64,000 bases of DNA from assembly GCF_013170825.1 (NCBI RefSeq), contig NZ_CP033365.1:1302001-1366000 (forward strand). The letters are read 5' to 3'. The translations under genes and the position numbers were made by a program. The notes beneath the pieces were generated by a model. It saw only the letters and a list, made by a program, of their open reading frames with translations, made no database searches and was not told the DNA's origin. Below are positions 1 to 64,000 of this stretch, in pieces (positions within the stretch are counted from its first letter, which is position 1; every line of letters starts with the position of its first letter). The DNA comes from Mesorhizobium sp. NZP2298 (GTDB lineage: Bacteria > Pseudomonadota > Alphaproteobacteria > Rhizobiales > Rhizobiaceae).

Positions 1-717
1 CCGACAACCGACCGCGCCGCTGTCGGGGAGATGCTCAAGGGGCTTGGCGGTACGCTCGACGTCATCATCCCGCGCGGCGGCAAAAGCCTGGTCGGGCGGG
101 TGCAGAGCGAGGCGCGCGTGCCGGTCTTTGCCCATCTCGAAGGCATCTGCCACCTCTACATCGACCGCTCGGCGGATCTCGACATGGCGGTGAAGATCGC
201 CGTCAACGCCAAGATGCGGCGCACCGGCGTCTGTGGCGCGGCCGAGACGCTGTTGGTCGACCGCGCGGTGGCGTCCACCCATCTGGTGCCGATCCTCGAC
301 GCACTGCGCGCCGCCGGCTGCGAGATCCATGCCGATGCCGAAGTGCTGAAACTGTTTTTCGATGCCAAGCCGGCTGATGATGCCGACTGGGTGACGGAAT
401 ATCTCGACGCCATCATCGCGGTGAAGCTGGTCGACGGCGTCAGCGGTGCGATCGAGCATATCGAGACCTTCTCCTCGCATCACACCGAGGCGATCATCGC
501 CGAAGATGCGAAGGCGGTGGAGCGGTTCTTCAACGAGATCGACTCGGCCATCCTGCTGCACAACGCCTCGACGCAATTCGCCGATGGCGGCGAGTTCGGC
601 ATGGGCGCCGAGATCGGCATCGCCACCGGAAAGATGCATGCGCGCGGGCCGGTCGGCGTCGAGCAACTGACCTCCTTCAAATACCGCGTGCGCGGGTCGG
701 GACAGGTGAGGCCTTGA
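1..717 (+). CDS. proA: Gamma-glutamyl phosphate reductase, C-terminal part (5' end outside window)
   Basis: Second enzyme of proline synthesis: NADPH-dependent reduction of gamma-glutamyl phosphate to glutamate semialdehyde, cytosolic. The frame is open from base 1, so the gene starts upstream. The visible 238 residues hold the family's conserved segment with the catalytic cysteine ([15 protein letters not shown]) and the ending [11 protein letters not shown]. nadD follows within about 30 bp, as in the usual rhizobial obg-proB-proA-nadD order, so proB is expected just upstream of the window. Confidence 0.95.
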
Positions 718-744
718 CGCTTTTCGTTGCTAGAGCCTGAGGCT

Positions 745-1377
745 ATGCTGGCATCCTCCGAACCGGCGGTCCCCTCCCGTTACCTGAAGATGCCGCATGC
801 CGAAAAGGGCCTCACCGTCGGCCTGTTCGGCGGCTCGTTCAACCCGCCGCATGCCGGTCATGCACTGGTCGCCGAGATTGCGCTCAGGCGCCTGGCGCTC
901 GACCAGCTGTGGTGGATGGTCACGCCAGGCAATCCGTTGAAGAGCACGCGCGAGCTGGCGCCGCTGGCCGAGCGGCTGCAACTGTCGGAGCGGATCGCCA
1001 AGAACCCGAAAATCAAGGTCACCGCCTTCGAGGCGGCGCATCATGTGCGCTATACCGCCGACACGCTGGCCCTGGTCAAGGCGCGCAATCCGGGCGTCGA
1101 CTTCGTCTGGATCATGGGCGCGGACAGTTTGCGCGACTTTCACCGTTGGCAGCGCTGGCGCGAAATCGTGCTGACCTTCCCGATCGCGGTCATCGACCGT
1201 CCGGGCGCGACGCTGTCGTTCCTGTCGTCGGTCGTCGCCAAGACCTTCGACTATGCCCGCATCGACGAAGGCGACGCGCCGCGGCTCGCCCGCATGAAGG
1301 CGCCGGCCTGGACCTTCATCCACGGCCCGCGCTCGTCGCTGTCGTCGAGCGCGATCCGGAAGATGGCAAAGGGGTGA
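745..1377 (+). CDS. nadD: Nicotinate-nucleotide adenylyltransferase
   Basis: Transfers AMP from ATP to nicotinate mononucleotide in NAD synthesis. The nucleotidyltransferase signature GLFGGSFNPPHAGH lies near the N-terminus, and the C-terminal SSLSSSAIRK matches the SxTxxR-type ATP-binding motif. Possible starts are TTG 727, ATG 745 and ATG 790. ATG 745 is chosen as the longest ATG form; 790 gives a more typical N-terminus (MPHAEKG) and cannot be excluded. In many rhizobia rsfS follows directly; here about 5 kb of other genes intervene. Confidence 0.93.
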   Translation: MLASSEPAVPSRYLKMPHAEKGLTVGLFGGSFNPPHAGHALVAEIALRRLALDQLWWMVTPGNPLKSTRELAPLAERLQLSERIAKNPKIKVTAFEAAHHVRYTADTLALVKARNPGVDFVWIMGADSLRDFHRWQRWREIVLTFPIAVIDRPGATLSFLSSVVAKTFDYARIDEGDAPRLARMKAPAWTFIHGPRSSLSSSAIRKMAKG

Positions 1378-1581
1378 TTGGTCCAGCATCACCGACAGCG
1401 CTCAATAGTAAGTGAGCGATCCGGCAGCGTTCGCTGCTATCGCAACCCTGACATTGACGGGCTACGGCGCCTCTGCCATCAAAGACGAGTTCGTCGGCGA
1501 TACAGTTGATCGCGTGCGAGCGCTGTCTACATCAATTTTTATCTCTTTAATTTTTACCTCTTTTCGGCGGGGGAAGTTGTT

Positions 1582-3039
1582 GTGAGAATTAGTTTCGGCA
1601 AAAGGTATGGGGGCTTGGCGCACGGGTTGGACTGCCCTTGTCATAGTCCGCTTGCACTCAACCTCTTCGATCGATTGAACAGAGACATTTCACGCCGCTC
1701 TGTTCTTTCCGGTATCGCCGGGATGTTCGGTGTTTCGGCGCTCGGCCTTGCATCCCCATCCTTCGCGCAGGCAGCGGGTAAGCCGATCCTGCTCAGCAAT
1801 GCCAGGATCTTCGACGGCCAGGCAAGCAAGCTCATCGAAGGCAAGTCTGTCCTTATCGACGGGAAGACGATCAAGGCTCTGCTTGGCGCCAGCGAAACGG
1901 TTGCCGATGCCGAGGTTATCGACTGCGCAGGTGGCACGCTGATGCCGGGCATGATAGATGCCCACTGGCATGCCTTGCTTGCCGGTATCTCGCAGGTCGC
2001 GGCCATGACAGCCGACGTCCCTTACGTCCATCTCGTCGCCGCGCAGGAGGCCGAGCGGACAGTGTTGCGCGGCTTCACGACGGTTCGTGATGTCGGTGGT
2101 CCGTCATTTGCTTTGAAGCGCGCCATCGATGAAGGGCGACTGGTGGGTCCCCGCATCTATCCTTCCGGCGCCATGATCTCGCAAACTTCGGGGCATGGCG
2201 ACTTCCGCATGCGCACGGATTTGCCGCGCACGCCGCAAAGCAACGCAAGCCTGGCGGAAGAGGCTGGCATCGCCGAGATCGCCGATGGTGAGGCGGAAGT
2301 CCTGCGCCGTGTACGCGAGCAGCTCATGCTGGGGGCGAGCCAGATCAAGATCATGGGCGGGGGAGGCGTCGCCTCGCCGTACGACCCGATCGATGTTGTG
2401 CAATACACTGAAGCCGAGATGAAGGCTGCCGTATCCGCGGCGGCAGACTGGGGCACCTATGTGTGCATCCACGCCTATACGCCCGCCGCCGTGCAGCGTG
2501 CGGTCGCCAGCGGTGTGAAGTCGATCGAGCATGGCCAACTCGCCGACGAGGAGACCGCCAAGCGCATAGCCGATGCAGATGCGTGGTGGAGCATCCAGCC
2601 CTTCCTTGCCGACGAGGATGCCAACACCTACGCCTTGCCGGAACAGCGCGCGCAGCAGCAGACAATCGCCGAAGGTACGGCGCGGGCCGTCGAGCTTGGG
2701 CGCAAATACAAAATCAAGATGGCCCTGGGTACGGATATCCTGTTCAACCCGAAAGGCACCTCGACACAGGGAAAGCAACTCGCCAAGTTCAGCCGGTGGT
2801 ATGAAAATGTCGATGTGTTGCGGCTGCTGACCAGCGGCAATGCCGAGCTTGCCGGCCTTTCCGGCCCGCGCAATCCGTACCCCGGAAAACTCGGACGCAT
2901 CGAACCCGACGCCTATGCCGACGTGCTCATCGTCGACGGCAATCCGCTCGAGGACATTTCCCTCATCGCAAATCCGGATCGGACGTTGAAGCTCATCATG
3001 AAGGATGGGCGCATCCACAAGAACACGCTGGGGGGATGA
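1582..3039 (+). CDS. Tat-exported metal-dependent amidohydrolase (imidazolonepropionase/prolidase-like)
   Basis: A 485-residue Amidohydro_1 family enzyme. The N-terminus carries a twin-arginine motif (SRRSVLSG) followed by a hydrophobic stretch and SFAQA, so export by Tat and cleavage near AQA are inferred. Metal-site motifs are visible: MIDAHWHALL (HxH), QIKIMGGGGV (the lysine that is usually carboxylated), VCIHAYT, SIEHGQL and the late aspartate LGTDILF. The substrate is unknown; relatives hydrolyse dipeptides, organophosphates or imidazolonepropionate. GTG 1582 has GGGGGAAG upstream; an internal TTG at 1675 would give a shorter Tat n-region. It overlaps the next gene by four bases. Confidence 0.85.
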   Translation: MRISFGKRYGGLAHGLDCPCHSPLALNLFDRLNRDISRRSVLSGIAGMFGVSALGLASPSFAQAAGKPILLSNARIFDGQASKLIEGKSVLIDGKTIKALLGASETVADAEVIDCAGGTLMPGMIDAHWHALLAGISQVAAMTADVPYVHLVAAQEAERTVLRGFTTVRDVGGPSFALKRAIDEGRLVGPRIYPSGAMISQTSGHGDFRMRTDLPRTPQSNASLAEEAGIAEIADGEAEVLRRVREQLMLGASQIKIMGGGGVASPYDPIDVVQYTEAEMKAAVSAAADWGTYVCIHAYTPAAVQRAVASGVKSIEHGQLADEETAKRIADADAWWSIQPFLADEDANTYALPEQRAQQQTIAEGTARAVELGRKYKIKMALGTDILFNPKGTSTQGKQLAKFSRWYENVDVLRLLTSGNAELAGLSGPRNPYPGKLGRIEPDAYADVLIVDGNPLEDISLIANPDRTLKLIMKDGRIHKNTLGG

Positions 3040-3857
3040 TCTTGAGAGCAATCCTTGGGATAGGCATGCTTGCCGTCTCCGCCTTCGTTTCCATGGAAGC
3101 AAGGGCGGCTGACGTGCTTGCGGGAAGCGCCGATACGACCGCGGATGGCGAAAAGAACTGGGCCCTGCAGGTCACGCCCTATCTCTGGGCGGCGGGCATC
3201 AACGGCGACATATCGCCTTTCCGCAGGGCACCGACCATTGGTGTCGACAAATCATTCTCGGACGTCATGAATGATTTGAACATCGGCGGCTTCATCAATG
3301 TATGGGGGCGCTACGACCGCTTGGTCTTCTCCGCCGACGCCATGTATGTCGACACGACAGACGAGAAAGCAACTGGCCCGCTTCCGCCCCTGCCCCCGCC
3401 ATTGCCGCAAATCCCCAGCATCAGCGGCAGCGTGGACACCAAGGAATTCACATCGACACTGCAGGCCGGCTATCGTGTCTACGACAGTCCAGCCTTCACC
3501 CTGGATGCGCTGGGCGGTGTTCGCTTGTGGCATATCTCCAACCGGGTGACCGTGCAGGCGGCAGGATTGTCGGGCAGCTACAAGGAAAGCTTTGGATGGG
3601 CTGATCCGGTCGTTGGCGCGCGCGCCTTTCTCAGGATGACGGACAAACTCTCGGCGCAGGTTCAGGCGGATGTCGGCGGCTTCAACGTCGGGTCCAAAAC
3701 CACCTGGCAGGTGCTGGCAACCGCCAACTACATCATAAACGACCATCTTTCCGTCTCGGGTGGCTACAAAGTACTCAGTGTCGACTACGAGTCCGGCGGT
3801 CACGTCTTCGATTCTCGATTGTCTGGGCCGGTGCTGGGGGTGACCTGGCGATTCTAA
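3036..3857 (+). CDS. Outer-membrane beta-barrel protein
   Basis: A 273-residue protein with a Sec signal peptide (cleavage near MEARA/ADV). It has alternating aromatic/polar strands (VTPYLWAAGINGD, TLQAGYRVYDS, VSGGYKVLSVDYESGG) and ends in an aromatic residue (VLGVTWRF), as barrel proteins recognised by BamA do. Its ATG overlaps the stop of the Tat amidohydrolase (ATGA), so the two are translationally coupled. A porin-like or surface role beside a periplasmic hydrolase is inferred. A proline-rich stretch (PLPPLPPPLPQIP) probably forms a loop. No closer family is claimed. Confidence 0.75.
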   Translation: MILRAILGIGMLAVSAFVSMEARAADVLAGSADTTADGEKNWALQVTPYLWAAGINGDISPFRRAPTIGVDKSFSDVMNDLNIGGFINVWGRYDRLVFSADAMYVDTTDEKATGPLPPLPPPLPQIPSISGSVDTKEFTSTLQAGYRVYDSPAFTLDALGGVRLWHISNRVTVQAAGLSGSYKESFGWADPVVGARAFLRMTDKLSAQVQADVGGFNVGSKTTWQVLATANYIINDHLSVSGGYKVLSVDYESGGHVFDSRLSGPVLGVTWRF

Positions 3858-4186
3858 TGATCCGTGCCCAATCGATGACGATGTCAGGCCCCCCGATGAA
3901 TGCGACCCAATCCGATGGGTTGTCTGAAGGCCGTGTACATCGATCATGATCGTGCTCAACGGTGTACGGGCCGAACGACCACGCTGCACGGTGCGATCCA
4001 CCTTGGAGTATTCGTCGTGTTCCTTTGATTGCAGCCGTGCCGTAAAGATCTAGATATCCAATTGACGTACTGCACAGGAGTTTGGCCGGCAAAGCGTCGT
4101 TTCAAGCACCGTGAAGCGGCTGCCGCCGCTGCCATGTCGCTTTTATTGCTCCCTTGGCAGGGTTTCCCAGGCAATCCTGAGCAGAC
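3858..4186. other. Intergenic stretch between the barrel gene and the MFS gene
   Basis: No convincing gene, RNA or repeat was recognised in these 329 bases. An alanine-run frame from 4029 and an antisense frame lack a recognisable family. The stretch must hold the MFS promoter. No clear TTGACA/TATAAT pair was found. Confidence 0.5.
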
Positions 4187-5485
4187 ATGCCGATTCTCGA
4201 TGAAAACCGCACCGAAACCGACCGCGGGCATGGCAGTGCGCCCACGCCGCTGATCGCGATTGCCAGCGTCATCGTGTCGATGGCGCTGATCGCCATCGGC
4301 AACGGGCTGATGTTCGCCTACATCCCGGTCCGGCTCGGCGTCGAGGGTTTCGATCCGACCTGGGCCGGGCTGATCATAACCGGCCTGTCGGCCGGCGGCC
4401 TCGCCGGCTGCATCCTCACCGGACCACTGGTGCGCAGAGTCGGCCATGCCCGCGCCTTCATGGTGCTGTCGGCGCTGATCGCGCTGGCCAATGCCGCCGT
4501 CGGCGCCGGGCCGTATCCGGTTTTGTGGATCGCCGCCCGTGCCCTTTACGGCTTTGCCATATGCGGCCTGTTCATCGTCGCGCAGAGCTGGCTGAACGAT
4601 GCGGTCGCCAATGCGATACGTGGCAGGGTGATGGCCTTTTTCTACGTCGCCTACGTCGCCGGGCTGGGTGTCGGCTATGCGACGCTGGCGCTGGTCGATA
4701 TCAAAACGGCGGACGCGCCGCTGATCGGCATCGTCTTCACCGCTCTGTCGATCCTGCCCGTCGGCATGACGCGGCTGGCGCAGCCACCCGCTCCGCAGGC
4801 GGCCTCGGTGGCGCTGCGCCGCGCCTGGCGGATCTCGCCGGTCGGTGTTGCCGGCATGCTGGCGGTCGGCGGGCTGTCCATGTCGATTGCGGGTTTCGCG
4901 CCGATCCATGCGACGGCCAAGGGTTACAGCCAGGCCGATGTGGCGCTGCTGCTTTCGGTGATGCCGCTCGGCACGCTGATCCTGCAGCTTCCCTTCGGCT
5001 GGATTTCCGACCGCACCGACCGCCGTTACGTGCTGATCGGAGCGTCCGCGCTAGCTGCGGCGGCCGGCATGTTCGCGCTCGGTTTCGACGGCGGCGCGCT
5101 GCCGGCGCTGCTGGTGATCTATATCTTGTGGGACGGCGCCTCGGAATCGATCTATTCGCTGTCCAGCGCGCATGCCGCCGACCGTGCCGGCAAGGACGAC
5201 ATGGTGACGCTGTCCAGCTCGCTCTTGTTTGCCTGGTCGCTGGCCGGTTTTGTGGTGCCGGGCATCGTGACGGCGCTGTCGGCCGTCTTCGGCACGCAAG
5301 CCTTCATCTATGTGGCAATCGTCATTGCCTGTGCTTTCTGCCTTTTCGTGCTGTTGCGTGTGTTCACCACACAGGCCGTGCCTGCCACTGAGACCGGCAG
5401 CTTCGCACCGATGACGGCGCAGGCGCCGCTGCCGGTCGAACTCGCCTATGCGCCGGACGAGCCCGCAGGCCGGGCCAAGGACTGA
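4187..5485 (+). CDS. MFS transporter (YcaD-like)
   Basis: A 432-residue inner-membrane protein with about 12 hydrophobic helices. Helices 1-6 are seen from VIVSMALIAIGNGL onward and the second half from VGVAGMLAVGGLSM. The loop GWISDRTDRRY between helices 8 and 9 matches the conserved MFS loop signature. The substrate cannot be told from sequence. The C-terminal tail of about 40 residues is hydrophilic. It lies convergent to the MscS gene. The start is ATG 4187 with only a weak ribosome site. Confidence 0.85.
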   Translation: MPILDENRTETDRGHGSAPTPLIAIASVIVSMALIAIGNGLMFAYIPVRLGVEGFDPTWAGLIITGLSAGGLAGCILTGPLVRRVGHARAFMVLSALIALANAAVGAGPYPVLWIAARALYGFAICGLFIVAQSWLNDAVANAIRGRVMAFFYVAYVAGLGVGYATLALVDIKTADAPLIGIVFTALSILPVGMTRLAQPPAPQAASVALRRAWRISPVGVAGMLAVGGLSMSIAGFAPIHATAKGYSQADVALLLSVMPLGTLILQLPFGWISDRTDRRYVLIGASALAAAAGMFALGFDGGALPALLVIYILWDGASESIYSLSSAHAADRAGKDDMVTLSSSLLFAWSLAGFVVPGIVTALSAVFGTQAFIYVAIVIACAFCLFVLLRVFTTQAVPATETGSFAPMTAQAPLPVELAYAPDEPAGRAKD

Positions 5486-5542
5486 AGGCTGTTTGTCTCG
5501 CCGCAACGCCGGGCGGAAACCGCTCCGGATTGCCGCGATTGC

Positions 5543-6394
5543 TTACTGCTTGCGAGCTTCGGGCGCCGGCGCTTCCGGTGGCGGCAGCGGAATGGAAATA
5601 CCCTCGCTGTCGAAAGCCTGCTTGGCGCGTTTCGTCATGTCGATATTCGTGGAGAAGTAGTCGGCCGCCGAGGTCCAGTAGCGCAAGGTAAGCGAAACGG
5701 TCGTGTCGCCGAGGCTTGCCACGAAGGCGATCGGCGCCGGTTCGCGACGGATGCGTTTCTCGGCGCCGGCAATGGCAAGCAATGTCTTCTGGGCGCCGTC
5801 GATGTCGTTCCACGAGCCGATACTCAGGCTGATATCGGCGCGGCGCACGCCATTGCGCGAGAAATTGCGCACCGGCTGGTTCCACAGCGTCGAATTGGGC
5901 GCCAGTATGTAGAGGCCGTCGGCGGTCCTGAGCTTGGTGGCGAACAGGCCGATTTCCTCGACCGAACCGGCAATGGAACCGACCTCGACGGATTCGCCGA
6001 TGCGGAACGGCCGCAGCGCCAGGAGCATGATGCCGGCGGCGATGTTCTGCAGCGTACCTTGCAGCGCCAGCCCGATGGCGAGGCCGATGGCGCCGATGGC
6101 GGCGATGATCGAGGCGGTCTGCACGCCGAACTGGCCGAGCACCATGATGACGACGAGGATCAGGATGGCGTAGCGAACGATCTTGGAAAAGAAATGCCGC
6201 AACGTCGCATCGAAACCGTGGATATGACCCAGGCCGGCAAAGATCGAACGCTCGGCGAGGCCTGCGACGATGTAACCGACCACCAGGAGGATGACGGCGC
6301 CGATGGCGGAGAAGGAATAGGAGACGATCAGCGTGCTGAGCTGCGCGAGGCCGGCCTGAACGGTGAGAAGGGTGTCTTGCGGGTCGATCGGCAT
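5543..6394 (-). CDS. Small mechanosensitive channel, MscS family
   Basis: A 283-residue inner-membrane channel opened by membrane tension. Three hydrophobic segments precede the glycine/alanine-rich pore helix (ASIIAAIGAIGLAIGLALQGTLQNIAAG), followed by the beta domain (PFRIGESVEVGSIAGSVEEIGLFATKL), as in MscS. The length is near that of E. coli MscS (286). The C-terminus is proline-rich (PLPPPEAPAPEARKQ). It is a single gene, convergent with the MFS gene and divergent from rsfS. Confidence 0.92.
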   Translation of the reverse strand: MPIDPQDTLLTVQAGLAQLSTLIVSYSFSAIGAVILLVVGYIVAGLAERSIFAGLGHIHGFDATLRHFFSKIVRYAILILVVIMVLGQFGVQTASIIAAIGAIGLAIGLALQGTLQNIAAGIMLLALRPFRIGESVEVGSIAGSVEEIGLFATKLRTADGLYILAPNSTLWNQPVRNFSRNGVRRADISLSIGSWNDIDGAQKTLLAIAGAEKRIRREPAPIAFVASLGDTTVSLTLRYWTSAADYFSTNIDMTKRAKQAFDSEGISIPLPPPEAPAPEARKQ

Positions 6395-6637
6395 GGCGTG
6401 ATTCCGGTTGGTCGGTCAGCCGATAACCGCCGCGCGACGCCTGGGTTCCGATCTTTTTTGCGTGCCGCATGGAACAAGCGGGCAATCGGCGAGTTCGCGT
6501 GAGTCGGGGCTGCGTCTTGAAACTGCAACGGAACTCTGCCTATCTAAGTGGTGTCACCTGCTTTTGGGGGTGATTTGGTTGTTCTTGCTGCGAAAGGAAA
6601 TACACTGAGAACAGCACTGCGGAAGAAGGCCGATATC

Positions 6638-7015
6638 ATGCCTTCGCCGGCCGGGATCAGCGTAGACGACGCCGTGTCCCGCGCCATCAAGACAGTCCTT
6701 GCCAGTCTGGAAGACTCCAAGGCCGAAAATATTGTCTCAATCGACATTCAGGGGAAATCGAGCCTCGGCGACTATATGGTTGTCGCGTCGGGCCGATCGC
6801 ACCGTCATGTCTCGGCTGTCGCCGACCATCTCCTCAAGGCGCTCAAGGATGCCGGCCTCGGCACGGCGCGCGTCGAGGGGCTCTCCGGTGCCGACTGGGT
6901 CCTGATCGATTCGGGCGATATCATCGTCCACGTCTTCCGCCCCGAAGTCCGCGAATTCTACAATCTCGAAAAGATGTGGCAGGCGCCGGATCTCGAGGAA
7001 GAGACCCTTCACTAA
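6638..7015 (+). CDS. rsfS: Ribosomal silencing factor
   Basis: A 125-residue RsfS/Iojap protein. It binds L14 on the 50S subunit and blocks joining of subunits when nutrients are short. Family motifs are visible: DIQGKSSLGDYMVVASG, RVEGLSGADWVLIDSGD and VHVFRPEVREFYNLEKMW. ATG 6638 is preferred because AGAAGG lies 8 bases upstream. The frame stays open to GTG 6548, which would add 30 residues. rlmH follows 73 bp downstream, the common rhizobial order. Confidence 0.93.
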   Translation: MPSPAGISVDDAVSRAIKTVLASLEDSKAENIVSIDIQGKSSLGDYMVVASGRSHRHVSAVADHLLKALKDAGLGTARVEGLSGADWVLIDSGDIIVHVFRPEVREFYNLEKMWQAPDLEEETLH

Positions 7016-7088
7016 GCTGCTTCGTGTCGTTGCCCGGAAGTCGGATTTCGCCTTTGGGTGACGTGCATTAACGGCTTATAGAGGCGGG

Positions 7089-7571
7089 ATGAAGATTTCA
7101 GTTCATGCCGTGGGCCGAATGAAAGCCGGCCCCGAGAGGGAATTGGCCGACCGCTATTTCGAGCGCTTCGCCAAGAGCGGACCCGCGGTCGGGCTCGAAT
7201 TCTCCGGGGTCACCGAGATTGCCGAGGGTCGCGCGCAAAGCGCCAGCGAACGCCAACGTGACGAGAGCTCGAGGCTGCTGGCGCAGTTGCAGCCGGGCAC
7301 GGCCCTTATCCTGCTCGATGAACGCGGCAAGAGCCTTTCCTCGCAGGATTTCGCCGATCGCATCGGACAGTTGCGCGATGGCGGGCGCAAGGCGCTGGTA
7401 CTCGCCATAGGCGGCGCCGATGGTCACGACTCGTCGCTGCGCGGCCAAGCCGATCTGGTGCTGTCGTTCGGTGCGCTGACCTGGCCGCATCAGCTGGTTC
7501 GGGTGATGGTGGGGGAGCAGCTCTACAGGGTGGCGACGATCCTTTCCGGCCACCCCTATCACAGATCCTGA
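7089..7571 (+). CDS. rlmH: 23S rRNA (pseudouridine1915-N3)-methyltransferase
   Basis: A 160-residue SPOUT methyltransferase that methylates pseudouridine 1915 in helix 69 of 23S rRNA on the assembled 70S ribosome. The knotted SAM-binding core is visible as LILLDERGKSLSSQDFA, VLAIGGADGH and LTWPHQLVRVMVGEQLYR, ending in the conserved SGHPYHRS. The length is typical. It probably shares a transcript with rsfS. Confidence 0.96.
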   Translation: MKISVHAVGRMKAGPERELADRYFERFAKSGPAVGLEFSGVTEIAEGRAQSASERQRDESSRLLAQLQPGTALILLDERGKSLSSQDFADRIGQLRDGGRKALVLAIGGADGHDSSLRGQADLVLSFGALTWPHQLVRVMVGEQLYRVATILSGHPYHRS

Positions 7572-7739
7572 AAGCTCCCGAATCGCACCGAATTCCGCCC
7601 CAATGCCGCGCGAGATCGGGCTGGGAGACTATCTTTCCATGTGCATGCCGTTATCCCAGTACAACCGCGCGGTTTTGGGCGACAGGCGTTAACATGGTTG
7701 ATGGTTCGTTAACGAAGCCGCGGATAGAGTCGACCGGGA

Positions 7740-9110
7740 ATGTCTGAAGGCTGGAAATCGACACCGGGCTCAACAAGGGGCTCATCAACCGGGCGCTTCG
7801 GGCGCGCGCGTTGCGGCATCGCGGCGGCGGCGATCCTTTTGTCGCTCCACGCGGCGCGGGCCGAGAACACGCTCGACATGGCGCCTGATCCGGACCAGAG
7901 CCGCGCCGAGTACGAGCAGGTTTCCAAGGAAATAACGCTGTCGTCGGAACGGCTGGCCAAGCTTGCCGCCGATATCGCTGCGGTCAAGAAGGACCATGCC
8001 TCGATCACCGCCGCGCTGATCCAGTCGGCGATGACCGAGCAGAAGCTTGGCCAGGACATCGAGGATATCGGCGCCAAGCTGGAGGGGCTGAAGGGCCAGC
8101 AACAGAAGATCCGCGCGTCGCTTGTGGCGCGGCGCGACGTGCTGGCCGAAGTGCTGGGCGCGTTGCAGCGCATGGGACTCAACCCGCCGCCGGCGATTCT
8201 GGTCAAGCCGGAGGACGCGCTGTCGTCGGTGCGCAGCGCCATCCTGCTCGGCGCCGTGGTGCCGGAATTGCGCCAGCAGACCGACCGCCTGCTGGCCGAC
8301 CTCAAGGAGCAGACCCGGGTGACGGCTTCGATCGAGGCCGAGCGGGCGCGGCTGACGGAAGCGGTCGGCGAGCAGGTGGCGGAAAAGAAGCGGCTCGGCA
8401 TGCTGCTCGAAGCCAAGCAGAAGCTCGAGGCCGATACGCAGGCGCAAATGGCGGCCGAACAACAGCGTTCAGAGCAACTGGCGGCCAAGGCCTCCAGCCT
8501 GAAGGACCTGATCGCCTCGCTCGAAGCGCAGGCCGACAAGACCCGCAAGGCCGCTGATGCCGCCAAGGTGGCCGCCGCGGGCCAAGCGGGTGACGATAAG
8601 ACGGGCGGCGACACAACGGCATCGCTGGCGGCAATCCCTGTCCCCGAAGGCAACCGGCTCACCGCGACGGCCCCGTTCTCGGCGCTGCAGGGGCAGATCG
8701 CGCTGCCGGTCACCGGCCGCATCAAGCGCCGTTTCGGCGCCGATGACGGTAACGGCGCAGTGATGCTTGGCGACATGCTTGCGACACAATCGGGAGCCAT
8801 CGTTACCGCGCCGGCGGATGGGAATGTGCTTTATGCGGGGCCGTTTCGCTCCTATGGTCAACTCTTGATCCTGAATGCCGGCGACGGTTATCATGTCGTT
8901 CTGGCGGGGATGAGCAGAATCAGCGTCGTGACTGGCCAGTCGGTGCTCGCAGGAGAGCCGGTCGGCGCGATGGGAGAGGCCCGGGTGGCAAGCACCTCGG
9001 TTTCGAAGAATGCAAATGCCACGCCGGAACTCTATGTCGAGTTCCGCAAGGATGGAAAACCCGTCGATCCGGCCCCATGGTGGGCGGACCGTTTTTCTGG
9101 AAGGACGTGA
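7740..9110 (+). CDS. EnvC-like murein hydrolase activator
   Basis: A 456-residue periplasmic protein. A signal peptide with a long basic n-region (hydrophobic AAAAILLSLHAARA) precedes a long coiled coil (about residues 55-270: EQVSKEITLSSERLAKLAADI and onward). A C-terminal LytM/M23 domain starts near residue 315 (ITAPADG-type segment and SYGQLLILNAGDGYHVV). The zinc-binding HxxxD and HxH residues of active M23 peptidases are not present in order, so it is probably a non-enzymatic activator of amidases, as EnvC is. It ends one base before the ctpA start, so the two form an operon. Confidence 0.88.
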   Translation: MSEGWKSTPGSTRGSSTGRFGRARCGIAAAAILLSLHAARAENTLDMAPDPDQSRAEYEQVSKEITLSSERLAKLAADIAAVKKDHASITAALIQSAMTEQKLGQDIEDIGAKLEGLKGQQQKIRASLVARRDVLAEVLGALQRMGLNPPPAILVKPEDALSSVRSAILLGAVVPELRQQTDRLLADLKEQTRVTASIEAERARLTEAVGEQVAEKKRLGMLLEAKQKLEADTQAQMAAEQQRSEQLAAKASSLKDLIASLEAQADKTRKAADAAKVAAAGQAGDDKTGGDTTASLAAIPVPEGNRLTATAPFSALQGQIALPVTGRIKRRFGADDGNGAVMLGDMLATQSGAIVTAPADGNVLYAGPFRSYGQLLILNAGDGYHVVLAGMSRISVVTGQSVLAGEPVGAMGEARVASTSVSKNANATPELYVEFRKDGKPVDPAPWWADRFSGRT

Positions 9111-9111
9111 A

Positions 9112-10443
9112 ATGATGCGGAAACTGTCGCTTCTGTTTGCCGGTGCGCTGATGGGCGCGTCCGCCATGAGCCTTGTCTATGGTGCTCCTGGCTCGTCGGC
9201 AAACGCTGCGGGGTCGGAGACCTACAAGCAGCTGGCGATCTTCGGTGACATCTTCGAGCGGGTCCGGGCGCAATATGTCACGCCGCCCGACGACAAGTCG
9301 CTGGTCGAGAACGCCATCAACGGCATGCTTTCCTCGCTCGATCCGCACTCTTCCTACATGAACGCCGAACAGGCGCAGGATATGCGCGTGCAGACCAAGG
9401 GCGAGTTCGGCGGCCTCGGCATTGAGGTCACCATGGAGAACGACCTGGTCAAGGTGATCACGCCGATCGACGACACGCCTGCCGCCAAGGCCGGCGTGCT
9501 GGCCGGCGACTACATCGCCAAGATCGACGGCGAAGAGGTCCGCGGCCTGACGCTCAACGACGCGGTCGACAAGATGCGCGGCCTGGTCAACACGCCGATC
9601 AAGCTCACCATCCTGCGCCAGGGCGCGGACAAGCCGATCGAGCTGACGGTGGTGCGCGACATCATCAAGGTCAAGGCGGTCAAGTTCCGGGTCGAGAACG
9701 ACATCGGCTACATGAAGATCACTTCCTTCACCGAAAAGACCTATGACGACCTCGAGAACGCCATCGACACGATCAAGAAGCAGGTGCCGGACGACAAGCT
9801 GAAGGGCTATGTGCTCGACCTGCGCCTCAATCCGGGTGGTCTGCTCGACCAGGCGGTGAGCGTGTCCGACGCCTTCCTGAAGCGCGGCGAGATCGTCTCG
9901 ACGCGCGGTCGCGATCCCAAGGACGTCACCCGCTTCGATGCCAAGCCGAAGCAGACCGATGACATCAACGGCAAGCCGATGATCGTGCTCGTCAATGGCG
10001 GCTCGGCCAGCGCTTCCGAAATCGTTGCCGGCGCGCTGCAGGATCTGCGCCGCGTCACCGTGGTCGGCACGCAGTCCTTCGGCAAGGGGTCGGTGCAGAC
10101 CATCATTCCGCTCGGCGAGAATGGCGCGCTCCGGCTGACGACGGCGCTCTATTACACGCCGTCGGGCAAGTCGATCCAGGGCAAGGGCATCACGCCCGAC
10201 ATCAAGGTCGACCAGCCTCTACCGCCGGAACTGCAGGGCAGGGACCTGACGCGCGGCGAATCCGACCTCAAAGGCCATATCAAGGGCGCCGATGAGAGCT
10301 CGACGGGCTCGGGCTCGGCAGCCTATGTGCCGCCGGATCCGAAGGACGATCTGCAACTGATCTTCGCCGAGCAGTTGCTGCGCGGCGAGAAGACCGATCC
10401 GGCCTTCCCGCCCAATCCGGAAAAGGCCGTGCTCAACCAGTAA
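9112..10443 (+). CDS. ctpA: Carboxy-terminal processing protease, S41 family
   Basis: A 443-residue exported serine protease with a signal peptide (LLFAGALMGASAMSLVYG). A PDZ domain follows at about residues 85-180 (FGGLGIEVTMENDLVKV, AGVLAGDYIAKIDGE). The S41 core has the Ser/Lys dyad Ser300 (GGSASASEI) and Lys325 (SFGKGSVQ). Such proteases trim envelope proteins or peptidoglycan enzymes. ATG 9112 directly follows the EnvC stop; ATG 9115 is an alternative. The pairing with EnvC suggests joint control of cell-wall hydrolysis, which is inference. Confidence 0.95.
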   Translation: MMRKLSLLFAGALMGASAMSLVYGAPGSSANAAGSETYKQLAIFGDIFERVRAQYVTPPDDKSLVENAINGMLSSLDPHSSYMNAEQAQDMRVQTKGEFGGLGIEVTMENDLVKVITPIDDTPAAKAGVLAGDYIAKIDGEEVRGLTLNDAVDKMRGLVNTPIKLTILRQGADKPIELTVVRDIIKVKAVKFRVENDIGYMKITSFTEKTYDDLENAIDTIKKQVPDDKLKGYVLDLRLNPGGLLDQAVSVSDAFLKRGEIVSTRGRDPKDVTRFDAKPKQTDDINGKPMIVLVNGGSASASEIVAGALQDLRRVTVVGTQSFGKGSVQTIIPLGENGALRLTTALYYTPSGKSIQGKGITPDIKVDQPLPPELQGRDLTRGESDLKGHIKGADESSTGSGSAAYVPPDPKDDLQLIFAEQLLRGEKTDPAFPPNPEKAVLNQ

Positions 10444-10491
10444 AATTCACGGCCAGCAACAGTCTGGCCGCCTGAACGAAGCAATGCGATG

Positions 10492-10520
10492 CTGCCGGGG
10501 CCGAAAGGTTCCGGCAGTTT
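10492..10520 (+). terminator. GAAA-tetraloop hairpin after ctpA
   Basis: CTGCCGGGGCC (10492-10502), loop GAAA and GGTTCCGGCAG (10507-10517) form an 11-bp stem with two G-T pairs, followed by TTT. It can act as a partial terminator between ctpA and the deacetylase gene. It also argues that the deacetylase does not start at ATG 10489, inside the hairpin. Confidence 0.5.
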
Positions 10521-10638
10521 GATTCGGGGGCAAGGCGAGGCCCCCAGATATGGCGCCAGGGGTGCGCCGGGGTTGATGAATTTGCGCTTGTCTTGCCGAA
10601 GGGGTCGCTTTCGGAACCATGCGCTCCGGGGACAGGGC

Positions 10639-11817
10639 TTGGCTGATATCGGCAAGGACATTGAACGCCCGCTTGGACAGACCGTCCGGACGCCGCGCGC
10701 CGCCGGCAAGGTCAGCGTGGGCATTGTCGCGGCGAGCATTGTCGTGCTGGCGGTGGTCGGCGTTTCGGCCGCGATCGCGCTCCGGGACAAGCCGTTTCGC
10801 AAGCCGCAAGAGGTCGCCATTTCGACGCCGAAAGTGACGGCGGCCGAGCCCGCCGCCGCGCCATCCGCCCTGGCCCCCGTCGCGTCGTCAAAGGTTGAAA
10901 CGCCAGCCAAGACCGGTGGTCCCCAGATCATCCATGTGCAGAAGGAGGAGGGCGATGGTCCGCCGCAGGCAGCCATCGTCATTCGCGACCCTTCGAGCAT
11001 CGGGCAGAACCTGAAGATCGCGCATCTTCCCGACAGGGCGCTGATCGAAGCCAGCGATACCGGACCCTTGCCGATACGCTCCGCCGACGGAAGGCGGCCG
11101 TTCGATGTCTATGCGCGGCCATGGTCCGGCGCGCGCGGGGCGCGGGTGGCGATCGTCATTGGCGGGCTTGCCGTCTCCCAGACCGGCACCCAGGCGGCGA
11201 TCGCCAAGCTGCCGCCGGAAGTGACGCTGGCCTTCGCGCCGCAAGGCAACAGCATCGGCCGCTGGATGCAGGCCGCCCGACAGAGCGGCCACGAGATCGT
11301 CATGCAGGTGCCGCTCGAACCGTTCGACTATCCCAACGTCAATCCCGGCCGCAACACGCTGATGGTGGCGGCGAGCGCCGAAGAGAACCTGAAGAACCTG
11401 CACTGGGCGCTGTCGCGAACGACGAACTATACCGGTGTCATGAACTATATGGGCGCGCGTTTCTCCGCCGATACGGCGGCGATGGAGCCTTTCATGGCCG
11501 AACTCGGCAAACGCGGGCTTGCCTATATCGACGATGGCTCGTCGGCGCGCAGCCTGGCGCCCGACCTGGCGCTGAAGGACGGCGTGCCCTTCGTCGCCGG
11601 CGACACCGCGATCGACGCGGTGCAGGATCGGGGCTCCATCCTGAAGAAGCTGGACAGTCTCGAAGCCACCGCGCGGGCCAAGGGAACCGCCGTCGGCATT
11701 GGCTCGGCCTTCGACCTGACCGTCGACACCGTCTCATCCTGGATTGCCGAGGCCAAGAAGCGCGGCATCGAGATCGTGCCGATTTCAGCGGTGGCGATAG
11801 ACCCGCAAAAAGGCTAG
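10639..11817 (+). CDS. Divergent polysaccharide deacetylase family protein
   Basis: A member of the DUF610/YibQ-like divergent deacetylase family, predicted to act in the periplasm on a glycan. The N-terminus ([14 protein letters not shown] if TTG 10639 is used) is followed by one membrane helix ([23 protein letters not shown]), then an Ala/Pro linker and the NodB-fold-like domain ([52 protein letters not shown]). The frame is open back to ATG 10489, but that part covers the hairpin and reads like non-coding sequence. It lies between ctpA and rppH, a conserved rhizobial position. Confidence 0.85.
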
Positions 11818-11852
11818 CCACGCCTGGCCGCGAACCTCTCGGAGCACAGATA

Positions 11853-12374
11853 ATGGCGAAGACGAAAAAGGTCGACCGCGAAACGCTACCCTACCGTCCC
11901 TGTGTCGGACTGATGATCCTCAATGGCGAAGGCCTGGTCTGGGTCGGGCATCGTATCGTCGAACCCGACAGCGAATTCGCAGGCGCGACGCGGCTCTGGC
12001 AGATGCCGCAAGGCGGCATCGACAAGGGCGAGGAGCCGCTGCAGGCCGCGGAGCGGGAGCTCTATGAGGAAACCGGCATGCGCGGCGTCTCGCTGCTCGC
12101 CGAGGCACCGGGGTGGATAAACTACGATCTGCCGGACCATCTGGTCGGTATCGCCTTCAAAGGGCGCTATCGCGGCCAGACTCAGAAATGGTTCGCCTTC
12201 CGCTTCCATGGCGATGTCAGCGAGATCCAGATCAATCCGCCGCCGGGCGGCCACACCGCCGAATTCGACAAATGGTCGTGGCGGCCGATGCGAGATCTGC
12301 CCGACCTGATCGTGCCGTTCAAGCGCAAGGTCTATGAAGACGTGGTGGCGGCGTTCCGGCACCTCGTGCCATAG
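11853..12374 (+). CDS. rppH: RNA pyrophosphohydrolase (Nudix)
   Basis: A 173-residue Nudix enzyme that removes pyrophosphate from 5'-triphosphorylated transcripts and so starts mRNA decay. The Nudix box is visible ([16 protein letters not shown] then LYEETG). RppH-type features are [11 protein letters not shown] near the N-terminus, [10 protein letters not shown] and [11 protein letters not shown] 11853 is chosen because the family's N-terminus starts there, although the frame is open far upstream on top of the deacetylase gene. It follows the deacetylase stop by 35 bp. Confidence 0.95.
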
Positions 12375-12466
12375 CTGGACGGATGGCTGCAATGGTTCGA
12401 AGGGCCGCAGTTGCCGCGCCGGCCCAGCGGTCCTATTGATGCTTATCCGCCACAAGGAGGGTCGCC

Positions 12467-13606
12467 ATGAACGACGCCCCCATAAAATTGCCGCCCGAGG
12501 ACGTTGTTGCCATAAGCGAAGCGGCGGCCGGAGCAATCCTGACCATTGATCTCGATGCGATCCGCGAAAACTACCGGCGTCTGAAGACAAGGCTGGGCGG
12601 CGTGCGCTGCGCCGGCGTGGCCAAGGCCGATGCCTATGGTCTCGGTGCCGCGCAGGTGGCACTGGCCTTGATGAAAGAAGGCTGCGACATCTTCTTCGTC
12701 GCGCTGCTGGCCGAAGGCATCGCGCTGCGCGAGGTGGTTGGGAGCGAACCGGAAATCTACGTGCTGAATGGACTGCCGCCGGGTTCCGAGCCGGAAGCGG
12801 TGGCGGCCGGCCTGTGCGCGGTGATCAACAGCGGTGTGCAGTTGAAAGCCTGGAGCGCGGCCGCGAGCGACGCCAGGCGCCGGCTTCCGGCCGCCATCCA
12901 GGTCGACAGCGGCATGTCGCGGCTTGGCATGGCGCCAGCCGAGGTCGAGGCGGTGGCCAAGGATACCAGCGCGCTCGATGGAATCGACGTCAGATATGTG
13001 ATGAGCCATCTGGCTTGCGCCGACGAGCCGCGCCATCCGGCCAACGAAGAACAGCGGCTGGCTTTCGAGCGGCTGCGCGCCATGCTGCCCGAGGTGCCTG
13101 CTTCGCTCGCCAACTCCTCCGGCATCTTTCTTGGTCAGCGCTATCACTATGATCTCGCCCGGCCGGGCGCGGCGCTCTACGGCATCAATCCGAGGCCAGG
13201 CGCGCCCAATCCAATGCTGCCCGTGGTGCGGCTGCAGGCCAAGGTGGCGCAGACGCGCCGGGTCGAAAAAGGCACTGGTATCGGCTACGGTCACACCTAC
13301 TACGCGGACGGTCCGTTGAGCCTGGCGACGATTTCGTTCGGCTATGCGGATGGCTGGCTGCGACGTTCCGCTTCGGCAGCCTGGTTCGAAGGGATACGCT
13401 TGCCTTTCCTTGGGCGCGTGTCGATGGATTCGATCATTCTCGACATTTCCGCCCTGCCGCCCGGCAGATTGCGCGAGGGTGATCTCGTCGAGCTGCTGGG
13501 TCCTTCGCAGAGCGTCGACGATGCCGCCGGCCATGCCGGCACCATCGGCTATGAAATCCTGGCCAGTCTTGGTCCCCGCTTTCACCGGCACTATGTCGGC
13601 GGTTGA
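12467..13606 (+). CDS. alr: Alanine racemase
   Basis: A 379-residue PLP enzyme interconverting L- and D-alanine for peptidoglycan. Lys53 in VAKADAYGLGA is the Schiff-base lysine. The C-terminal domain has the catalytic-tyrosine region GIGYGHTYYA and the conserved RVSMDSIILDIS. AAGGAGGGTCGCC precedes the ATG. The N-terminal 22 residues before AILTIDLDAI are longer than in many homologues. A DadA-type dehydrogenase lies 1.4 kb downstream, which would also allow an L-alanine catabolic role. Confidence 0.94.
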   Translation: MNDAPIKLPPEDVVAISEAAAGAILTIDLDAIRENYRRLKTRLGGVRCAGVAKADAYGLGAAQVALALMKEGCDIFFVALLAEGIALREVVGSEPEIYVLNGLPPGSEPEAVAAGLCAVINSGVQLKAWSAAASDARRRLPAAIQVDSGMSRLGMAPAEVEAVAKDTSALDGIDVRYVMSHLACADEPRHPANEEQRLAFERLRAMLPEVPASLANSSGIFLGQRYHYDLARPGAALYGINPRPGAPNPMLPVVRLQAKVAQTRRVEKGTGIGYGHTYYADGPLSLATISFGYADGWLRRSASAAWFEGIRLPFLGRVSMDSIILDISALPPGRLREGDLVELLGPSQSVDDAAGHAGTIGYEILASLGPRFHRHYVGG

Positions 13607-13878
13607 GCGGTTTGGCCACGCTTGACAAGCGGGCGCCTGTCGGCAAGGTTCGGGGCATGAGCAACCTCGCTTACATCAGAACCTTGTTCAGGGTCTGCCC
13701 GATCGCGGGATCGTAGCCCCGGCGCGGCCGCCTTTTGGCGTCCGTCCGTACCGGGGCATCCATACATCCAAAATCGCCATCAAGCCGTCCAGCCTTTTGC
13801 CGCTGGCGGCTTTTCGCAGCGCCGCCAGTGCGGCGGCAAGCGCGCATTCGTTCGACGCGCCGATCCATGAGGTTTGCC

Positions 13879-14301
13879 ATGAAACATGCTACGGGACTGC
13901 GTCCAAGCAGCCAGATACTGATCAGCGACACCGACCATGACAGGTTGACCGGCCTGGCGAGAGCCTTGCTCGACCGTGCCCCCGAGACGGCCGAGGAACT
14001 GCTTTCGGAAATGGACCGGGCCGTCATCACGGACGCGGCGGCGATGCCGGCCGGCGTGGTGCGCATGGGTTCAATCGTAACGGTCCGCGCCGAGGGCGGC
14101 GATACCCAGCGCATCATGCTGGTCTATCCCGGCGAAGCCGACATTGCCGAAAACAGAATTTCGGTGCTGACGCCGATGGGAACGGCGCTCATCGGAGCGG
14201 CGATCGGGCAGGCGGTGTGCTGGAGCAGTCGGGGCGGCCGGGAACTGTCGGTGACCATCGAAGCCGTCGACTCGCCGGCCTCCGGCCAGCAGCGGCGCTG
14301 A
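13879..14301 (+). CDS. rnk: Rnk/GreA-family RNA polymerase-binding protein (copy 1)
   Basis: A 140-residue protein with a GreA/GreB C-terminal domain (SIVTVRAEGGDTQRIMLVYPGEAD, ISVLTPMGTALIGAAIGQAV). It resembles Rnk, which binds RNA polymerase through a short N-terminal coiled coil and is historically called regulator of nucleoside diphosphate kinase. ATG 13879 is used; ATG 13867 is equally possible. The next gene is a diverged paralogue 14 bp downstream, so they are co-transcribed. Confidence 0.85.
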   Translation: MKHATGLRPSSQILISDTDHDRLTGLARALLDRAPETAEELLSEMDRAVITDAAAMPAGVVRMGSIVTVRAEGGDTQRIMLVYPGEADIAENRISVLTPMGTALIGAAIGQAVCWSSRGGRELSVTIEAVDSPASGQQRR

Positions 14302-14315
14302 TCGTGGAGGCGGTG

Positions 14316-14846
14316 ATGACGAGCACGAATTGCTGCCTGACGACGAAGGACTTCGCCGTCCTCGAAGTCATGCTGGAGCGCCGGCGGGCATTCGCGGATC
14401 CGATCGTGCACATGCTTGAACACAAGCTTTCAAGCGCCGATGTCGTCCCGATCGATTCGGTCGGCCCTGATATCGTTACGCTGAACAGCAGGGTGGTGTT
14501 CAGCGTCGATGCCGGTCACACCGAGACGCGCACCCTGGTGCAGAACGAGGTGCGCGGACCGGTCGGCTCGAGCCTGTCGGTGGCAACCAGGCGCGGGCTC
14601 TGCATGCTTGGCATGGCGCAAGGCCAAACGGCTTCGATCGAGCACGCCGATGGCCGGCGGGAGTCGATCCTGATCAAGGCCGTGCTTTACCAACCGGAGG
14701 CTGCCCGGCGCGCGGTCAGGCAGAAAGACCGGCGACCGCACGGGCTCACTCTCGTCTATAGCGCCGCAGCCGATTGGCGGCCTCTTGGCGAGACGGCCGG
14801 AATGCGGCAGACAGAAGACGACGACCCCGGTCCCTCGGCGGCGTGA
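14316..14846 (+). CDS. Diverged Rnk/GreA-like protein (copy 2)
   Basis: A 176-residue paralogue of the preceding gene. It shares the layout of a short helical N-terminus (DFAVLEVMLERRRAFADPIVHMLEHKL) and a GreA-like domain (DIVTLNSRVVFSVDAGHTETRTLV, SLSVATRRGLCMLGMAQGQTASI). It adds a C-terminal tail of about 45 residues that is basic, then acidic. The tail and the weaker match suggest a changed function. TGGAGGCGGTG precedes the ATG. Confidence 0.72.
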   Translation: MTSTNCCLTTKDFAVLEVMLERRRAFADPIVHMLEHKLSSADVVPIDSVGPDIVTLNSRVVFSVDAGHTETRTLVQNEVRGPVGSSLSVATRRGLCMLGMAQGQTASIEHADGRRESILIKAVLYQPEAARRAVRQKDRRPHGLTLVYSAAADWRPLGETAGMRQTEDDDPGPSAA

Positions 14847-14970
14847 ATGGGCCACAGCGCAGGGTTCTCGAAAATCGGCATCGATTTTCACCTGGGATCA
14901 TGCGCAAATCGAGAAATGCGGTCGCGGCCACTGGCGTCCTGGGGACGCGCGGCGCGGCAAGGAGTGAACG

Positions 14971-16227
14971 ATGAAGATCATGGTATTGGGCAGTGGCGTC
15001 ATCGGGGTGACCACGGCCTACTATCTCGCCGAGGCCGGCCATGAGGTGACGGTGGTCGACCGCCAGAAAGGCCCGGCACTGGAAACCAGCTTTGCCAATG
15101 CCGGCGAGATTTCGCCCGGCTATGCCTCGCCCTGGGCCGGGCCCGGCATTCCGCTCAAGGCGATCAAATGGCTGTTGATGAAGCATGGTCCGCTGGTGGT
15201 GCGGCCGGCTTTCGATCCGTATATGTGGACCTGGCTGGTCAAGATGCTGCGCAACTGCACGGCCGAGCGCTATGCGGTCAACAAATCGCGCATGGTGCCG
15301 CTGGCCGAATACAGCCGCGACACGCTGAAGGCGTTGCGCGAGGCGACCGGCATCACTTACGACGAGCGGACCCAGGGCACGCTGCAGTTGTTCCGCACGC
15401 AAAAGCAGCTTGACGGCACCGCGGGCGATGTCGATGTGCTGAAGAAATATGGCGTGCCCTACGAGATCCTCGACCCGGACGGCTGCATCGCGGCGGAACC
15501 GGCGCTGGCCGGCGTGCGCGAGAAATTCGTCGGAGGGCTGCGGCTGCCGCATGACGAGACCGGCGACTGCAAGATGTTCACCGACAAATTGACGGAACTC
15601 TGCGTGGCGCGCGGCGTGAAGTTCGAGTACGACACGACGATATACCGCGTCATCCGCAGCCGCAACCGCATCGCCAACCTCAGCACCAGCAAGGGTTTCA
15701 AGGCCTCCGACGCCTATGTGATGGCGCTGGGCAGCTATTCGGCGGGCTTCATGCGCCGGATGAAGCGGTCGATCCCGGTCTATCCGGTGAAGGGCTATTC
15801 GATCACCGTGCCGATCAAGGATGCCGACTTGGCGCCTGTGTCGACCGTGATGGACGAAACCTACAAGGTGGCGATCACCCGGCTGGGCGACCGCATCCGC
15901 GTCGGCGGCACGGCCGAGATCTCGGGCTTCGACCTCAGGCTGCATGAATCGCGGCGCCGCACGCTCGAACATTCGGTCGGCGATCTCTTTCCAGGCGCCG
16001 GCGCCATGCGCGAGGCGACCTTCTGGTGCGGCCTGCGGCCGATGACGCCGGATGGGCCACCGCTGATCGGCCGCACCGAGCTTTCCAATCTCTATCTCAA
16101 CACCGGCCATGGCACGCTCGGCTGGACCATGGCCTGCGGCTCGGCCAAGGTGCTTGCCGACATCATGTCGAACCGGGTGCCCGACATCGACGCCCGTGCC
16201 CTGGCGCAGGAACGCTACCTGAAATAG
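14971..16227 (+). CDS. dadA: D-amino acid dehydrogenase small subunit
   Basis: A 418-residue flavoprotein that oxidises D-amino acids to 2-oxo acids and passes electrons to the respiratory chain. The FAD dinucleotide motif opens the protein ([23 protein letters not shown]), followed by the DadA-typical [19 protein letters not shown] and a C-terminal [16 protein letters not shown] with [27 protein letters not shown] precedes the ATG. With alr 1.4 kb upstream it can complete L-alanine breakdown, although no Lrp-type regulator lies here. Confidence 0.93.
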
Positions 16228-16250
16228 GAGCGGCGCGTCCTCTTGGGTGG

Positions 16251-16298
16251 ATGCAATTCCGTACGGAAAACCGCTTTACGCTTTTCCTGGAATTGCAT
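16251..16298. repeat. Short palindromic intergenic element, copy A
   Basis: 48 bp with perfect 10-bp inverted ends (ATGCAATTCC and GGAATTGCAT) around a GGAAAA/TTTTCC inner stem. It lies between the convergent dadA and phospholipase D genes and touches the stop codon of the latter. Related copies are at 39429-39528, 47588-47660, 54779-54828 and 56443-56540. Confidence 0.75.
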
Positions 16299-18457
16299 CA
16301 GAACGCCTGCCTGACCCAGGCCTCGTCGAACAGCAGCCGGTAGGCCCAGGGGATCGTCACCTCGGTGGAAACCGGGTTCGAGTGGGCGAGATAGTCGTCG
16401 TAGATCGGCTTCATCCTGACGTAGAAGGCGGGATCGAGCACCATCATGCCGTTCTCCGAATCGTGGAAGAAGCTGCGGTTGTTGAGGTTGACCGAGGAGA
16501 TGGCGACCAGCCTTTCGTCGATCATCATGATCTTGGAATGCAGCACCACGTCGGGCGCCTTGAATTCGCGGATATTGATGCGGTCGCCATATTTCTCGAC
16601 GAACAGCTTGTTGAGCGCGGTGAGGAACTTGCCGCCAATATCGCCCTTGAGATCGATGCGGCCGACAATGTCGATCTTGACGCCGCGGGCGAGTGCCCGG
16701 TCAAAGGCGTGGGCGAGGCTCGGCGTCAGATTGAGATAGGGGTTGACGATCTGGATATGGTGCTGGGCGGCATCGACCAGCTCGACGAAATAGTCCTCCA
16801 GAGCATGGCCGTCCTCGTAGGGCACGGAAATGAAATGCCGGGCGTTGCCCAGGGGGCGGCCATCGGCGCGAACCGGGATGGAGAAGGGGCGCGCAAGATT
16901 GGTGTCGGCGTCGCGCTGCCACACGGTCGACAGGTGCGCGGCAAGCGTCTCGACCGTCGGCCTGTCGGCGAACTCGATGTCGAAGTCGCTCCAGTTCGAA
17001 TAGTAGTTCAGCGAAAAGCCGTCGGTCTTGCCGTATTGCTCAAGGTTCGGATAGCGCGACAGGTCGATCGGCTGGTGGAACAGGAAGCCGTCATGGATGT
17101 TGCGGCCGCCGATGATGACGCGCGAGCGCGCGGGGTCCTGCGCCAGCGCCGCCAACATCTTGATGTGAAGGACCTTGTGCAGTTGTGAAATCTGCTCGTC
17201 GATCGGCGCGCCATGATCGGCGCGCCAGCGGTATTCCTGCAACTGGACGTTAGGGAACTCGGCCGCCAGGCGGTGCAGCATGGCATCGTCCTTGTCGCGT
17301 TCCAGCACATCGGTGACCATGATGCGCACCTTGGTGCCAAGGGCCGCATGATGGCGAATCAGCCGTTCGATGATGCGGCCGGAAAAGTCCGCCTTGAATT
17401 CCAGCGAGGACAGATAGATCAGCTTCAGCCTTGGCGCCCTGGAGAAATCGAGCGGCAGTTCCGGGTCGCCCTTGTCTATTGCCGCATCGGACAGCGGCGC
17501 GCCCATCAGCGCCTCGACCTTGGCGTTGAAGCCCTCGCGCGACTTGCGCAGCAGCTTGGGTGCGCCGATCGGCATGGCGCAGGTCTGCGACAGCCAGCGG
17601 CTGGCATAGAAGGCGCGCTCAAGCGCGTCGAGGCCGGCGCTGTCGGGAACCGGGCAACGCTGGTAGCGGCTGTCGAAGCTGGCGAGCGCCGGATCGGCGG
17701 TCTCTTCGCGCCGGATGGTGAGCGGTGCGCCTGCCGGGTCAAGGCTGGAACGGATCCTCGCCGTGCAGCGGCTCAGGCTGTCGCCGGGAAACAGGCTGAC
17801 CGCATCGTCCTCGCCCGACAGGCGAAAGCGGAATTCCGCGCCGGCGGCGATGGTGCGGGAGGCTCCGGCGGTCCGGATCGCCAATGCGCCGTCGCAGGTG
17901 CCCTCGATGTCGGCAGGCTGCTTGCCGGCCTGGCGTACGACGATTTCGGTGCTGCGTGCCTGCAGGCCGGAGAAATCGAAAGTCTTGGGTGCCGAGGCGC
18001 GCGCAGCCGCATCGATGTAGAGCGTCTGCCGCGAGACCCGCCAGCGTCCGGCGAAATGGCCTTCGCCGCTGCCGCCACCGGCTGGCCGCAGATGCGCCTT
18101 GGCGACTGGTCCGGCGAGTTGCTGCAGCGTCGAATAGGTCGCCTGGAAGTCGCGATTTTGGACATCGCGGCGGTTGCGCCCGAAAGGGCCGGTGCCGTTG
18201 GCGCGATCCATGGCGCCAAGCTGGTTGTGGGCGAGCAGTGCCAGGAACCGTCTTTCATAGTCGTTGGTGCCGGCATCGCCGAAAAACCGCGACGCTGCCA
18301 CCTGCGGCCCGGGCGTGCTGGCCGACAGCGAGGGCCGTGTGCAGGCCTCCTGGCCAGGCAGGAGGTCGCAGGCATCGCGGCTTGCGCCGGCGCAGCCGGC
18401 AAGGGCGATGAGCACCAGTCCGAACACGGCAGGGAGGGCGGATGCGCGGCGGTTCAC
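16298..18457 (-). CDS. Phospholipase D-family lipoprotein
   Basis: A 719-residue protein. The signal peptide ends in a lipobox (LIALAGC, Cys22), so it is probably a lipoprotein. Two PLD repeats lie in the C-terminal half: HKD1 near residue 431 (LHIKMLAALAQD, then IIGGRNIHDG) and HKD2 near 639 (LHSKIMMIDERL, then SSVNLNNRS). About 330 N-terminal residues match nothing I recognise. PLD-superfamily enzymes hydrolyse or transfer phosphatidyl groups. GTG 18457 overlaps the upstream PLA2-like stop (GTGA), so translation is coupled. The open frame continues upstream only over that gene. Confidence 0.85.
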   Translation of the reverse strand: MNRRASALPAVFGLVLIALAGCAGASRDACDLLPGQEACTRPSLSASTPGPQVAASRFFGDAGTNDYERRFLALLAHNQLGAMDRANGTGPFGRNRRDVQNRDFQATYSTLQQLAGPVAKAHLRPAGGGSGEGHFAGRWRVSRQTLYIDAAARASAPKTFDFSGLQARSTEIVVRQAGKQPADIEGTCDGALAIRTAGASRTIAAGAEFRFRLSGEDDAVSLFPGDSLSRCTARIRSSLDPAGAPLTIRREETADPALASFDSRYQRCPVPDSAGLDALERAFYASRWLSQTCAMPIGAPKLLRKSREGFNAKVEALMGAPLSDAAIDKGDPELPLDFSRAPRLKLIYLSSLEFKADFSGRIIERLIRHHAALGTKVRIMVTDVLERDKDDAMLHRLAAEFPNVQLQEYRWRADHGAPIDEQISQLHKVLHIKMLAALAQDPARSRVIIGGRNIHDGFLFHQPIDLSRYPNLEQYGKTDGFSLNYYSNWSDFDIEFADRPTVETLAAHLSTVWQRDADTNLARPFSIPVRADGRPLGNARHFISVPYEDGHALEDYFVELVDAAQHHIQIVNPYLNLTPSLAHAFDRALARGVKIDIVGRIDLKGDIGGKFLTALNKLFVEKYGDRINIREFKAPDVVLHSKIMMIDERLVAISSVNLNNRSFFHDSENGMMVLDPAFYVRMKPIYDDYLAHSNPVSTEVTIPWAYRLLFDEAWVRQAF

Positions 18458-18897
18458 CCGGCGGCTCCGGCCTTCATGGCGCTCAACTGCGCCGGGTCGC
18501 GCGGCGGCATGAAGCCTTGCGGAAAAACCTTGCAGGCCGGGATGGCGAAAGTGGCGATCAGCAGTTCCGCCTCGCCGCGCATTTTTCGCGGCGCCGTCTT
18601 GTCGTCGCGGATTGCCCTGGCCGAGGCGACAAGCGCGCCGTCGCAGTCGCAATGATTGTGGCGGGCGATATAGCAGGCGTCATGGGTCTGGCATACCGCA
18701 TCGAGGCGGTCGACCGGCCGGGCCGACAGATCGCCGGTGCGGGTGCCGGGGCCGCAGTAATTGCCGATGACGAAGGGCGAGGGGCGGGCCATGACGTAGC
18801 GGATCGGTTTGGGCAATTCGGCTTCCGGCACCTTCGTCCATGGATTGGCGCATGCGGAAACCAAAAGCAGCGGGAGGATGGCAAGAACGGCTCGCAT
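18454..18897 (-). CDS. Phospholipase A2-like lipoprotein
   Basis: A 147-residue exported protein with a lipobox (LLVSAC, Cys16). It has the secreted PLA2 signature: the calcium-loop-like YCGPGTRTG (47-55) and the helix DAVCQTHDACY (67-76) with the His72-Asp73 pair and flanking cysteines. Further cysteines (83, 85, 122) could form disulfides. Known PLA2s cleave the sn-2 ester of phospholipids. The stop overlaps the start of the phospholipase D lipoprotein, so the pair form one operon acting in the envelope. Activity is inferred, not shown. Confidence 0.82.
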   Translation of the reverse strand: MRAVLAILPLLLVSACANPWTKVPEAELPKPIRYVMARPSPFVIGNYCGPGTRTGDLSARPVDRLDAVCQTHDACYIARHNHCDCDGALVASARAIRDDKTAPRKMRGEAELLIATFAIPACKVFPQGFMPPRDPAQLSAMKAGAAG

Positions 18898-19098
18898 TTT
18901 TATCCGCGCCAGCTTTCTGAACGATTTTCCCACCCGGTGGCCCTGCCTAGTGGCCGACGACCGCATGCCTGATGCCACACTGGTCGGTTTTATGGCAAGG
19001 AAAAGGCGGCGTGTGTTGGCGGGCAGTGATATTGTCGCTGCGATACAATCTTCCTGAAGGGCCCACAAACCCGACAGGCATTTGGGGGACAAACAACG

Positions 19099-19665
19099 AT
19101 GCGGATCTACCCTCTCGTTACGATGGTAGGACTTCTTTGCTGCGTTGCAGGAGCCAATGCTGCCGACAAGACCGTTCATGACCGAAACAACGGGGTTTCG
19201 CTGACCTTTCCCGAGGAGTGGATCAATGAGCCGCTTTCCGACGAGGGGATTTTGATGAGTGTAAAATCCAGCGATCAGGGGCTTACCTGTATGGTCTCCG
19301 GCTCTCTCTACAGCCCATCGGGTTCGCCGCCCGATCCGCGCAAGTTCATCGAGGATTGGTCGATGGATACGTGGAAGTGGATGATAGGTAGATCATACAG
19401 CACAGCCAATTTCAGCAATGACAAGCTTGCAAAGTTTCCGGACGGCTACCCCGTGCGGCTTGCCGATCTGGACTTTACGGTTATCGACAAGGATAGGACC
19501 CTGTATGGCCATTCCAGGTTTGCGTTTTCGGTGCGAGGAGTGCGCTACGGCTATGTCAACTGCGCGGTGATGAGCCAGAGCGCCGAGCAGGTGAAGCAGA
19601 TGTGGGCGCCAATGGCGGACAAGGCTGAGCGTGTGGTGAATTCTTTCGTTCTCGACCCGACTTGA
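19099..19665 (+). CDS. Exported protein of unknown function
   Basis: A 188-residue protein with a clear signal peptide (VTMVGLLCCVAGANA/AD). The mature part begins HDRNNGVSLTFPEEW, resembling small periplasmic PsbP/DcrB-like proteins, but the match is only impressionistic. Two cysteines remain after cleavage. TTTGGGGGAC precedes the ATG. It is divergent from the PLA2-like gene with about 200 bp between them, so a shared control region is possible. Base composition is slightly more AT-rich than its neighbours. Confidence 0.65.
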   Translation: MRIYPLVTMVGLLCCVAGANAADKTVHDRNNGVSLTFPEEWINEPLSDEGILMSVKSSDQGLTCMVSGSLYSPSGSPPDPRKFIEDWSMDTWKWMIGRSYSTANFSNDKLAKFPDGYPVRLADLDFTVIDKDRTLYGHSRFAFSVRGVRYGYVNCAVMSQSAEQVKQMWAPMADKAERVVNSFVLDPT

Positions 19666-19697
19666 ACAGCGCACTGCGATTGCCGGTTTGCCGAAAA

Positions 19698-20576
19698 TTA
19701 GCTGAACAAGCCCCGTTCCCGCTCAACCGCCTTGGTGATGAAGCTGGCGACAATCTGGATGCGGCGCAGCGGCCTGACCGATTCGTGATAGACCAGCCAG
19801 TAGGCGCGGCGGATGGGCGCTACCACATCGACGGCCACCAGTTCCGGCATCGAACGCGCGACGAAGGTGTGCAGGATGCCGATGCCGGCGCCCGAGCGCA
19901 CCGCTTCGGCCTGGCCGAGCGCGGACGAAATGGCGAAGCTGGTGCGCCAGTCCGCGCTGAACTCGGCCGCGTAGTCGAGCGATGGGCTGACAATGAGATC
20001 CGGAACATAACCGATGAGCGTGTGCTGGCCGAGTTCGGCGGCGGTCCTGGGCAGACCATTGGCGTCGGCATAGGCCCGCGACGCAAACAGGCCGAGCGAG
20101 TAGTCGACCAGCTTTCCGGCCACCAGCCGGCCCTCCGTCGGCCGCTCGACGGTGATGGCGATGTCGGCCTCGCGCCGGGACAGGGAGAAGGAACGCGGCA
20201 CCGGCACGAGCTGGATCGTCAGTTCGCGATGCAGTGCGGTCAGTTCGCCGAGACGTCTGGCCAGGAAGGCGACGCCGAAGCCGTCGGGTGCTCCGATGCG
20301 CACCGTGCCCGAGACGTCGTCCTCGCCGGCAATGGTCGAACGCGCGGCGATCATGTCGCCCTCCATGCGCTCGGCAATATCGAGGAAGCGCTCGCCGGCG
20401 GGCGTCAGTTCGCTGCCGGTGGTCAGGCGGCGAAAGAGTTTTGTACGCAGCGCGTCTTCGAGCGCGGCGATGCGGCGCGACACGGTGGCGTGGTTGAGTT
20501 CCAGCCGCCTGGCGGCGCCAAGGATCTGGCCGGCGCGGGCGACGGCGAGGAAGATGCGGACGTCATCCCAGTTCAT
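19698..20576 (-). CDS. LysR-family transcriptional regulator
   Basis: A 292-residue regulator with an N-terminal winged helix (MNWDDVRIFLAVARAGQILG, LELNHATVSRRIAALED) and a LysR substrate-binding domain (GTVRIGAPDGFG onward). It is divergent from mmsA with 161 bp between starts, so mmsA is its likely target. This subclass often autoregulates. The inducer is unknown; methylmalonate semialdehyde or a valine/inositol catabolite is a guess. Confidence 0.9.
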   Translation of the reverse strand: MNWDDVRIFLAVARAGQILGAARRLELNHATVSRRIAALEDALRTKLFRRLTTGSELTPAGERFLDIAERMEGDMIAARSTIAGEDDVSGTVRIGAPDGFGVAFLARRLGELTALHRELTIQLVPVPRSFSLSRREADIAITVERPTEGRLVAGKLVDYSLGLFASRAYADANGLPRTAAELGQHTLIGYVPDLIVSPSLDYAAEFSADWRTSFAISSALGQAEAVRSGAGIGILHTFVARSMPELVAVDVVAPIRRAYWLVYHESVRPLRRIQIVASFITKAVERERGLFS

Positions 20577-20610
20577 GGGAATCCTTCAGGAGATATGTTG
20601 TGACCACTAT

Positions 20611-20657
20611 TTGCGAGAATTGATGCGCGCTCGTCAATCGATATCTAATTTTCGCAC
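20611..20657. promoter_or_regulatory. Candidate LysR operator upstream of mmsA
   Basis: TTGCGAGAATT (20611-20621) and AATTTTCGCAC (20647-20657) form an imperfect inverted repeat with about 25 bases between. It sits between the divergent LysR and mmsA starts. The T-N11-A core of classical LysR sites is not clean, so this is a candidate only. Confidence 0.4.
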
Positions 20658-20737
20658 AACGGTTGCGTTCTCCCTCGCGTTGCCTTCGACCCCGCAAAGG
20701 CGGACAATACAGCATCACAAACCCAGGGAGAGAAATC

Positions 20738-22234
20738 ATGATCGAATACGGTCATTTCATCGGCGGCAAGCGTGTCGCCGGCACCAGCGGCCGCAAGCAG
20801 GATGTCATGCAGCCCATGGACGGCTCCGTGCGCGGCACGGTGGCGCTGGCCTCGCAGGCGGAACTGCGCGCGGCGGTCGAGGATGCCAAGGCGGCGCAGC
20901 CGAAATGGGCCGCCACCAACCCGCAGCGCCGCGTGCGCGTGCTGATGAAATTCCTCGAACTGGTCGCCCGCGACTATGACGAACTGGCCGACATACTGGC
21001 GCGCGAGCACGGCAAGACGATCGCCGACGCCAAGGGTGACATCCAGCGCGGCCTCGAAGTGGTGGAAGTCTGCATCGGCGCGCCGCATATGATGAAGGGC
21101 GAGTTCACCGATGGCGCCGGCCCCGGCATCGATGTCTACTCGATGCGCCAGCCGCTCGGCGTCGTCGCCGGCATCACGCCGTTCAACTTCCCGGCGATGA
21201 TCCCGCTGTGGAAGATCGCGCCTGCGATTGCATGCGGCAATGCCTTCATCCTGAAGCCGTCCGAGCGTGACCCGGGCGTGCCGATCCGCATCGCCGAATT
21301 GTTCCTCGAGGCTGGCCTGCCGGCAGGCATCCTCAACGTCGTCAACGGCGACAAGGAAGTCGTCGACGCCATCCTCGACGATCCCGACATCAAGGCCGTC
21401 GGCTTCGTCGGCTCGACGCCGATCGCCCACTACATCTATTCGCGCGGCACGGCCGCCGGCAAGCGCGTGCAGTGCTTCGGCGGCGCCAAGAACCACATGA
21501 TCATCATGCCCGACGCCGACATGGATCAGACCGTCGACGCGCTGATCGGCGCCGGTTACGGCTCGGCCGGCGAGCGCTGCATGGCGATCTCGGTGGCGGT
21601 TCCGGTCGGCAACGACACCGCCAACCGGCTGATGGAGAAGCTGGTTCCGCGTGTCGAGAGCCTGAAGGTCGGCCCGTCGACGGATTCGGCCGCCGATTTC
21701 GGCCCGCTGGTGACGGCGCAGGCGCTGGAGCGCGTGAAGGGTTATGTCGACACCGGTGTCAAGGAAGGCGCCAAGCTGGTCGTCGACGGCCGCGGCTTCA
21801 AGATGCAGGGCTACGAGAACGGCTACTATATGGGCGGCTGCCTGTTCGACAACGTCACGGCAGACATGCGCATCTACAAGGAAGAAATCTTCGGGCCGGT
21901 GCTCTCGGTGGTGCGCGCCCCGACCTATGAGAGCGCGATCAAGCTCGCCAACGACCACGAAATGGGCAATGGCGTCGCCATCTTCACCCGCGACGGCGAC
22001 GCCGCGCGTGACTTTGCCTCGCGCGTCCAGGTCGGCATGGTCGGCGTCAACGTGCCGATCCCGGTGCCGATCGCCTATTACACGTTCGGCGGCTGGAAGG
22101 CGTCTTCCTTCGGCGACCTCAACCAGCATGGTGCCGATGCCTTCCGCTTCTACACCAAGACCAAGACGGTGACCTCGCGCTGGCCGTCCGGCATCAAGGA
22201 CGGTGCGGAATTCGTCATCCCGACGATGAACTGA
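20738..22234 (+). CDS. mmsA: CoA-acylating methylmalonate-semialdehyde dehydrogenase
   Basis: A 498-residue aldehyde dehydrogenase that converts (methyl)malonate semialdehyde plus CoA and NAD to propionyl- or acetyl-CoA, in valine and myo-inositol breakdown. Visible features are ITPFNFPAMIPLWKIAPAIA, the NAD site VGFVGSTPIA and the catalytic cysteine in GSAGERCMAISVAV, all typical of MmsA/IolA. ATG 20738 has CAGGGAGAGAAATC upstream. A strong terminator follows. Confidence 0.95.
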   Translation: MIEYGHFIGGKRVAGTSGRKQDVMQPMDGSVRGTVALASQAELRAAVEDAKAAQPKWAATNPQRRVRVLMKFLELVARDYDELADILAREHGKTIADAKGDIQRGLEVVEVCIGAPHMMKGEFTDGAGPGIDVYSMRQPLGVVAGITPFNFPAMIPLWKIAPAIACGNAFILKPSERDPGVPIRIAELFLEAGLPAGILNVVNGDKEVVDAILDDPDIKAVGFVGSTPIAHYIYSRGTAAGKRVQCFGGAKNHMIIMPDADMDQTVDALIGAGYGSAGERCMAISVAVPVGNDTANRLMEKLVPRVESLKVGPSTDSAADFGPLVTAQALERVKGYVDTGVKEGAKLVVDGRGFKMQGYENGYYMGGCLFDNVTADMRIYKEEIFGPVLSVVRAPTYESAIKLANDHEMGNGVAIFTRDGDAARDFASRVQVGMVGVNVPIPVPIAYYTFGGWKASSFGDLNQHGADAFRFYTKTKTVTSRWPSGIKDGAEFVIPTMN

Positions 22235-22248
22235 TCGGGAAACGTTCC

Positions 22249-22288
22249 AAACAAAAAGAGGCGGCTCATCCCGCCTCTTTTTGTTTTT
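22249..22288. terminator. Rho-independent terminator between mmsA and the SDR gene
   Basis: A perfect 16-bp stem (AAACAAAAAGAGGCGG at 22249-22264 and its complement at 22271-22286) with a 6-base loop. U-runs are present in both directions, so it can serve mmsA and the convergent SDR gene. Confidence 0.9.
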
Positions 22289-22306
22289 GTCGTTCGCTTG
22301 CCTCCT

Positions 22307-23107
22307 TCAGACCGTCGGTATGGTGCCGCCGTCGATGACGTATTCGGCGCCGTGGATTGCCGAAGCGCGGTCCGAGACAAGGAATGCCACAAGTTCCGCA
22401 ACCTCCTGCGGCCATGCCGGCCGGCCGATCGGGATGCCGCCCAGCGCATCCATGATGCCCTGGCGGGCGGTTGCCTCATCCGAGCCCGAGTGGGATGCCA
22501 GCCGCTTCACCATGGCTTCCGATGCGCTGGTGTGGATCCAGCCCGGGGCCACGCTGTTGACCCGGATGCCTTTCGGGCCGAGTTCCTTGGATAGCACCTT
22601 GCTGTAGGTTGAAAGGGCTGCCTTGGCCGCCGCATAGGCGATGGTGGATTCGTGCAGCGGCAGGCGGCGCTGGATCGACGATATGTGGATGATCACGCCT
22701 GCGCCTTGCTCGATCATGCCGGGAATCAGCAAGCGATCGAGCCGCACCGCCGCCAGCAGATTGAGGCTGAGCTCGTCCTGCCAGAGCTGATCGGTCAGTC
22801 CGGCAAATCCGCCGCCGGGGCTTTTCGAACCGCCGACGCTGTGCACGATGATGTCGATGCCGCCAAGCTGCTTCATTATGGCCGCGGCCACTGTCTCGGT
22901 ACCCGCCAAAGTACTCACATCGGCCTGCACGAACAGCTCTTGCGATGATGCTTCGGTCGCTGAGCGGGCAGTGGTAATAACGATCGCGCCTGCCGCCGAA
23001 AGCCTGCGCACGATGGCTTCGCCGGCGCCCTTGGTACCGCCGGTGACCAGAACGCGCTTGCCGGCAAATTCCCGGTCGTCGAACGCAAATTTCTGAACGA
23101 TGGTCAT
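22307..23107 (-). CDS. Short-chain dehydrogenase/reductase
   Basis: A 266-residue classical SDR. The cofactor motif is VLVTGGTKGAGEAI, the NAG-like strand is IIVHSVGG, and the catalytic residues are visible as SSIQRRLP and YAAAKAAL (Tyr-x3-Lys), then VNSVAPGWIHT. The substrate is unknown. ATG 23107 overlaps the stop of the upstream NTF2-like gene, so the two are coupled. The HxlR regulator is divergent and probably controls the pair. Confidence 0.92.
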   Translation of the reverse strand: MTIVQKFAFDDREFAGKRVLVTGGTKGAGEAIVRRLSAAGAIVITTARSATEASSQELFVQADVSTLAGTETVAAAIMKQLGGIDIIVHSVGGSKSPGGGFAGLTDQLWQDELSLNLLAAVRLDRLLIPGMIEQGAGVIIHISSIQRRLPLHESTIAYAAAKAALSTYSKVLSKELGPKGIRVNSVAPGWIHTSASEAMVKRLASHSGSDEATARQGIMDALGGIPIGRPAWPQEVAELVAFLVSDRASAIHGAEYVIDGGTIPTV

Positions 23108-23433
23108 GCGCCGATCTCCAGCCGCGTGATCCGGTCGCCGGCCAGCGTGAAGGCATAATGGAGCGTCGCGGGGCTGCCCGGGAAATTGCCTGACACGATG
23201 CCGGCGATCCGCCATGCATCGCCATGGACCGTCGCGTCGGCGACCTCGACGGTCACCCGGTATTTGCGTGTCGTCTCCTCCATCCAACCGCGGATGGCGG
23301 CCAGACCCCGATGGGTTTTGCCTTCGTCCTTGACCGTGGCGTCCGATGCGAAGGGCGCCAGCATGGCGTCGATGTCATGCCTGTTCTTGGCGGCGAAATA
23401 GTTGGCCAGCGGCTGCGGAAGATTTGCGGTCAT
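23104..23433 (-). CDS. NTF2/SnoaL-like protein
   Basis: A 109-residue single-domain protein with the SnoaL/NTF2 pattern: N-terminal helix LANYFAAKNRHDIDAMLAPFASDATV, HRGLAAIRGWMEE, then beta strands ending HYAFTLAGDRITRLEI. Such proteins bind or isomerise small hydrophobic molecules, and many have no known reaction. It is the first gene of a two-gene operon with the SDR and is divergent from the HxlR regulator 65 bp away. Confidence 0.82.
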   Translation of the reverse strand: MTANLPQPLANYFAAKNRHDIDAMLAPFASDATVKDEGKTHRGLAAIRGWMEETTRKYRVTVEVADATVHGDAWRIAGIVSGNFPGSPATLHYAFTLAGDRITRLEIGA

Positions 23434-23498
23434 GGTGTCGTCTCCGGTGCGGGTTGCCGCCGCCGGCGGAGGCCGGCGGCGCTTGTGCGGCCTCTAAA

Positions 23499-23930
23499 AT
23501 GAGATATGCTGGTGAAATGACAAGAACCGACGAAAAAGTAAGGTACTTACCTGAAAGTAAGGCTGGGCCTGAAAGTAAGGTTGAGCCCGAAAGTGAGCCC
23601 GAGACACTGACGCCGTTGTCGGCGGCCAGCGGCGTCGAGAATGTGCTGCGTATCCTCGAGGGCCGCTGGAAGCTGGTGATCCTGTTTCATCTATTCGGCG
23701 GCAAGGTGCTGCGCTTTTCCGACCTCGAACGGGCGATCCCGACAATCTCGCAGAAAATGCTGATCCAGCAGTTGCGGCAGATGGAGAGCGACGGCATCGT
23801 GCGCCGTATTGTGCACCACCAGGTGCCGCCCAAGGTCGAGTACTGCCTGACCGATTGGGGTCAGGCCCTGTGCCCGGCCCTCGACGCCTTGTTGAAATGG
23901 GCGGCACTCCGCGACCCGGCGGAAGCTTGA
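23499..23930 (+). CDS. HxlR-family transcriptional regulator
   Basis: A winged-helix regulator of about 143 residues. The HxlR domain runs from about residue 45 (VENVLRILEGRWKLVILFHL, FSDLERAIPTISQKMLIQQL, HHQVPPKVEYCLTDWGQAL). ATG 23499 and ATG 23517 are both possible. The N-terminal extension is encoded by an 18-bp triplet repeat (23551-23603) giving an ESK/PE-rich stretch, unusual for the family. Many HxlR proteins sense electrophiles or quinones. Its divergent targets are probably the NTF2-like and SDR genes. Confidence 0.85.
   Translation: MRYAGEMTRTDEKVRYLPESKAGPESKVEPESEPETLTPLSAASGVENVLRILEGRWKLVILFHLFGGKVLRFSDLERAIPTISQKMLIQQLRQMESDGIVRRIVHHQVPPKVEYCLTDWGQALCPALDALLKWAALRDPAEA
23538..23603 (+). 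repeat. Three 18-bp tandem repeats with TACT-N8-AGTA motif inside the HxlR gene
   Basis: Units at 23551-23568, 23569-23586 and 23587-23603 share CTGAAAGTAAGG. Just before them GTAAGGTACTTAC is an inverted repeat, and TACT (23544-23547), eight bases, AGTA (23556-23559) resembles the box bound by HxlR/YodB-type regulators. Confidence 0.6.
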
Positions 23931-24061
23931 CGGGGTCGTCGTCTGCATCGCGCCGCGAGCTCCGGAATGACGCTTGTTTTCGGATCGGGACCTCACCATA
24001 TCGATTCCAGGGAATGGTAAAGTTCCCCGACGACAGACCGGAAACCAGAAGGAGTGACGTG

Positions 24062-24103
24062 ATGAAGACGTCGAACCCGGCCTGGAGCGTTCCGGTGCAT
24101 TGA
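24062..24103 (+). CDS. Possible 13-residue leader peptide
   Basis: MKTSNPAWSVPVH preceded by AAGGAG seven bases upstream. Its last codons contain GCGTTCCGG (24087-24095), which can pair with CCGGAACGC (24128-24136) just ahead of the ribosome site of the next gene. Ribosomes on the peptide could alter that fold. This is only a candidate. Confidence 0.3.
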   Translation: MKTSNPAWSVPVH

Positions 24104-24156
24104 GGCTGCCCCATGTGCCTCCCTTTGCCGGAACGCGAAGGCGAAGGAGGTGCCAA

Positions 24157-24468
24157 ATGGCACACAAATTTTCGTTTCGATGGGTCAGGATAGCCGTCAT
24201 CGGCGCCGCGCTCGCGCTGTCGGCGCTATCGGCGCAGGCGCAGTTTATCTGCGGCGGCCACAGCGACATCGTCGCGGGACTGGCGCAGGCCTTTCAACAA
24301 AAGCAGATCGGCTACGGTGTTGTCGGCCAAGCCGCCATTGTCGAGGTCTATGTTTCGGCGAGTGGGACCTGGTCCATGCTGGTGACCGATGTGAACGGCC
24401 GAAGCTGCATCTTCGCGACCGGCGATGGATGGGAGAATACCGCCATCAACGCCGCGCAAGGGATCTGA
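24157..24468 (+). CDS. Small exported protein of unknown function
   Basis: A 103-residue protein with a signal peptide (AVIGAALALSALSAQA/QF) and a mature domain of about 70 residues holding two cysteines (FICGGHSD, GRSCIFATGDGWE), which may form a disulfide. The ribosome site GAAGGAGG is strong. Similar short secreted proteins occur in rhizobia, but I cannot name the family. It is convergent with the GntR gene. Confidence 0.7.
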   Translation: MAHKFSFRWVRIAVIGAALALSALSAQAQFICGGHSDIVAGLAQAFQQKQIGYGVVGQAAIVEVYVSASGTWSMLVTDVNGRSCIFATGDGWENTAINAAQGI

Positions 24469-24476
24469 TCGCCCGT

Positions 24477-25136
24477 TCAGCGCGTCGCCGCCGTCTCGGC
24501 ATGGCCACGCAGGAGCGCCATCAGCCGCTTGGCATCCTTGGCCGCGGCCTCCTCATCGCCGTCGAGGATCGAGCGGATCAGCGCGACGTGATGCTCGGCT
24601 GACTCGGCCAGGCCCGTATCCGCCTTGTAGCGGAACCAGAAGCGGCGGCTGTGGGTCTGCAGGGGCGCGGCCAGACGGGCGGCGAACGGATTGTCGGCGG
24701 CCAGCGCCAGCGCTTCGTCGAGCGCCTTGTCGGCCTGGATGAAGGCAAGCACATTGCCTGATATGACCGCCTTCTGCATGGCCAGCGCCGCCTCGTGAAA
24801 CAGATCGGCGGCCTCGCGGGTGACGAAGCGGGCGGCCGAGCGGGCAAGCACCACCTCGACGCCGCGCCGGGCGTCGAGAACGCGCAACCAGTCGCCGGGA
24901 TGCAGCGGCGCGATCGCGATGCCGGCGCGTGGCCTGACGTCGAGCAGCCCTTCCCAGGCCAGTCGCTGGATCGCCTCGCGCACGGGCGTGCGGCCGAGCG
25001 CCAGCCTTTCGATGAGCGCGCCCTCGGTGACAAAGCTCGCCGGCGCCAGCTCCAGCGTGACGATCATATGCTCGAGCACACGGTAGGCCTTGGTCGCGGC
25101 CGGCTCGGGTGTCGATCCTGGTTCGATGGATATCAA
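24477..25136 (-). CDS. GntR/FadR-family regulator of the hydroxyproline cluster
   Basis: A 219-residue regulator with an N-terminal winged helix (AYRVLEHMIVTLELAPASFV, LGRTPVREAIQRLAWEGLLDVR) and an FCD-type C-terminal domain. TTG 25136 is preferred because AGGAG lies just upstream. ATG 25169 would lie inside the operator palindrome. It is divergent from the DapA-like gene, so it probably represses the hydroxyproline genes until the inducer appears. Confidence 0.88.
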   Translation of the reverse strand: MISIEPGSTPEPAATKAYRVLEHMIVTLELAPASFVTEGALIERLALGRTPVREAIQRLAWEGLLDVRPRAGIAIAPLHPGDWLRVLDARRGVEVVLARSAARFVTREAADLFHEAALAMQKAVISGNVLAFIQADKALDEALALAADNPFAARLAAPLQTHSRRFWFRYKADTGLAESAEHHVALIRSILDGDEEAAAKDAKRLMALLRGHAETAATR

Positions 25137-25147
25137 AGGTGGTCTCC

Positions 25148-25224
25148 TGATATATCTAGAATATATCATAACAGATTCCGCATTGACAGCGGCTTTCTTA
25201 ATAGATATACGACTGATATATCAG
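25148..25224. promoter_or_regulatory. Promoter and two operator palindromes of the hydroxyproline cluster
   Basis: TTGACA (25183-25188), 17 bases, then TATACG (25206-25211) form a sigma70-like promoter reading right. It is flanked by the near-palindrome TGATATAT...ATATATCA (25148-25168) and the perfect palindrome CTGATATATCAG (25213-25224). Both share TGATATAT, fitting a GntR dimer. Binding at both would block the promoter. Confidence 0.65.
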
Positions 25225-25238
25225 ATGGAGAGATAGCT

Positions 25239-26132
25239 ATGTGGACCGGAGTTTTCCCCGCAGTCACGACCAAATTCACCGCCGACGATCGGCTCGACCA
25301 CGCCGAGATGGAGCGCTGCTTCAACCTGCAGATGGAGGCCGGCTGCGACGGCATAATCGTCTGCGGCTCGCTCGGCGAAGGGCCGATGCTGTCGCATGAC
25401 GAGAAGATCGAGGTGCTGAAGACCGCGCAGAAAGTCGCCGGCAAGAAGCCCGTGCTGCTGACGGTCAACGAGGCGGGTACCCGCGAGGCGGCCAGCATCG
25501 CCAAGCGCGCCGCCAAGGAAGGCGCCAACGGCCTGATGGTGGTGCCGAGCCCGATCTACCACACCAACGCGGAAGAGACTGTCGCGGCGCTGCGCGCCGT
25601 CGCCGAAGCTGGCGACCTGCCGGTCATGATCTATTCCAACCGGCTTGCCTACCGTGTCGACGTCACCGTCGATCAGATGGAGGAGCTGGCATCGGACAAA
25701 CGTTTTGTCGCCATCAAGGAATCCTCGGACGACATTCGCCGCTCGACAGAGATCATCAACCGCCTGGGCAGCCGCTACGACCTGTTCACCGGCGTCGACA
25801 ATCTGGCCTTCGAGGCGCTGTCGGTCGGCGCCATTGGCTGGGTGGCCGGCCTGGTCACCGCCTTCCCGCGCGAGACCGTCGCCATCTATCAGCTGATGAA
25901 GCAGGGCCGCCGCGAGGAGGCACTCGCCATCTACCGCTGGTTCCGGCCGCTGCTCGACCTCGACGTCTCGACCTATCTGGTGCAGAACATCAAGCTCGCG
26001 GAAGTCTTCGCCATCAACACCAATGACCGTGTGCGCATGCCGCGCCAGCCCTTGTCGGGCGAGCGCCGCAAGGCGGTCGAGAAGATCGTCAAGGACGCTC
26101 TGGCGGTTCGTCCGAAGCTGCCGCAGTTCTGA
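25239..26132 (+). CDS. Dihydrodipicolinate synthase family protein, probable pyrroline-4-hydroxy-2-carboxylate deaminase
   Basis: A 297-residue DapA-fold aldolase/deaminase. The substrate loop is visible as CGSLGEGPMLSHDEK, then YSNRLAYRVDV and the Schiff-base lysine in FVAIKESSDD. On sequence alone it could be any DapA relative. With an epimerase and a FAD oxidase next to it, it is most likely the deaminase that makes alpha-ketoglutarate semialdehyde in trans-4-hydroxyproline breakdown (HypD-like). GGAGAGATAGCT precedes ATG 25239. Confidence 0.82.
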   Translation: MWTGVFPAVTTKFTADDRLDHAEMERCFNLQMEAGCDGIIVCGSLGEGPMLSHDEKIEVLKTAQKVAGKKPVLLTVNEAGTREAASIAKRAAKEGANGLMVVPSPIYHTNAEETVAALRAVAEAGDLPVMIYSNRLAYRVDVTVDQMEELASDKRFVAIKESSDDIRRSTEIINRLGSRYDLFTGVDNLAFEALSVGAIGWVAGLVTAFPRETVAIYQLMKQGRREEALAIYRWFRPLLDLDVSTYLVQNIKLAEVFAINTNDRVRMPRQPLSGERRKAVEKIVKDALAVRPKLPQF

Positions 26133-26139
26133 GGGCTTT

Positions 26140-26278
26140 CTTCTCCCCGTTCACCGGGAGAAGATGGTCGCGGTCAGGGGAGAGGCAGCATCGACGTGCA
26201 GGGAAATTCCAAATCTCCAGACGAGGGGCGCCGCCCCTCATCGGCCCTTGGGGCGCCTTCTCCCCGTGAACGGGGGGA
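26140..26278. repeat. Rhizobial intergenic palindromic repeat (RIME-like)
   Basis: Three near-palindromes: TTCTCCCCGTTCACCGGGAG (26150-26169), GAGGGGCGCCGCCCCTC (26223-26239), and CTTCTCCCCGTGAACGGGGG from about 26257. This resembles the RIME-type mosaic elements dispersed in rhizobial genomes. Its right half is read as codons of the next gene. Confidence 0.6.
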
Positions 26279-27515
26279 AGGGGAAGACATCGCCATCATC
26301 GGCGGCGGTATCATCGGCATTTGCGCGGCGGCCTTCCTTGCCGAGGCCGGGCGAAACGTAACGGTCTTCGACCGCACCGGCATCTGCGAGGAAACGAGTT
26401 CCGGCAATGCCGCCGCCCTTGCCTTCTCCGACGTGCTGCCGATGGCGCACAAGGGCATGATCAAGAATCTGCCGAAATGGCTGGCCGATCCGCTCGGCCC
26501 ACTCAGCATTCCACCGGCCTACCTGCCGAAGCTGCTGCCCTGGCTGATCCGCTTCTGGCGCGCCGGCGCACCGGCGAAATACGAGGCCAGCCTCGCCGCC
26601 CAGGCCGGCCTGATGAAGCTCGCCGAAGCGGAATGGATGGGCTTGCTCGATCGTTCCGGTACAAGGCGCATGCTGCGCGAGGATGGCTCGCTCGAATTCT
26701 ATGAAAGCGAAGCCGAGTTCCGCGCCTCGCTGCCGGGCTGGGCGGCGCGCGAACGTTTCGGCATCGGCTTCCGCCATGTCGAGGGCGAAAGTCTGGCGGA
26801 TCTGCAGCCGGGCCTTTCACCGCGCTTCATCAAGGGCACCTTCGTGCCGGGCTGGAAGACGATCGCCGATCCAAAGCTGCTCGGCAAGGCGATTTGGGCT
26901 TACGCCGAGGCCAAGGGGGCCCGCTTTGAAATGGCGCGCATCGACCGGATAGCAACGGACCAGAATGGCGCGACACTGACACTGGCCGACGGCACCAGCC
27001 GGCAAGCCAGGCAGCTCGTCGTCGCCGCCGGCGCCTGGTCGCACCTCTTGGCGCGACAGCTCTGCGACCGCATCCCGCTGGAGACCGAGCGCGGCTACAA
27101 TACGACCTTGCCGCGGAACGCCTTCGATGTGAGGCGGCAACTGATCTTCTCAGGCCATGGCTTCGTCATCACGCCGCTCGAAACGGGCCTGCGCGTTGGC
27201 GGGGCGGTCGAACTCGGCGGTATCGAGCGGCCGCCCAATTTCAACCGGTCGAAAGCGCTGTTGCGGAAGGCGCAGCAATTCCTGCCGGGGCTCAACCCGT
27301 CCGGCGGCCGCGAATGGATGGGGTTCCGGCCCTCACTGCCGGATTCGGTGCCTGTCATCGGCAAGGCGCCGGGAAGCCGGTCGGTTGTCTATGCCTTCGG
27401 CCATGGCCATCTCGGCCTGACGCAGGCGGCGGCGACCGGGCGGTTGATCCGGGAACTCGTCCTGGGGCAGACTCCGCAGGTTGATCTGGCCCCTTTCAGC
27501 CCACAACGGTTTTGA
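26196..27515 (+). CDS. FAD-dependent oxidoreductase, probable D-hydroxyproline oxidase/dehydrogenase
   Basis: A 439-residue DadA-like flavoprotein with the FAD motif IAIIGGGIIGICAAAFLAEAG and a C-terminal GFRPSLPDSVPVIG with FGHGHLGLTQAAATG. In the hydroxyproline pathway this type oxidises cis-4-hydroxy-D-proline to pyrroline-4-hydroxy-2-carboxylate. Homologues usually start two or three residues before DIAIIGG. Here the only usable start seen is GTG 26196, and about 30 N-terminal residues are encoded by a palindromic repeat. The real start may be non-canonical. Confidence 0.83.
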   Translation: MQGNSKSPDEGRRPSSALGAPSPRERGEGEDIAIIGGGIIGICAAAFLAEAGRNVTVFDRTGICEETSSGNAAALAFSDVLPMAHKGMIKNLPKWLADPLGPLSIPPAYLPKLLPWLIRFWRAGAPAKYEASLAAQAGLMKLAEAEWMGLLDRSGTRRMLREDGSLEFYESEAEFRASLPGWAARERFGIGFRHVEGESLADLQPGLSPRFIKGTFVPGWKTIADPKLLGKAIWAYAEAKGARFEMARIDRIATDQNGATLTLADGTSRQARQLVVAAGAWSHLLARQLCDRIPLETERGYNTTLPRNAFDVRRQLIFSGHGFVITPLETGLRVGGAVELGGIERPPNFNRSKALLRKAQQFLPGLNPSGGREWMGFRPSLPDSVPVIGKAPGSRSVVYAFGHGHLGLTQAAATGRLIRELVLGQTPQVDLAPFSPQRF

Positions 27516-27530
27516 TTTTCGAGGAGCGAC

Positions 27531-28532
27531 ATGGCCAAGAAATCCTTCTTCTGCATCGACGGCCACACTTGCGGCAATCCGGTGCGGCTGGTCGCCGGCG
27601 GCGGCCCGCTGCTTGCGGGCTCGACCATGATGGAAAGGCGCGCGCACTTCCTCGCCGAATATGACTGGATCCGCACCGGCCTGATGTTCGAGCCGCGCGG
27701 CCACGACGTGATGTCGGGTTCGATCCTCTATCCGCCGACGCGCGAGGATTGCGACATCGCGATCCTGTTCATCGAAACCTCCGGCTGCCTGCCGATGTGC
27801 GGCCACGGCACCATAGGCACGGTGACGATGGCGATCGAACACGGGCTGATCAAGCCGAAGACGCCAGGTGTGCTGAGGCTCGACACGCCGGCCGGCCTGG
27901 TCATCGCCGAATACAAACAGGTCGGCGAGTATGTCGAAGAGGTGCGCATCACCAACGTACCGTCGTTCCTACATGCCGAAGGCCTGACGGTCGAATGTCC
28001 CGGGCTCGGCGAGATCACCGTCGATGTCGCCTATGGCGGCAATTTCTACGCCATCGTGGAGCCGCAGAAGAACTTTCGCGACATGGCGGATTATTCGGCC
28101 GGCGATCTTATCGCCTGGAGCCCGGTGGTGCGGCAGCGGCTCAACGAGAAATACACCTTCGTGCATCCGGAAAACCCCGGCATCAACCGGCTCTCGCACA
28201 TGCTGTGGACGGGCGAGCCGACGGTGGAAGGGGCCGATGCCCGCAATGCCGTCTTCTACGGCGACAAGGCGATAGACCGCTCACCGTGCGGCACGGGCAC
28301 CTCGGCGCGCATGGCGCAGCTTCATGCCAAGGGCAAGCTGAAGGCCGGCGACGCCTTCGTGCATGAATCGATCATCGGTTCGCTGTTCAAGGGCAAGGTC
28401 GAAAAAGAGGTCACCGTGGCTGGCAAGCCGGCGATCATTCCCTCGATCGGCGGCTGGGCACGGATGACCGGACTGAACACGATCTTCATCGATGACCGGG
28501 ATCCGTTCGCGCATGGTTTTGTTGTCAAGTAG
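27531..28532 (+). CDS. hypRE: 4-hydroxyproline 2-epimerase
   Basis: A 333-residue proline-racemase-superfamily enzyme that converts trans-4-hydroxy-L-proline to cis-4-hydroxy-D-proline. The two catalytic cysteines are Cys90 (LPMCGHGTIG) and Cys253 (DRSPCGTGTSAR). Both present as Cys argues for racemase/epimerase rather than dehydratase. GAGGAGCGAC precedes the ATG. It is the last gene of the cluster; a semialdehyde dehydrogenase is not present here. Confidence 0.9.
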   Translation: MAKKSFFCIDGHTCGNPVRLVAGGGPLLAGSTMMERRAHFLAEYDWIRTGLMFEPRGHDVMSGSILYPPTREDCDIAILFIETSGCLPMCGHGTIGTVTMAIEHGLIKPKTPGVLRLDTPAGLVIAEYKQVGEYVEEVRITNVPSFLHAEGLTVECPGLGEITVDVAYGGNFYAIVEPQKNFRDMADYSAGDLIAWSPVVRQRLNEKYTFVHPENPGINRLSHMLWTGEPTVEGADARNAVFYGDKAIDRSPCGTGTSARMAQLHAKGKLKAGDAFVHESIIGSLFKGKVEKEVTVAGKPAIIPSIGGWARMTGLNTIFIDDRDPFAHGFVVK

Positions 28533-28867
28533 GAGGAATCCTGCCCTTGCGGAAAGGTATGCGGCAAAAGAACGAACCATGTCAGGAACGCAACGATTCG
28601 TCCTATCACCTAATTTTGACGGCAGTTTCTTCGAAACGGAGCGCATTATACGTCTGAATCATCAAGGACATTGCGTTATGCCAATGATAGGGTCCGCGAT
28701 AGTCCAGGGTCGGGTGCAAAGAATGGGCGGTCGGAACGACGTGAATCGGAAACACGCGGGGCGATCAAAAAAATCACGTTGCAATCCGGGCTCGAAACTT
28801 TACGACTAGGGGAAATACGAAAAGGGATGCGTCTGCATGGGCGACATTCCAGGGGAGCCATGTACAC
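28533..28867. other. Intergenic stretch before the liv operon
   Basis: 335 bases with no recognisable gene or repeat. It should hold the liv promoter. TTGACG at 28616-28621 has no -10 box at proper spacing, so none is annotated. Confidence 0.5.
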
Positions 28868-29770
28868 ATGCAGTACTTTGTCCAGCAGCTTATCAACGGG
28901 CTGACGCTGGGATCGATCTATGGGCTGATCGCGATCGGCTACACGATGGTCTACGGCATCATTGGCATGATCAACTTCGCCCATGGCGACATTTTCATGG
29001 TGGGCGCCTTCACGGCGCTGATCGTCTTCCTCATCCTCGGCGCGCTGTTTTATTCGGTGCCCGTGGTCATCGCGCTGCTGGTCATGATGATCGTGGCGAT
29101 GCTGCTCACCAGCCTCTATAACTGGACGATCGAGAAGGTGGCCTACAGGCCGCTGCGCGGTTCGTTCCGGCTGGCGCCGCTGATCACCGCCATCGGCATG
29201 TCGATCGCACTGTCGAACTTCGTCCAGGTCACGCAAGGCCCGCGCAACAAGCCGATTCCGCCGATGGTCAGCCAGGTCTATAACATCAACGGCGTCAGCG
29301 TTTCGCTCAAGCAGATCATCATCGTCGTCGTCACGGCGCTGCTTCTGGTGCTGTTCTGGTACCTGGTCAACAGGACCTCGCTTGGCCGCGCCCAGCGGGC
29401 CTGCGAGCAGGACCGCAAGATGGCCGCGCTGCTCGGCATCGATGTCGACCGCACAATCTCGATCACCTTCATCATGGGCGCGGCCCTTGCCGCCGTCGCC
29501 GGCACGCTGTTCCTGATGTATTACGGCGTCATCGCCTTCTCCGACGGCTTCGTCCCAGGGGTGAAGGCGTTCACCGCGGCGGTGCTTGGCGGCATAGGCT
29601 CGCTTCCCGGTGCCGTGCTCGGCGGGTTGCTGATCGGCTTCATCGAGAGCATGTGGTCGGCCTATTTCTCGATCGACTACAAGGACGTGGCGGCGTTCTC
29701 GATCCTGGCCATCGTGCTGATCTTCCTGCCTTCCGGCATATTGGGCCGGCCAGAAGTCGAAAAGGTCTGA
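28868..29770 (+). CDS. livH: Branched-chain amino acid ABC transporter permease LivH
   Basis: A 300-residue inner-membrane permease. LivH features are visible: [34 protein letters not shown] at the N-terminus (quoted as two adjoining parts, [18 protein letters not shown] and [16 protein letters not shown]), then [20 protein letters not shown] and [17 protein letters not shown]. It pairs with LivM to form the channel. It is the first gene of the operon livH-livM-livG-livF-DUF6867, with livK after it. Confidence 0.95.
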
Positions 29771-29774
29771 GACC

Positions 29775-31370
29775 ATGGCCGTGACCGTTTCTCCCGACCG
29801 CGACACCGTCGCCAACCCCGTGGCGCGCGCATTGCGCGAGGCCTTGTATGCTGGCGCCATCGCGCTTGGCCTGTTCGTGCTGTTCATCGGGCTCAGAACC
29901 GACCAGAACATGTCCAACGAACTGGTCGTCGTGCAGCGCTGGGGCCTGCTCGCCGCCGTGGTCATCGCGACCGCGGTCGGACGCTTTCTCTACGTTGCCT
30001 ACGGCCAACCCTTCATGGCCAACCAGAAGATCGCCAACGTAGCCACCGGCCTGTTGCCGGCCAGCGTGGCGTCGCGTTTCTTCACGCTGCCGGCCTTCAT
30101 CGGGGCCATCGTCGCGGCGGTGCTGTTGTTCGTGTTCAACAACTCGCTCGCCGGATGGGTGGGAGCGGAACCGGCGGGCTACCTGCAATTCCTGCGCGCC
30201 CTGGCGGTCATTTATGTGCTGGCCTGCGTGATCTACTATTTCCGCGGCTTCATCCATGCCAACTTCACCAAGCTCGGCATTGCCGCGCTGGTGCTCTACC
30301 CGATTCTTGTCGTCGCCGTGCTGTCGCTCATGTCGTGGTCTGTCGCCACCGGGCTGCAGGGCTCGCTGAAATGGGTCGACAATTTCGGCATCCAGATCCT
30401 GATCTATGTGATGCTGGCCTGGGGACTGAACATCGTCGTCGGCCTCGCCGGCCTGCTCGACCTCGGCTACGTCGCCTTCTACGCGGTCGGCGCTTACGCC
30501 TACGCGCTGCTCGCCACGCATTTCGGCCTGTCGTTCTGGATCCTGCTGCCGGCCGCGGGCGCCATGGCGGCGCTGTGGGGGGTGCTGCTCGGCTTTCCGG
30601 TGCTGCGCCTGCGCGGCGACTACCTGGCGATCGTCACGCTCGCCTTCGGTGAGATCATCCGCCTGGTGCTGATCAACTGGCGCGACGTGACCAATGGCTC
30701 GGCCGGCATCTCCGGCATTCCGAAAGTCACCTTCTTCGGCCTGATGACCTTCAACGTTTCGGACCCCAACTACATCGCCAAGGTTCTGCACCTCGCGACC
30801 TCGAGCGCCTACTACAAGATATTCCTCTACTACCTGATCCTGGCGCTGGCGCTGCTCACCGCCTTCGTCACGATCCGCCTGCGGCGCATGCCTGTCGGCC
30901 GTGCCTGGGAAGCGCTGCGCGAGGACGAGATCGCCTGCCGCTCGCTCGGCATCAACACGACGACGACCAAGCTGACGGCGTTTGCCACCGGCGCCATGTT
31001 CGGCGGGTTCGCCGGCTCGTTCTTCGCCGCACGGCAAGGTTTCGTCAGCCCCGAATCCTTCGTCTTCCTGGAATCGGCCATCATCCTGGCCATCGTCGTG
31101 CTCGGCGGCATGGGGTCGCTGGTCGGCATCGCGGTCGCCGCGATGGTGATGATCGGCGGCACCGAGGCACTGCGCGAACTCGACTTCCTCAAGCAGGTCT
31201 TCGGGCCTGATTTCACCCCGGAACTCTACCGCATGCTTCTGTTCGGCATGGCCATGGTCATCGTCATGCTGTGGAAGCCGCGCGGTTTCGTCGGCAGTCG
31301 TGAACCAACCGCCTTCCTCAAGGAGCGAAGGGCTGTCTCAAGCTCCTTCACCAAGGAGGGCCACGGCTGA
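29775..31370 (+). CDS. livM: Branched-chain amino acid ABC transporter permease LivM
   Basis: A 531-residue permease. The core LivM domain starts near residue 205 ([37 protein letters not shown]) and contains the EAA-like loop [20 protein letters not shown]. The N-terminal 200 residues add several extra hydrophobic helices absent from E. coli LivM (425 residues). It starts 4 bp after livH and overlaps livG (TGATG). Confidence 0.94.
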
Positions 31371-32889
31371 TGAATGCGACCACGCAAATGAAAGAAGCCA
31401 TCCTGCAGGTCGATCATCTGTCGATGAAGTTCGGCGGCCTGGTCGCCATCGGCGACCTGTCCTTCACCGCCAGGCGCGGCGAGATCACGGCACTAATCGG
31501 CCCCAACGGTGCCGGCAAGACCACCGTGTTCAACTGCATCACCGGCTTCTACAAGCCGTCGGAAGGCATGATCACGCTCAACCGCGCCGACGGTTCGAGC
31601 TATCTGCTCGAACGGTTGCCCAACCATCAGATCCCGGCGCGCGCCAAGGTGGCGCGTACCTTCCAGAACATCCGCCTGTTCTCGGGCATGACGCTGCTGG
31701 AGAACCTTTTGGTCGCCCAGCACAACAAGCTGATGAAGGCATCGGGCTATACGATCCTAGGCCTGTTCGGCTTCAGCGGCTACCGCAAGGCCTCGGCCGA
31801 ATCGGTGGACCTGGCCAGACACTGGCTCGAGAAGGCCGATCTCGTCGACCGAGCCGACGATCCGGCCGGCGACCTGCCCTATGGCGCGCAGCGGCGTCTC
31901 GAGATCGCGCGTGCCATGTGCACCGGGCCCGAGCTTCTGTGCCTCGACGAGCCGGCGGCCGGCCTTAATCCGAAGGAATCGGCGGCACTCAACGAACTCT
32001 TGATGGACATCAAGCATACAACCGGCACCTCGATACTCCTGATCGAGCACGACATGTCGGTGGTCATGCAGATTTCCGACCACGTCGTGGTGCTGGAATA
32101 CGGTCGCAAGATCTCCGACGGCAATCCGCAGTCGGTGCGCACCGATCCGCGCGTCATCGCCGCCTATCTCGGCGTCGACGACGAGGAGGTCGAGACCGTG
32201 CTGACCGAGGTCGGCGACGAGGACGTCATCGAGCAGCTCGACATCGGGCCGGATGCCGCGCATGGCCCGGGGACATCGTCATCCTACCTGGCAGGACCGG
32301 TGACCGACACCGTCGGACACAGCGAGGGCGAGCGCGTCACCGTGTCGAAGGGCGCCTCGAAAGCGGCGCAGATCGATGCCCGCGCGGCCACCGTGGTGAG
32401 CAAACCTGTCGGGACACCATCAAGATCGGCCGCGAAGGCCGGAGCGGCGAAGGCCGCACCGAAGAAAACCGCCACCAAGGCGCCCGCGGCGAAGGCTGAA
32501 GGCATTTCGAACCGCCTTGCCGCCCCTCGTGGCGGCAAGGCAGACAATCTGACCCGCATCAAGGGCATCGGCACGGTCAACGAAAAGAAGCTCAACGAAC
32601 ACGGCATCTTCCACTTCGACCAGATCGGCGCCTGGAAGAAGGCCGACGTCGAGGCGGCCGAAGCCTATCTCGCCTTCGACGGGCGCATCGCGCGCGAGGA
32701 GTGGGTCAAGCAGGCCAAGCTGCTCGGTCAGGGCAAGGATACGGAATTCTCGCGCCGTGTCGACGCGGGCAAGGTGGCAACCAGCCATACTTCGGCAAAG
32801 AGTGCCACTGCGGCATCGAAGACCGCAAGTGCGGCTTCGGGGAAGGCCGCGGCCAAACCTGTGTCGAGCAAGCGTGGAGGGGGCAAATA

Positions 32890-32890
<1 letters not shown>
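31370..32890 (+). CDS. livG: LivG ATPase with helix-hairpin-helix-like and Lys/Ala-rich C-terminal extension
   Basis: A 506-residue ATPase of the transporter; ordinary LivG is about 255 residues. Residues 7-268 are the ABC domain: Walker A GPNGAGKTT (44-52), signature region YGAQRRLEIA (171-180), Walker B LLCLDEP (189-195) and the H-loop LIEHDMS. Residues 269-392 are a low-complexity acidic, then Ala/Lys-rich linker. Residues 393-452 form a compact domain (NLTRIKGIGTVNEKKLNEHG, FHFDQIGAW) like the helix-hairpin-helix module appended to NuoE and L21 in rhizobia. The tail (453-506) is Lys/Ala/Ser-rich. The role of the extension is unknown. Confidence 0.93.
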
Positions 32891-33618
<728 letters not shown>

Positions 33619-33635
33619 GTTCAGGAGTCCTCACC

Positions 33636-33983
33636 ATGCAAGGCATTCTCTACGAAGAACCGTCAATCTGGCAGTTCTTCTTCGTCACCTGCCTGCTCGG
33701 CGGTTGGGCAGCCTGGATGACCGGCAAGGCCAGCGCCCAGACATGGCGCAGCTTCATCCAGCTGTTCGCTTATCTGCTCGGGCTCGGCATCGGCATCCGC
33801 TTCATCCACCATGCGCTGTTCAACGGCACGATGTTCTCGCTGCATTACTATATCGTCGACACCATCGTACTGATGATACTGGGTTTCGTTGGCTATCAAT
33901 ACACACGAACCAACCAGATGGTCACACAGTATAATTGGCTCTACGAAAGAGCCTCAATCTTGAGCTGGAAACCCAAAGGTTGA
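33636..33983 (+). CDS. DUF6867 membrane protein of the liv operon
   Basis: A 115-residue protein with three hydrophobic segments (FFFVTCLLGGWAAWMTG, FIQLFAYLLGLGIGIRF, YYIVDTIVLMILGFVGY). It belongs to a small alphaproteobacterial family found almost always between livF and the substrate-binding gene. It may assist the LivHM complex, which is inference from position. CAGGAGTCCTCACC precedes the ATG, 17 bp after livF. Confidence 0.82.
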   Translation: MQGILYEEPSIWQFFFVTCLLGGWAAWMTGKASAQTWRSFIQLFAYLLGLGIGIRFIHHALFNGTMFSLHYYIVDTIVLMILGFVGYQYTRTNQMVTQYNWLYERASILSWKPKG

Positions 33984-33988
33984 GGCTC
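33949..33988 (+). promoter_or_regulatory. Hairpin at the end of the DUF6867 gene
   Basis: GAGCCTCAA (33949-33957) and TTGAGGCTC (33980-33988) form a 9-bp stem with a 22-base loop that spans the stop codon. There is no U-run, so it is more likely an mRNA-end stabiliser or pause site than a strong terminator. It separates the permease/ATPase genes from livK. Confidence 0.45.
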
Positions 33989-34120
33989 GTCATTAACGCC
34001 GCGTCAGGGATGAATCGGCGTGACAAGTGCCTGAAAATCGGCAAACTATGCTTTCTGCGATAAGGGTGGGCATCGCATGAAAGCTTCATCCACGCCCACT
34101 CCGTTAATGGGAGCGTTTAA

Positions 34121-35236
34121 ATGAAAAAGTCACTTTTGTCCGCCGTTGCCCTGACCGCGCTGGTCGCGTTCAGCGGCAATGCGTGGGCTGATGTCATGTT
34201 CGGCGTGGCCGGTCCGATCACCGGTCCGAACGCGGCCTTCGGCGCACAGCTGCAGAAGGGCGCCGAAGCGGCCGTCGCCGCGATCAATGCCAAGGGCGGC
34301 ATCAACGGCGAGCAGATCAAGCTTGAAGTCGGCGACGACGTCTCCGATCCGAAGCAGGGTATCTCGGTCGCCAACAAGTTCGTCGGCGACGGCGTCAAGT
34401 TCGTGGTCGGCCACTTCAACTCGGGCGTGTCGATCCCGGCCTCGGAAGTCTACGCTGAAAACAACATCGTCGAAGTCACGCCGGCCGCGACCAATCCGAA
34501 GTTCACCGAGCGTGGCCTGTGGAACGTGTTCCGTACCTGCGGACGCGACGACCAGCAGGGCGGCATCGCCGGCGCCTATATCGCCGCGAATTTCAAGGAT
34601 GCCAAGGTCGCCGTCGTGCACGACAAGACGCCCTATGGCCAGGGCCTTGCCGATGAAACCAAGAAGGCGATGAATGCCGCCGGCGTCACGGAAGTGATGT
34701 ATGAAGGCGTCAATGTCGGCGACAAGGACTTCTCGGCGCTCATCGCCAAGATGAAGGAAGCCGGCGTCACCCTGATCTACTGGGGCGGCCTGCACACCGA
34801 AGCCGGCCTGATCATCCGCCAGTCCGCGGACCAGGGCCTCAAGGCCACGCTGATGTCGGGTGACGGCATCGTCACCGACGAACTCGCAGCGATCGCGGGC
34901 GACGCTGTCGCCGGCACGCTCAACACGTTCGGTCCCGACCCGCGCCTGATCCCGGCCAACAAGGAACTCGTCGAAAAGTTCCGCGCGCAGGGCTTCGAGC
35001 CCGAGGCCTACACGCTCTACGCCTATGCCGCCGTGCAGGCGATCGCCGAGGCGGCCACCAAAGCCAAGTCGAACGATCCGCAGGCTGTTGCCAAGGCACT
35101 GCATGAAAACGGACCGTACCCGACCGTTCTGGGCGATCTTGCCTATGACGCCAAGGGCGACCCGAAGCTGCCGGGCTACATCATGTACGAGTGGAAGAAG
35201 AAGGACGACGGAAAGTATTCCTGGTTCCCGAAATAA
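34121..35236 (+). CDS. livK: Branched-chain amino acid ABC transporter substrate-binding protein
   Basis: A 371-residue periplasmic binding protein with a signal peptide ([19 protein letters not shown]). The type I fold is recognisable: [50 protein letters not shown] and [11 protein letters not shown]. It delivers leucine-type amino acids to LivHM. It lies 137 bp after the DUF6867 gene, so it probably has its own promoter. A good terminator follows. Confidence 0.95.
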
Positions 35237-35541
35237 GCTGCTCCAGCAGGTCTGATATCCATGATGCCCGGCGCGTTGCGCCGGGCATTTTCTTTGGCCG
35301 TCGACGTGGCATGGCGGGCGCCGCACAACAGGCACACAGCGCGGTCTTTAGCCGGTAAACATCGAAGCACCGGCGGCGCTCGTGGCCATGAGGCCGAACT
35401 TTCGAGCCGGTGCGGGCGGGTTCCTGATAAAAAATCCATTTAAATCGGTTTAATCGCGCGCCGATTCTGTTTGCACTGCAGCATTTTCACGCTAATCATT
35501 GCGCCGATTTCCCGTCCCCTTCCGCTGCTGGAGCCCAGTCC
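35237..35541. other. Intergenic stretch between livK and pyc
   Basis: 305 bases. The first part holds the livK terminator (35264-35291). The rest is the pyc leader, with an AT-rich patch at 35427-35457 that is a likely promoter region, although no clear -35/-10 pair is assigned. Nothing else is seen. Confidence 0.5.
35264..35291 (+). terminator. Rho-independent terminator of livK
   Basis: ATGCCCGGCGC (35264-35274), loop GTT and GCGCCGGGCAT (35278-35288) form a perfect 11-bp GC-rich stem followed by TTTTCTTT. Confidence 0.9.
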
Positions 35542-39000
<3,459 letters not shown>

Positions 39001-39163
39001 AAGCTCGCGAAAGAGCGGGCAGGCTGTCGGCTTCTGTCGGCAGCCCTTGGCGAGCTGTTCGATAACGGCTTGACCCGTCGCCCCCGGTCGGGCATCGAAC
39101 CGCTGAAATTCGCTGCCGGCAACTTTGCGAGTCGCGGCGCAGAAACAATCTTTGGAGAAGAAC

Positions 39164-39424
39164 ATGGCCGACGATATCACCGAGACCAGCCAGACTGTTG
39201 CCGCCGGCCAGCTGCGTGCCCTCATCGAGCGCATCGAGCGGCTCGAGGAAGAAAAGAAGACGATCGCCGACGACATCAAGGAAGTGTTCGCCGAGGCCAA
39301 GGGCACCGGTTTCGACACCAAGGCGATACGCACCATCATCCGTCTGCGCAAGAAGGACCAGGCCGAACGGCAGGAAGAGGACGCCATCCTCGACCTGTAC
39401 ATGGCCGCGCTCGGCATGGAGTAG
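39164..39424 (+). CDS. gapR: GapR-family nucleoid protein (DUF2312)
   Basis: An 86-residue protein matching DUF2312/GapR almost throughout: [20 protein letters not shown] (coiled coil), [18 protein letters not shown] and [19 protein letters not shown]. GapR of Caulobacter clamps overtwisted AT-rich DNA and supports replication and transcription. ATG 39164 with GGAGAAGAAC upstream. Only the N-terminal few residues vary. It lies 163 bp after pyc, probably as its own transcript. Confidence 0.93.
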
Positions 39425-39428
39425 GACC

Positions 39429-39528
39429 AGAGCGTTCTCCGTTTCACGCAAACGGCGAACTGCCCTATCTCTTTGTTGATGCAATTTCCAAGGGACGGCG
39501 TTTCACACTTTTCCTGGAATTGCTTTGG
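39429..39528. repeat. Palindromic intergenic element, copy B (long form)
   Basis: AGAGCGTTCTCCGTTT opens a left module shared with copy E (56443). The right module (GATGCAATTTCC ... GGAATTGCTTT) matches copies A, C and D. It lies between gapR and the following gene. Confidence 0.7.
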
Positions 39529-39571
39529 CCACCCGGAGCCCGATGCGCCTGCAGGAGATACGGTTTGAACC

Positions 39572-40012
39572 ATGAGCGAATTCGACTTCGGCGGCCGCCG
39601 CGCCTCGGAATTCCGCCATCGCGGCTTCTGGACGCTGTTCGCTGAGCGGCATCCGGAAGAGAGAGCCCGGCTGGCACGGCGCGGACCCTGGTTCTGGCAG
39701 CGCGGGTTGCCTGACTTCGCCCTGGTCATTTCCATGTATGTCGCGCCGGCGCAGAATCATGTCGGCGTCTTCTTCGGCCGCAACGAGAAGTTCGGCGCGA
39801 CGCAAAGCTGGTCGCGGCTGAAGCCGTTCCAGCCAGAGATCGAGGATCGGCTGAAGCTCAGGCCGGAACAAAGTTGCGAAGGCCTCGGCATCAATTCGAT
39901 GTGGCGGGTCAATTGCTTTGCCGAGGATAACTGGCCGGCGATGACCGACTGGCTGGTGACCGAATGCTCGCGTGTCGAGCGCGCCGTCACCGAAGTGCTC
40001 GGACAGGGATAG
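39572..40012 (+). CDS. Conserved protein of unknown function (DUF4268-like)
   Basis: A 146-residue soluble protein. It contains FWTLFAERHPEE, LVISMYVAPAQNHVGVFFGR, QSWSRLKPFQPEIEDRLKL and NCFAEDNWPAMTDWLVTEC. The pattern, with a basic or aromatic residue after the strand and a terminal helix, recalls DUF4268, which is seen alone or beside restriction-type proteins. No nuclease motif is evident. It lies 7 bp before a small membrane protein gene. Confidence 0.6.
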   Translation: MSEFDFGGRRASEFRHRGFWTLFAERHPEERARLARRGPWFWQRGLPDFALVISMYVAPAQNHVGVFFGRNEKFGATQSWSRLKPFQPEIEDRLKLRPEQSCEGLGINSMWRVNCFAEDNWPAMTDWLVTECSRVERAVTEVLGQG

Positions 40013-40019
40013 GGCGCCG

Positions 40020-40328
40020 GTGTCACAGGAAGGCGTCAGGTCCTTCTTCCGCTCGCGTTGGCTTGGCTTGGTGCCGATCGGCCGGCTGTTCTGGCGCGAC
40101 ATGCTGCTGGTCGGGACTGGGATCAACGTTGCATCGTCCGCGGCAGCGCTTATCCTGCTTGGGCTGAAGATGCCGCTCGGCCTTGTGCTGGCGGTGCATT
40201 TCGCACCGGTGCCGTACAACATCTTTCTCACTATCGCGGTCTGGCGGACGGCCGAGACATCAGGCGCCAAGGCCTTGTTGATGATGCTGGGCTCGGCGCT
40301 CTGGCTGATCGCGACAGTTGTCATCTGA
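40020..40328 (+). CDS. Small membrane protein
   Basis: A 102-residue protein with three hydrophobic helices (DMLLVGTGINVASSAAALIL, MPLGLVLAVHFAPVPYNIFL, AKALLMMLGSALWLIATVVI). Start GTG 40020 lies just after the stop of the preceding gene, suggesting co-transcription. No family recognised. Confidence 0.62.
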   Translation: MSQEGVRSFFRSRWLGLVPIGRLFWRDMLLVGTGINVASSAAALILLGLKMPLGLVLAVHFAPVPYNIFLTIAVWRTAETSGAKALLMMLGSALWLIATVVI

Positions 40329-40353
40329 GGCGATAGTCAGTTGAGCGCGTACG

Positions 40354-40380
40354 AAAAAGGGCGGCCGAAGCCGCCCTTTG
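40354..40380. terminator. Bidirectional terminator before msrB
   Basis: AAAGGGCGGC (40356-40365), loop CGAA and GCCGCCCTTT (40370-40379) form a perfect 10-bp stem between convergent genes. The A-run at 40354 gives a U-run for the msrB direction. Confidence 0.85.
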
Positions 40381-40401
40381 CCGAAACCTACAGGATATCG
40401 T

Positions 40402-40806
40402 TCAGGCCGCAGGCTCGAATGTCAGCGCCACGCCGTTGATGCAGTAGCGCAGACCGGTCGGCGGCGGACCGTCCTCGAAGACATGGCCGAGATGGCTGCC
40501 GCAGCGAGCACAGTGGCATTCAGTGCGGACCATGCCGTAGCTGCGGTCGACCGTGGTCTCGATCGAACCCGGCACCGGGTCGTTGAAACTCGGCCAGCCG
40601 GTGCCGCTTTCGAACTTCAGCTTGGATTCGAACAGCGGCTGATCGCAGCCGACGCAGAAGAAGGTGCCGGCGCGCTTCTCGTAGAGAAGAGCGCAGCTTC
40701 CGGGGCGCTCAGTGCCGTGGTTGCGCATGACCGCATACTGCTCCGGCGTCAACCGGGCGCGCCATTCGGCATCGGTGCGGGTGACGGGGTAGGTGTGGGT
40801 GTCCAT
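40402..40806 (-). CDS. msrB: Peptide-methionine (R)-S-oxide reductase
   Basis: A 134-residue repair enzyme that reduces methionine-R-sulfoxide in proteins. Two zinc CxxC pairs are seen ([23 protein letters not shown]), the fold motif SGTGWPSF, and the catalytic cysteine in [10 protein letters not shown]. The second metal motif reads CHCARC. The length is typical for a stand-alone MsrB. Confidence 0.96.
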
Positions 40807-40908
40807 TTGATCTCCTCAGCCTTGGCGGCTCGTTATTGGTTGCAGCTCATATTCGCATGAACATAGGCATTTGTTACAGGTTCGCCCAGCGGCGGACTTT
40901 CGACAAGA

Positions 40909-42099
40909 TCAATGTTTCCGAGAAAGCTGCTTGGTCGCGCCTTCAAGCCCGGCCAGCGTCAGCGGGAACATGCGGCCGCCAAAGATGTCGCGGATCATCG
41001 CGATCGAATGGGTGTAGCCCCAGTTCTTCTGGTTTTCCGGATTGAGCCATACCGCGTTCGGCCATTGCTGCAGCAGGCGGCCGAGCCAGACGGCTCCGGC
41101 CTCCGGGTTCCAGTGCTCGACCGAACCGCCGGGGTGGGCGATTTCATAAGGGCTCATCGAGGCGTCGCCGACGACGATCACCTTGTAGTCCGGACCGTAT
41201 TTGTGGAGGAGGTCTGATGTCGGGATCACCTCGGCATGGCGGCGCCGGTTATCCTTCCACACGCCTTCGTAGAGGCAGTTGTGGAAATAGAAATATTCGA
41301 GCTGACGGAATTCGGCTCGTGCCGCCGAAAACAGCTCCTCCACGCCCTTGATATGGTCGTCCATCGAGCCGCCGACATCGAAGAACATCAGCAGTTTCAC
41401 GGCATTGCGCCGTTCAGGCCGCGTCTGCACGTCGAGATAGCCGTGCTCGGCGGTGGCGTGGATGGTGCCGGGCAGGTCGAATTCCTCCTCGGCGCCCTCG
41501 CGCACCCAGCGACGCAGCCGCTTCAGCGCTATCTTGATGTTGCGGGTGCCGAGTTCCACGGCATCGTCGAAATTCCGGAACTCGCGTTTGTCCCACACCT
41601 TCACCGCGCGTCGGTTGCGGCTTTCGTGCTGGCCGATGCGCACGCCCTCGGGATTATAGCCATAGGCGCCGAAGGGTGAGGTGCCGCCGGTGCCGATCCA
41701 TTTCGAGCCGCCCTGGTGGCGGCCTTTCTGCTCCTCCAGCCTTTGCTTCAAGGTTTCCATCAGCTTTTCGAAGCCACCGAGCGCCTCGACCAGCTTTTTC
41801 TCTTCCTCGGTCAGGTGTTTTTCGGCAAGCCGACGCAGCCATTCCTCGGGAATATTGGCGACGTCGACCGCATCCGGTCCGCCCAGCGCCTCGATGCCCT
41901 TGAAGACATGGGCGAACACCTGGTCGAAGCGGTCGATGTGGCGCTCGTCCTTCACCAAAGCGGCGCGGGCAAGGTAATAAAAACCCTCGACGTCATAGTC
42001 GACCAGCCCGGCTTCCAATCCTTCCAGCAGCGACAGATATTCCCTGAGCGAGACGGGAACACGCGCTGCCTTCAGTTCGAGGAAGAAGGGGATGAACAT
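40909..42099 (-). CDS. VWA-domain protein, CoxE-like partner of MoxR
   Basis: A 396-residue protein with a C-terminal von Willebrand A domain. The metal-site motif is FFDVGGSMDDH (DxGxS variant), followed by VVGDASMSPYEIAHPGG. The N-terminal half is charged and helical (LAEKHLTEEEKKLVEALGG). It probably acts with the MoxR ATPase two genes upstream to assemble or activate an unknown target. It begins 8 bp after the GNAT gene. Confidence 0.87.
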   Translation of the reverse strand: MFIPFFLELKAARVPVSLREYLSLLEGLEAGLVDYDVEGFYYLARAALVKDERHIDRFDQVFAHVFKGIEALGGPDAVDVANIPEEWLRRLAEKHLTEEEKKLVEALGGFEKLMETLKQRLEEQKGRHQGGSKWIGTGGTSPFGAYGYNPEGVRIGQHESRNRRAVKVWDKREFRNFDDAVELGTRNIKIALKRLRRWVREGAEEEFDLPGTIHATAEHGYLDVQTRPERRNAVKLLMFFDVGGSMDDHIKGVEELFSAARAEFRQLEYFYFHNCLYEGVWKDNRRRHAEVIPTSDLLHKYGPDYKVIVVGDASMSPYEIAHPGGSVEHWNPEAGAVWLGRLLQQWPNAVWLNPENQKNWGYTHSIAMIRDIFGGRMFPLTLAGLEGATKQLSRKH

Positions 42100-42106
42100 C
42101 TTCTAC

Positions 42107-42553
42107 CTATAGCAGATCATACTCGATGAAGCCGGTGCGACGCGCGACATGGTCGTAGAGCTTGCGCGCGGTGGTGTTGGTTTCGTGCGTCATCCAGTAG
42201 ACATTCCTGACGCCGATTTTTTCCGCCGCGTCCTTCACCGCCTTGATCAGCGCCGCACCGATGCCCTTGCCGCGCACGTCCGGGTCGGCGAACAGGTCCT
42301 GCAGATAGCAGTTGTTTTTCTCCGACCAGCCGGAGCGGTGGTAGAGATAGTGGGTGAGGCCGACCGCCTTGCCGTCGAGAGTGGCGATAAAGCCCTTCGG
42401 CTCGAACTCGCCTTCCGTGAACAGCCGCTTCCAGGTAACGACGTAGACCTCTTCCGGCAGCTTGGTTTCGTAGAAGGTGAGGTAGTCGGTCCACAGGCGC
42501 TTCCAGTCGGCGTGGTCGGACTGCGCGAGCGGGCGGACGATAATCTCAGACAT
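42107..42553 (-). CDS. GNAT-family N-acetyltransferase
   Basis: A 148-residue acetyltransferase with the acetyl-CoA loop DPDVRGKGIGAALIKAV (R/QxxGxG/A) and the late motif NVYWMTHETNTTARKLYDHV. The substrate is unknown. It lies between the MoxR and VWA genes on the same strand with small gaps, an unusual insertion into a pair that is normally adjacent. Confidence 0.9.
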   Translation of the reverse strand: MSEIIVRPLAQSDHADWKRLWTDYLTFYETKLPEEVYVVTWKRLFTEGEFEPKGFIATLDGKAVGLTHYLYHRSGWSEKNNCYLQDLFADPDVRGKGIGAALIKAVKDAAEKIGVRNVYWMTHETNTTARKLYDHVARRTGFIEYDLL

Positions 42554-42644
42554 TTCATTCCTCCGAAGGGTTCTGGCCGAAGCTGCCTTCCTGTCCTGCC
42601 GGCAGCAACGGTCCACAGAAGGGCAAAGCGCTATTGCTGCCTGC

Positions 42645-43484
42645 CTATTGCTGCCTTCTCGCCATGAAGGCCAGCCGCTCGAACAGATGGACGTCCTGTT
42701 CGTTCTTCAGCAGCGCGCCGTGCAGCTTGGGCAGCGCGTTCTTGGGGTCGGCGCGCAAATCTTCCGGCGCGATGTCGTCGGCCACCAGCAGTCTTATCCA
42801 GTCGAGCGCCTCGGAGGTCGAAGGCTTCTTCTTCAGGCCCGGTACGTCACGGATTTCGTAGAACTGGGTGAGGGCCGCCCGCACCAAATTCTGCTTGATG
42901 CCGGGATAGTGGACGTCGACGATCCTGTGCAGCGTGTCGACGTCGGGAAAACGGATGTAGTGGAAGAAACAGCGGCGCAGGAAGGCGTCAGGCAGCTCCT
43001 TCTCGTTGTTGGAGGTGATGATGACGATGGGGCGCACGGCGGCGCTTATGGTTTCGCCGGTCTCGTAGACGAAGAACTCCATGCGATCGAGTTCCTGCAG
43101 GAGGTCGTTGGGGAATTCGATGTCGGCCTTGTCGATCTCGTCGATCAAAAGCACGACCTTCTTGCCGGCCGCGAACGCTTCCCACAGCTTGCCGCGCTTG
43201 ATGTAGTTCTTGATGTCGTTGAACCTGGCATCGCCGAGCTGGCTGTCGCGCAGTCGCGAGACGGCGTCATATTCGTAAAGACCCTGCTGCGCCCGCGTCG
43301 TCGATTTGACGTGCCATTCGATGAGGTCGAGGTCGAGGGCGGCCGCCACCTGGCGGGCAAGCTCGGTCTTGCCGGTGCCGGGCTCGCCCTTGACCAGCAG
43401 GGGCCGTTCCAGCGCGATCGCCGCGTTGACGGCCACCATCAGGTCCTTGTCGGCGACATAGGCCGCCGTGCCTTCGAAACGCAT
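42645..43484 (-). CDS. MoxR-family AAA+ ATPase
   Basis: A 279-residue AAA+ chaperone-like ATPase. Walker A is KGEPGTGKTEL, Walker B is VVLLIDEIDKAD, sensor 1 is IVIITSNNEKELPDAFLRR. MoxR proteins work with VWA proteins to insert cofactors or activate complexes. ATG 43484 is used; MNEGAK 15 bases upstream is an alternative. It is the first gene of MoxR-GNAT-VWA. Confidence 0.92.
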   Translation of the reverse strand: MRFEGTAAYVADKDLMVAVNAAIALERPLLVKGEPGTGKTELARQVAAALDLDLIEWHVKSTTRAQQGLYEYDAVSRLRDSQLGDARFNDIKNYIKRGKLWEAFAAGKKVVLLIDEIDKADIEFPNDLLQELDRMEFFVYETGETISAAVRPIVIITSNNEKELPDAFLRRCFFHYIRFPDVDTLHRIVDVHYPGIKQNLVRAALTQFYEIRDVPGLKKKPSTSEALDWIRLLVADDIAPEDLRADPKNALPKLHGALLKNEQDVHLFERLAFMARRQQ

Positions 43485-43644
43485 TTTTGCTCCTTCGTTC
43501 ATTCCGGGCGACCGTAAGGAGGCGGCTCGGCCCGCGCAAGAGTGGGGCGGCGATGGCGACGTCGCGAGCCCCGCACGGAAAGAATGGCAACTCTCTGGCG
43601 CTCGGGGGACCATCGGCCTATATTGAGGGAGACGGTCTGCGCTT

Positions 43645-43800
43645 CCCGGCAGGAGAACATTTTCCCCGGGGCCTTAACGATCCTTAGGGAGCTGTCCCTG
43701 GGAAGACCCGTGGGTTTTCTCACACGGCGCCCACCTACTTTGTAGGTTCCCGGGATCGCTCTCTCCACCGGTTGCGTGGATCGTCACTTCTTGCATGCGC
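43645..43800 (+). ncRNA. ssrS: 6S RNA
   Basis: Recognised by sequence and by position just upstream of 5-formyltetrahydrofolate cyclo-ligase, the usual location. The RNA has the alphaproteobacterial 6S pattern: closing pairs CGATCC (43678-43683) with GGATCG (43778-43783); TCCCTGGGAA (43695-43704) with TTCCCGGGA (43747-43755); and a side hairpin ACCTAC-TTT-GTAGGT (43733-43747). 6S RNA mimics an open promoter and sequesters sigma70 RNA polymerase in stationary phase. The ends are estimates of plus or minus 15 bases. Confidence 0.85.
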
Positions 43801-43881
43801 TCGTGGATTCCGGTGGATGATGGGGTAGAAAACGTCGCTCCTAAAACGCCATCCATATCCGGCCTTTTCTATCGTGCGCGC

Positions 43882-44469
43882 ATGACATCTCTCAAAGACC
43901 TGAAAAAACAGCTGCGGCGCGAAGCGCTTGGACGCCGCGACGCGCTCGATGAATTCTGGCGGGTCGAGGCAGCGCTCGAAATGGCCGAGACGGCGCGCGA
44001 TCATCTCGCCATCGAGCCCGGCCAGATCGTATCCGGCTTCTGGCCGATGCGTTCGGAAGTCGACGTCAGGCCGTTGATGTTCGCCTTGCGCGAAAAGGGC
44101 GCGAGACTTTGCCTGCCGGCCATTCTCGACAAGACCACGATCGTCTTTCGCGAGCTGGTTCGCGGGGCACCGATGGTGGATATGGGCTTCGGCACGGTCG
44201 GACCCCATGAAGAGGCCGAGGTGCTTGATCCCGAGGTGATGCTGGTGCCGCTCGCCGCCTTCGACGCGCGCGGCCACCGCATCGGCTATGGCGCCGGCTA
44301 TTACGACCGGGCGATCGCGAAGCTCGTCGACAAGGGGCATGCACCCCGGCTGATCGGCATCGCCTTCGAATGCCAGGAAGTCCCGCAGGTTCCGGATGAG
44401 TCCCACGACGTCGTCATCCCGGAAATACTCACAGAGAACGGGTTGCGCCGCTTCGCACCGAAATTGTAG
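43882..44469 (+). CDS. 5-formyltetrahydrofolate cyclo-ligase
   Basis: A 195-residue enzyme that converts 5-formyl-THF and ATP to 5,10-methenyl-THF. The signature is visible: FWPMRSEVDVRPLM, the ATP site RGHRIGYGAGYYDRAIA, and VMLVPLAAFD. ATG 43882 is chosen. The frame is open to 43795, but that overlaps the 6S RNA. It is probably co-transcribed with 6S RNA, as in E. coli ssrS-ygfA. Confidence 0.94.
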   Translation: MTSLKDLKKQLRREALGRRDALDEFWRVEAALEMAETARDHLAIEPGQIVSGFWPMRSEVDVRPLMFALREKGARLCLPAILDKTTIVFRELVRGAPMVDMGFGTVGPHEEAEVLDPEVMLVPLAAFDARGHRIGYGAGYYDRAIAKLVDKGHAPRLIGIAFECQEVPQVPDESHDVVIPEILTENGLRRFAPKL

Positions 44470-44539
44470 ATAATGGAGGCATGATCTTTTCGCGGACGTC
44501 ATGCAGCTTTTGCTTCGCTGACTTTCGGTGCGGGATCAT

Positions 44540-45364
44540 ATGAGACTTCTCTTCCTCGGAGACATGGTTGGAAAAACGGGACGCACGGCGGTGTGGGAAC
44601 AACTGCCTGGCCTGATCTCGGATTTCAAACTCGACTTCGTCATCGTCAATGGCGAGAACGCCGCCGGCGGTTTCGGCATCACCGAAGAGATATTCCGAGA
44701 AACGATCGCGGCCGGCGCCGATGTCGTGACCACCGGCAACCATGTCTGGGATCAGCGTGACGCACTCGCCTTCGCGCCGCGCGAAGAGCGCTTCCTGCGC
44801 CCTTCCAATTTTCCCAAGGGCACGCCCGGGCGCGGGTCCGGCGTCTATATCGCCAGGAACGGTGCCAGGGTCCTGGTCGCCAACATCATGGGCCGGGTGT
44901 TCATGCATCCGGAGCTCGACGATCCGTTCCAGGCCGGAGAGCGCGAACTGGCCGCCTGTCCGCTCGGCGAGCAGGCCGATGCGGTGGTGATCGACTTCCA
45001 CGCCGAGGCGACCTCGGAGAAGATGTGCTTCGCGCATTTCGTCGACGGCCGCGCCAGTCTCGTCGTCGGCACTCACACGCACCAGCCGACCGCCGATCAC
45101 CAGATCCTCAATGGCGGCACGGGTTACATTTCCGACGCCGGCATGTGCGGCGATTATGATTCCTCGCTCGGCATGGACAAGGAGGAGCCGCTCAACCGGT
45201 TCCTGTCGAAAGTGCCGAAAGGCCGCTTCGAGGCTGCGACTGGACCTGCAACATTGTGCGGTGTCGGCGTGACTATTTCCGATCGCACGGGCCTGACCGA
45301 AAAGATCGCGCCGTTTCGTCGCGGGCCGAGACTTGAAGAAACGGCCCCGTCTTTCTGGTCGTGA
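44540..45364 (+). CDS. YmdB-like metallophosphoesterase (TIGR00282)
   Basis: A 274-residue calcineurin-like phosphoesterase. Metal ligands are seen in FLGDMVGKTGR, VNGENAAGGFG, TTGNHVWDQRD and VGTHTHQPTADHQIL. Bacillus YmdB hydrolyses 2',3'-cyclic nucleotides and affects biofilm and motility. In rhizobia the role is unknown. It follows the cyclo-ligase by 70 bp, the common order in this group. Confidence 0.92.
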   Translation: MRLLFLGDMVGKTGRTAVWEQLPGLISDFKLDFVIVNGENAAGGFGITEEIFRETIAAGADVVTTGNHVWDQRDALAFAPREERFLRPSNFPKGTPGRGSGVYIARNGARVLVANIMGRVFMHPELDDPFQAGERELAACPLGEQADAVVIDFHAEATSEKMCFAHFVDGRASLVVGTHTHQPTADHQILNGGTGYISDAGMCGDYDSSLGMDKEEPLNRFLSKVPKGRFEAATGPATLCGVGVTISDRTGLTEKIAPFRRGPRLEETAPSFWS

Positions 45365-45434
45365 CATTGATATAGAGGTTTGTAGTACCTAACTGCCGGC
45401 GACACTGCTCTAGATCGTAGAGGGGACGACCTCC

Positions 45435-46202
45435 ATGCAGCTCATTGAGTTCCTGGCGCCGCATTTTCAGTTTGTATCCGATCCAACGGCCTGGGTCGCG
45501 TTGCTGACGCTGGTGGTGCTCGAGATCGTGCTCGGCATCGATAATCTGATCTTCATCTCGATCCTGACCAACAAGCTGCCGGAAGCGCAACGGGCCCGCG
45601 CCCGACGGCTCGGCATCTCGGCGGCACTGGTCATGCGGCTCGTGCTGCTGGCCACCATTTCGGTCATCGTCCAGCTGACGACGCCGGTATTCACCGCATT
45701 CGACCACGGCTTCTCCTGGCGCGACCTGATCCTGATCGCCGGCGGCCTGTTCCTGGTGTGGAAGGCGACGAAGGAAATCCATCATACCGTCGATCCGGAC
45801 GACCATCAGGACACGATGCTGGGCGAGACGCTCAAGATCTCGCTGGCCGGCGCCATCTTCCAGATCCTGCTGCTCGACCTGGTCTTCTCGATCGACTCCA
45901 TCATCACAGCCGTCGGCATGACCGACGAGATCGCCATCATGTACATCGCGGTGATCGTGGCCGTCACCGTGATGATGCTGGCGGCGGGGCCGCTGGCCAA
46001 CTTCATCGCCCGGAACCCCAGCATCGTCATGCTGGCGCTGGGCTTTCTGTTGATGATCGGCATGACGCTGATCGCCGATGGCATGGGCTACCATGTGCCA
46101 AAGGGCTACATCTACGCGGCGATGGGTTTCTCGGCGCTGGTCGAGGGGCTCAACATGCTGGCACGGCGGCGCAAGAAAGCGAAATCCGGCGACGGGCACT
46201 AA
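45435..46202 (+). CDS. TerC-family membrane protein
   Basis: A 255-residue inner-membrane protein of the TerC/Alx/YjbE superfamily. It has about seven helices with the conserved acidic-in-helix motifs [16 protein letters not shown] and [15 protein letters not shown]. Relatives act in manganese export or in metallating exported enzymes. No tellurite gene lies nearby, so the tellurite name should not be used. The C-terminal tail is basic. Confidence 0.9.
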
Positions 46203-46423
46203 GCGATCGGCAGCGGGATCATCATGACCAACCGCGCCCTAGCACTGCGCGCTGGACGAATTGAGCCGATTTATCTATAAGCCGGCCATTCCGACAGAGA
46301 ACGCCGTGCTTCCGTGGGTTGCACCTGGAACGCTCTGAAATTTTGAATTCGAGCATTTTTGCGAAGGGCAAGGTGATCCACCTGGCTGCAGGATGCTCTA
46401 GCCGAGAAGACGACAGGGGTGCC

Positions 46424-47173
46424 ATGGCTGGCCATTCGCAGTTCAAGAACATCATGCACCGCAAGGGCCGTCAGGACGCGGTGCGGTCGAAAATGTTTTC
46501 CAAGCTGGCGCGCGAAATAACCGTTGCCGCCAAGAGCGGCACGCCCGATCCATCGATGAACCCACGCCTGCGGCTGGCGATCCAGAACGCCAAGGCCGTG
46601 TCGATGCCGAAGGACAATATCCAGCGCGCCATCAACAAGGCCTCGATGGGCGATGCCGAAAACTACGAGGCTGTGCGTTATGAAGGCTATGGCCCAGGTG
46701 GCGTCGCCGTCATCGTCGAGGCCTTGACCGACAACCGCAACCGCTCAGCGTCGAATGTGCGCGCGGCCTTCACCAAGGCCGGCGGCGCGATGGGCGAAAC
46801 CGGCTCGGTGTCCTTCATGTGGGACCGTGTCGGCGAGATCTACTATCCGGCATCGGCCGGCAGCGCCGACAAGGTCATGGACGCGGCGATCGAAGCCGGC
46901 GCCGACGATGTCGAGTCGGACGAGGAAGGCCACACGATCTACTGCGCCTTCGAGAATCTCGGCGAGGTGTCGAAGGCGCTGGAGGCTTCGCTCGGCGAAG
47001 CGGAATCGGTGAAGCTGATCTGGAAGCCGCAAAACAATGTTCCGGTCGACGAGGAGCGGGCACAATCGCTGATGAAGCTGGTCGCTACGCTCGAGGACGA
47101 CGACGACGTGCAAAGCGTCTACGCCAACTTCGAAGTCGACGACGAGACCTTGGCCAAGCTCAGCGCGGCGTGA
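46424..47173 (+). CDS. yebC: YebC/PmpR-family regulator
   Basis: A 249-residue protein, first recognised by [20 protein letters not shown] at the N-terminus, then [20 protein letters not shown] and [18 protein letters not shown]. The family was described as transcription factors; some members ease ribosome stalling on proline stretches. ATG 46424 gives the canonical start. ruvC, often downstream in other genomes, is absent. Confidence 0.96.
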
Positions 47174-47183
47174 TCGGCGGGAT

Positions 47184-47231
47184 ATGAGCAGAGCTCAATC
47201 CGATATGAGCGGAGCTCAATCCGATATGAGC
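47184..47231 (+). repeat. 21-bp tandem repeat over the SelW-like start
   Basis: Two 21-bp units (47184-47204 and 47205-47225), differing by one base, followed by a partial third. Each carries ATGAGC and GAGCTCAATCCGAT in phase with the gene. Confidence 0.85.
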
Positions 47232-47552
47232 GAGAAGCCGTTGCCCGCCATCCGCATTACCTATTGCACGCAGTGCCAGTGGCTGTTGCGCGCCGGCTGG
47301 ATGGCGCAGGAGCTGCTCTCCACCTTCGGCACGGATCTCGGCGAGGTGACGCTGGTGCCCGGCACCGGCGGCGTCTTCACCGTCTCCTGCAACGACGTGC
47401 TGGTCTGGGACCGCAAGCGCGACGGCGGCTTTCCGGATGCGGCAAAACTCAAGCAGCTGGTGCGTGACGTGATCGACCCGGATCGGGATCTCGGTCATTC
47501 CGATCGCAAGGGCCACACGTCAAAAGGGCACGCGCAAAAAGACCCTGCCTGA
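47184..47552 (+). CDS. SelW/SelT-like Rdx-family protein with triplicated start
   Basis: A thioredoxin-fold protein with the CxxC redox motif in ITYCTQCQWLLRAGW, a Rdx-type core (FTVSCNDVLVWDRKRDGGFPD) and a basic tail. The selenocysteine of eukaryotic SelW is a cysteine here. Three in-phase ATGs lie at 47184, 47205 and 47226, each opening a copy of a 21-bp repeat. The family's own N-terminus (MSEKPLPAIRI) begins at 47226, so up to 14 extra residues may be added. It follows yebC by 10 bp. Confidence 0.85.
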   Translation: MSRAQSDMSGAQSDMSEKPLPAIRITYCTQCQWLLRAGWMAQELLSTFGTDLGEVTLVPGTGGVFTVSCNDVLVWDRKRDGGFPDAAKLKQLVRDVIDPDRDLGHSDRKGHTSKGHAQKDPA

Positions 47553-47587
47553 GCTGAGGCTTTTGCGTTTCATCGACTGCTTTGTTT

Positions 47588-47660
47588 GACGCAAGTCCCA
47601 AGGGAAAGCGCTGCGCGCTTTTCCCGGGAAAACCGCCTCACACTTTTCCTGGAATTGCTT
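47588..47660. repeat. Palindromic intergenic element, copy C
   Basis: GACGCAAGTCCCAAGGGAAA to TTTTCCTGGAATTGCTT. A longer internal part than copy A, with a second TTTTCCCGGGAAAA palindrome. It lies between the convergent SelW-like and DUF1772 genes, ending at the stop codon of the latter. Confidence 0.7.
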
Positions 47661-48137
47661 CTAGCGCAACGCGAAGATAAAGCAGGCCATCGCCACGATG
47701 GCGGTGATGGTGCGAACGTGGTTCCACATCACCCATTGGCTCAGATGGTTCGCCCACACGGCGGCACCGTTGCTGCTGGCCGGGTCGACAGCGGCAAGCG
47801 CATCGTTGAGAGGCACGTTGAAGACCATGGTCACGATCGGGTTGCCGATGACGTAGATCACCGCGCCGGCGAGCAGCCAGTACGAGCCGGACTGGGCCCA
47901 GCCCATAATGGCGGCGGCGATAAGCACCAGACAGAGCAGGCCGGTACCGAAAAGCGCCGTCATGAAAGTGGGCGTGATCACCGTGATGTTGATCGAATTC
48001 ATCGCCGCGATGCCTTGCGGGACAGGCAGCCGGGCAAGCGCCGCCATGACGAAATTGGAAAAGGCGAAGAACACGCCGGCGACGAGTCCCGAGCCGATCG
48101 CGGCAATGATGGTGAGAGCGGGAAGAAGCTTGATCAT
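47661..48137 (-). CDS. DUF1772 (anthrone oxygenase-like) membrane protein
   Basis: A 158-residue protein with four hydrophobic helices (ALTIIAAIGSGLVAGVFFAF, TPTFMTALFGTGLLCLVLIA, SYWLLAGAVIYVIGNPIVTM, VRTITAIVAMACFIFALR) and the family motif NVPLNDAL. Some fungal homologues oxidise anthrones; the bacterial role is unknown. It follows a truncated NmrA-like gene and is divergent from a TetR regulator. Confidence 0.85.
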   Translation of the reverse strand: MIKLLPALTIIAAIGSGLVAGVFFAFSNFVMAALARLPVPQGIAAMNSINITVITPTFMTALFGTGLLCLVLIAAAIMGWAQSGSYWLLAGAVIYVIGNPIVTMVFNVPLNDALAAVDPASSNGAAVWANHLSQWVMWNHVRTITAIVAMACFIFALR

Positions 48138-48157
48138 CTCAGTTGCTCCAGATTCGG

Positions 48158-48322
48158 CTAGCGGCGGTTTCGGTTGCGTAGGCGGAGAAGTCTTTCGGTG
48201 GACGGCGTGCCGGAACGGGAGCCGATCCGTACCGGAATGCCCCGCGCCGTCAGCCGCTCGGCGAGACGGCGGCCGGTCTTGCCGGTGCCGCCGAGGATCA
48301 GGATAGGTTTGGTGTCGGTCAT
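48158..48322 (-). pseudogene. Remnant of an NmrA-like NAD(P)-binding protein
   Basis: The first 39 residues (MTDTKPILILGGTGKTGRRL onward) are a good NmrA-type Rossmann start. The frame then ends after 54 residues instead of about 290. A strong ribosome site (CGGAGG) remains. An internal deletion is likely, bringing the DUF1772 gene close. NmrA-DUF1772-TetR is a recurring trio, so the missing part was probably lost recently. Confidence 0.7.
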
Positions 48323-48357
48323 GGTGGTTTCCTCCGTTTGAAAAACATGAGTAATAT

Positions 48358-48376
48358 TCACATTTGCAAAACGTGA
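48358..48376. promoter_or_regulatory. Candidate TetR operator
   Basis: TCACATTTGCAAAACGTGA is an imperfect palindrome with TCAC/GTGA arms. It sits midway between the divergent TetR gene and the NmrA remnant/DUF1772 pair, in an AT-rich patch. Confidence 0.55.
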
Positions 48377-48447
48377 TAAACCCTCGTATTTTGCGGGTCA
48401 AGCCATTTCCTCGGCGATCGTGCCGAATGCTTTATTGGAGACAGCCC

Positions 48448-49077
48448 ATGGAAGGCACGCCGGCCAACGAGCAGATCGCTTCGCCACGGCGGGCGCCGAG
48501 CCAGCAGCGCAGCCGCGAGCGGGTGGAGCGCATGCTGGCCGCAGCCTCGGCGCTGATCACCGAGCAAGGCAGCGATGCCATGCGCATGGGCGAAGTCGCG
48601 GAACGGGCGGGGGTGTCGATCGGCTCGCTCTACCAGTTCTTTCCCGACAAGCGGGCGATCATCTGGGCGCTGGCCGAGCGCTACACAGCCGAGAGCCAGG
48701 CCTGCATTTCAGCGGCACTCGCCAATGTCGGCGATGCCGAAGGCCTGCGGCGGGCTTTCTCGGACCTTGTCGATATCTATTACGGGCTGTTCCTGGCCGA
48801 GCCTGTGATGCGCGACATCTGGTCTGGCACGCAGGCCGACAAGGCGCTGCGCCAGCTCGAACTCGCCGACAGCCGGGCCAACGCTGAATTCCTTGTGGCG
48901 GTGCTGAAGCGCCTACATCCGGGCGCCGACCCGGTCTCCCTGGAGACGACCGCATTTCTCGTCTGGCAGATGGGCGAGGCCGCGATGCGGCTGGCCATCT
49001 CGGTCGACCGGCAGGAAGGCGACAGGCTGGTCGCCGCCTACAAGCGCATGGCGCTGCGGGAACTGACCGGAGACTGA
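48448..49077 (+). CDS. TetR-family transcriptional regulator
   Basis: A 209-residue regulator with an N-terminal helix-turn-helix (AASALITEQGSDAMRMGEVA, AGVSIGSLYQFFPDKRAIIW) and a C-terminal ligand domain. It is divergent from the DUF1772/NmrA genes with a palindrome between, so it probably represses them and itself. TTGGAG lies upstream of ATG 48448. The ligand is unknown. Confidence 0.9.
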   Translation: MEGTPANEQIASPRRAPSQQRSRERVERMLAAASALITEQGSDAMRMGEVAERAGVSIGSLYQFFPDKRAIIWALAERYTAESQACISAALANVGDAEGLRRAFSDLVDIYYGLFLAEPVMRDIWSGTQADKALRQLELADSRANAEFLVAVLKRLHPGADPVSLETTAFLVWQMGEAAMRLAISVDRQEGDRLVAAYKRMALRELTGD

Positions 49078-49093
49078 GTGGCCCTGCGCATGT

Positions 49094-50188
49094 TCATCTT
49101 CCTCCCTCCGGCAAAGATGTGGCCGGCAAGGATGTGACCAACATCGCACCGCCTGGCGGCTGGTGCTCAAGCCGCCAGGCCTTCGGGCTCAGGCCGGTGA
49201 TGCGCAGGAACTCGCGGTTGAAGTTCGATTTGCTGAGGAAACCGGCGTCGAACATGATGCGGGTGATCGGCTCGTCCGTCGTCGCCAGCAGGCGGCGCGC
49301 CTCGTCGATCCGCTGGTTGTTGACATATTGCGACACGCTCGATCCGTGGATGCGATTGATCGCCGACGACACTTGCCGTGCCGGCAGGCCGAGCCGCCTG
49401 GCGATGCGCCCAAGGTTGAGATCGACATCCTTGTAGAGTTCCTTCGACTGCATCAGCGCGTCGACCGCGGCCGCGACCGCAGAGTCTTCGCTGGTTATCC
49501 GCGGCGCGGCTTGCCCCCGAGGCTCATCCTCTTCTTCCTCGTCTTCGTCCGGTGCGGCGGTTTCGCTGGCGACCGCGGCAGCACCGCCGAGAAGCAACAG
49601 CGCCAGCACGTTGCCGCCGGCAATCACCGCGCCGGAATGAGATCCGCCGGTCCATTGCATGTCGAGACTGATGATGATGTCGGTGACCGGCGACGCGAGG
49701 ATCGCCAGCGCCGTCACCCACAGCGACCGGTAGGACCGCAAGACGCCGTCGAGGCGCGATTCGACAAGGACATCCGGGCCGGCCAGTGCAAGCCAGAGAA
49801 GCGCCAGCCCATACGACAGGAACACCAGGATGATCACCGGGCCGACCGGCTCGCGCCAGAAGATCAACAGCAAGGCAACCAGGCAGGCCGGCAGCAGATG
49901 CGGCCACAGCCGTGCCAGGCGATGCTCCGATCGTTCCTTCGTCAAGCCGCTGAAGGCGATCCAGGCAAGCGGTGCGATCAGCGTCGCCAGCACCGACTGG
50001 ACCGGCATCATGGCCCTGACATCATAACCCCAGCGGATGCCGATCAGCACCGACTGCAAGGCATAGGCGGCCATCAGTAGCATGAAGGCGATGTGCTCGC
50101 GCAGATCGGCCTCGTTTGCGCGGATCATCTGCACAAGCAGGATCACGAGCAGCAGGGCGACGACGAACGGCAGGGGAATGAAGATCAT
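49094..50188 (-). CDS. Membrane-anchored AraC-family regulator
   Basis: A 364-residue protein whose N-terminal half has about six to seven hydrophobic helices (IPLPFVVALLLVILLVQMI, PHLLPACLVALLLIFW, VIILVFLSYGLALLWLAL). A cytoplasmic acidic linker (PDEDEEEEDEP) follows, then a C-terminal AraC helix-turn-helix domain (LGRIARRLGLPARQVSSAIN, IMFDAGFLSKSNFNREFLRI). It may sense a membrane or periplasmic signal directly. ATG 50188 is used; 50227 is an alternative. It is divergent from a secreted protein gene. Confidence 0.88.
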   Translation of the reverse strand: MIFIPLPFVVALLLVILLVQMIRANEADLREHIAFMLLMAAYALQSVLIGIRWGYDVRAMMPVQSVLATLIAPLAWIAFSGLTKERSEHRLARLWPHLLPACLVALLLIFWREPVGPVIILVFLSYGLALLWLALAGPDVLVESRLDGVLRSYRSLWVTALAILASPVTDIIISLDMQWTGGSHSGAVIAGGNVLALLLLGGAAAVASETAAPDEDEEEEDEPRGQAAPRITSEDSAVAAAVDALMQSKELYKDVDLNLGRIARRLGLPARQVSSAINRIHGSSVSQYVNNQRIDEARRLLATTDEPITRIMFDAGFLSKSNFNREFLRITGLSPKAWRLEHQPPGGAMLVTSLPATSLPEGGR

Positions 50189-50348
50189 GATCGCAAGCGT
50201 GGTCCCAGGGCTGGCAGCGACCGACAATGACCTGGATTGCGTTCACGGTCGTCCCGGATCGCGATCGAGGTCGCGGAAATCGGCGTCCCGGGTCATTCCG
50301 ACAGCGCCACGGTCCAGCCGGGACCGCCACACATGATCGGAGATATCA

Positions 50349-51056
50349 ATGAAATCCGCAATTCTTGGCCTGCTGTCATTCGGCAGCGTCGTGCTTGCGT
50401 CACCGGCAAGCGGGGATGCCGGCAAGACACTTGATCTCGCCGGCGTGAGCGCCGTCGTCATATCGGGCGAAGCCAGTTCCGTCAGACTCACCACTTCGGC
50501 CTCGGCGCCTTACCAGGCGACGATCGGCAGCCGGCGCGAAGGCTGGTTCGCGCGCTGGTATTCGAGCTGGTTCGCCAATGACTGCAGCCTTGCCAGCGAC
50601 ATGAAGCTGGAGGCCTCGACATTGCGTATCGACGTTGCCCCCTCCTCATGGCTGGATCCCTCGGACTGCAGGGTCGAGATCAACGCCAACATTCAGCCCG
50701 AAAGTTCGGTGTCGATCGACCAGGCGGCGCTGCAGGCCAACATGTCGGGGGATTTCTCCACCATCGCCATAACCAGCAAGGCGGCCGATATTTCTCTGGA
50801 TGGGCATGCCTCGACCGTGGACCTCAGAGGCGACGCGCTGAAAGCCAATCTCGCCTTCGGCAGCGTCAGGCAGGACGAAAACATCGCCATCACCGGCAAG
50901 GCGCTGGATGCCACGCTGTCCTTCGGGCAGGGGGTTGCGATCAGCTATTCGGTCACCGCGACGGCGTCCTTGGTCGACAGTTCGCTTGTCAGCACCGCCG
51001 GCGCCAAACCCTCGGTTGTCATCAAGGGTGACTTTGTTCGTGCCACCATTCGTTGA
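50349..51056 (+). CDS. Exported beta-rich protein of unknown function
   Basis: A 235-residue protein with a signal peptide (AILGLLSFGSVVLASPASG). The mature part is strongly beta and repetitive (VDLRGDALKANLAFGSV, ENIAITGKALDATLSFG), like DUF4097-type beta-helix proteins. A cysteine pair (DC) flanks a tryptophan-rich segment (WFARWYSSWF). It is divergent from the AraC regulator, its likely controller. Confidence 0.7.
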   Translation: MKSAILGLLSFGSVVLASPASGDAGKTLDLAGVSAVVISGEASSVRLTTSASAPYQATIGSRREGWFARWYSSWFANDCSLASDMKLEASTLRIDVAPSSWLDPSDCRVEINANIQPESSVSIDQAALQANMSGDFSTIAITSKAADISLDGHASTVDLRGDALKANLAFGSVRQDENIAITGKALDATLSFGQGVAISYSVTATASLVDSSLVSTAGAKPSVVIKGDFVRATIR

Positions 51057-51059
51057 ACA

Positions 51060-51088
51060 AAAAACCCGCCTCGAAGGCGGGTTTTTGA
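51060..51088. terminator. Bidirectional terminator before rpmE
   Basis: AAAAACCCGCCT (51060-51071), loop CGA, AGGCGGGTTTTT (51075-51086). A perfect 12-bp stem with T-runs on both strands, serving the exported protein gene and the convergent rpmE. Confidence 0.9.
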
Positions 51089-51110
51089 TCTGCGGCAATG
51101 CCGAAAGGGC

Positions 51111-51332
51111 TTAGAGGCCGAAACCTTCGAAACGCTTCTTGAACTTCGACAGGCGGCCGCCGCGGTCGAGCAGGGTCTGCTGGCCGCCGGTCCAGGCCGG
51201 GTGCGTGGTCGGGTCGATATCGAGGTTCATCGTATCGCCTTCCTTGCCCCAGGTCGAACGGGTCATGTATTCGGTGCCGTCGGTCATGACGACCTTGATG
51301 GTGTGGTAATCGGGATGGATAGCGCTCTTCAT
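51111..51332 (-). CDS. rpmE: 50S ribosomal protein L31
   Basis: A 73-residue L31: [40 protein letters not shown] and [20 protein letters not shown]. It lacks the zinc-binding CxxC cysteines, so it is the zinc-independent form. The region upstream is AT-rich, fitting a strong promoter. Confidence 0.97.
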
Positions 51333-51538
51333 GGCTCGGTTCCTGGCTTGCCGGCGCGGCTGACGGGCATGAGCCTGCGTCGATGCGCCTCTTTTTAAAA
51401 CTCGAAGCCGCAGCTATTGAGGAGCCACGGCTTCTAAAACGGTCGGCGAGCCTATACATCAGGCGGAATTGAATCACAAGGCCGCGGCAAGCGCATATTG
51501 CGACGCCTAGAGCTGAAGCGGCTAGAGGAAACACCGAG

Positions 51539-53338
51539 ATGGCGCAATCAAGCAGCGCAGACGAGCGCCGACGCTCGCTCAAGCCGCTCCGACGCCTGTT
51601 CCCCTATATCACGCAATATCGCACGCTGGTCGTCGGCGCCCTCATCTCGCTGGCCATCGCGGCGGCAACCACATTGGCGCTGCCGCTGGCCGTGCGGCGC
51701 ATGATCGACCATGGTTTCTCGTCGTCCAGCACCACCTTCATCGCCGAATACTTCGCGGCGCTGGTGGCGATGGCCGCCATGCTGGCGGCGGCATCGGCCT
51801 GCCGCTATTATTTCGTCATCACGCTGGGTGAACGCGTCGTCGCCGATATCAGGCGCGATGTCTTTGCCCATGTGACGACGCTGTCGCCTGCCTTCTTCGA
51901 CACCGCGCAGTCGGGCGAGATCGTGTCGCGGCTCGCCGCCGATACCACACAGGTCAAATCGGCGGTCGGCGCGACGGCCTCGGTCGCGCTGCGCAACGTC
52001 ATCCTCGGCCTCGGCGCGGTGGGAATGATGGTCATCACCAGCCCGAAACTGTCCGGCCTGGTCATCGCAGCCATTCCCATCATCGTGCTGCCCCTGGTCG
52101 CCTTCGGCCGCTCGGTGCGGCGCAAGTCAAGGCAGGCGCAGGACACGCTTGCCGAGGCGACAGCCTATGCCAGCGAGCAGATCGGCGCGGTGCGCACGCT
52201 GCAGGCCTTCACCAATGAGAAACTGGTCACCGGGCGGTTTTCGGGCGCGGTGGAGGCTGCCTTCGAGGCTGCACGCGCCTCGATCTTCGCACGCTCCTTC
52301 CTCACCTTCTTTGCCATTTTCACCATCTTCTCGTCTGTCGTGGCGGTGCTGTGGTTCGGCTCGCGCGATGTGCTCGACGGCAATCTGTCGCCAGGCACGC
52401 TCGGCCAGTTCCTGCTCTATTCGGTGTTCGCCGCCGGTGCGCTCGGCGCGCTATCGGAAGTCTGGGGCGAACTTGCCCAGGCGGCGGGCGCGGCCGAACG
52501 GCTGACCGAGATCCTCGCCGAGAAGCCGGCGATCCAGGCGCCGGCCGATCCGAAGCCGCTGCCGTCGGTCGCCAAGGGCGCGATCGTCTTCGACAACGTC
52601 TCCTTCTCCTATCCGGCAAGGCCCGACCGTGCCGCCGTCCACGGCTTGAGTTTTCAGGTCATGCCCGGCGAGACGGTGGCCATCGTCGGTCCTTCAGGGG
52701 CCGGCAAGAGCACGGTGTTTTCGCTGATCCTGCGTTTCTACGATCCCGAAACCGGCAAGATCCTGATCGATGGCGTCGACGTGCGCGAAGCCGATCCGGT
52801 TTCGGTGCGCAAGCGTATCGCCATCGTCCCCCAGGACGTCACCATCTTCGCGGCGAGCGCGCGCGACAATATCGGCTTCGGCCGGCCGGGCGCGGGCAGT
52901 GCCGAGATCGAGGCGGCCGCGAAGGATGCGCTGGCCGATGAATTCATCCTCAAGCTCGAACACGGCTACGACAGTCAGGTCGGCGAACGCGGCGTGACGT
53001 TGTCCGGCGGCCAGCGCCAGCGTGTGGCGATCGCCCGTGCCATCCTGCGCGACGCGCCGATCCTGCTGCTCGACGAAGCGACCTCGGCGCTCGATGCCGA
53101 AAGCGAGACGCTGGTACAGACGGCGCTGGAGCGGCTGATGCAAGGCCGCACCACCATCGTCATCGCCCATCGGCTGGCAACAGTGCTGAAAGCCGACAGG
53201 ATTCTGGTCATGGATGGCGGCCGCATCGTCGAGGAAGGCACGCATCAGAGCCTGGTCGCCAAGGGCGGCATCTATGCCAGGCTGGCCAAGCTGCAGTTCG
53301 AGACCGGCGCCAGCGCCTTCAGGGGCGCGGCGGAGTAG
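51539..53338 (+). CDS. ABC exporter, fused membrane and ATPase domains
   Basis: A 599-residue half-transporter. Six helices occur in residues 20-310 (VVGALISLAIAAATTLALPL, FVITLGERVVADIRRDVFAH). The ATPase domain has Walker A GPSGAGKST, signature LSGGQRQRVAIARAIL and Walker B ILLLDEATSALD. It is similar to MsbA/multidrug exporters; the cargo is unknown. The 200 bp upstream are shared with the divergent rpmE. Confidence 0.92.
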   Translation: MAQSSSADERRRSLKPLRRLFPYITQYRTLVVGALISLAIAAATTLALPLAVRRMIDHGFSSSSTTFIAEYFAALVAMAAMLAAASACRYYFVITLGERVVADIRRDVFAHVTTLSPAFFDTAQSGEIVSRLAADTTQVKSAVGATASVALRNVILGLGAVGMMVITSPKLSGLVIAAIPIIVLPLVAFGRSVRRKSRQAQDTLAEATAYASEQIGAVRTLQAFTNEKLVTGRFSGAVEAAFEAARASIFARSFLTFFAIFTIFSSVVAVLWFGSRDVLDGNLSPGTLGQFLLYSVFAAGALGALSEVWGELAQAAGAAERLTEILAEKPAIQAPADPKPLPSVAKGAIVFDNVSFSYPARPDRAAVHGLSFQVMPGETVAIVGPSGAGKSTVFSLILRFYDPETGKILIDGVDVREADPVSVRKRIAIVPQDVTIFAASARDNIGFGRPGAGSAEIEAAAKDALADEFILKLEHGYDSQVGERGVTLSGGQRQRVAIARAILRDAPILLLDEATSALDAESETLVQTALERLMQGRTTIVIAHRLATVLKADRILVMDGGRIVEEGTHQSLVAKGGIYARLAKLQFETGASAFRGAAE

Positions 53339-53684
53339 GTTCCGGCAGCCGGAGAGTATTCGAGAAAACGGCTGCACAGCGACTGAGACACCGCGCTGAA
53401 ATCGCGGCGGGCGTCGAATTTAAGTAAAACAATAATTAGATCAACCTTAAATGTAGTCGTCATATGCCGACTGTGCGTCTTTACTGGGCTGGGATAAAGT
53501 ACAAAATCTTCTGAGCTTCGTACCGGAAGATATGTGCGGCAGCTACACATCGTAAAGACGAATACTCACGCGCGGCGGGCGTATAAAATGTGGAGCAGTC
53601 CGTTCATCAGACCGGCGTAAGTTTTAGCTGAAATCGGCGCGCCGGAATCGGTTGATCATTCCTGATCCTGAGGAGGCAAATGCA
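53339..53684. other. AT-rich intergenic stretch before the orphan gene
   Basis: 346 bases, clearly more AT-rich than the surroundings, especially 53410-53560. No gene, RNA or terminator could be assigned. It must carry the promoter of the following gene. Its composition suggests transferred DNA. Confidence 0.5.
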
Positions 53685-54755
53685 ATGAACGACTCCATAG
53701 CCATGGCGAAAAGAGTACCCAGAGCTTCGCTGTCCAGTTCCATGGAATTCTTCAACCGGGACGGATCGAAGCGGAAGAACGCAAGCCCATTCGTCGATCT
53801 GATGACCGGGCTGCGCAAGAAGGCGAGCAGTGCTGCGCAATCCGGCGTGGATCCCATTGCCGCAAGGGCGGAATTGCAGAAAGGGGTGGCAGGCCAGGAG
53901 TGGACGGGCGTGCGTTCCATTCCGGCCAACAAGTCGATCAAGAAGCTGGGGCAGAGGCTCATTTCAGAAGCGTTCCTCAGTTCCAGCATCAGTGTCTCCG
54001 AACTGGCCGACAGTTTGGGCACCATTCACTTTCGGGACCAATCAGGTGATGGGTCGTCGGGTCAGGATGTTTTCGGAACCCGTATCGATCTGGGCTCTAT
54101 CGGCTGGTATTGGGACGCGTGGGCCGAGGAGACCGGCGACGGCGTTATCAAGAAAATCGAGACTTACCAGAATGTCGATACGTCCAAGATGGGCGGCTTT
54201 CTTCGCGCGGAGAATTTCAGTCCCGATGGCAGGGACTACATAAACGGTCATGCGGAAAGCGGCTTTTGCTGGGACTACACGCCCAGCCGCGATTGTCACC
54301 TGGAGATCCGTGCCTTGGTTGTGGAAACCTACTCGCGCAGCCGGCGAAGGCTTGGCGACCAATGGATGCAGGTCAGCAACTGCCAGATAGACCAGGAGAA
54401 TTACCTCACGGCCGGCTATTTCTCGAGCGGCATAGAAAGCTATGGGAAGGTGTTCCGAGACGTCGGGCCGAGTTCAGCCTATGTCGGCGACGGGGATCAC
54501 AGCCAGGACGATGCTTCCCAATACGGAACCAAGAATACGTACTATGGGTATCCGGATGTGGACATCGTGACCCGAGGCGACAGCCGAACGTTGGAACTCG
54601 CCATTTCACCCATCGGCCAAATGTACAAGGACCGATCCGTGACGTGTTTTCTCGGTGCCAGGTCGCAGATGTTCGCGTCGCTGGACGACGTGACCGCCGA
54701 CCTCTGGCAGGGAGGTACGTGGAAGGTCATAAATCTGTTCGTCAGGGAGATCTGA
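53685..54755 (+). CDS. Orphan protein of unknown function
   Basis: A 356-residue protein with no recognised family and no signal peptide. The N-terminal 90 residues are basic and Ser/Ala-rich (SMEFFNRDGSKRKN, SPFVDLMTGLRKKASS). The rest is rich in aromatics, Gly and Asp (IDLGSIGWYWDAWAEETG, FCWDYTPSRDCHLEIR, YVGDGDHSQDDASQYG), as in an all-beta secreted or binding domain, and it ends TWKVINLFVREI. GAGGAGGCAAATGCA precedes ATG 53685. It is flanked by AT-rich DNA and a palindromic repeat, suggesting acquisition. Confidence 0.6.
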   Translation: MNDSIAMAKRVPRASLSSSMEFFNRDGSKRKNASPFVDLMTGLRKKASSAAQSGVDPIAARAELQKGVAGQEWTGVRSIPANKSIKKLGQRLISEAFLSSSISVSELADSLGTIHFRDQSGDGSSGQDVFGTRIDLGSIGWYWDAWAEETGDGVIKKIETYQNVDTSKMGGFLRAENFSPDGRDYINGHAESGFCWDYTPSRDCHLEIRALVVETYSRSRRRLGDQWMQVSNCQIDQENYLTAGYFSSGIESYGKVFRDVGPSSAYVGDGDHSQDDASQYGTKNTYYGYPDVDIVTRGDSRTLELAISPIGQMYKDRSVTCFLGARSQMFASLDDVTADLWQGGTWKVINLFVREI

Positions 54756-54778
54756 CGGCAGCCTGCTTAGAGTTGTTT

Positions 54779-54828
54779 TGATGCAGTTCCGGACGGAAAA
54801 CTGCCCCACATTTTTCCTGGAATTGCCC
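54779..54828. repeat. Palindromic intergenic element, copy D
   Basis: ATGCAGTTCCGGACGGAAAA to TTTTTCCTGGAATTGCCC, 84% like copy A by eye over the core. It lies between the convergent orphan and carboxypeptidase genes. Confidence 0.65.
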
Positions 54829-54895
54829 TACTGGTGCCGGATCACGAACGATCCCGGACCGACGGGCGTGAGCAGAGACCATCTCATGGTCCCGC

Positions 54896-56380
54896 TCACG
54901 CCCCGTAGCGTTGCTTCAGGTGATTGACGAAGTACACGGCGTTGAGTTTTTCGCCGGTGGCGCGCTCGAGCAGGTCCGGTGTCGACCATCGCGACCCCTG
55001 CGACCATATCTTCTTGCGGCGCCAGTCGTTGATTGCTCCGAAATTGCCTTTCGCCAGGTCGTCGTCGGCGGCAGGATGCTCGCGCGTCAGCGCGGCCCAT
55101 TGCTGCGCCGCCATCATCGCGCCCAGCGTGTAGGACGGGAAGTAGCCGAAGGCGGCGCCCGGCCAATGCACATCCTGCATCGGCCCGTCGGCCGGATTGT
55201 CGATGGTGGAGAGGCCGAGATAGTCGCGCATCTTGGCATCCCAGGCTTCGGGGAGATCAGCCACCTCCAGCCTGCCCGAGACCAGGTCCTGCTCCAGTTC
55301 GTAGCGCAGGATGACATGCAGCGGATAGGTCACCTCGTCGGCGTCGACGCGGATCAGGCCGCGCTCGACGCGATGCACATGCGGCAGGAGATCGTCGAGC
55401 GACCAGGCCTCGCCGAGATGCTTTTCCACCACCGGCAGCGCCCAGCGCCAGAAGGCGGGATTGCGGCCGATCTGCTTTTCGACGAACAGGCTCTGGCTTT
55501 CATGCACGGCCATGCCGCGCGCCTTGCCGAGCGGCCAGTGCGACCATGCTTTCGGCAGGTTCTGCTCGTAGAGCGCGTGGCCAGTCTCGTGCAGCACGCC
55601 CATCAGCGCCGACAGGAAATCGGACGTCTTGTAGCGGGTGGTGATGCGCACGTCGCTGGGCACGCCGCCGCAGAAGGGATGGTGCGAGACCGACAGCGAG
55701 CCGTGCGTCAGGTCGAAGCCGACCGCCGCCATCATGGCAAGGCCGAGCTCGCGCTGCTTGTCGATCGCATAGGTACCCGAGAGCGGCTTCAGCGGATGCT
55801 TGCGCAGCCGCGCTTCCTGGATCGCCAGCGCCTCCGGCACGAAGCCTTTGAGAAAGGCTTTCAGGTCGGCGAAGACGGGGGTGATGTCGGCGGTACGGTT
55901 GCCGGGGTCGAATTGCTCCATCAACGCATCGTAAGGGGCGAGGCCGAGCACGTCGGAGCGCAGGGCCGCCTCTTCGCGCACCAGCGCCACCACGCCCTCG
56001 AGCGCCGGCTGGAAGCCCGTCCAATCGTTCTTGGCGCGCAGATCGCGCCACAGCTGCTCGCAACGCATGCGCGCCGTTGTCTGGCGTTCGACGAATTCGA
56101 CCGGCAGACAGGTCAGGTTGGTGTACTGCCGCCGCAATTCGCCCAGCGCCGCGCGCTGCTCGTCGTCGAGCGCCTCGGCTTCGGCGGCGGCGATCCAGTC
56201 GGCGATTTCCGGTGCGGTTGCCCTGGTGTGGTACATGCCGGCCAGTGCCGCCATCGCCTCCGCACGCTTCTCGCCGCCGCCGACGGCCATATGCGTCGCT
56301 TCGTCAGCGCCGAGGATGGCCAGCGCATGCTCGAGCGCTTCGAGCTTGTGGCCGAGGTCGTCGAGTTTCTGAAAGGACAT
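54896..56380 (-). CDS. M32 family metallocarboxypeptidase
   Basis: A 494-residue thermostable-carboxypeptidase-1 type enzyme that removes C-terminal residues from peptides. The zinc motif is HETGHALYE (HExxH) with the third ligand in GMAVHESQSLFVE. Other family marks are DVRITTRYKTSDF and VDADEVTYPLHVILRYELE. The length is typical and no signal peptide is seen, so it is cytosolic. ATG 56380. Confidence 0.94.
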   Translation of the reverse strand: MSFQKLDDLGHKLEALEHALAILGADEATHMAVGGGEKRAEAMAALAGMYHTRATAPEIADWIAAAEAEALDDEQRAALGELRRQYTNLTCLPVEFVERQTTARMRCEQLWRDLRAKNDWTGFQPALEGVVALVREEAALRSDVLGLAPYDALMEQFDPGNRTADITPVFADLKAFLKGFVPEALAIQEARLRKHPLKPLSGTYAIDKQRELGLAMMAAVGFDLTHGSLSVSHHPFCGGVPSDVRITTRYKTSDFLSALMGVLHETGHALYEQNLPKAWSHWPLGKARGMAVHESQSLFVEKQIGRNPAFWRWALPVVEKHLGEAWSLDDLLPHVHRVERGLIRVDADEVTYPLHVILRYELEQDLVSGRLEVADLPEAWDAKMRDYLGLSTIDNPADGPMQDVHWPGAAFGYFPSYTLGAMMAAQQWAALTREHPAADDDLAKGNFGAINDWRRKKIWSQGSRWSTPDLLERATGEKLNAVYFVNHLKQRYGA

Positions 56381-56442
56381 GGCGACTTCCGTGATTGAGG
56401 ACGGCGCGAAAAGACACCAACGCAAAAGCGTTGGCAACCCTC

Positions 56443-56540
56443 AGAGCGGTTCTCCGTTTAACGGAAACGGCAACTTGCTCTCACTCATTGTCTTGACGCA
56501 ATTCCCCAGGGAAAGCGCCGCGCGTCTTTCCTGGAATTGC
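56443..56540. repeat. Palindromic intergenic element, copy E (long form)
   Basis: AGAGCGGTTCTCCGTTTAAC through GACGCAATTCCCCAGGGAAA to TTTCCTGGAATTGC. It carries the same left module as copy B. It lies between the divergent M32 and DUF1304 genes. Confidence 0.7.
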
Positions 56541-56622
56541 TCCGGATACCGTCCGGCAGATGCACCTTGCGCAGCCGATGCCACACATGAAATGCTGCGG
56601 GCAACGCGTGCAGGGAGAGCAA

Positions 56623-56976
56623 ATGGCCGGCAACATCCTGGTCGGGCTGGTGGCCTTGATCCATGTCTACATCGTCTATCTCGAGATGATGCTTTGGGAC
56701 ACGCCGCGCGGGCACAAGACATTCCGCCTGACGCCCGAATTCGCCAAGGCCTCGAAGGTGCTTGCCGCCAATCAGGGTCTCTACAACGGATTTCTCGCCG
56801 CCGGACTGGTCTGGGGGCTCTATCTCGGCACCTCCGGTTTTCAGGTCAAGGTCTTCTTGCTGCTGTGCGTGGCCATCGCCGGCCTCTACGGCGCGGCGAC
56901 GGTCGGCCGCAAGATCCTGTTCATCCAGACCGTGCCGGCGGTGGTCGCCCTCGTCGCGCTCTGGCTTGGTTGGTAG
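56623..56976 (+). CDS. DUF1304 membrane protein
   Basis: A 117-residue protein with four hydrophobic helices (AGNILVGLVALIHVYIVYLE, QGLYNGFLAAGLVWGLYLG, KVFLLLCVAIAGLYGAAT, VPAVVALVALWLGW) and the DUF1304 motif LEMMLWDTPRGHKTFRL. Function unknown. ATG 56623 has AGGGAGAGCAA upstream; the frame also opens at 56560 inside weaker sequence. Confidence 0.85.
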   Translation: MAGNILVGLVALIHVYIVYLEMMLWDTPRGHKTFRLTPEFAKASKVLAANQGLYNGFLAAGLVWGLYLGTSGFQVKVFLLLCVAIAGLYGAATVGRKILFIQTVPAVVALVALWLGW

Positions 56977-57066
56977 CAAGCTGGGCTGGTGAGGAAAAAG
57001 GACGCCCGCGGAATTGGGGTCCCGAAGGCGCCAAGTGGTCCCTTCCTCTTTGACGTTCCAAAGGCC

Positions 57067-57495
57067 TCAGCCGTTCGGGTAGTTTCCGCCGTCGGAACCA
57101 TCGCCCATCAGGAAGCCGCTGCCGGTGTCGACCCTCAGCCGCTGGTCGACATTGTCGAGACGGCGCAGCAGTTCATGATATTGCGCGGCCGGTATCCTGC
57201 CGTGATCCGACGCGGCTATCTTCTGGGCTGCCTGGTTGATGCGCGCGGTGCGCATTTCCAGGCGCTCAGCCACGGCCGGGGTAATGTTGTTGGCCAGCCT
57301 GGCGTCGACAATGCCCTGGTGGACCCCCTGAACCTGTTGCATGAGAGCCTCGACACGCGGGCCGGTCATGTCTGTCGGGTCGGTCGCGTCGAGAGCGCCC
57401 TTGTGATGGCCCGCGGCATAGGCGCCGGCGAGCGGAATGGCGATAAAGGATGCGGTCAGTGCTGCAGTTCTGAGCGTGGGGTTAAAAGAGCGCAT
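57067..57495 (-). CDS. Exported protein of unknown function
   Basis: A 142-residue protein with a signal peptide (ALTASFIAIPLAGAYA/AG) and a helical mature part (VEALMQQVQGVHQGIVDARL, AERLEMRTARINQAAQKIA). The C-terminal part is Gly/Asp-rich (GSGFLMGDGSDGGNYPNG). No family recognised. A 9-bp hairpin (57517-57525 with 57538-57546) lies just upstream of its ribosome site. Confidence 0.62.
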   Translation of the reverse strand: MRSFNPTLRTAALTASFIAIPLAGAYAAGHHKGALDATDPTDMTGPRVEALMQQVQGVHQGIVDARLANNITPAVAERLEMRTARINQAAQKIAASDHGRIPAAQYHELLRRLDNVDQRLRVDTGSGFLMGDGSDGGNYPNG

Positions 57496-57742
57496 CGTCG
57501 CGTCTCCTCCAGAAGAGGAAGGCAGCGGTTCTTTCGTCTGCCTTCCAGCCGCGGGCCGTCGGGTTCCGTCGCGTCGCGATGGGAGGCATCGCCGGCGGTT
57601 CTCGGCCCTGCGCGGCAGGCTAGGAGCGCTCCGGCGGGAAGTGGAATTAAAAAAAGATAATGTTTTCAGGCCTTGCCGACAGCCGTCTGCGCCCTAGAGT
57701 TGAGTCGTCGAACAAATTCGCGTGACATCGCGTGATGATGGT

Positions 57743-58774
57743 TCAACGTTCGGTGAGCTTCAGTTCAATGCGGCGGTTCTTGTTGCGCGCCTCGTCGGTA
57801 TCGGCGGGGTCGAGCGGCTGGAACTCGCCAAAGCCGGCGGCGACCAGCCGGTTGGCCGGCACGCCGTTCTCGATCAGGAACTTGACCACCGAAGTCGAAC
57901 GCGCCGTCGACAGTTCCCAATTGTCGCGGTAGCGGCCGGTGCCGGAGAGCGGCTTGTTGTCGGTGTGGCCATCGACACGCAGCACCCAGTTGATCTCCGG
58001 CGGAATCTCCTTCTGCAACTCGATGATGGCGTCGGCGAGTTTCTTCATCTCGATCTTGCCGGCATCGTTGATGACCTCGGAGCCGGTCGGGAACAGCACT
58101 TCCGACTGGAAGACAAAACGGTCGCCGACAATGCGGATGTTCTCCCGGTCGGCGAGGATCTCGCGCAGGCGTCCGAAAAAGTCGGAGCGGTAGCGGTTCA
58201 ATTCCTGCACGCGCTGCGCCAAGGCGACGTTGAGGCGGCGGCCGAGATCGGCGATCTTGGTGTTGGAATCGCGGTCGCGGGCCTCCGAAACGTTGAGCGC
58301 GTCCTCGAGTGCTCCGATCTGCTTGCGAAGTGCGGCGATCTGCTGGTTGAGGATCTCCACTTGGCTCAGTGCCTGCTGGCTGATCTGGCGCTGGTTGTCG
58401 AGTTCGCCGCCCAGTTCCGCGGCACGCTGGTTGGCCGCGTCCCCGGCGCCGGCACCTTGCGCCAGCAATTGCTCGAGCCGGCTCTTTTCCGCCTCCGCCG
58501 CCGACAGCGACGCCTGCAGGTTGGCGAGCGAATCCTCCTTGTCCTGCGCCGTCGAGCGCTCCAGGGCCAGAAGCTGGGTCAGTTCGTTGATCTGCGAGTT
58601 GAGACGATTGAGCACCGTGTCCTTGCCGGAGATTTCACGGCCGAGCAGGAACTGCGCCAACACGAAAACGGTGAGCAGGAACATGATGGCGAGCAGCAGC
58701 GTCGACAAAGCGTCGACAAAGCCCGGCCAGTAGTCGATGCGGCGATCGGTACGCCGGCCCCTGGCAAGCGCCAT
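57743..58774 (-). CDS. OmpA-domain, MotB/ZorB-like stator partner
   Basis: A 343-residue protein. One N-terminal helix (GFVDALSTLLLAIMFLLTVF, with an Asp as in MotB) is followed by a long coiled coil (about residues 50-190) and a C-terminal OmpA peptidoglycan-binding domain (VDGHTDNKPLSGTGRYRDNW, LSTARSTSVVKFL, GFGEFQPLDP, NKNRRIEL). It starts 1 bp after the MotA-like stop. The layout is that of a proton-driven inner-membrane stator anchored to the wall. Confidence 0.87.
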   Translation of the reverse strand: MALARGRRTDRRIDYWPGFVDALSTLLLAIMFLLTVFVLAQFLLGREISGKDTVLNRLNSQINELTQLLALERSTAQDKEDSLANLQASLSAAEAEKSRLEQLLAQGAGAGDAANQRAAELGGELDNQRQISQQALSQVEILNQQIAALRKQIGALEDALNVSEARDRDSNTKIADLGRRLNVALAQRVQELNRYRSDFFGRLREILADRENIRIVGDRFVFQSEVLFPTGSEVINDAGKIEMKKLADAIIELQKEIPPEINWVLRVDGHTDNKPLSGTGRYRDNWELSTARSTSVVKFLIENGVPANRLVAAGFGEFQPLDPADTDEARNKNRRIELKLTER

Positions 58775-58775
58775 G

Positions 58776-59801
58776 TCAGTGCACCCCGGGCTTCTTCAGG
58801 GCGTCGGCGATCTTTTCCAGCGTGTTGCGCATCGCCTTCTGTTCATCGGACTGGGCCTCGACCCAGTCGCGCATGATCTGCTGCTCGGAGCGCATGTTCT
58901 TGACCAGGCCGGAAATACCGTCGGCGAGATTGGCCATGGCGGTGGCGACACGAGGATTGGAGCCGCCGCCATTCTCCTGCATGCTGCGCAGCCGCTCCGA
59001 CAACAGGCGGATTTCGTCCGACGGTTCGGACTTGGCCGGATCGGAGACGACGATGTCGGAAGAGAGATCAGTGACCGAGGACAGCCAGTTCTCAAGCTCG
59101 GTGTAGAAGCGCGTCTGGGCGCGGCCCGCCTGCAAATCGAGGAAGCCAAGCACCAGCGAACCGGACAGGCCGAACAGCGAGGATGAGAAGGCCGTGCCCA
59201 TGCCGGCCAACGGCGCCGACAGGCCCTGCTTCAGGGAATCGAGCACCGCGGCGGCGTCACCCGTGCCGGGATCGAGCGATTCGATGGTCTCGCGGATCGA
59301 GCCGATCGTGTTCAACAAACCCCAGAAGGTACCGAGCAGGCCGAGGAACACCAGGAGGCCGACCAGGTAGCGCGAGGTGTCGCGGCTTTCGTCGAGGCGC
59401 GTGGCAATGGAATCGAGCATTGTGCGCATCGAAGAGGTCGAGAAGGCCATGGTCGAGGAACGGCCGATCATGGCTTTCATCGGCGCCAGCAGCACCGGTT
59501 CGGTGGTTTCCGAGCCGGCGCGGAAGGAGTTGACCCAGCGCACCTCGCGAAACAGCCGCCCGACCTGGGCGAAGGCGAGCAGGATGCCGACCATCAGCAC
59601 GCCGATGATCAGGCCATTGAGGCCGGGATTGGTGACGAAAGCCGTCGAGATCTGGCGGGTCAGGATGGCGGCAATGAAGGCGACGATGGCCAGGAAGATG
59701 ACCATGGTCAGCAGGAACACCTGCGGACTCGATAGTTTATGCGGATCGTAGATCAGTACGTCGGAGCGCCTGCCCATGCCGAAGGATCTGAGAAAAGCCA
59801 T
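58776..59801 (-). CDS. MotA/TolQ/ExbB-like proton channel subunit
   Basis: A 341-residue protein with four membrane helices (FLLTMVIFLAIVAFIAAIL; LNGLIIGVLMVGILLAFAQ; YLVGLLVFLGLLGTFWGLL; GTAFSSSLFGLSGSLVLGF), of which helices 3-4 are the MotA/ExbB proton-channel signature. The C-terminal part is helical and hydrophilic. With the OmpA-type partner it forms a 5:2-type ion-driven unit by analogy. No flagellar, Tol or TonB genes are nearby. Confidence 0.87.
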   Translation of the reverse strand: MAFLRSFGMGRRSDVLIYDPHKLSSPQVFLLTMVIFLAIVAFIAAILTRQISTAFVTNPGLNGLIIGVLMVGILLAFAQVGRLFREVRWVNSFRAGSETTEPVLLAPMKAMIGRSSTMAFSTSSMRTMLDSIATRLDESRDTSRYLVGLLVFLGLLGTFWGLLNTIGSIRETIESLDPGTGDAAAVLDSLKQGLSAPLAGMGTAFSSSLFGLSGSLVLGFLDLQAGRAQTRFYTELENWLSSVTDLSSDIVVSDPAKSEPSDEIRLLSERLRSMQENGGGSNPRVATAMANLADGISGLVKNMRSEQQIMRDWVEAQSDEQKAMRNTLEKIADALKKPGVH

Positions 59802-59905
59802 CCGTGCCCCGTTTCCGATGCCGCTGCCGCCGATCACGTAGTTGGCGACTCTAAACGGAATTGTGACCAAATTGAATGGCGCTTGGCAATATTGCCGCGA
59901 GCGTA

Positions 59906-60592
59906 TCAGAAGCGGTTTATCACCAGGCAGTCGACCATGGCCGACAGATGCAGGCCCGCTCCAGTGACGACGAAGCCGTGCCACAGCGCGTTGTGGAAAC
60001 GCAGCCCCTTCCAGGCAAAGAAAATGACGCCGCAAGAATAGACGACGCCACCGGCGACGATGAGCACGATCGACGTCGTCGGCAGTGTCGCGACGAGCGG
60101 CTTGACCAGGACGATGCCGCTCCAGCCGATGGCGAGATAGAAGACGATCGCCAGCCGGTCGAAACGGCCGGGAACGAACACCTTGATGGCGATGCCTGTC
60201 GCCGCCGCGATCCAGACCAGCGCGATCATCCAGTGGGCCAGCGGCGAGCCGTCGAGCTGGGCCAGAAAGGGCGTGTAGGTGGCGGCGATGAGAAGATAGA
60301 TCGCGGCGTGATCGAAGCGCCGCAGAACCCATTTGGCCGGTGACGATACCGGCCACAGATTATAGGCCAGCGACACCGAGAGCACGGTGAGCAGCGAAAC
60401 GACATAGAAGGCGGCGGCGACGTACTCGCCGGGTCCGACCCGAAACGCCGCCAGCGCCAGCAGCGCCGAGCCGGCCGCGATCGCCAGCACGATGCCGACA
60501 GCATGGACAATGCCGTCGGCGATCATCTCCGCGCGGGAGTAGTGCCAGCGCCCGACAAAGGGGATTTCGAGTTGCGGCGGTGTTTCGGTCAT
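59906..60592 (-). CDS. trhA: Hemolysin III family protein
   Basis: A 228-residue seven-helix membrane protein of the YqfA/TrhA (PAQR-related) family. Motifs: EMIADGIVHAVGIVLAIAAG near the N-terminus, RRFDHAAIYLLIAATYTPF and FHNALWHGFVVTGAGLHLSA, holding the conserved Asp/His zinc-like residues. TrhA members affect membrane energetics and fatty acid homeostasis. It lies 313 bp upstream of the opposite-frame OmpA/MotA genes on the same strand. Confidence 0.9.
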   Translation of the reverse strand: MTETPPQLEIPFVGRWHYSRAEMIADGIVHAVGIVLAIAAGSALLALAAFRVGPGEYVAAAFYVVSLLTVLSVSLAYNLWPVSSPAKWVLRRFDHAAIYLLIAATYTPFLAQLDGSPLAHWMIALVWIAAATGIAIKVFVPGRFDRLAIVFYLAIGWSGIVLVKPLVATLPTTSIVLIVAGGVVYSCGVIFFAWKGLRFHNALWHGFVVTGAGLHLSAMVDCLVINRF

Positions 60593-60691
60593 CGATCGTC
60601 CTGCGTCACCCCGTATCTGGGCAACCGCCGGACAGTATTTCAAGCTTTGGTGGCGGTTTTGCGACTGCGGCCGTTCAGCGCGGCGGAAGCT

Positions 60692-61492
60692 TTAGCGGGG
60701 TGCGAGGGGCTTTTTCACCGTCTTCAGCAGCGCGCGCTGGATGACTTCGTTGCCGGCGACGACGGAGCCGTTGTCCAGCATGTCCTGCCCGCCATCCATG
60801 TCCGAGACGAAACCGCCGGCTTCGCGGATCAGCAGCAGGCCGGCGGCGATGTCCCAGGGCGACAGGCCGATCTCCCAGAAACCGTCCATGCGGCCGGCGG
60901 CGACATAGGCAAGGTCGAGCGAGGCCGAGCCGAGGCGCCTGATGCCGGAAACCTCGGCCATGACGTGGCGCAACTCGATCAGGAAATTGCCGTGCTGGCC
61001 GCGCCCCAGATGCGGCACGCCGCAACCGATGACGGCGTCGACGAGCTTGGTGCGGCCGGCGACGCGCAGGCGGCGGTCATTCAGGAAGGCGCCGCCGCCG
61101 CGCTCGGTAGTATAGAGCTCGTCCATGGCCGGATTGTAGATCACGCCGGCAACGATCTGGCCCTGACGCTCCAGCGCGATCGAGACGGCGAAAAGCGGAA
61201 TGCCGTGCAGGAAATTGGTGGTGCCGTCGAGCGGATCGACGATCCAGCGGTGCTGGCTGTCGTCGCCGGCGACCGTGCCGCGCTCTTCCATCAGGAAGCC
61301 GTAGCCCGGGCGCGCCTTCGACAATTCGGCGAAGACGATGTCCTCGGCCTTGCGGTCTGCCTGGCTGACATAGTCGCCCGGCCCCTTCATCGAGACCTGC
61401 AGGTTCTGGACCTCGCCGAAGTCGCGCGACAGCGAGCGGCCGGCCTTCATTGCGGCCTGGACCATGACGTTGAGAAGGGCTGAGCGTGCCAT
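60692..61492 (-). CDS. suhB: Inositol monophosphatase family protein
   Basis: A 266-residue Mg-dependent phosphatase. The catalytic motifs are visible: FLMEERGTVAGDD, WIVDPLDGTTNFLHG and WDIAAGLLLIREAGG. In bacteria SuhB also joins the rRNA antitermination complex. The start is ATG 61492. Efp lies 88 bp upstream, with a palindromic element in between. Confidence 0.93.
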   Translation of the reverse strand: MARSALLNVMVQAAMKAGRSLSRDFGEVQNLQVSMKGPGDYVSQADRKAEDIVFAELSKARPGYGFLMEERGTVAGDDSQHRWIVDPLDGTTNFLHGIPLFAVSIALERQGQIVAGVIYNPAMDELYTTERGGGAFLNDRRLRVAGRTKLVDAVIGCGVPHLGRGQHGNFLIELRHVMAEVSGIRRLGSASLDLAYVAAGRMDGFWEIGLSPWDIAAGLLLIREAGGFVSDMDGGQDMLDNGSVVAGNEVIQRALLKTVKKPLAPR

Positions 61493-61533
61493 CGTGCTTC
61501 TTCCTGCTGCTGCGCGCTTTAAACTCTGTCTTT

Positions 61534-61581
61534 ATGCATGTCGGTGACCCAAAACCGGGGCCGCTTTTGGGCAACATGCAT
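61534..61581. repeat. Miniature palindrome, second family (ATGCATGT ends)
   Basis: ATGCATGT (61534-61541) and ACATGCAT (61574-61581) are perfect inverted ends around CCCAAAACC and CTTTTGGG. It ends at the efp stop codon. The layout parallels the GCAATTCC elements but the arms differ. Confidence 0.65.
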
Positions 61582-62147
61582 CAGTCGGCGCGGCGCACGT
61601 AAGTGATTTCGTTGGTGTCGACGATTATGCGTTCGCCGGCGCCGATGAAGGGCGGCACCAGGACGCGAATGCCGTTCTCCAGCACCGCCGGCTTGTAGGA
61701 GGATGCCGCCGTCTGGCCCTTCACCACCGGATCGGCCTCGGTGATGGTCAGTGTCACATAGTCGGGTAGCGAGATGCCGATCGGCCTCTCCTCGTAAAGC
61801 TGGACCGTCACCATCATGCCGTCCTGCAGGAACGCGGCGCGGTCGCCGACGAAATCCTTGTTCAGTTCGAGCTGTTCGTAGCTCTGGGTGTCCATGAACA
61901 CCAGCGCGTCGTCCTGCTCGTAGAGGAAGGAAAAATCCTTCAGGTCGAGGCGGATCTGTTCGACCGTCTCGGCCGAGCGGAAGCGCTCGTTGAGCTTGGT
62001 GCCGTTGATCAGGTTCTTCAGTTCAACCTGGTTGTAGGCGCCGCCCTTGCCGGGCTTGACGGTGTTGGTCCTGACCGCCACCCACAGGCCGCCATCGTGC
62101 TCGATGACATAGCCGGGACGGATTTCGTTGCCATTGATCTTGGCCAT
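61581..62147 (-). CDS. efp: Elongation factor P
   Basis: A 188-residue translation factor that relieves stalling at polyproline. Three beta-barrel domains; the loop [12 protein letters not shown] places Lys34 at the position modified by EpmA in E. coli. Other marks: [19 protein letters not shown] and [20 protein letters not shown]. No epmA/epmB homologue lies in the window. Confidence 0.97.
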
Positions 62148-62265
62148 GATGATGGGATCCGGAATGAGATTTTCGCCGGGACAAGCGATTTAGGGGCTCC
62201 CAAGACCACAAATCGCCCGGAGAGGCAAGGGAGCGGGCAGGAATGGACGGTTGCACGGGCTGCCA

Positions 62266-63306
62266 TCAAGGCAGGCGGTTCGCCTTCTGCAGGGCCTGCT
62301 TGGTCTGGTCGTCGCCCAGCCCTTGCAGGAAATCGTCCATGTCGGGGTCGATGAGACCGGCGCGGCGGGCGACGATGTACCAGGCTCCGGCGAGCACGAG
62401 GTCCGGGTCGGTGCCGATGCCTTGCATATAGAGTTTCGCCAGGCGGTTCTGGGCGGCGACATTGCCGCCCTCGGCGGCCTGCTTCGTCCAGCCGAAAGCC
62501 GATTTCAGATCACGGGCACCGCCGCGACCCTCGATCATCCAGGCGGCGAGATCGATCTGCGCGGTGTCATAGTTCTGTCGTGCGGCCTGCGCCAAGAAGC
62601 GCCTTGCCTGCGCATCGTCGTGCGGCTTGCCGCCGACGCCATTGGCGTAGATCTGGGACATGGCGTATTGCGCGTCGGGGAGCCCGGTCGCGGCGGCGCG
62701 CTCATAATAGGAGACTGCTTTGGTCAGGCCGGCGTCGCCGGGATCCTGCTGGACCAGCATCTGCGCGAAATTGAACTGCGCCAGCTGGTTGCCGGCTTCG
62801 GCCGCGGCCTGCATCAGGGCATAGGCCTCCTTCGTGTCCTTCTTGACGTAACGGCCGTCGAGCAGCATCAGAGCGTATTGGAACTGTGATTCCGGCACGC
62901 CCTGTTCGGCGGCGGCGGCGTACCATTTGGCCGCCTCCGCTGCGTTGAGCGGTACGCCCAGCCCGCGCGACAGGATCTCGGCCACCAATGTCTGCGCCGC
63001 CGGGTCGCCATTTTTCGCGCGGACCAGCGCAAGGTTGTAGGCCGTCTTGTAGAGCCCGCGCTGGAAGGCGCCGTAGGCCGCGTCCGCCGGCTTGGCCCCG
63101 AAGCGGTCGGGATTGATGCTGTCGGCCGAGGGCAGCGGCGCCGGCTCCGCCGTGGTGGCGGGTTGCGGCAGCTGCTTTTCGATCGGCTTGTCGGTGTGCA
63201 CGCCGATTTCGGGCTTGGGCTGCGGCAAGGGAATCGTTTCGGCGGCGGCGGCCTGGATCATGACCGCTGCAAGCAAGGCCTGAAGGGGAAGCCTCACCGG
63301 AGCCAC
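62266..63306 (-). CDS. Exported Sel1-repeat (TPR-like) protein
   Basis: A 346-residue protein with a signal peptide (LQALLAAVMIQAAAA/ET), a proline-rich segment and about six Sel1-like repeats (AEAAKWYAAAAEQGVPESQF, KEAYALMQAAAEAGNQLAQF, KAVSYYERAAATGLPDAQYA). These arrays mediate protein contacts. GTG 63306 lies 1 bp after the ThiE-like stop, so co-transcription is likely. Confidence 0.87.
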   Translation of the reverse strand: MAPVRLPLQALLAAVMIQAAAAETIPLPQPKPEIGVHTDKPIEKQLPQPATTAEPAPLPSADSINPDRFGAKPADAAYGAFQRGLYKTAYNLALVRAKNGDPAAQTLVAEILSRGLGVPLNAAEAAKWYAAAAEQGVPESQFQYALMLLDGRYVKKDTKEAYALMQAAAEAGNQLAQFNFAQMLVQQDPGDAGLTKAVSYYERAAATGLPDAQYAMSQIYANGVGGKPHDDAQARRFLAQAARQNYDTAQIDLAAWMIEGRGGARDLKSAFGWTKQAAEGGNVAAQNRLAKLYMQGIGTDPDLVLAGAWYIVARRAGLIDPDMDDFLQGLGDDQTKQALQKANRLP

Positions 63307-63307
63307 A

Positions 63308-63955
63308 TCAGTCCTCGAAGCGCGGCGCGGTTTCGTCGAGCAGCGCGTTAGCCTGGGCGACGGCCGCTTGCGGATCGACGCCGTCCGCAAAAATCGCGCT
63401 CGACAGCGCGACGAACTCGGCGCCGGTGGCGGCCACTTCCTCGATGGAAGCCAGATCGGATCCGGCCATGACGATGCAGGGGATCTGGATCATGTCGGCC
63501 CACCATCGTCCCAGCGACAGGTTGCGCGGGTGCGGCTCGGGCTTGTTGTCGTAGCCGAAGCGGCCGAAGAAGATGTAGTCGGGTCTGGTCTCGCCAAGCT
63601 CAAGCGCATCGTCACGCGTCTTGGCGCCGCCGGCGCCGACCATCATCTTCGCCTGGAAATGTTCGATCGTCTCGGCGAGTTCGGCCTTGGAAACCTCGAC
63701 ATGGATGCCGTCGGCCTGGACACGGCCCGCGATGCGGGTGTCGCCGGCGATGATCACGGCCACGCCCGCAGCCTGGGCCGTCGGCACGATCTGTTCGGCA
63801 AAAGCCTGGAAGGAGGCCTCGTCCATGCCGTTCTCGGGCAGGATCAGCGAGGCGACGTCGCCGCCGTCGAATGCGTTGGCGATGCGGGCGGCCGGCACGC
63901 CGGGCGGCGCGATCAGCACGATGCGGCAACGATTTGGGGGTGTGGCGTCGTTCAT
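63308..63955 (-). CDS. ThiE-like thiamine phosphate synthase family protein
   Basis: A 215-residue TIM-barrel protein with partial ThiE resemblance: FDGGDVASLILPE, AGVAVIIAGDTRIAGRVQAD (the D-G-x-H strand follows as ADGIHVEVSK), DYIFFGRFGYDNKPEPHPRN and EFVALSSAIFADGVDP. The pyrophosphate-binding residues are not all obvious, so it may be a diverged paralogue rather than the pathway enzyme. Upstream context lies outside the window. Confidence 0.8.
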   Translation of the reverse strand: MNDATPPNRCRIVLIAPPGVPAARIANAFDGGDVASLILPENGMDEASFQAFAEQIVPTAQAAGVAVIIAGDTRIAGRVQADGIHVEVSKAELAETIEHFQAKMMVGAGGAKTRDDALELGETRPDYIFFGRFGYDNKPEPHPRNLSLGRWWADMIQIPCIVMAGSDLASIEEVAATGAEFVALSSAIFADGVDPQAAVAQANALLDETAPRFED

Positions 63956-64000
63956 GGTTCTTGGATCCCGGGTTTCGCCTATGCCGGGCGAAGATGGTTG

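Follow-up and report, generated by a model that had tools for sequence, protein, structure and literature searches.

The question raised by this locus is what a PLA2-like and a PLD-like lipoprotein, encoded by overlapping genes in a Mesorhizobium, do together. In the window (the whole 64,000-nucleotide stretch of DNA that was analyzed), the relevant features are the following:

16298..18457, minus strand: P0001, gene for a PLD-superfamily lipoprotein (GTG start, 719 aa; predicted export signal, two-domain PLD)
17660..18391, minus strand: N-terminal region of P0001 (residues ~23-266), ahead of the PLD-fold matches
18454..18457, minus strand: GTGA stop/start overlap of P0002 and P0001 (four shared bases)
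18454..18897, minus strand: P0002, gene for a PLA2-like lipoprotein (ATG start, 147 aa; predicted export signal, PLA2 motifs)
18967..19004, minus strand: conserved block TTTTCCTTGCCATAAAACC...CAGTGTGGCATCAGGC, ~70-107 nt upstream of the PLA2 start, with a TGCCA...TGGCA dyad

Our tentative answer, to which we assign a probability of about 0.45, is that this two-gene chromosomal operon would remodel the outer-membrane lipids of its own cell. On present evidence, the two-gene module is conserved, apparently specific to its lineage, and combines known enzyme superfamilies in a new way; it is not a new kind of system. No report of a PLA2 and PLD pair was found among the matches listed for the open-licence literature (titles and abstract starts). 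If the proposal is true, it would mean that outer-leaflet phospholipids are edited in some bacteria through deacylation combined with head-group exchange, here in a genus without detected MlaA (61 genomes). The proposal can be tested directly in a bacterium that is a legume symbiont.

Two overlapping genes and their products

The initial annotation had placed a four-base GTGA overlap between the PLA2-like and PLD-like genes, and this was confirmed at 18454..18457. The overlap suggests translational coupling of the two genes. In 64 of the 67 named loci that match both genes, an in-frame ATG, GTG, or TTG start can share 4 nt with the PLA2 stop (TGA), as counted by a script that chose the start nearest the stop. 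Both reading frames are real genes, since the aligned samples display purifying selection, with a median dN/dS of 0.13 for the PLA2 gene (253 pairs of 23 aligned rows) and 0.26 for the PLD gene (325 pairs of 26 aligned rows). The strongly conserved block at 18967..19004 sits between the PLA2 gene and a divergent small gene and, judged from its sequence, is a candidate promoter or operator. The divergent gene (19099-19665, plus strand) encodes a small exported protein and is found in the flank of 36/68 named loci; the identity of its product is 55-62% in three loci (L148, L156, and L160). The sole Rfam gathering-level match in the window is a 6S RNA (RF00013) at 43631-43786 on the plus strand (80.5 bits).

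P0002 carries a lipobox (VSAC, Cys16; assigned by pattern and by eye) and the core of a secreted PLA2, namely the Ca-loop YCGPG (residues 47-51), CQTHDACY (69-76, with His72 and Asp73), CDCD (83-86), and Cys122. The PLA2 signature had been described as intact-looking, which holds for the His-Asp pair, the Ca-loop, and the core cysteines. The Ca-binding loop and CxxHDxCY are invariant both in the P0002 alignment (23 rows) and in 67/67 loci, all of which retain His72-Asp73 and Tyr47, Cys48, Gly49, and Gly51 of the loop, and Asp86 of CxCD is kept in 66/67. The Pfam families first proposed for P0002, PF09056 and PF06951, were not listed at E values up to 1; the matches were instead to PF00068 (E 1.5e-5; 25.9 bits, below the 32.1-bit cut-off) and, more weakly, to PF08398 (20.6 bits; cut-off 23.9) and PF05826 (13.1 bits; cut-off 22), none of these three Pfam matches passing its curated family cut-off. 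P0002 shares the YCGxG loop, CxxHDxCY, and CxCD with the secreted PLA2 superfamily (PF00068 and relatives), while it differs in being short, bacterial, poor in cysteines, equipped with a lipobox-like anchor, and below the PF00068 cut-off.

The PLD protein has its lipobox at LAGC (Cys22, by pattern and by eye). Its motif 1 (HxK...GGRN) spans residues 431-453 and its motif 2 (HxKxxxxD...N) residues 640-657. Two HKD motifs had been claimed, and only the second is complete: motif 1 reads HIKMLAAL, with Leu438 where Asp is expected, and this departure is invariant in the PLD alignment. Pfam PLDc_2 recognizes a single PLD half (559-682), and residues 638-662 match a PLD active-site motif. Counting two broken copies (L147 and L148), His640, Lys642, Asp647, and Asn657 are retained in 68/68 loci, His431 in 67/68, and Lys433 in 66/68. 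A loss of catalytic residues in homologues, which the initial annotation had allowed for, was not seen, neither in the PLA2 His/Asp pair (67/67) nor in PLD motif 2 (68/68). PADLOC matches of P0001 to the defence proteins DrmC and Mko are confined to the shared C-terminal PLD half, and a defence system was rejected.

The description of the pair as exported lipoproteins stood up, as both proteins have export signals and lipobox-like cysteines by pattern. By pattern only, a lipobox occurs in 65/68 PLD copies; in the PLA2 copies, the residue before the Cys is A or G in 51/67 and Asp in 15/67 (LSDC, an atypical lipobox), and one of the 67 lacks a lipobox.

About 330 N-terminal residues of the PLD protein had been left without assignment. 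Such a region does exist, although its length is nearer 250 residues, since the PLD-fold structural matches (longest rows) start at about residues 266-277. It has a low-confidence start, followed by a predicted beta-rich segment (140-250), and contains two conserved cysteines (Cys188 and Cys231), with Cys268 and Cys293 coming after it. No fold match to this part was obtained in a whole-protein fold search, which barely probed the region. The median pN/pS is 0.21 in the PLD part versus 0.44-0.52 in the N-terminal parts, which is compatible with a fast-changing exposed region.

Distribution of the pair and of its two families

In a survey of 146 Mesorhizobium genomes (thresholds of E up to 0.001 for P0002 and up to 1e-50 for P0001), P0002 was matched in 96 genomes and P0001 in 95. 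Both were matched in 93, and in 92 of these they are adjacent (≤100 nt apart, on one strand), the sole exception being a genome with a broken PLD gene (G295). One gene's frame is broken or cut in 6 of the 93 (G251, G328, G283, G295, G325, and G365), and 48 of the 146 genomes match neither gene. A PLA2 match without a PLD match was seen in three genomes, one a remnant (G281) and two weak (G278 and G344), so a PLA2-like gene standing without its partner in most relatives, as had been considered, is not the situation within the genus; the two genomes with a PLD match only (G307 and G322) both hold remnants.

The arrangement was followed in 68 named loci, from records labelled Mesorhizobium or left unassigned, which share contigs with the 146-genome set, so that the two sets are not independent. 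Both genes were matched in 67/68, including one locus with a broken PLD gene (L147) and a few split PLA2 matches (L108 and L144). They occupy a slot with the order lysR-PLA2-PLD-dadA, lysR lying upstream in 68/68 loci, mmsA being present in 65/68, and dadA downstream in 66/68. In four genomes, this slot holds remnants of one or both genes, namely in G307 (L156, on the contig of L148), G322 (L157), G281 (L158), and G295 (L160, on the contig of L147), which suggests that the pair has been lost more than once. A sister genus of the same family, by the assignment of the genome collection, also carries the pair, beside lysR and mmsA (L143, on the contig of G948). The pairing looks lineage-specific, maintained, and sometimes lost.

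Secreted-type PLA2 domains had been called uncommon in rhizobia, and P0002 was indeed matched in only 13 of 249 genomes of the order, 6 of them Mesorhizobium. The other seven have a distant PLA2-like gene, with 33-44% identity over the stretch that was matched, and no full-length relative of P0001 was found in these seven. One PLA2-like protein of an order member has a lipobox-like start and is encoded downstream of apparent ATP-synthase genes (L154:7139-7990). Conversely, full-length relatives of P0001 outside the genus, 36-38% identical and with lipobox-like starts, are present in two genomes, G012 (L150) and G086 (L149), neither of which matches P0002. The class survey found a P0001 relative in at least 1 of 289 genomes, the own one (E up to 1e-30), and the phylum survey in at least 9 of 398 (E up to 1e-25), with G932 new among them. 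Because the best 2-3 candidates per genome were scored in these two surveys, the PLD family may be wider than found. In the 15 kb of sequence covered at the G932 locus, no PLA2 gene was found.

On a Bdellovibrio plasmid, the only long plasmid match to P0001 encodes a 577-aa relative (27% identity over 72%). There (L161:3851-7644), the PLD relative is followed, with a 1-base overlap, by a gene whose product has PlsC-like acyltransferase and condensation domains, possibly a lipid-synthesis neighbor. With the three alphaproteobacteria (G012, G086, and G932), this makes four cases of P0001 relatives without a neighboring PLA2, which indicate that the PLD family extends beyond the pair. The suggested co-occurrence thus stands within the genus (93/146 genomes match both), but beyond the genus and its sister genus each family was found without the other. 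We infer that the PLA2 joined the PLD in the Mesorhizobium lineage.

Among 50,697 phage records, 2 match P0002 and 4 match P0001, all distantly; among 72,556 plasmid records, the numbers are 20 and 27, with no match spanning 80% of the query. With these counts, and with the pair sitting in a fixed chromosomal slot, a phage or plasmid origin was rejected. The PLA2-like genes of two phage records lie near the record ends.

The secreted PLA2 fold is familiar mainly from extracellular enzymes, and the pair could be a weapon or host-interaction factor acting on the membranes of competitors, predators, or plants. Such a role would agree with the best PDB sequence matches of P0002, which are venom and pancreatic phospholipases A2 (E 3e-4), with its match to a phage family of unknown function (PHROG 11353, E 1.7e-12), with the presence of PLA2-like genes in two phages and in plasmids of staphylococci and enterococci, and with the PLD family member on the Bdellovibrio plasmid. 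However, both proteins have lipobox-like anchors, neither has a delivery domain by Pfam, and the conserved slot contains no immunity-like or secretion gene. PLD lipoproteins were also read earlier as secreted, host-directed lipases that damage host membranes, a reading which PMC12846801 argues to be a misannotation. We regard an aggressive or host-directed role as highly improbable.

Relation to cardiolipin synthases and a proposed role at the outer membrane

To place P0001 among PLD lipid enzymes, its family profile was compared by hhalign with four E. coli proteins. The best match was ClsC (E 7.2e-14; 292 columns, collinear over both domains, with HxK and GGRNI), followed by ClsA (E 1.6e-10; 128 C-terminal columns only), ClsB (E 1.3e-8; 297 columns), and PssA (E 2.2e-8; 262 columns). 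BLASTP of P0001 against ClsC gave an E of 8e-4. Contrary to the hhalign order, HMM scores were slightly higher for ClsA and ClsB than for ClsC. P0001 falls short of the NCBIfam cardiolipin synthase models (TIGR04265, 42.8 bits with a cut-off of 290; ClsB model, 23.3 with a cut-off of 281) and of the PssA equivalog NF006946 (46.8 bits versus 314), and no ClsC model was among the NCBIfam matches listed. Hence, P0001 leans toward ClsC among the four enzymes, the other scores being less clear. PssA acts on CDP-diacylglycerol at the cytoplasmic side, whereas P0001 bears a predicted export signal. That P0001 acts on nucleic acid, in the manner of PLD3/PLD4 or Nuc, with the PLA2 as an independent passenger, we consider remote.

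A 2026 paper (PMC12846801) reported that cardiolipin is made at the bacterial surface. In that paper, ClsO is a surface-exposed outer-membrane lipoprotein, a cardiolipin synthase that uses phospholipids misplaced in the outer leaflet, and is most similar to ClsC according to its authors. P0001 shares with ClsC a collinear two-domain PLD with HxK..GGRNI and HxKxxxxD, and with ClsO a lipoprotein signal (by pattern in P0001), the sequence comparison being with E. coli ClsC only. P0001 differs from both in its 719-aa length, ~250 extra N-terminal residues, a motif 1 without Asp, and a partner PLA2 gene. Since P0001 is predicted to be exported, bears a lipobox by pattern, and leans to ClsC, the best-supported guess, by analogy, is that it would do the same kind of job as ClsO.

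Mesorhizobium lives in soil and roots. A PLA2 and a PLD would take a phospholipid apart from both ends, and both proteins have predicted export signals; the pair might scavenge, hydrolyzing foreign phosphatidylcholine or other phospholipids of plant, fungal, or soil origin at the surface and so supplying the cell with fatty acids, choline, and phosphate. We find nutrient acquisition unlikely. Of the three roles first suggested (own envelope, host or competitor membranes, and release of signalling lipids), we favor the one in the cell's own envelope because the PLD leans to a cardiolipin synthase and both proteins appear to be membrane-anchored.

The envelope role would proceed in two steps. 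The PLA2-like lipoprotein, using Ca2+ and His72-Asp73-Asp86, would deacylate stray phospholipids of the outer leaflet or those on the periplasmic side of the outer membrane. The ClsC-related PLD, through His431/Lys433 and His640/Lys642, would move phosphatidyl groups between lipids, giving cardiolipin or a related lipid, or would hydrolyze lipids. Acting together, the two enzymes would remove misplaced phospholipids or turn them into other lipids. In a narrower version, confined to the outer leaflet, the PLA2 would make lyso-phospholipids from misplaced PG, PE, and PC, and P0001, with no Asp in its motif 1, would link lyso-PG or PG with phosphatidyl donors. The products would be lyso-cardiolipin or bis(monoacylglycero)phosphate-like lipids, made by a surface pathway standing in for MlaA and OMPLA; this version is improbable.

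The E. coli OMPLA deacylates misplaced phospholipids. Neither OMPLA (PF02253) nor MlaA (PF04333) was matched in the own genome, while the E. coli control was positive for both. MlaA was undetected in 61/61 genus genomes, including ones without the PLA2-PLD pair, which weakens the idea that the pair is there because MlaA was lost. Hyphomicrobiales possess another transporter, Mpc, as described in PMC12436622. With MlaA undetected regardless of the pair and with Mpc present in the order, the missing OMPLA and MlaA matches are only consistent with a need for another lipid route and do not prove it. OMPLA/PldA and the Mla system, whose proteins are unrelated to P0002 and P0001, have in common with the pair the purpose proposed for it, which is to deal with phospholipids misplaced in the outer leaflet.
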